A stretch of 20,209 bases of DNA, from IMG/VR virus record IMGVR_UViG_3300004369_000199, positions 1 through 20,209 of that record. The stretch is one strand, 5' to 3'. A program made the translations under genes and the position numbers. Of this stretch, positions 1 to 20,209 are shown in pieces (the first letter of the stretch is position 1; every line of letters starts with the position of its first letter). Source of the stretch: a virus. Below the pieces are notes generated by a model. The model saw nothing but the letters and a program-made list of their open reading frames with translations, made no database searches and was not told the origin of the DNA.

Positions 1-202
1 CACACCCCCCCCCGCCGTCTGGGGTGGATCAATACGTAGCCTCCCGCCCCACACTCAATTTTGCGGACTCACGTTTCCGCCCCCGTACACTACATTCGGA
101 TCAGTGGTGATTTTGGCGGAGTAACGTATTTGTTTGCGAAGTGGGGATGTGCCACCGTGTAGAACTCAGGTTTGGTTAGTGTACAAGGACAGGAGAGAGT
201 TG
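1..202. other. Left-edge non-coding segment
   Basis: I see no convincing gene in this stretch. It begins with a run of nine C residues (5-13). A weak hairpin can be drawn at 63-80 (GCGGA ... TCCGC). A possible sigma70-like promoter is TTGCGG (62-67) with TACACT (86-91), an 18-base spacer, pointing at the small-gene cluster; it matches consensus poorly and is only a suggestion. An open frame reaches upstream from the first gene to about 134, but the Shine-Dalgarno sequence favours the start at 203. Confidence 0.4.
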
Positions 203-496
203 ATGTCAGATGTTCGGCAGGAGTTGCGAGATAACTGGCCTTATGTGGGTAGTTGTCCGGAGTGTGGGCGTAGCCGTAGTCATTCGATTGAGTGCAGTTT
301 GGCGTCTCATGCTTACCGCATGGAGTTGTTGAAGTGTCTTCGCGAGCGGATGTCCTGGTATCGGGACCATGCAGAGGGGTTTGCTCGGGACGTGTTGTTC
401 TGGCAGGGTAGGCATTCGATGTTGCGTCATGAGAACAACAAGTTGCGTGCTGCGAACCGGAAGTTGTTAGCTAAGTTGGGAGAGTTGAATGGATGA
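203..496 (+). CDS. Small protein with possible zinc-binding Cys motif and C-terminal coiled coil
   Basis: This 97-residue protein has no recognised function. The N-terminal third carries CPECG (Cys18, Cys21) followed by His26 and Cys31, a spacing that could bind one zinc ion and is common in small phage proteins. Residues about 71-95 are charged and leucine-rich with heptad-like spacing, suggesting a short helix or coiled coil. The ATG at 203 is chosen over an upstream start at 134 because AGGAGAG at 191-197 is a good ribosome site at the right distance. Its last bases overlap the start of the next gene, so the two are probably translationally coupled. Function is unknown; a DNA-binding or host-interaction role would be a guess. 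Confidence 0.7.
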   Translation: MSDVRQELRDNWPYVGSCPECGRSRSHSIECSLASHAYRMELLKCLRERMSWYRDHAEGFARDVLFWQGRHSMLRHENNKLRAANRKLLAKLGELNG

Positions 497-719
497 TGGT
501 GAAGTTCTGGCAGTTTGTTTGCGGGATGCAGTGGCAGAGGTGATTCACCGAGCTGCGGATTTGGGTCGTAGCGTGGAGGAGTTGTCTGTGTTGCGTGGTT
601 GTTGCATTCAGATGTTGATGTCGTCGTTTACGGGCGATGTGATTGGAGTGGAGCGTTCTCAGGTTGTTATAGGTCAGATGCTGTGTGATCGAGGTGGTGA
701 GTTGAACCGGGAGCTTTGA
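489..719 (+). CDS. Hypothetical small protein
   Basis: This 76-residue protein is not recognised. It is acidic at the start (MDDGE), largely helical by composition, and contains four cysteines without a clear zinc spacing. The ATG overlaps the end of the preceding gene by eight bases, and GGGAGAG lies just upstream, so coupled translation is likely. It belongs to a run of four small rightward genes. No signal peptide or clear membrane segment is visible. Support comes from gene spacing and ribosome site rather than homology. Confidence 0.6.
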   Translation: MDDGEVLAVCLRDAVAEVIHRAADLGRSVEELSVLRGCCIQMLMSSFTGDVIGVERSQVVIGQMLCDRGGELNREL

Positions 720-779
720 ATTACCACGTTTGAGCGGTTTTGGATTTTGCGTAGTTCTGTAAAGACAGGAGCTTTGACG

Positions 780-974
780 ATGGGCAATGATAGCAGTGAG
801 TTGATTTGGGCGACGGCGTTGGTGTTGATTGTGGCGTTGTTGTGCGGTTCGATAGGGATGCACAGTGCTGCGGTTCATCGGCAGGCGATGGAGAGCGGGT
901 ATCATCAGTCGACGTTGCCGGGCGTGACTGGTGTTTGGTGGGTTAAGGACGGCGAGGTACTGGAGGAAGAATGA
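780..974 (+). CDS. Small single-span membrane protein
   Basis: This 64-residue protein has a short polar N terminus (MGNDSSE), one strongly hydrophobic segment at about residues 9-28 (core ATALVLIVALL) and a polar C-terminal half ending in acidic residues (VLEEE). That predicts a single transmembrane helix or uncleaved signal anchor. The start at 780 is preferred over an in-frame start at 747 because AGGAG at 767-771 sits eight bases upstream. The next gene overlaps its stop (ATGA), showing coupling. Small phage membrane proteins of this type can be holin or spanin components, superinfection-exclusion factors or unknowns. No lysis gene is visible nearby, so I do not assign one of these roles. 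Confidence 0.65.
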   Translation: MGNDSSELIWATALVLIVALLCGSIGMHSAAVHRQAMESGYHQSTLPGVTGVWWVKDGEVLEEE

Positions 975-1189
975 GCAGGACGCACAAGGACAGGGGTAGT
1001 GGTCGTCGTAGTGGTCGTTGGTGTTTTTTGTATGGGATACCGTCGTGGTTCAAGGTTCTGACGAAGCGTCGGAGGCGAGCTAAGGATCGTGGTGTGTTTG
1101 AGCGTGCGGTTGGTCTGGATGTAAACGAAGAGAGCGACGGATTCGAGTTTCCCCGTGTCCGTCGCTCTGATCATTGGGATTGGTGGTAG
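971..1189 (+). CDS. Small basic hypothetical protein
   Basis: This 72-residue protein is rich in Arg and Lys in its first half (RGSGRRSGR and KRRRR) and ends in DHWDWW. No family is recognised. A near-ideal ribosome site (GGAGGAAG) lies directly upstream and the ATG overlaps the previous stop by four bases. The basic N-terminal part could bind nucleic acid or the inner membrane surface, but this is composition only. It is the last gene of the rightward small-gene block and faces the leftward operon that ends at 1272. Confidence 0.6.
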   Translation: MSRTHKDRGSGRRSGRWCFLYGIPSWFKVLTKRRRRAKDRGVFERAVGLDVNEESDGFEFPRVRRSDHWDWW

Positions 1190-1271
1190 CTACCGTCCAG
1201 ACCGTCCAATGCGTCCGGGAACATTTGCACTTGCAGCAGTGTTTCCAGTCTTCACCGGCATGAGTGCTTCC

Positions 1272-1667
1272 TTAGCTGAGTTGCATGATGGAGTTGATTT
1301 CGGGGAGTCCGAGATAGATGTCATCTTTGTGGTGCATTGGTAGTCCTTGAGCGTAGCGGGCTGCGAGGACGGCGACTTTGGCTGGCGTTCCGGGGTAGGC
1401 GTTGTTGGTCATAGGGTCGACGTTGAGGGCTGTTTCCCCGTTGCAGGCCGGGCAGATTCTGGCACCCCGGTTGAATGTTGCTTTGGAGTGGATGACTCCT
1501 TCTCCGTGGCATTTGTTGCAGGTTTCGTATTCTGCGACGGGTCCGATGTTTTCTTCTTCGGCAAATTTGCCGGGGTCGATTCTGGAGTTCGGTTTGTCGA
1601 CCTGCCGGATGTGTCCACCGGAGATGTACGAGTCTTTGGAAGCGGCTCTGACTATGACGTAGCTCAT
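1272..1667 (-). CDS. DnaJ-type zinc-ribbon protein of unknown role
   Basis: This 131-residue protein carries CNKCHGEG (Cys50, Cys53) and CPACNGE (Cys72, Cys75), the CxxCxGxG / CxxCxG pairing of the zinc-binding centre of DnaJ-type chaperones, here outside any J-domain protein. The four cysteines probably hold one zinc. The flanking regions are polar and unrecognised. The ATG overlaps the stop of the preceding leftward gene by four bases, indicating translational coupling. It is the last gene of the leftward operon and converges on the rightward small genes. Stand-alone DnaJ-like zinc fingers occur in many phages, where they are usually unassigned. Confidence 0.75.
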   Translation of the reverse strand: MSYVIVRAASKDSYISGGHIRQVDKPNSRIDPGKFAEEENIGPVAEYETCNKCHGEGVIHSKATFNRGARICPACNGETALNVDPMTNNAYPGTPAKVAVLAARYAQGLPMHHKDDIYLGLPEINSIMQLS

Positions 1668-1987
1668 CGTTTTTTGTTCTTCCTTGATTCTGAGTTCTGA
1701 ATGTCGTCCCGGATGGTGTCGATTTGTGCGACAATTTTGAGTAGCAGGTTGGATTCTTTTTGCAGGCCGACTCTGCGAGCGGCTTCAGCGGATCGTTCGA
1801 GTTCGAGGATGGCGTAGCCTGATCGAAAGAATGCGAACGTCAGTAGTTCTTTGGTAGTGTCAGGCAGTGGGTAGGCAGTCTGGAAGTTTTTGGTGGCGTA
1901 TTCGCTGACTTCTGGTTCGGTTTCTTTGCTGATTGATGGTTTGGGAAGTTGTGGTTTGTGGGCTTCGGTTTTGTAGAAGTCAGGCAT
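1664..1987 (-). CDS. Hypothetical helical protein
   Basis: This 107-residue protein is not recognised. The first about 35 residues are polar and rich in Lys, Pro and Glu, suggesting a disordered tail. Residues about 45-100 look helical (for example ILELERSAEAARRVGLQKES), and the protein ends in the basic stretch SRKNKKR. It lies in the middle of the leftward operon, 18 bases after the preceding gene's stop, and overlaps the zinc-ribbon gene by four bases. The upstream ribosome site is weak (GGA only). The A/C-rich codons follow the strand bias of this whole region. No function is assigned. Confidence 0.65.
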   Translation of the reverse strand: MPDFYKTEAHKPQLPKPSISKETEPEVSEYATKNFQTAYPLPDTTKELLTFAFFRSGYAILELERSAEAARRVGLQKESNLLLKIVAQIDTIRDDIQNSESRKNKKR

Positions 1988-2005
1988 GTTGAATCCGTTC
2001 TGAGG

Positions 2006-2317
2006 TTATTCGGCAGCGTTTTCGGCGGCACTTTCGAGGGCTGATTCGTGAAGGTCTGGGTCTGATTCGATTAGCATCAGTATGGTTTTGTCAGCGTAAA
2101 ACCAGTTGTCGTCGTCACCTTCGTGTTGTGCCCGCTGGAATTCGTTGATGGACTGGACTTCACATTCGATGATCTTGTAGCTGTCGTACATCATGCCGAC
2201 TGAGGTGTCTGCTGCTTCGACTTCGATGGTCAGTTCGACTTCGACGTCTACTTGGTGGATACCGATGGTGATGCAGGCGTATCCGGTCTGGATGCTGAAG
2301 ACTTTTCGGTGCGACAT
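2006..2317 (-). CDS. Hypothetical acidic protein
   Basis: This 103-residue protein is acidic, with a beta-rich N-terminal half (alternating hydrophobic residues, e.g. VDVEVELTIEVEA) and an Asp/Glu/Ala-rich C-terminal tail. No family is recognised. Reading leftward, GGAAG sits about ten bases before the ATG, supporting this start. Its 5' end overlaps the 3' end of the RusA-like gene by 70 bases in another frame, unusually long for this genome. Because it follows a resolvase-like gene, a link to DNA replication or recombination is possible but not shown. Confidence 0.65.
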   Translation of the reverse strand: MSHRKVFSIQTGYACITIGIHQVDVEVELTIEVEAADTSVGMMYDSYKIIECEVQSINEFQRAQHEGDDDNWFYADKTILMLIESDPDLHESALESAAENAAE

Positions 2318-2694
2318 GGTGGTATTTCTTCCGTAAAAACCTGAATCCTGATAGCTGGTCCGATGTGTCTTCTGGTTACATCCTGCAATCCGAAGGTGTT
2401 CGTTATGTGTTTCGTGTCGTCGTCATGGAACCAGCCGCATTCGACGAGACTATCTTCGAGTTGTTTGTAGGTTCCTCGCAGGATGGAGCTGGAGTCCCAG
2501 AGCTTCTGGCCTTTGCCGAGTATGCGGGTAGCCAGTACGGAAACGGGTCGGTTGAATGGTTTGCGTACCATTCCGAGCATCCGCAGGTCTTTGACCATGC
2601 GTTTCCGTGTGCGGTGCGTCCCTGCCCAATGATTCCCCTGCCCATCGTTTTTGTTGTGAATTTCGATGGGCAGGGTGACGTCTAACAGCTTCAT
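2248..2694 (-). CDS. RusA-like Holliday junction resolvase, variant active site
   Basis: RusA proteins are small dimeric nucleases that cut Holliday junctions and are common in phage replication modules. This 148-residue protein opens with a beta strand and an N-HW motif (residues 1-23), then a basic helix. It then has the family's central signature in altered form: WDSSS at 66-70, KQLEDSLVECGWFHDDD at 77-93 and a closing strand near 113-120. The family normally has Asp-x-Asp-Asn where this protein has Asp67-Ser-Ser-Ser, so one usual metal-binding Asp is missing, while the later acidic cluster at 91-93 is kept. GGAG five bases upstream supports the start. The last about 27 residues overlap the next gene and look like an added Ser/Pro-rich tail. 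It follows the serine recombinase by 12 bases. Confidence 0.65.
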   Translation of the reverse strand: MKLLDVTLPIEIHNKNDGQGNHWAGTHRTRKRMVKDLRMLGMVRKPFNRPVSVLATRILGKGQKLWDSSSILRGTYKQLEDSLVECGWFHDDDTKHITNTFGLQDVTRRHIGPAIRIQVFTEEIPPCRTEKSSASRPDTPASPSVSTK

Positions 2695-2706
2695 GCTGTC
2701 TCCGTG

Positions 2707-3438
2707 TCAGTCGAGTGCTGAGTACCGTTTAACGATGCGTTTGATGGATTGCGGGAACCATTTATTGCCACGACAGGTAATGTCTGAGGCTTCGAGTTCG
2801 CTGATGATGTCGGCATAGCTCCAGCGGTAGACGGTTCGCCATTCCATGATCTGAGCAATGACCGCCTGTTCTTCGGGGTTGTGAATCATCCCTTCGTAGT
2901 GTCCGCATTTGGCGTGCCGTTTGGATGTCGTGTCTTCCATCATGCCGTAGGGGAAGTTGGCCGGGTTAAGGTGTGCTTTGCGGTTGTCCATCCGGTGGTT
3001 CATGGCTGATTTGGTACGTTCCGCGATGGCCCGTGGTTCCCATGAGGCAACGCCGAGCAGGAAGGTGGCAATCATTTCGCCGGTCGCTGTTGATGTGTCG
3101 ATCGAGCAGCCACCTTCGTTAGCCAGATGAAGTCGGACATGACTTACTTTCCAGTTTTCGAGGGTAGAGAGTCCGTCGATGGTCTTGCGGAAGACTCGAT
3201 CGAGTTTCATGGCAATGACGTTGGATTCTGGCGGAAGAGCAGCCAGCTTTGCTCCACCGGGTCGTTCGAACAGAGATGTTGTTCGTGCCGAGACTTCCGG
3301 GTCTTCAATGATTCGGTCGACGGCCAGACCGTTGACGTCGCAGTATTTGCGGCAGGATTCGATCTGGACCTGAAGAGAGACGGCACGTTCGGCTGCATGT
3401 TCCGGTCGTGGGCTGTAGCGGCAGTAGATTACGTTCAC
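2707..3438 (-). CDS. Serine recombinase (resolvase/invertase family)
   Basis: Serine recombinases cut and rejoin DNA at short recombination sites through a covalent phosphoserine link. This 243-residue protein has the N-terminal catalytic signature YCRYS with the candidate nucleophile Ser9 and Arg7, then SLQVQIESC, EDPEVSA, and the core MKLDRVFR where families usually show klDRlsR. The segment TGEMIATFLLGVASWEPRAI followed by AERTKS matches the long connecting helix. The C-terminal part (about 185-240) resembles the start of the Recombinase domain, with a helix-turn-helix-like WSYADIISEL. It is shorter than large serine integrases (usually over 400 residues) and a little longer than small resolvases. 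The start is GTG at 3438 with ACAGGA upstream. It heads the leftward operon, divergent from the late genes. Confidence 0.85.
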   Translation of the reverse strand: MNVIYCRYSPRPEHAAERAVSLQVQIESCRKYCDVNGLAVDRIIEDPEVSARTTSLFERPGGAKLAALPPESNVIAMKLDRVFRKTIDGLSTLENWKVSHVRLHLANEGGCSIDTSTATGEMIATFLLGVASWEPRAIAERTKSAMNHRMDNRKAHLNPANFPYGMMEDTTSKRHAKCGHYEGMIHNPEEQAVIAQIMEWRTVYRWSYADIISELEASDITCRGNKWFPQSIKRIVKRYSALD

Positions 3439-3503
3439 GGCATATATCCTGTCTGTCTTCCGTAGTTATTCGACCGAGTAATACCTCGGTACGATAACAT
3501 TGC
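3439..3503. promoter_or_regulatory. Divergent intergenic region with inverted repeat
   Basis: These 65 bases separate the leftward recombinase operon from the rightward late operon, so promoters for both directions should lie here unless transcription enters from outside. A perfect inverted repeat, ACCGAG (3473-3478) and CTCGGT (3485-3490) around a six-base spacer, is a candidate operator or recombinase site. It ends 13 bases before the start of the terminase small-subunit candidate. No confident -35/-10 pair is visible in either direction. Confidence 0.5.
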
Positions 3504-4001
3504 ATGGGAAATGGTCAAGTTGATATTGCTGATTTGCTGCTGTCTGCCGGAAATATCGTCCAGGGCAGCAAGTTGTCGCCACTCGACGCTATCGAGAAAT
3601 TGGACTCACCGCCAGTAAATACCAGTCGGGATGAGCTGGAAGCGTTCGAGCTTCAGGCTGAATCCGCTCCGATGGATTTCTTCCGTGATCTGGAGTGGGC
3701 GTACAACAATCTGGGGAATAAGCGGCCACGGAATCCGCCGAGTGGTTCCGCTCTGCACATGCTGGAGTGGGGTTCGTCTGCCCGTTCTGATTTCATGAAG
3801 CTGATTACCGGCTACATGATGAAGAAGGAAAAAGAGAAAGAGGCAGAGGAAACGCTGAGGGACGACAAGAAGAAGCAGATGAAAATTATTGATTCTCTGA
3901 GGGAAGAGGTTCAGGGGGTTTCTGCCGACATGCTGGCTCAGGTCAGCGATGCCGATCTGCTGGCAATGGTCAAGGCAAGGGGTCTGACTCTTGAACATTG
4001 A
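3504..4001 (+). CDS. Putative terminase small subunit
   Basis: The small terminase subunit recognises phage DNA and regulates the packaging motor. The call rests on position: this 165-residue gene immediately precedes and overlaps the large subunit. The protein is mostly helical, with an acidic/amphipathic N-terminal half and a highly charged helix near residues 106-135 (KKEKEKEAEE, DDKKKQMKI) that could oligomerise as a coiled coil. A clear helix-turn-helix is not evident by eye. ATG at 3504 is the first start in frame, but no good Shine-Dalgarno sequence precedes it and an inverted repeat sits just upstream, so initiation may be unusual or leaderless. Another late-operon leader protein is the alternative. 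Confidence 0.5.
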   Translation: MGNGQVDIADLLLSAGNIVQGSKLSPLDAIEKLDSPPVNTSRDELEAFELQAESAPMDFFRDLEWAYNNLGNKRPRNPPSGSALHMLEWGSSARSDFMKLITGYMMKKEKEKEAEETLRDDKKKQMKIIDSLREEVQGVSADMLAQVSDADLLAMVKARGLTLEH

Positions 4002-5868
4002 GCAGGCCATTGAACTCAACGCTCAGGCCGACTTGCCCGTTGGTGAGACTGACTGGTTCTACCGCAATCTGGTCCCGAAAGACCTGATCGGAAACATGCG
4101 GTTCCGGGAATTCATCCTGAACTGGTCAATGGAGCATCCGGAACACCGGCAGGAATTATGGTCAATCTGCTCCCGTGACATTCTGTTCTACGTCAACACG
4201 TTCGGGTACACGATCAATCCTAAAGAGTACCCGAAGCGTCCGCTGCGTCCGTTCATTACCTATGGGTATCAGGACAAAGCGTTGCCGGAACTGAGTGCGG
4301 CCATCGGTAATTACGACATTGCGGTTCCGAAGACTCGGGATATGGGTGCATCGTGGCTGGGTCTGATTGCGATGGAACACCGCTGGCACTTCACCGGCCT
4401 GCAACTGTTCCTGCTGACGTCGGAGAAAGAGGAACTGGTCGACGGCCCGTCCGAAAAGGCTTTGTTCAACAAGCTGGATTTCTGGTGGAAGCACTTGCCG
4501 GGCTGGCTGGTGCCGACGATGCACAAGCAGAAGAAACACCGGAAGAATCTGGACAATGGTTCTGCTTTCGATGGTGAGGCGACCGTCGAGAACATGGCAA
4601 CCGGGGACCGGCGAACGGCGATCTTCATGGATGAGACGTCGAAGATGGCTAATGCCGACAAGATTTTCACCAGTACACGCGACGTTACGAAGTGCCGAAT
4701 CTTCAACAGTACGCCGAACGGGCGTTTCGGTATTGGTGAGCCGTTCTACAAGCGAATCCGGGATGCGAAGACTCGCCGGATTTTCATGCACTGGTCGCAG
4801 CATCCGGAGAAATCCAGAGGGCTGTACCGGCTGGATCGCAACGGGCGAAAGAAGACGCTCGATCCGAATACCTACAATTGGGAAGACGACTACGACTTCG
4901 AGACGCTCCAGTTTGTCGGGGAAAAGAAGCCTCGCAGCACATGGTACGACGAGCAGTGCGACCGTGCTCAGTCGAAGACCGAGATTGCTCAGGAACTGGA
5001 TATCGACTTCCTCGGGAGTTCTGAACGGTTCGCAGATGACGAGGTCATGTTGAGGGTACGCGACACGTACTGCGAGGAACCTCAGACACGTGGGCGTCTT
5101 TCCGTGGACAGCGAAGACCTGTCAGCCAGGTGGGTGAATCAGGATAACGGGCCGTTTCGCATCTGGTCTGAGCTGCAAGGTAGCAGGCCACCATTAGGCG
5201 TCTATTCGGTTGGGGTCGATATATCAGCAGGCACTGGTGGTTCCTACTCCTCGGAATCCGCCATTGTCATTTGGAACAGTCTGACCAAAGAACAAGTTGC
5301 TTCATTTGCCACAAACACCGAACGGCCAGAACCGTTTGCCTGTTTCGTGGTGGCGGTTTGTAAGTGGTTTCACAACGCATTCATGGTTCCGGAGATCAAT
5401 GGTCCACTCGGCACGACGTTCATGAACAAGGTCCGGGAGTTGTCGTACTGGAACCTGTATGTGCGGGAAGTGAAGGACGTGTTCCATACCGAGAAGACCA
5501 AGAAGATTGGTTACTACAGCACGGACGCGGGGGCAGACATTCTGGGTCGATTACAGGAATCAATGGCCCGCAATCAATGCAAGGTGCGTGACAAGCGGAT
5601 TGTGGATCAGTTTCTGGAATACGAATGGAAAGCGGGACGGCTGGTTCATGCTGGTTCGCAATCCAGTGAGGGTGAATCAGACAAGGGGAAAACGCATGGT
5701 GACATTGCCATCGCGGCGGCATGTGGCTGGTTAGGTGTGACATCGAAGCCGGTATTTGTGGCACCTCCCGTTGATCCAAAGCCGGAATTCGGGACGGTCG
5801 GCTACAGGCAGAAGATGCAGGCAGAACAGAACGCACGAAACACCTTCGTCAGTGACTTTGACTGGTAA
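3991..5868 (+). CDS. terL: Terminase large subunit (ATPase and nuclease)
   Basis: The large terminase subunit drives DNA into the prohead and cuts the concatemer. In this 625-residue protein the ATPase half shows a P-loop variant, PKTRDMGASW (113-122), a Walker B IFMDE (211-215) and a coupling motif FNSTPNG (238-244). The RNase H-like nuclease half shows VGVD (Asp410), VPEIN (Glu468) and HGDIAIA (Asp571), a plausible metal-binding triad. Length and motif order fit the family. The start is TTG at 3991, supported by AAGGGG at 3977-3982 with eight bases between, and it overlaps the previous stop. The portal gene follows five bases later. The P-loop lacks the classic GK(S/T) ending, as in other terminases with the catalytic basic residue at the front. 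Confidence 0.93.
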   Translation: MNIEQAIELNAQADLPVGETDWFYRNLVPKDLIGNMRFREFILNWSMEHPEHRQELWSICSRDILFYVNTFGYTINPKEYPKRPLRPFITYGYQDKALPELSAAIGNYDIAVPKTRDMGASWLGLIAMEHRWHFTGLQLFLLTSEKEELVDGPSEKALFNKLDFWWKHLPGWLVPTMHKQKKHRKNLDNGSAFDGEATVENMATGDRRTAIFMDETSKMANADKIFTSTRDVTKCRIFNSTPNGRFGIGEPFYKRIRDAKTRRIFMHWSQHPEKSRGLYRLDRNGRKKTLDPNTYNWEDDYDFETLQFVGEKKPRSTWYDEQCDRAQSKTEIAQELDIDFLGSSERFADDEVMLRVRDTYCEEPQTRGRLSVDSEDLSARWVNQDNGPFRIWSELQGSRPPLGVYSVGVDISAGTGGSYSSESAIVIWNSLTKEQVASFATNTERPEPFACFVVAVCKWFHNAFMVPEINGPLGTTFMNKVRELSYWNLYVREVKDVFHTEKTKKIGYYSTDAGADILGRLQESMARNQCKVRDKRIVDQFLEYEWKAGRLVHAGSQSSEGESDKGKTHGDIAIAAACGWLGVTSKPVFVAPPVDPKPEFGTVGYRQKMQAEQNARNTFVSDFDW

Positions 5869-5873
5869 CACCA

Positions 5874-7712
5874 ATGATTGATCTGGGTAAAGCATCTGAC
5901 CGCAACAGCCTGTGGACGTCGATGAAGGCGTCCCATCTGGCGTTGAAGCCATTCCGCGAGAAGAGGCGGGTGGCGATTGAGAACTATGTCGGTTCAGAGT
6001 GGGGTGCAGTTACTGATGATCGTCGTGAGGTGCTGGTCAACATTCTGGCTCTGACAGCCCGAACGTACATGATGAGTCTGGCGGCGAATCGTCCGCAGGT
6101 GATGGTGACGGCAGATGATTTCGAGTTGAAGCCGTTTGCCCGCAAGTTCGAGGTGGGCGTCAATAACCTGCTCAAAGAAATCAAGTTTGAGCGAACGCTC
6201 CGGAAGATTGTGCTGGATGCGTTCTTCTCGATCGGCATTGCGAAAGTCTATTGGGCCGACTCGGAGAAGGTGGAAGTTCCGAATCCAGCAATGCCGATGG
6301 AGCCGGGTTTCGGTGCATCGCCGCAGGACTGGTCCGACTACGCCATGATTCAGGAGTTGATGTCCGGGACGATCTGGGTTGATCCGGGTAAGCCGATGGT
6401 CGAGCGGATCAGTCTGGATGACTACCTGTATGACACGTCGGCCACGGCGTTTTCCCGGTCGAGGTTTCACAGCCATGAGTACCGGGTTCCGTTGTCAGCG
6501 GCTAAGGCCGACCCGCGTTTCGATAAGAAGCTGGTGGATAAGCTGACGTCGAACAGTAAATGGTCGGGCAATTCGTTCGGCACACATGAAGACCGCACCA
6601 ATGACATGATCAGCAGGAGTCAGGACCACGACGAAGTGGAACCGATGATCACGCTGATGGATTTGTATTTGCCCTTCGAACAAAAATGGGCGGTGATAGC
6701 GTCTGATGATCAGCTACCCCCATTGTTTGTAGATGACTGGAACGGGCCGGAAAGTGGTCCGTTCCATCATCTTTGCTTCGATGAGGTGCCGGACAATGCA
6801 ATGCCGATGGCACCTGCACAGAATCTGAGATTGCTGCATCAGTTGATGAATGCGGTGATGCGGAAACAGGCCCGGCAGGCTCGACGTCAGAAAGACGTGA
6901 CCACGTATCAGGGTTCTGAGAAAGATGCCCGAACAGCAGCCAATGCAGCGGATGGGGATACCGTCCGCATTGATGATCCAAGCAGCATCAACGTCCTGAA
7001 GTACGGTGGCGTGGATCAGATGAATCTGGCGTTCTACCAGGTGGTGGACGGCATCTTCTCCCGTCAGGCAGGGAATCTGGACGCGATGGCCGGACTTGGT
7101 CCGCAGTCCAAGACGGCTTCTCAGGATGCGATGGTCAATGAGGCTGTGTCCCGGTCGGAAGCACGGATGCAGTACGCGGTGATTGAGTTTGTCGGTGACA
7201 TTGCTCAAAGCCTCGGCCAGATGATGTGGGCTGATGAGATGCTGGAAATTAAGGGTTCGTACACCGAGCCGGGACTGTCGTTCCCGATTTCGGCTGACTG
7301 GACACCGGAGATGCGTGAAGGCGACATCATCCAGTACCAGTTCAGCGTCGAACCGTTCTCGATGGCCTATCAGTCTCCAGCTCAGAGATTGCAGAAGATC
7401 GGCACTGCAATCCAGATGCTGGCCCCTGCGATTCAGTCGGGTTCAGTGGTTCTGAATGGCGAAGCACTGGCGGCAACCGCTTCCGAGTTGCTCAACGAGC
7501 CACGGATCAAAGAGATCATCCAGTCCGCACCGCCACCAGACCCGATGGCACAACAGGGCGGCGGCGGCGGCGGTGGTGTGCCGAACAATGGTCCTCGGAA
7601 ATACATCCGGGAGAACATCAGTACGGGCGGTTCACCGGACTCTCAGCGGGTGCAGTTAGCACAGCAGTTCGCATCGGGGGCACAGCAGGGACAGGGCACA
7701 CAGGTTGGCTGA
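5874..7712 (+). CDS. Portal protein
   Basis: The portal is the dodecameric ring at one head vertex through which DNA enters and to which the neck attaches. This 612-residue protein directly follows terL, has typical portal length, and opens with a helical segment (KPFREKRRVAIENYVGSEWG, residues 25-44) like that of many portals. The centre is rich in acidic and aromatic residues, with long helices from about 310 onward (LHQLMNAVMRKQARQARR), matching portal stem and wing architecture. The C terminus is disordered: a proline patch, seven glycines in a row (562-568, encoded by five GGC and two GGT codons) and Gln/Gly-rich sequence. Assignment rests on position, length and general pattern rather than one diagnostic motif. 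Confidence 0.82.
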   Translation: MIDLGKASDRNSLWTSMKASHLALKPFREKRRVAIENYVGSEWGAVTDDRREVLVNILALTARTYMMSLAANRPQVMVTADDFELKPFARKFEVGVNNLLKEIKFERTLRKIVLDAFFSIGIAKVYWADSEKVEVPNPAMPMEPGFGASPQDWSDYAMIQELMSGTIWVDPGKPMVERISLDDYLYDTSATAFSRSRFHSHEYRVPLSAAKADPRFDKKLVDKLTSNSKWSGNSFGTHEDRTNDMISRSQDHDEVEPMITLMDLYLPFEQKWAVIASDDQLPPLFVDDWNGPESGPFHHLCFDEVPDNAMPMAPAQNLRLLHQLMNAVMRKQARQARRQKDVTTYQGSEKDARTAANAADGDTVRIDDPSSINVLKYGGVDQMNLAFYQVVDGIFSRQAGNLDAMAGLGPQSKTASQDAMVNEAVSRSEARMQYAVIEFVGDIAQSLGQMMWADEMLEIKGSYTEPGLSFPISADWTPEMREGDIIQYQFSVEPFSMAYQSPAQRLQKIGTAIQMLAPAIQSGSVVLNGEALAATASELLNEPRIKEIIQSAPPPDPMAQQGGGGGGGVPNNGPRKYIRENISTGGSPDSQRVQLAQQFASGAQQGQGTQVG

Positions 7713-8025
7713 TACCGGACGTGAACAATTCAATCTAGGTGCTCGACTTGCTCGAACGCCTTACCGGGAATTCACACTTCCTAATCAGCCTGCTGATGGA
7801 ACGGTGGCCGATTGGGATGCGTGGATGGTGGCGTGCTGCGGTCTGCTGGATGGTCAGTACACGGTTGAGAATGTTGGTGGAACAACGCGGCGGGTGCATG
7901 TGCTTTCAGCGACGTCTGATTTGCTGCTGCTGGCTGAGTACGACGTGACCACGTTGAAGTATTCGAGTGATCCGGATGCGTGGTTCAGGAACAACATAGG
8001 AACGGAACCGGCGATACCTCAATGA
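7705..8025 (+). CDS. Hypothetical protein between portal and scaffold
   Basis: This 106-residue protein is not recognised. It has Trp-rich acidic stretches (ADWDAWMVACC) and a beta-like centre (YTVENVGGTTRRVHVLS). The start is taken as TTG at 7705, overlapping the portal stop, because AGGG at 7693-7696 sits eight bases upstream and no ATG occurs in the first 40 codons. The next gene's ATG overlaps its stop. Its place in the packaging and head module suggests a small virion or assembly protein, which is inference from neighbours only. Confidence 0.65.
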   Translation: MADTGREQFNLGARLARTPYREFTLPNQPADGTVADWDAWMVACCGLLDGQYTVENVGGTTRRVHVLSATSDLLLLAEYDVTTLKYSSDPDAWFRNNIGTEPAIPQ

Positions 8026-8393
8026 AATACGTGATCAATGGAGTGGAAACAACGCAGGAAGCGTTTCAGGAACGTCATCGAAACAGCGGTCGACTCGATG
8101 GGATTCTGAAATCACGGCAGGCACCGGGTGGGCACGAACCATATTGGGGCACTGGTCATGAATCCATTTCAGCCGGTGTACCGAGTTCTCAGGCTCAGGA
8201 GCGGCATGACTTCCTGAAGAGTCGTGGCATGACGGGTTATGAGATTCTGGCTGACGGGACGTTGAAAACCGGCAGTCCGCAGAATCACAGGAAATGTCTG
8301 GACGTATTGGGGTTGGCGGATGCCGGTTCAGCGGGATCGGATGCCAGAGCGTTGAAGAAAACCAAGAAACGGGGAATGAGTAATGCTGATTAA
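8022..8393 (+). CDS. Conserved-type phage protein upstream of scaffold
   Basis: This 123-residue protein is basic and polar. Its middle (AGVPSSQAQERHDFLKSRGM, residues 50-69) and the following ILADGTLKTGSPQNHRK resemble a pattern I know from small phage proteins located next to capsid-assembly genes, with a P-x-Q helix, a D-G turn and a His-Arg-Lys segment. I cannot confirm this without a search, and the function of such proteins is unknown. An in-frame start at 7980 also exists, but ATG at 8022 overlapping the previous stop is preferred. The 3' end overlaps the scaffold candidate by 11 bases. Confidence 0.65.
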   Translation: MKYVINGVETTQEAFQERHRNSGRLDGILKSRQAPGGHEPYWGTGHESISAGVPSSQAQERHDFLKSRGMTGYEILADGTLKTGSPQNHRKCLDVLGLADAGSAGSDARALKKTKKRGMSNAD

Positions 8394-9435
8394 ATACCGA
8401 TTGATGGCAGAGCAGGAAGAGGGCGGCGAGGGCGGTGGCGGTCATGAAGATCGGACTGCCGAGTTCAATGCTATCATCGACCAGCGAGAGCGAGAGCGTG
8501 AACAGGAGAACGAATCTGTCACGGTGACGGACGCGGTCGAGAGCAGTGATGTCAAAACCGAGACGTCGAAAACGGACGACAATGTTTCTGTGACAGGTGC
8601 GAAGGGAGCGAAATACAGCAGCATCACGTACACGGAAGACGAGAACTTCCTGACAGATGAACTTCGCAACCTCGGCGGAACGTATGGATTCAGTGATGAG
8701 ATGATGCTGAATCAGGGTTCGGAAGCGGCATTACGCAATGCGATGTTGCTGGTGGACCAGTACGAGAAGCGTCAACTGGACCTGCACCGTGGACAGCAGC
8801 GTCAGCAGCAAGACCCGTCCGAAGAGAGAAATCCCGAAGAAGTTCCACCAGTTCAGCAGCCCAACGAAACGAAAGCCGACTTCGCGGCACGAATGGCGAT
8901 CCTTCAGGAAGAGGGGTACGACGAGCCAATCACCGATATGTTCAACGAGCAGCATCAGGAGAACCAGTACCTGAAGCAGAAGATTGAACAGATGGAATCT
9001 CAGATGTGGCAGTTCCAGCAGCACGCGGATCATGTGCAGCAGGGTGCCAGAACGAATTACCAGAATCAGGTATTGAATCTGGTAGACAATCTGAATCGCG
9101 AAGACCTGTTCGGGAACAAGCACACGGCGACCGACGAGCAGCATGAGAATATCCGTCAGGTCGAGATGGAAGTTCAGGACTTGATGCAGCGTCAGGGGCA
9201 GCGTCTGGATAGTTCCACGATTACGCGGGCATTCAATCGCGTCTTTGCTGACAGGCTGATTCACGAAAGCCGTTCGAACAAATCGAAAGCGTTGCAGAAT
9301 CAGTCTCGTCGACGCATGGGTTCGGGCAATCCATCGCAGCCACGGCACGATATGGAATGGGACGGACCATTGGGTGAGCATCCGGGTTTGCAGGCAATGG
9401 GCAACCGCTTCCTTGAGGAAAACAAAGGACTTTGA
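8383..9435 (+). CDS. Putative capsid scaffolding protein
   Basis: Scaffolding proteins guide capsid subunits into a prohead and then leave or are degraded. This 350-residue protein has the usual features: position just before the major capsid gene, high Glu and Gln content, very few hydrophobic segments, and long helices likely to coil (for example about residues 180-225, QENQYLKQKIEQMESQMWQF). The first 70 residues are acidic, Gly- and Ser/Thr-rich and probably disordered. The C-terminal 50 residues are basic (SRRRMGSGN), like the coat-binding tail of known scaffolds. GGGGA before ATG 8383 supports this start over the later ATG at 8404. No protease domain is visible. Confidence 0.72.
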   Translation: MLIKYRLMAEQEEGGEGGGGHEDRTAEFNAIIDQREREREQENESVTVTDAVESSDVKTETSKTDDNVSVTGAKGAKYSSITYTEDENFLTDELRNLGGTYGFSDEMMLNQGSEAALRNAMLLVDQYEKRQLDLHRGQQRQQQDPSEERNPEEVPPVQQPNETKADFAARMAILQEEGYDEPITDMFNEQHQENQYLKQKIEQMESQMWQFQQHADHVQQGARTNYQNQVLNLVDNLNREDLFGNKHTATDEQHENIRQVEMEVQDLMQRQGQRLDSSTITRAFNRVFADRLIHESRSNKSKALQNQSRRRMGSGNPSQPRHDMEWDGPLGEHPGLQAMGNRFLEENKGL

Positions 9436-9491
9436 GCCACTGACCGATACATGCTTAATGAGGAATCAAATCAGTTCCACAAGCTGGTTTG

Positions 9492-9538
9492 TTGATTCAG
9501 CGTGCCTACTCCGTTGAATCAGTGACGTGCCTACTCCG
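9492..9538. repeat. Two-copy tandem repeat, about 25-base unit
   Basis: A 14-base sequence, CGTGCCTACTCCGT, occurs at 9501-9514 and again at 9526-9539. Each copy is preceded by a related block (TTGATTCAG at 9492-9500 and TTGAATCAGTGA at 9514-9525). The period of 25 bases and the location upstream of the capsid gene suggest paired protein-binding sites or duplicated promoter elements. It is too short for a CRISPR. Confidence 0.7.
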
Positions 9539-9574
9539 TCGCAAGTGTGATTTGTGGTCGTAATTTCAACACAC

Positions 9575-9600
9575 AATTCCCGCAGGAATTCCGTTCCTGC
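9575..9600 (+). promoter_or_regulatory. Two mutually exclusive hairpins in the capsid mRNA leader
   Basis: Hairpin 1 pairs AATTCC (9575-9580) with GGAATT (9585-9590) around a CGCA loop. Hairpin 2 pairs GCAGGAA (9582-9588) with TTCCTGC (9594-9600) around TTCCG. Both are perfect and share 9585-9588, so only one can form at a time. Hairpin 2 is longer and should be the more stable. It ends 18 bases before the capsid ATG, just ahead of the ribosome site. It may protect or help process the transcript, or control capsid translation. Confidence 0.5.
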
Positions 9601-9618
9601 CTATGAGAGAGTAGGACT

Positions 9619-10671
9619 ATGTCTCTTTACCCAGAGCAACTTGACGATCTGGTAACGGCCACGTTCGACCGTGCCAAGAAAAAAGAATGGGTTGACCTGT
9701 CTCTGAACAATCAGGACTACGTCTTCGCCCAGAGGTTCATGAACGGCAAGAATAAAACGCCTGTTAAGGGCGGGCCGTTGCAGACGTGGAAACTCCAGAC
9801 CGGGAAAACTGGCAATGCCCGTTGGACCGGGATGTTCTCTGAAGACCAGACAGCAGTGAAAAACCTGCTGACGAGTGCTTCACAGAAGTGGGCCATGATG
9901 ACCACTTCATTCTCCTACGACGTGAACGAAGAAGCGTTTCAGGGTGATGACATCACCATGATCCTGAACGAAATCGAAGTCCGTGAGCACGATATGTACA
10001 ACGGGTACGTCGAGCTGATGGAAGAAGCGTTGTGGACGGCACCATCGTCCAGCACGCAAGACCCTCGGCCTATGAGCGGTATTCCGTTCTGGCTTCAGAA
10101 GAATGCGACGGACGGTTTCAACGGTGGAAACCCAAGCGGATTCTCTGACGGTGCGGGTAGTGTCAACACCAGCACGCACGCCAACTGGAAGAACTACACG
10201 TTCGGCTACACGGCAGTCACTCGTGAAAACCTGATTGCCAAGTGGAAGAAGGCTGTGGAGTTCACGAAGTTCAAAGCTCCGCACAGTTACAAGGAGCTGG
10301 GTGGTGGAACGCCAAACTGGATGTTCTACACCACGTACCGCTTGCAGGAACCGCTGATGCAGTTTCTGGACGCTCGCAACGACAAGATCACTGATCTTGC
10401 CGGTACGTCGAAGTGCATGTTCAACAGCATTCCTGTTGAAACTGCGTTCGAGTTGGAGAACGCCACTCAGGCGGGCTACGACAGCTCTGATCCGATTTAC
10501 GGGATCAACTGGAAGAGCTTCGAATACTTCTGCCAGAAGGGCAAGGAGCTGGTTCGACAGAAACCTCAGCAGGCACCACTGCAACACAATGTTCGCAACG
10601 TGTTCATGGACAGCACTGGCAACCTTCAGTGTTTCAATCGTCGATCGAACTTCGTCGGTTACTCCCTGTAG
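9619..10671 (+). CDS. Putative major capsid protein
   Basis: The assignment rests on position after the scaffold candidate, a fitting length of 350 residues and composition: balanced mixed alpha/beta, rich in aromatic residues, with few charged runs. Notable stretches are FSYDVNEEAFQ (97-107), a long acidic helix near residues 110-137 like the HK97-fold spine helix, and SGIPFWLQKN (153-162). The C terminus is an ordinary folded end (NRRSNFVGYSL). The gene has its own leader with repeats and hairpins, as expected for a strongly expressed product. No N-terminal propeptide is obvious, which agrees with a separate scaffold. A minor head protein is the alternative but less likely. Confidence 0.78.
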   Translation: MSLYPEQLDDLVTATFDRAKKKEWVDLSLNNQDYVFAQRFMNGKNKTPVKGGPLQTWKLQTGKTGNARWTGMFSEDQTAVKNLLTSASQKWAMMTTSFSYDVNEEAFQGDDITMILNEIEVREHDMYNGYVELMEEALWTAPSSSTQDPRPMSGIPFWLQKNATDGFNGGNPSGFSDGAGSVNTSTHANWKNYTFGYTAVTRENLIAKWKKAVEFTKFKAPHSYKELGGGTPNWMFYTTYRLQEPLMQFLDARNDKITDLAGTSKCMFNSIPVETAFELENATQAGYDSSDPIYGINWKSFEYFCQKGKELVRQKPQQAPLQHNVRNVFMDSTGNLQCFNRRSNFVGYSL

Positions 10672-10730
10672 TTTCTGCTGCTGATGGCGACTTCACGTAA
10701 ACATTCCCTCAATTAACGAGGCACAGGATT

Positions 10731-11477
10731 ATGAGCACGCTTGTAAATGGAATCACGAATTACGTCGGTGAGGAGAGTGGCCTCGGTCAGTCTTACGATC
10801 TGTGGCGTGATTGCAAAATCGAAACGCTGGAAAATGACTACAACCGTGGTTATGCGTTTCGGGATCAGTTCTTGACGCTTCCCACCGGGAAGTACACCGC
10901 GACTCAGGCGACGGCAGGGACGTTTGCCCTGGCTGATCTTGAGGGTGGCGTTGCCCTGGCAGACGCAGGCAGTTCGACCCAAGGACAGGGTATCAATGTC
11001 CAGTTGAACTCGACGGTTGGAGCGGCGTTCTTCACGCAGGCAGCGGGCAAACTATGGTTCGAAGCCCGCGTCAAGGTGGCTGACATTGCCACTGGCCCAG
11101 AGTTCTTCTGTGGACTCAGTGCGATTGACGCGACTGTTCTGGCGTCACAAGCCAACACCAGTCCGAATCACATCGGATTCGAGTCAGTCACGAACAATGG
11201 CGTTCTGCTGTTCCATGCGGAAGTTGCAGGTACTCGAACGAGTTCCACGGCAACGATCCATACGCTGGTCGACGACGAGTACGTTCGACTTGGCTTCAAG
11301 GTGGTCGATCGTGTCCGAATTGAAGTCTGGGTCAACGGATCGAAGGTTGACACTCTGACTGCTGGATGCCCACTGGTGGGACTGGTTCCAACGCTGGTTT
11401 GCCAGACTGGCGGTGACAACGATCCGATTGCCAGCCTGGACTGGTGGGATGTGGCTGTCGAGCGAACGGCATCCTGA
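10731..11477 (+). CDS. Lectin-like virion protein, possible capsid decoration
   Basis: This 248-residue protein follows the capsid gene. Residues about 45-248 read as a beta sandwich of the concanavalin/LamG type: KLWFEARVKVAD, then GVLLFHAEVAG, YVRLGFKVVDRVRIEVWVNG with a strand-turn-strand layout, and a final LDWWDVAVERTAS. LamG-like folds bind glycans or act as surface decoration on virions. The N-terminal 40 residues (ending RGYAFRDQF) may be the capsid-binding part. The gap to the capsid gene is 59 bases with no terminator, so the two are probably co-transcribed. A terminator-like hairpin follows. A decoration role is inferred from position and fold pattern. Confidence 0.6.
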   Translation: MSTLVNGITNYVGEESGLGQSYDLWRDCKIETLENDYNRGYAFRDQFLTLPTGKYTATQATAGTFALADLEGGVALADAGSSTQGQGINVQLNSTVGAAFFTQAAGKLWFEARVKVADIATGPEFFCGLSAIDATVLASQANTSPNHIGFESVTNNGVLLFHAEVAGTRTSSTATIHTLVDDEYVRLGFKVVDRVRIEVWVNGSKVDTLTAGCPLVGLVPTLVCQTGGDNDPIASLDWWDVAVERTAS

Positions 11478-11497
11478 TTGACGCACCCCGTTTGATG

Positions 11498-11532
11498 GGC
11501 TGGCGTGCTGGCAGGGATGTCACACGCCAGTC
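11498..11532 (+). terminator. Hairpin after the decoration gene, possible terminator
   Basis: CTGGCGTG (11500-11507) pairs perfectly with CACGCCAG (11523-11530), and G-C and G-T pairs at the base can extend it by two. The loop is 15 bases. The downstream sequence TCTGTCTTATGTGTTCCTTTT is T-rich but without a clean T run, so it may be a partial terminator that reduces read-through from capsid genes into the neck genes. It could also be a processing site. Confidence 0.45.
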
Positions 11533-11569
11533 TGTCTTATGTGTTCCTTTTCTCGAATGAGAGGTTGTT

Positions 11570-11725
11570 GTGACACCAGAAGAGCGAGCCGAGTACCGGG
11601 CAAAGGTACAGAACAGTTTCTATGTCAACAGTGTGTCTGTTGACGAGCCAGTGGTCGTGACTGCTGCCGTCGTGGCAGAAGAGGTCGAGGTGACTGTCAC
11701 TGAGCCAGTGGATGATCTTGAGTAA
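11570..11725 (+). CDS. Short acidic ORF with GTG start
   Basis: This 51-residue reading frame begins with GTG, five bases after GAGAGG (11559-11564), and fills the gap between the terminator-like hairpin and the next gene. The product starts VTPEERAEYRAKVQNSF and continues into a Val/Glu/Thr-rich acidic stretch (VVAEEVEVTVTEPVDDLE). Codon pattern and ribosome site look genuine, and leaving it out would give a 267-base gap in an otherwise dense operon. No family is recognised. It might be a small virion or assembly peptide. Confidence 0.55.
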   Translation: MTPEERAEYRAKVQNSFYVNSVSVDEPVVVTAAVVAEEVEVTVTEPVDDLE

Positions 11726-11744
11726 TTGAAACGGGGAACGGGGA

Positions 11745-12341
11745 ATGCACGCTTTCGATACGGAACGATTGCAGCGGCTATGCGGCAGTCACGAATTGCC
11801 AGAGCGTTTGCTCCAGCTTTACGCGGTGGCCGAGAAGATTTGGCATCGGATTGGTTCTGGACCATTGGGCGATGAGATGCTGATGAATCTGGTGATTCAG
11901 GCACAAGCCTACATGATCGAGAAACCGGAACCGTCCATCTGGGATTCAGTGGCACCTTACACGGACGTCATTGTTTCCCATCGTGACGAGACTCCTTACG
12001 AAGCGGAATTCATTGGCCGGAAGTTCGACGGCAATGGTCGTCCGATTGGTCAGGTGGATGTCCGTCTGTTTGGTGACGACTCAACGATTCGAGCCGAACC
12101 GGAAGAGTTTGTCCGGGTGGCCGACAGCAGCATCAAGACAGATTGGCCTCAGCATCTTCAGGGTCTGAAGCGTGGTGATCTGGTGGGCTGGACTCCACCG
12201 GACGGCGAGCTTCAGGAAGTTCGTTTCCGTGATGTTCTGCCGACAGGTCAGGTCCATCTGAAGACCGGCAAGACGAACGCCAGAAACTCTTACGTCCCAC
12301 CGGATGAAGTGTCCGTCCTCGTTCTGGAAGAGTCGGTCTAA
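11745..12341 (+). CDS. Hypothetical protein of the head-tail region
   Basis: This 198-residue protein is not recognised. The N-terminal part (1-60) is helical (LPERLLQLYAVAEKIWHRI). The rest looks beta-rich, with two short barrel-like segments around 80-125 and 135-198 (for example GLKRGDLVGWTPPDGELQEV). A GGGG-containing ribosome site precedes the ATG. It lies between the capsid-associated genes and the repeated-domain genes, where head-completion or connector proteins usually occur, so such a role is possible. It ends two bases before the next start, so coupling is likely. Confidence 0.6.
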   Translation: MHAFDTERLQRLCGSHELPERLLQLYAVAEKIWHRIGSGPLGDEMLMNLVIQAQAYMIEKPEPSIWDSVAPYTDVIVSHRDETPYEAEFIGRKFDGNGRPIGQVDVRLFGDDSTIRAEPEEFVRVADSSIKTDWPQHLQGLKRGDLVGWTPPDGELQEVRFRDVLPTGQVHLKTGKTNARNSYVPPDEVSVLVLEESV

Positions 12342-12343
12342 GC

Positions 12344-13792
12344 ATGACTGAGAGTACCCTATCGCTGACTCGGAACAACCTTCGTGAAGAGGTTGGGCTG
12401 AAGCTGGGGTATGGATTGAATACGTCCGGCTGGACCCCCGAGCAGATATCCCGCATGGATATCTGTATTCGAAACGGGCTGGGACGTTTCTACTTCCCAC
12501 TGACTGGTGAGACGAAAGAGCGTTACGAGTGGTCGTTTCTGCGTATCTCCGCGTCGTTATCGCTCTCTTTTGGAGCAGGTGATACTTACGTTCTGCCGGA
12601 TGACTGTGACGGCACGGTAGATGAGTTCATCATTACGCAAGTCGGTGGATTGCCGGGTGGTGCTCCGAATCGAATCCCTGTTATTCCGATTAACGAGTTA
12701 CGGCAACTGGAAGCGAAAGAGGCAGGATTAAAAGACGTTCCAAAGGTTGTTGCGATCCAGACGATCGCTCCGTTGTTGCCAACTACGACTGTGTCTCAAC
12801 GGCGAGAAGCGATTTTTTATCCGGCTCCGAATACCGACTACACGGCCACGTATGAGTATCCGGTCGAAGTCGACAGCATCGGTTCGACGAATACGTTTCT
12901 GCCAGGTGGTGCAGCACACAGCCAGGCGATCGTAGCGTCGTGTCTGGCTGTGGCCGAGCAGTACCTGACTCCCGGTGAGACAGTACACCAGCAGGAGTTT
13001 CAGCAGCGTCTCCAGGCGTCGATTGAGCACGACAAGCGGAAGTACAAGACCAGCAAGCACAAGACGTGGGTGTTGACTGAGCCGGTACTTGGCTCGTTCA
13101 ACTGGTTGAAGCGTGAAGTGTCGGGGTATCTCTACGGTGAGTGGAATACGTTCCTGTTGACGTTCACGGAGAATGCTCAGGTTGAAAGTCTGGTCCAGCG
13201 AGGTTTGCACCAGTTCTATTCGCCACCGGGCCAGCGTCAGGGGTGGAGCTTCCTGAATCTGATCGGGACGCTGACGATGGTGGTCGAACAGGCGGCTTAC
13301 GACTTGCCGAGTGGTTTCTCGGAACTTGTTGGCAAGATGACGCTGACCAAGACGGGTTCGTACAAGCCGATTCCATTGGTGCTGGAGTCGGACATTCGTG
13401 CGATTCAGACAGCCGCAGCCACTTCAGGGATTCCCGAATACGTGGTCGTTCGGTCCAAGACGACTGATGGAAGTGCTGCCCATCTTCGGGAAGCGGTGTT
13501 CTATCCGACACCAGACTTAGCGGCTGCGACTTTGACTCCGAATACGATTACCTACCGATATAAAATCAGCCCGGCATCGTTGTCTGCGTCAGTCGAATAC
13601 CCATACGGGCACGACGTTCATGCAGAGACGATGCGGCAAGCGTGCATCCTGCTAGCCTCCGAACTGAAAGAGGGGGCGGATCAGGGAATGGAATCTCAGA
13701 AGTATCAGCAGTTATTGAACGCCAGCATGATGGCTGACATCAATGTGGAACTGCCAATTAACCAGACAGCAGCCCTTCCACCGCAACCGTAG
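12344..13792 (+). CDS. Two-domain connector-type structural protein (repeat copies A and B)
   Basis: This 482-residue protein is an internal duplication. Copy A (about 1-235) and copy B (about 250-470) share, in the same order, GLGRFY / GLHQFY, WSFL (63-66 and 301-304, offset 238), YVLP / YDLP, a segment leading to FYPAP / FYPTP (158-162, 386-390), a Y-E/R-Y strand, then AxxxAC-type helices (HSQAIVASCLAVAE / HAETMRQACILLAS) and QRLQAS / QLLNAS. Two neighbouring genes carry further copies. Position between capsid and fibre suggests neck, adaptor or tail-tube subunits; I do not recognise a named family with certainty. No signal peptide or membrane segment is visible. Confidence 0.7.
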   Translation: MTESTLSLTRNNLREEVGLKLGYGLNTSGWTPEQISRMDICIRNGLGRFYFPLTGETKERYEWSFLRISASLSLSFGAGDTYVLPDDCDGTVDEFIITQVGGLPGGAPNRIPVIPINELRQLEAKEAGLKDVPKVVAIQTIAPLLPTTTVSQRREAIFYPAPNTDYTATYEYPVEVDSIGSTNTFLPGGAAHSQAIVASCLAVAEQYLTPGETVHQQEFQQRLQASIEHDKRKYKTSKHKTWVLTEPVLGSFNWLKREVSGYLYGEWNTFLLTFTENAQVESLVQRGLHQFYSPPGQRQGWSFLNLIGTLTMVVEQAAYDLPSGFSELVGKMTLTKTGSYKPIPLVLESDIRAIQTAAATSGIPEYVVVRSKTTDGSAAHLREAVFYPTPDLAAATLTPNTITYRYKISPASLSASVEYPYGHDVHAETMRQACILLASELKEGADQGMESQKYQQLLNASMMADINVELPINQTAALPPQP

Positions 13793-13804
13793 AGGAATTG
13801 ACAG

Positions 13805-14563
13805 ATGGCAGTTAAAGGCACATTCCCACAAGCTACGATTACTTACGGCACCTACCAGTGGCTTCAGTTGAAGCTGGGTATTTTTCTGGCGAAAGAGCTG
13901 GGAACGACTGCGAACTTCGAGACGAATGATTCGTACCAGAATGGTGTGATTGATCACATTATTCAGTCAGGTGTTCACGACTTTTATACACCAACATTGG
14001 CTCCGGGCCAGAAGCGTCCGTATCCGTGGAGCTTCCTGAAGGTTGCTGGTTCCATTACGCAGCAACTCACCGTATCGGAATACACACTGCCAGCGGACTT
14101 TGCAGGCTGGGTGGGGGATTTCACAAATGCGGTGGCAGGAGGAAATCGCCGGATCAAGGTGATTTACGAGGGTGATGTGAGAGCATCGCAGGCGATGGAG
14201 GATACGGCGGCTGATCCTCAGTATGTCTGTGTGCGTGCGATTACGCATGGAACGCAGACCGCACGGCAGACGTTTGAGCTGTCACTGTTTCCAACACCGG
14301 ATGCCGCCATTGTCATCGATTACCGATACACGGCGTTGCCTGCCGTCCTGACGGCCACGAACAAGTATCCGGCTGGTGTTCAGGGCCATGCTGAGACAAT
14401 TGCGGCAGCGTGTCTGGCAAAGGCCGAGAGCGAAATCATGAATACGGTCGGGCCAATGAATCAGCTTTACATGCAACGATTGCAGGCCAGTGTGATGCTG
14501 GACAGCGGGTTTGCTGCTGAGAGTCAGGACGATGATCTGTTCGACGTGACACCACGGGGATAA
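13805..14563 (+). CDS. Connector-type structural protein (repeat copy C)
   Basis: This 252-residue protein is one copy of the domain found twice in the upstream gene. It shows IQSGVHDFYTP (53-63), WSFL (75-78), YTLPADF (93-99), LFPTPD (161-166), IDYRY (171-175), HAETIAAACLAKAE (195-208) and QRLQAS (224-229). The N terminus YGTYQWLQLKLG is shared with copy D rather than with A and B, so C and D seem to form a closer pair. AGGA eight bases before ATG 13805 supports the start, and the gap to the upstream gene is 12 bases. A role as neck or tail subunit is inferred from context. Confidence 0.7.
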   Translation: MAVKGTFPQATITYGTYQWLQLKLGIFLAKELGTTANFETNDSYQNGVIDHIIQSGVHDFYTPTLAPGQKRPYPWSFLKVAGSITQQLTVSEYTLPADFAGWVGDFTNAVAGGNRRIKVIYEGDVRASQAMEDTAADPQYVCVRAITHGTQTARQTFELSLFPTPDAAIVIDYRYTALPAVLTATNKYPAGVQGHAETIAAACLAKAESEIMNTVGPMNQLYMQRLQASVMLDSGFAAESQDDDLFDVTPRG

Positions 14564-14566
14564 CTG

Positions 14567-14836
14567 ATGAAATTGCTGGACGCTGTCAACGAGTATGAAT
14601 TGCTTCAGAATGAACTGAAGGAGCTTGAGGAACGCCGCAAGGCTATCACGGCTCAGTCCACCAAACTTGGTTCAGCGGTTTATGCAGCCGTTCGGCACCT
14701 GGTACATGATGGTGTCAGCCGAGTGGAGTTTCAGGCAGGCGATAATCAGTTCGCCGTTGAGGGTGCCGGGATACTGACTCGAATCAATCAGGTCAGCAAA
14801 GTGGATCAGGACATCGTGATTGAGGTGAAGAAGTAG
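14567..14836 (+). CDS. Small coiled-coil protein between two repeat-domain genes
   Basis: This 89-residue protein begins with a helical, strongly heptad-like segment (residues 8-35, NELKELEERRKAI) and continues with a beta-rich half (VSRVEFQAGDNQFAVEG). It ends in VIEVKK. GGGGATAA precedes the start and the spacing to both neighbours is one to three bases, so it is translated as part of the same run. No family is recognised. Its insertion between copies C and D makes an assembly partner or chaperone for them possible, but nothing in the sequence proves that. Confidence 0.65.
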   Translation: MKLLDAVNEYELLQNELKELEERRKAITAQSTKLGSAVYAAVRHLVHDGVSRVEFQAGDNQFAVEGAGILTRINQVSKVDQDIVIEVKK

Positions 14837-14837
14837 A

Positions 14838-15818
14838 ATGCGTCGAGCATCGTACCCATCAGCAAGGCCGAGTTACGGCACATACGAATGGTTCCAGCGG
14901 GAACTAGGCGTAGCTGTGGGTATTGGTGCGAACTACCACAATTGGGATCATCCGGACGTCGAGAAAGTCGACAGTGTGATTCAGCGTGGAATTCACCGCT
15001 TCTATCAACCTGCGGGAACAGGCCAGCGATTCCAACGGGGATATCAATGGTCGTTCCTGTATCCATTGACGACGTTGACGACATCAGCGGCCTACAGCAC
15101 TGGCACGATTACCGTTGTGGCGGGCGTGGCGACGATTGCTGGTGGAACATGGCCGTCATGGGCAGCAGACGGCGACCTGTTGATCAGTGGCGTGAAATAC
15201 GCGGCAGCGTCAGTGAATGGGACGTTTGACGAACTGACACTGGAAGACACGACGGTAACGGCAGCGGCGTTGACGACGTTCAGCTTGACTCGCCCTCGGT
15301 ATTCGATGCCAGCCACATTCGACGGATTCGATGGTCCGTTGACGTACCAGCCTGGTACTGGTCTGAGTGGTCCGATTCGAGTGACTACGGAGCATGAAAT
15401 CCGCAGGCTGGATCAGGAGTTCATCAGTTCTGGTCGGTGTCGTCTGGCGGCTTTGTATCCCGTGACGCCAGATGCAACTACTGGTTCACGCTGGCAGTTG
15501 AAGCTGTTTCCCGCTCCTGATGCGGTGTACCTGTTGGAATATCGCTACCGGATTGAACCGACTGATTTACTGCCGGGTGAGTATCCGCTTGGCGGAAGAG
15601 GTAATGCGGAAACGATTCTGATGAGCTGCATGGCAATTCTGAATCCGCAGTTGGAGCAGACGTTTCTGGCGAGGATGGCATCGGCCATTGATCAGGACCA
15701 GTCGAGTCATTCAGCGACGTTCATCGGTCAGAACCTTGATCGTTCCGATGAGATTCGTTCCGACAGTGGTTATCGAAACAATTCCCTGACGCCCTACGAA
15801 GGCTCTTATTACAGCTAG
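14838..15818 (+). CDS. Connector-type structural protein (repeat copy D) with inserted beta module
   Basis: This 326-residue protein is the fourth copy of the repeated domain. It shows YGTYEWFQRELG (13-24), IQRGIHRFYQP (48-58), WSFL (71-74), YSMPATFDG (155-163), a TEHEIRR segment (184-190), LFPAPD (223-228), EYRY (234-237), NAETI (256-260) and LARMASAIDQDQ (277-288). Between WSFL and YSMP it has about 65 extra residues (about 83-150) rich in Thr, Gly and Val, reading as a small beta barrel with TGTITVVAGVATIAGGTW. Such modules occur in other phage structural proteins. The C-terminal 35 residues are polar. Role as neck or tail component is inferred. Confidence 0.7.
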   Translation: MRRASYPSARPSYGTYEWFQRELGVAVGIGANYHNWDHPDVEKVDSVIQRGIHRFYQPAGTGQRFQRGYQWSFLYPLTTLTTSAAYSTGTITVVAGVATIAGGTWPSWAADGDLLISGVKYAAASVNGTFDELTLEDTTVTAAALTTFSLTRPRYSMPATFDGFDGPLTYQPGTGLSGPIRVTTEHEIRRLDQEFISSGRCRLAALYPVTPDATTGSRWQLKLFPAPDAVYLLEYRYRIEPTDLLPGEYPLGGRGNAETILMSCMAILNPQLEQTFLARMASAIDQDQSSHSATFIGQNLDRSDEIRSDSGYRNNSLTPYEGSYYS

Positions 15819-15827
15819 GACACAAGC

Positions 15828-16175
15828 ATGGGCAGTCAACAGCCAAACTTGGATGCGTTACGGAAGGTATTCACCGCAACAGGAACGGCGGGGAACGCTT
15901 GCGTGTTGACCATACCGGCGGTTGCGGGTGACTTGCACGTTCTGGAACACGTCGAGTTCTCATACGACGATGATCCAGCAGTCGGAGCAACGATCACGGC
16001 CACGACGGACGCAGAAACATTGCTGGACCAATTCGTTAAAACGGGAGGACCGGGCCAGTTCAGGTTTAACTCAGGTGGACGGCATGGCTCCGAGAGTACG
16101 CGAGGTTCAACGATCGTAATAACGCTCGCAGCGTCTGCCGGTCGAACCGGGAAAATCAATGCGGGGATTCGATAA
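15828..16175 (+). CDS. Small beta-rich virion protein candidate
   Basis: This 115-residue protein is dominated by beta-forming residues with Ala/Gly/Thr-rich stretches (FTATGTAGNACVLTIPAVAG) and ends in a short basic segment. No family is recognised with certainty. Composition and placement among structural genes suggest a small virion protein, perhaps a decoration or fibre-base subunit. An AGGA lies upstream, overlapping the previous stop. Its stop codon overlaps the glycosyltransferase start by one base (TAATG), which ties this putative virion protein to the glycan enzymes. Confidence 0.6.
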   Translation: MGSQQPNLDALRKVFTATGTAGNACVLTIPAVAGDLHVLEHVEFSYDDDPAVGATITATTDAETLLDQFVKTGGPGQFRFNSGGRHGSESTRGSTIVITLAASAGRTGKINAGIR

Positions 16176-17053
16176 TGGGTTATGGCGGCAGCATGGGTGG
16201 AACGAGCGGCATGGGTGGAATGATGATGAGTCTTCCATCGCATGATGCCGGTCTGGTCGAAGTTGTTGAAGAACAGGACTGCCTCGGCGGTGTGGCTGAC
16301 ATTCAGTTGATCAGTCCGTTTGCCGGGAAGACGTTCTGTTTCGACAAGTGGCAGAAGAGCATCAAGTCTCTGCCATTGGATCGCGTCCATGCAACCTTGT
16401 ACGACAACAGCAATGATCCAGCGTTTCACAAGATGCTGCGGCGATTTGCGAGAGCGACGTTACCAGCATTCACGCTGATTCGAGACAGCAATACGGTTCA
16501 GACGATTGAGTCGACGGCAAACTATCGACAGATCGTCTCCCGGTGCAGTCAGGTGTACGATCACATTTACACGAACCTGCTGATTCCGTCGTGTTCCCTG
16601 ATCCTGAATCTGGAAGACGACGTCTATGTACCAGCCGGTTCGTTCGATCGTCTTGAACGGGTGATCGCTGAGAATCCCGATGTGGCGACGGTCATTGGGA
16701 ATTGCCGGGACCGTCGAGTAGCCGTGCTGGGGCAGAAGCCTCAATCAATCTCGGTGAACTTCCTGAAACGAACGTGCATTGGTGGGGTTCCCAAAGAAGA
16801 CGTCAAAGTTGAGTGGGCACCAGAACGGGAATGGGGCATTGAGCACATTGGTGCTGGTCACATGGGATTCTGGTTGTCTCGGGCCGACGTCGTTCGTGAG
16901 TTGGGAATGAAGACTTCTCCGCGAGAGGACGTGATTGGACACGACATACAGTGGGGACTACGAGTGAACGAGTCCGGTCGTCGATTTGCGATTGACTGGT
17001 CCGTGAAGCTGGATCATTTCTATCAGAAGGCTGGTGAGGTCGTCGCGTGTTAG
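16175..17053 (+). CDS. GT-A type glycosyltransferase
   Basis: GT-A glycosyltransferases transfer a sugar from a nucleotide sugar, using a metal held by an acidic DxD-like motif. In this 292-residue protein residues 40-80 form the first strands and helix (LISPFAGKTFCFDKWQKSI, then TLYDNSND), and LILNLEDDVYVPAG (142-155) contains the Glu-Asp-Asp metal site. GAGHMGFWLSR (226-236), GHDIQWG (255-261) with a candidate base or acceptor-site Asp, and VKLDHF (277-282) complete the fold. The exact family and sugar cannot be told. The first 20 residues are an odd Gly/Met-rich leader (SMGGTSGMGGMMM). It overlaps the sulfotransferase gene by seven bases, so the two are probably made together. Confidence 0.8.
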   Translation: MGYGGSMGGTSGMGGMMMSLPSHDAGLVEVVEEQDCLGGVADIQLISPFAGKTFCFDKWQKSIKSLPLDRVHATLYDNSNDPAFHKMLRRFARATLPAFTLIRDSNTVQTIESTANYRQIVSRCSQVYDHIYTNLLIPSCSLILNLEDDVYVPAGSFDRLERVIAENPDVATVIGNCRDRRVAVLGQKPQSISVNFLKRTCIGGVPKEDVKVEWAPEREWGIEHIGAGHMGFWLSRADVVRELGMKTSPREDVIGHDIQWGLRVNESGRRFAIDWSVKLDHFYQKAGEVVAC

Positions 17054-17625
17054 TTCTTGGAAAATGCAGGTTCATCTGTTGCCCGAAGACTGGCAGCAGG
17101 TTCTGCACAGCAGCACTGATTCGATCGACACCGAACGCGATCATTTACGATGGGACAGGTGAGAGGTATCACGTTTCTGTGGACAGAGGACCGGGAAGGG
17201 ATCGTCCAGCATTCGGTTTCGTTCGACATCCGGTCACATGGTACGAGTCGTACTGGCGTCACCGAATGAGTCATGGCTGGACAACGAATCATGACATTGA
17301 CAGAGATTGCCGATCGGACGACTTGAACCAGTTCGTTGAGAGTGTTCTGGATCAGCATTGTGGCTGGTTGGGGCGTTATTTTGAGCAATGGCTGGGGACT
17401 GACTATCAGTCACTGGCTTATGTTGGTCGGTTTGAAAGCCTACTGGACGATCTATGTAAGGCGTTGGAGTTTTTCAAGCAGCCATTCGACGAAGAGAAGT
17501 TGAGAGCAACGTCAGCGGTCAATGTCGGTGACAAAGACTTGCATCCGGCAGAGTTGGACGAGTCGCTACGACAGCGAATCATGGAATCTGAACACAGGCT
17601 GATGAGCCGGTTTTACGAGCAGTAA
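17047..17625 (+). CDS. PAPS-dependent sulfotransferase
   Basis: Sulfotransferases move a sulfo group from PAPS to hydroxyl or amino groups of glycans, lipids or proteins. This 192-residue protein has the two cofactor signatures: CPKTGSR (12-18), the 5'-phosphosulfate loop, and FVRHPVTWYESYW (58-70), the 3'-phosphate site with Arg60 and Ser68. YVGRFESLLDDL (125-136) matches the usual downstream helix, and His42 is a candidate catalytic base. It is short compared with the 250-300 residues of many sulfotransferases but keeps the core. The start is GTG at 17047 with GTGAGG seven bases upstream, inside the end of the glycosyltransferase gene. No signal or membrane segment is seen, so it should act in the cytoplasm. 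Confidence 0.82.
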   Translation: MLVLGKCRFICCPKTGSRFCTAALIRSTPNAIIYDGTGERYHVSVDRGPGRDRPAFGFVRHPVTWYESYWRHRMSHGWTTNHDIDRDCRSDDLNQFVESVLDQHCGWLGRYFEQWLGTDYQSLAYVGRFESLLDDLCKALEFFKQPFDEEKLRATSAVNVGDKDLHPAELDESLRQRIMESEHRLMSRFYEQ

Positions 17626-17643
17626 CACAGAAAGAGCAAAACG

Positions 17644-18003
17644 ATGGCACCTCACAACACAAACATTCGCGGAGCAGAAGCACGACTGTTGACGATTCCC
17701 GATCCAGGCAACGCGGGCAGTATCGGGACAGGTTCCCGGATTATCGCTCACGTCGGTATCGTAACAGTGGCAGCGGAAACACGGTCGCTGCTTGATCCGA
17801 CCAGTCCCGGTCAGCAACTCACTATTTCCATGAAAACCGATGGCGGTGATGCCGTTATCACAGCCGATTCCGCGATCAACCAGACTGGCAACACAATCAT
17901 GACGCTGGCTGATGCCGGTGACGTGATCCAGCTTGTGGCGATCGAAGAAGGAACGTCGCTGGAATGGCGAGTCATCGGAAACGATGGCGTTGCGTTGTCG
18001 TAA
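17644..18003 (+). CDS. Small virion protein, beta-rich
   Basis: This 119-residue protein reads as beta strands: IIAHVGIVTVAAETRSLLDP, then DGGDAVITADSAINQTGNTIMTLADAGDVIQL and a final WRVIGNDGVALS (quoted here only in parts). The pattern of a Gln-Thr-Gly-Asn turn, then an Ala-Asp-Ala-Gly-Asp turn, then a Trp-Arg-Val strand recurs in small phage structural proteins found next to fibre genes, often as unassigned capsid or fibre-associated proteins. AAGAG upstream is an acceptable ribosome site. It lies between the sulfotransferase and the tail fibre. Confidence 0.6.
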   Translation: MAPHNTNIRGAEARLLTIPDPGNAGSIGTGSRIIAHVGIVTVAAETRSLLDPTSPGQQLTISMKTDGGDAVITADSAINQTGNTIMTLADAGDVIQLVAIEEGTSLEWRVIGNDGVALS

Positions 18004-18030
18004 CAATGGTTCTGTTGAAGGCGAGGACTC

Positions 18031-20209
18031 ATGGCACTCGTCGTAGCAGACAGAGTCAGAGAACAGACCACGACCACCGGCACGGGCACCTACACCCTTG
18101 CCGGTGCTGTCTTGGGTCATCAGGCTTTTTCGGTCGTCGGTGACGGCAGTACAACGTACTACTGCTGCACCGATGGGACCGATTGGGAAATCGGCACTGG
18201 CACGTATACAGCCAGTGGCACGACGCTGGCACGCACGACCGTTCACGCTTCCACGAACGGCGGTAGTGCTGTTGACTGGTCGGCTGGTACGCGGAACATC
18301 TACGGAGTTCTGCCCGCGACAGTCCTTGACTCCCTGATCAATGCCACTGGTGCTGGTGCTGGCGACGTTGTTGGTCCAGGCAGTGCCACGGATAACGCAG
18401 TTGCCCGTTTCGACTCGACCACTGGTAAGCTGTTGCAGAACAGTGCTGTTCTGATCGATGACTCGTCCAACGTCGAGGTGCCTGGTCAGATCGTGGTGGG
18501 GCCTGGCAGTACGATCGGTGCGACTTACGACAGCGTCAGTGGCGGTCAAACGAACGAGGCGAGTGGCGGCTACAGTACGGTGAGCGGTGGTCAGAACAAC
18601 TCTGCTCTGGCAACGCACTCGGTGGTGTGCGGCGGGTCTACGAATTCGAACTCAGCGGCGTATGCGTTCCTTGGCGGAGGTCAGAACTGCTCCATCGCTG
18701 CCGGTGCAGAACACGGCGTGGTGGCGGGTGGAAACAACAACGACATCACATCCACAGGACACGACAACACCATCAGCGGAGGCATCAACAACTCCATCAC
18801 AGGCACTGCGTATGGCGTGACCGTTGGAGGAGGCGGGGTTAATACAGTTAGTGGGTTCTACTCCACGATTTCTGGAGGAACGACTAACTCAATCGCCACT
18901 AACTACGCAGTGTGTTCGGGCGGCTGGAGGAATACAGTCGGGACCGGCGAAGGTGGAGTGATTGGTGGCGGCAAGGACTGTTCCACAGGGACAGGCGGCT
19001 GGTCGACGATTGGTGGAGGGATCAATAACGACCTCACCGGCCAGTACGAGTTCATTGGAGGAGGTCTTTCGAACCAGATCACTGCTACGTCGTATGCGGC
19101 TATCTGCGGAGGCACTGCCAACACAGTGGCGACCGACTACTCCTTCGTAGGCGGCGGATTCACTAACACGATCACGGCAGGCACTTCAGCCGTGATCGTT
19201 GGAGGCAGCACGAACACCTCTTCAGGAGCGACTGCATTCATCGGTGGCGGATTCTCCAACGCCGTGTCCGGGTCGTACGGCGTGATTGTTGGAGGCGACA
19301 ACGGGACCGTTTCCGGGTTGCATGGATTCATCGGTAACGGGCACGACCTGACGACAGGCACGGGTTCCTACAATGCCGTCGTATCGGGAAACGCCAACAC
19401 GATTCCATTGAATGGTTCCTACAACTTCATCGGCAGCGGATACCAGAACACAATTTCTGCCGCCGCTCCACAGTACAACTCGATCGTGGGTGGTCAGGCA
19501 CAGACCATCAGTACCACCGAGGACTGGAACTTCATTGGCGGTGGATACGGTAACACTATATCGGACACCGTTTCCCGATGCTCCATTCTAGGGGGCCAGA
19601 CCAACACCATTTCCAGTAGCGGTGGCTACAAGTTTATCGTTGGGGGTCTCAGCAACGCCATTAGCACGCCCAGCAGCTACTCGTTCATTGTCGGAGGAGA
19701 GACCAACGCCATCACGTCCGGCGAGAACGTGGTGCTGGTCGGCGGCGAACGCTGTCAGGCCAACGGCAATCGGTCGGTGCTGGTCGGCGGATACGAGTGC
19801 CAGTCCACGGGCGGCGAGTCCTTTGTGGGGGGTGGGTATAAAAGCATTGCCTCAGCGTCGTCTGCCGTCGTCGTGGGTGGCAGGACAAACACCGCGTCGG
19901 GCATCGAATCGTTTGTGGGTGGAGGCGAACTGAATTCAGCCACCGGCAGCAACTGCACCACGGTGGGCGGATACACCAACACCAACGATGCCACAGAAGG
20001 ATTCATAGGCGGGGGACGGCTCAACTCCATCGTTGTTGGAGGCGACCACTCGGTGATCTGCGGCGGGGAAAGCAACACCATCACAACGAATCCTTCCGAC
20101 GACTGCTTCATCGGTGGCGGCACTACAAACACGATCACGGCGGGACTGTATGTCACGATCACGGGCGGTTTTGACAACGTCGCCACAGGGACCGGGGCGT
20201 TTGTAGGGG
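18031..20209 (+). CDS. Tail fibre with YadA-like GG-x-x-N repeats (3' end outside window)
   Basis: The frame from ATG 18031 (GGCGAGGA upstream) stays open to the window end, giving at least 726 residues. Residues 1-105 are a phage fibre attachment region: [37 protein letters not shown], then [13 protein letters not shown]. Next comes a linker with [17 protein letters not shown], common in phage fibres. From about residue 169 onward it is a long array of about 35 repeats of 14-18 residues, each centred on GG-x-x-N followed by a short beta strand (e.g. [12 protein letters not shown]). These resemble the left-handed beta-roll head of trimeric adhesins such as YadA, suggesting a long trimeric fibre. 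The receptor-binding tip, if any, is not visible. Confidence 0.88.
18535..20209 (+). repeat. Coding repeat array in the tail fibre
   Basis: About 35 imperfect units of 42-54 bases encode the GG-x-x-N beta-roll repeats. At DNA level they are diverged, with recurring words such as ATCGGTGGCGG and CAACACCATC, so exact copies are short. The array still runs when the window ends. Such repeats can change in number by recombination or slippage, which would alter fibre length. Confidence 0.8.

Follow-up and report, generated by a model that had tools for sequence, protein, structure and literature searches.

We analyzed a 20,209-base virus record (IMGVR_UViG_3300004369_000199, hereafter the window) and found that two overlapping genes in it, encoding a putative GT-A glycosyltransferase (GT) and a putative PAPS-type sulfotransferase (ST), belong with a small upstream gene to a locus that, judging from related contigs, represents one allele of a variable locus in phages. 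The reading we put forward, at roughly even probability, is that the locus is a late-expressed cassette decorating the virion of a Planctomycetota phage with a glycan, with the small protein as the favored acceptor and sulfation as the following step. The window is probably a fragment, since its 3' end is open inside a fibre gene, and by these searches its phage group appears to have no near relative in culture.

Family HMM searches showed that the window is otherwise occupied by a virion module, which includes an SU10-type portal and adaptor. The cassette follows an adaptor gene (14838-15818) and is succeeded by a second small gene and a repetitive fibre that runs from 18031 to the window end (Table 1). 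GT starts with ATG and carries NLEDDV at residues 145-150, and ST starts with GTG and has R60-HPVTWYE-S68 in addition to its PKTGS motif. The stop codon of the 115-aa upstream gene overlaps the GT start codon, and the GT and ST reading frames share 7 nt. An earlier sequence-only reading of this region had proposed two overlapping genes, placed between two small genes ahead of the fibre and read late with virion parts; the ORFs, the overlap and the flanking genes are as it described, and the gene neighborhood supports the late virion-module context. GT and ST are real genes: both are conserved in independent contigs (identities of mostly 38-47% for GT and 36-66% for ST), their overlap is kept, and their dN/dS values are low (0.12 and 0.06, respectively, between contigs L012 and L013), which demonstrates purifying selection on both. 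Elsewhere in the window, the fibre (18031-20209) contains Gly/Ser/Thr/Asn-rich repeats of the SGG..N.. type, similar to trimeric-adhesin head repeats. Three SU10-adaptor-like paralogues lie in succession (12344-13792, 13805-14563, and 14838-15818), the first of which consists of two tandem halves, giving four related domains consecutively; this array is retained in L009, L012, and L013.

Table 1. Features of the cassette and its right flank in the window.
Feature	Position	Strand	Evidence
Small protein, 115 aa; predicted jelly-roll-like beta sandwich, candidate acceptor	15828..16175	+	AF2 pLDDT 84.9; linkage to GT
Putative GT-A glycosyltransferase (GT), 292 aa	16175..17053	+	AF2 pLDDT 89.8; Z 16-19 against GT-A structures; 24 other contigs with relatives
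Gly/Ser-rich disordered N-terminal tail of GT (GGTSGMGG)	16175..16252	+	pLDDT <50 for residues 1-17
GT residues 1-90, of the window's own lineage	16175..16444	+	Clade with L009/L012/L013, support 98/94
GT residues 91-292, of another GT clade	16445..17050	+	Clade with L018/L020/L021/L028, support 100/100; own lineage rejected, p-AU 4e-5
EDD metal motif, E147-D149	16613..16621	+	Invariant in 22-member alignment
GT/ST overlap GTGTTAG, 7 nt	17047..17053	+	Equal length in 7/7 contigs with this ST type
Putative PAPS-type sulfotransferase (ST), 192 aa	17047..17625	+	hhalign 97.4% to Sulfotransfer_2 phage proteins; Pfam 13 bits, below cut-off
Predicted 5'-phosphosulfate-binding motif PKTGS, residues 13-17	17083..17097	+	K14, T15, G16 invariant in 6 close relatives
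Predicted 3'-phosphate-binding motif R60...S68	17224..17250	+	R60, S68 invariant in 6 close relatives
Small structural-type gene, 119 aa; right flank outside the cassette, closing the insertion site	17644..18003	+	47% homologue in cassette-free Planctomycetota prophage

The predicted structure of GT is that of a GT-A fold enzyme. Its AlphaFold2 model (pTM 0.87) matched solved structures with a Foldseek E value of 2.7e-9, and Z scores of 19.3, 18.6, 18.1, and 16.9 were obtained for Mnn9, COLGALT1, LH3, and Mimivirus R699, respectively, at sequence identities of 8-14%. Since many GT-A enzymes are nearly tied in this comparison, no substrate is deducible for GT, and the collagen-glycosyltransferase matches were dropped as a pointer to a protein acceptor. 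The EDD motif named in the sequence-only reading proved to be an invariant acidic, DxD-like metal motif in the alignment of GTs from viral contigs. In single-sequence HMM searches, GT had no Pfam, PHROG, or NCBIfam family above cut-off, and some of its relatives gave only weak matches of the GT2/GT21 type. Sequence searches of the PDB with the window proteins yielded no significant assignment; weak matches to a phospholipase A2 and a Fab chain were attributed to chance. DNA-base glycosylation was also considered and dropped, as the neighborhood shows no evident hypermodification gene and the fold and location fit it poorly. Most relatives also have a Gly/Ser/Thr-rich GT tail, and a G-x-[SA]-G motif recurs there in 17 of 23 GTs; tail similarity tracks the phage backbone in a label shuffle, a test that takes no account of relatedness. 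Such a tail might serve as a docking peptide or as an autoglycosylation site.

For ST, profile comparison supports a PAPS-type sulfotransferase of Sulfotransfer_2 kin. Against Sulfotransfer_2 (PF03567), both ST and its L001 relative (18.7 bits) scored below the gathering cut-off of 22 bits. A profile of six close ST relatives matched established phage members of Sulfotransfer_2 (57-75 bits to PF03567) at an hhalign probability of 97.4% (E = 1e-11); the GT profile, used as a control, gave 0.2%. An HMM of the six relatives also matched L015-L017 at about 1e-8. The PAPS motifs proposed from the sequence stand in the canonical spacing, and the distance of eight residues from R to S is typical of the sulfotransferase family. 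Because single-sequence searches remained below threshold, the fold of GT was demonstrated via structure and the homology of ST via profile-profile comparison; the structure and HMM checks suggested in the sequence-only reading thus upheld both class assignments, but by these two routes and not through any single-sequence HMM. Contigs of the L015/L016 type are large phage contigs (about 195-222 kb), in which at least two Sulfotransfer_2 genes occur in runs near GT-like genes (L015:9983-12601 and L016:9374-10570); an epimerase-like gene is present in L016 and L017.

To describe the locus in related phages, 25 GT contigs were compared, with repeat fetches excluded (the window, L001-L003, L005-L013, L018-L022, L028-L033, and L035). 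The slot after GT is occupied by the window's ST type in seven of them (the window, L001, L002, L003, L009, in which it is truncated, L012, and L013), by a second ST type, marked by PKTGG-like motifs, in four (L021, L029, L030, and L031), and by a methyltransferase that carries a P-loop motif C-terminally in another four (L005, L018, L019, and L020); it is empty in nine and cut off in L033. L029 has two STs, and its second-type ST is separated from GT by a gap of about 0.6 kb. Wherever the context is readable, the GT loci lie in virion modules, at sites that vary (after the adaptors, before the terminase, after the portal, or between terminase and portal). The GT/ST pair, which the sequence-only reading suggested seeking in related phages, is therefore present in several contigs, but not as the fixed pair it had assumed: what recurs is a unit of small protein and GT, in which the GT alleles recombine and the third slot can be exchanged. 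Relatives of GT and ST were sought in 50,697 cultured phage records without success, a pattern scan of 84,980 genomes detected no phage-type GT, and the cassette was not found in the cellular-genome scans for the phage GT. Several peculiarities of individual contigs were also recorded. The methyltransferases at L005:1123-2043, L018:6858-7766, and L020:2064-3053 carry, in a fused C-terminal domain, a P-loop-like GxxxxGKTSL motif, and L030:4499-5680 is an ST-like domain fused to Methyltransf_24. The large terminase of L002 (1333-3849) has an apparent intein-like insertion splitting its match to the L001 terminase, and a similar gap is seen in L018, L022, and L033.

The family of the window's small protein is located directly upstream of GT in 20 of the 25 contigs, the remaining five (L007, L010, L011, L031, and L035) having a different gene there. 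Among the loci scanned, the small-protein HMM matched GT-bearing loci only, and a reciprocal search in which one phage group's small protein served as the only query retrieved nine contigs, all nine of which carry GT. The jelly-roll-like beta sandwich predicted for the window protein is a fold that occurs in decoration and cement proteins; its assignment as a turret or cement protein by fold match was rejected, the matches being at background level. As this is the one gene that accompanies the GT locus from backbone to backbone, we favor the small protein, and not the fibre, as the best acceptor candidate, and it would then be expected in virions. The sequence-only reading had named the fibre or a decoration protein as targets to consider.

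Phylogenetic comparison shows that GT alleles move between phage backbones, while the small protein does not. The small-protein tree unites the window with L012/L013 (support 96/95) and L001 with L003 (100/99). The GT tree rejects both groupings (p = 0.0007 and p = 0.0003, respectively), as well as a clade of the window with L009/L012/L013 (p-AU 0.008) and the gp7-type phages as a single clade (p = 0.0003). These trees also rule against the small protein and GT as a single mobile unit, since the former follows the backbone and the latter is exchanged; this pattern fits a constant acceptor and would equally fit a mere neighbor. Between the window and L012/L013, identity is 65% for ST and 43-45% for GT, and sliding identity suggests an intragenic switch in GT near residue 90. 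Separate trees place the two parts of GT in different clades (Table 1), the breakpoint at residue 90 having been picked after viewing the sliding-identity plot, and the window GT is therefore an intragenic mosaic whose first part includes the disordered Gly/Ser-rich tail. L012 and L013 are 93-100% identical in the other compared genes, 90% in the small protein, and 84% in GT; the corresponding dS values are 0.04-0.15 for most neighbors, 0.45 for the small protein (dN/dS 0.17), and 0.90 for GT. Positive selection on GT was considered and rejected, as recombination accounts better for its low dN/dS combined with raised dS. Two adaptor genes also have raised dS between these contigs (0.35 and 0.67), so that mosaicism extends beyond the cassette.

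The window's major capsid protein matched one of 392 Planctomycetota genomes (E = 5e-75), and the matching locus is a prophage with a corresponding terminase, portal, capsid, adaptor, and recombinase-like gene. On the basis of this related prophage, the host is probably a member of the Planctomycetota. In the prophage, an unrelated 115-aa gene stands between the adaptor and the homologue of the window's 119-aa gene, and the GT, ST, and small-protein HMMs had no match in it; the cassette is therefore accessory at this site. The window also contains a recombinase-like gene (2707-3438, minus strand) with a 28% homologue in the prophage, which, together with the prophage itself, suggests a temperate phage. 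Tandem GT2 proteins whose second part is homologous to GT were among the matches in 14 of the 392 Planctomycetota genomes, and homologues of the GT domain were found in 0 of 398 Pseudomonadota genomes in a run without positive control; the first-pass scan was heuristic, and some of the weaker cellular matches are ordinary GT2 proteins. These counts point to an enrichment of GT-domain homologues in Planctomycetota and not to their absence elsewhere. Four such Planctomycetota proteins (L109, L110, L111, and L112; 555-999 aa) have a GT2-like domain followed by the phage-GT-homologous domain, and proteins of this type are a possible source of the phage GT gene. APS kinase is present in all five Planctomycetota genomes tested, including the prophage carrier, which makes a host supply of PAPS plausible.

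In the mechanism we propose, GT would be made in the cytosol alongside the virion proteins and would use a nucleotide-sugar donor to glycosylate a virion protein, most likely the small jelly-roll protein. The translationally coupled ST would then sulfate the added sugar with host-supplied PAPS, and other enzymes in the slot, such as the methyltransferase, would fit a capping step. Both kinds of occupant of the third slot represent common glycan-tailoring activities. Exchange of GT alleles and of the tailoring enzyme would make the surface glycan differ between otherwise similar phages. The enzyme activities, donor sugar, acceptor, glycan sulfation, the small protein's place in virions, and the benefit are all putative in this scheme. 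A more specific proposal, that a constant jelly-roll acceptor, a GT with a recombining larger C-terminal part, and a sulfation/methylation slot together form a dedicated locus for virion-surface glycan diversification, is more tentative, and we consider it possible but somewhat less probable than its opposite.

The sequence-only reading had left the choice between a glycan on the virion and one on the host surface. In the latter case, the enzymes would alter and sulfate a planctomycete surface glycan and thereby block superinfection or re-adsorption of progeny. The tandem GT2 proteins of Planctomycetota, which contain homologous GT domains and are perhaps surface-glycan enzymes, are in line with this, as is the temperate life suggested by the recombinase-like gene and the related prophage. 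However, GT, ST, and the small protein have no membrane segment (maximum KD19 1.3), no flippase-like ORF is adjacent to the cassette, and no polyprenyl-linked GT is nearby. Moreover, the locus lies in virion modules of several backbones, linked to a small virion-like protein, and not at a lysogenic-conversion position. Because the cassette lacks membrane segments and lies in frame with the late genes for the virion, we favor a virion acceptor in the cytosol and consider modification of the host surface unlikely.

Even within a virion-directed system, GT and ST might have separate targets and be adjacent through operon coupling alone. The nine contigs with GT and no adjacent ST, and the replacement of ST by unrelated methyltransferases, would be expected in that case; yet the 7-nt overlap is kept across several backbones, even where GT is mostly of another clade, and all alternative occupants of the slot are tailoring-type enzymes, which makes such independence quite improbable. 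We give the lowest probability of all to the idea that GT is its own substrate or a virion component, glycosylating its Gly/Ser tail while the small protein merely docks or assists. The tail is disordered and Gly/Ser/Thr-rich, with its recurring motif and backbone-linked similarity, as this idea would have it, but it is missing or degenerate in five contigs (L007, L028, L031, L032, and L035), Gly/Ser tails can be docking peptides, and there is no sign of GT entering virions. Decoration of a virion protein, for which the small protein is the candidate, thus remains our preferred reading.

If this reading is true, phages would diversify their surface chemistry much like bacterial O-antigen variation, and interchangeable, sometimes sulfated virion glycans would be a chemical counterpart of tail-fibre switching. 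Planctomycetota are known for the degradation of sulfated polysaccharides, and we speculate that sulfate on the virion coat might help in attachment or mimicry. The locus offers a small three-protein system open to testing. Our literature search found no sulfated bacteriophage virion.

Among known systems, serotype-converting gtr cassettes are also glycosylation genes of temperate phages that differ between related phages, with a membrane-bound GT and a flippase; the cassette of the window has no membrane-bound GT and no adjacent flippase-like ORF, and it lies in a virion module. The Sulfotransfer_2 genes (PF03567; PHROG 3347) of the large phages L015-L017 resemble ST in their PAPS motifs and profile homology, but belong to islands for glycan synthesis, together with epimerases and other GTs, whereas ST lies in a virion run and below the Pfam cut-off. 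GT has its fold in common with Mnn9, COLGALT1, LH3, and Mimivirus R699 (Z 16.9-19.3), at 8-14% identity, and the near ties with other GT-A enzymes leave no ground for claiming a shared substrate. The second domain of the tandem GT2 proteins L109-L112 and the phage GT are homologues, with E values as low as 2.4e-14, but the tandem proteins are cellular and fused to a GT2-like domain, and no linked small protein was seen. Virion glycosylation by phages is so far known chiefly from mycobacteriophages: in Che8, Corndog, and Myrna, phage enzymes glycosylate proteins of the capsid and the tail (Freeman et al. 2023, as cited in PMC12363180 and PMC11256854). These systems and the window have phage-encoded glycosyltransferases in common; virion proteins are the targets there and presumably also those of the window GT, which is associated with virion genes. 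They differ from the window in that its GT stands in a structural run beside a small partner and an ST/methyltransferase slot, and its glycan is putative; the window cassette also has no sequence match to cultured phages. We infer that the locus is a kind of phage virion glycosylation with unusual additions, namely a sulfation/methylation slot, exchange of GT alleles, and an intragenic mosaic.
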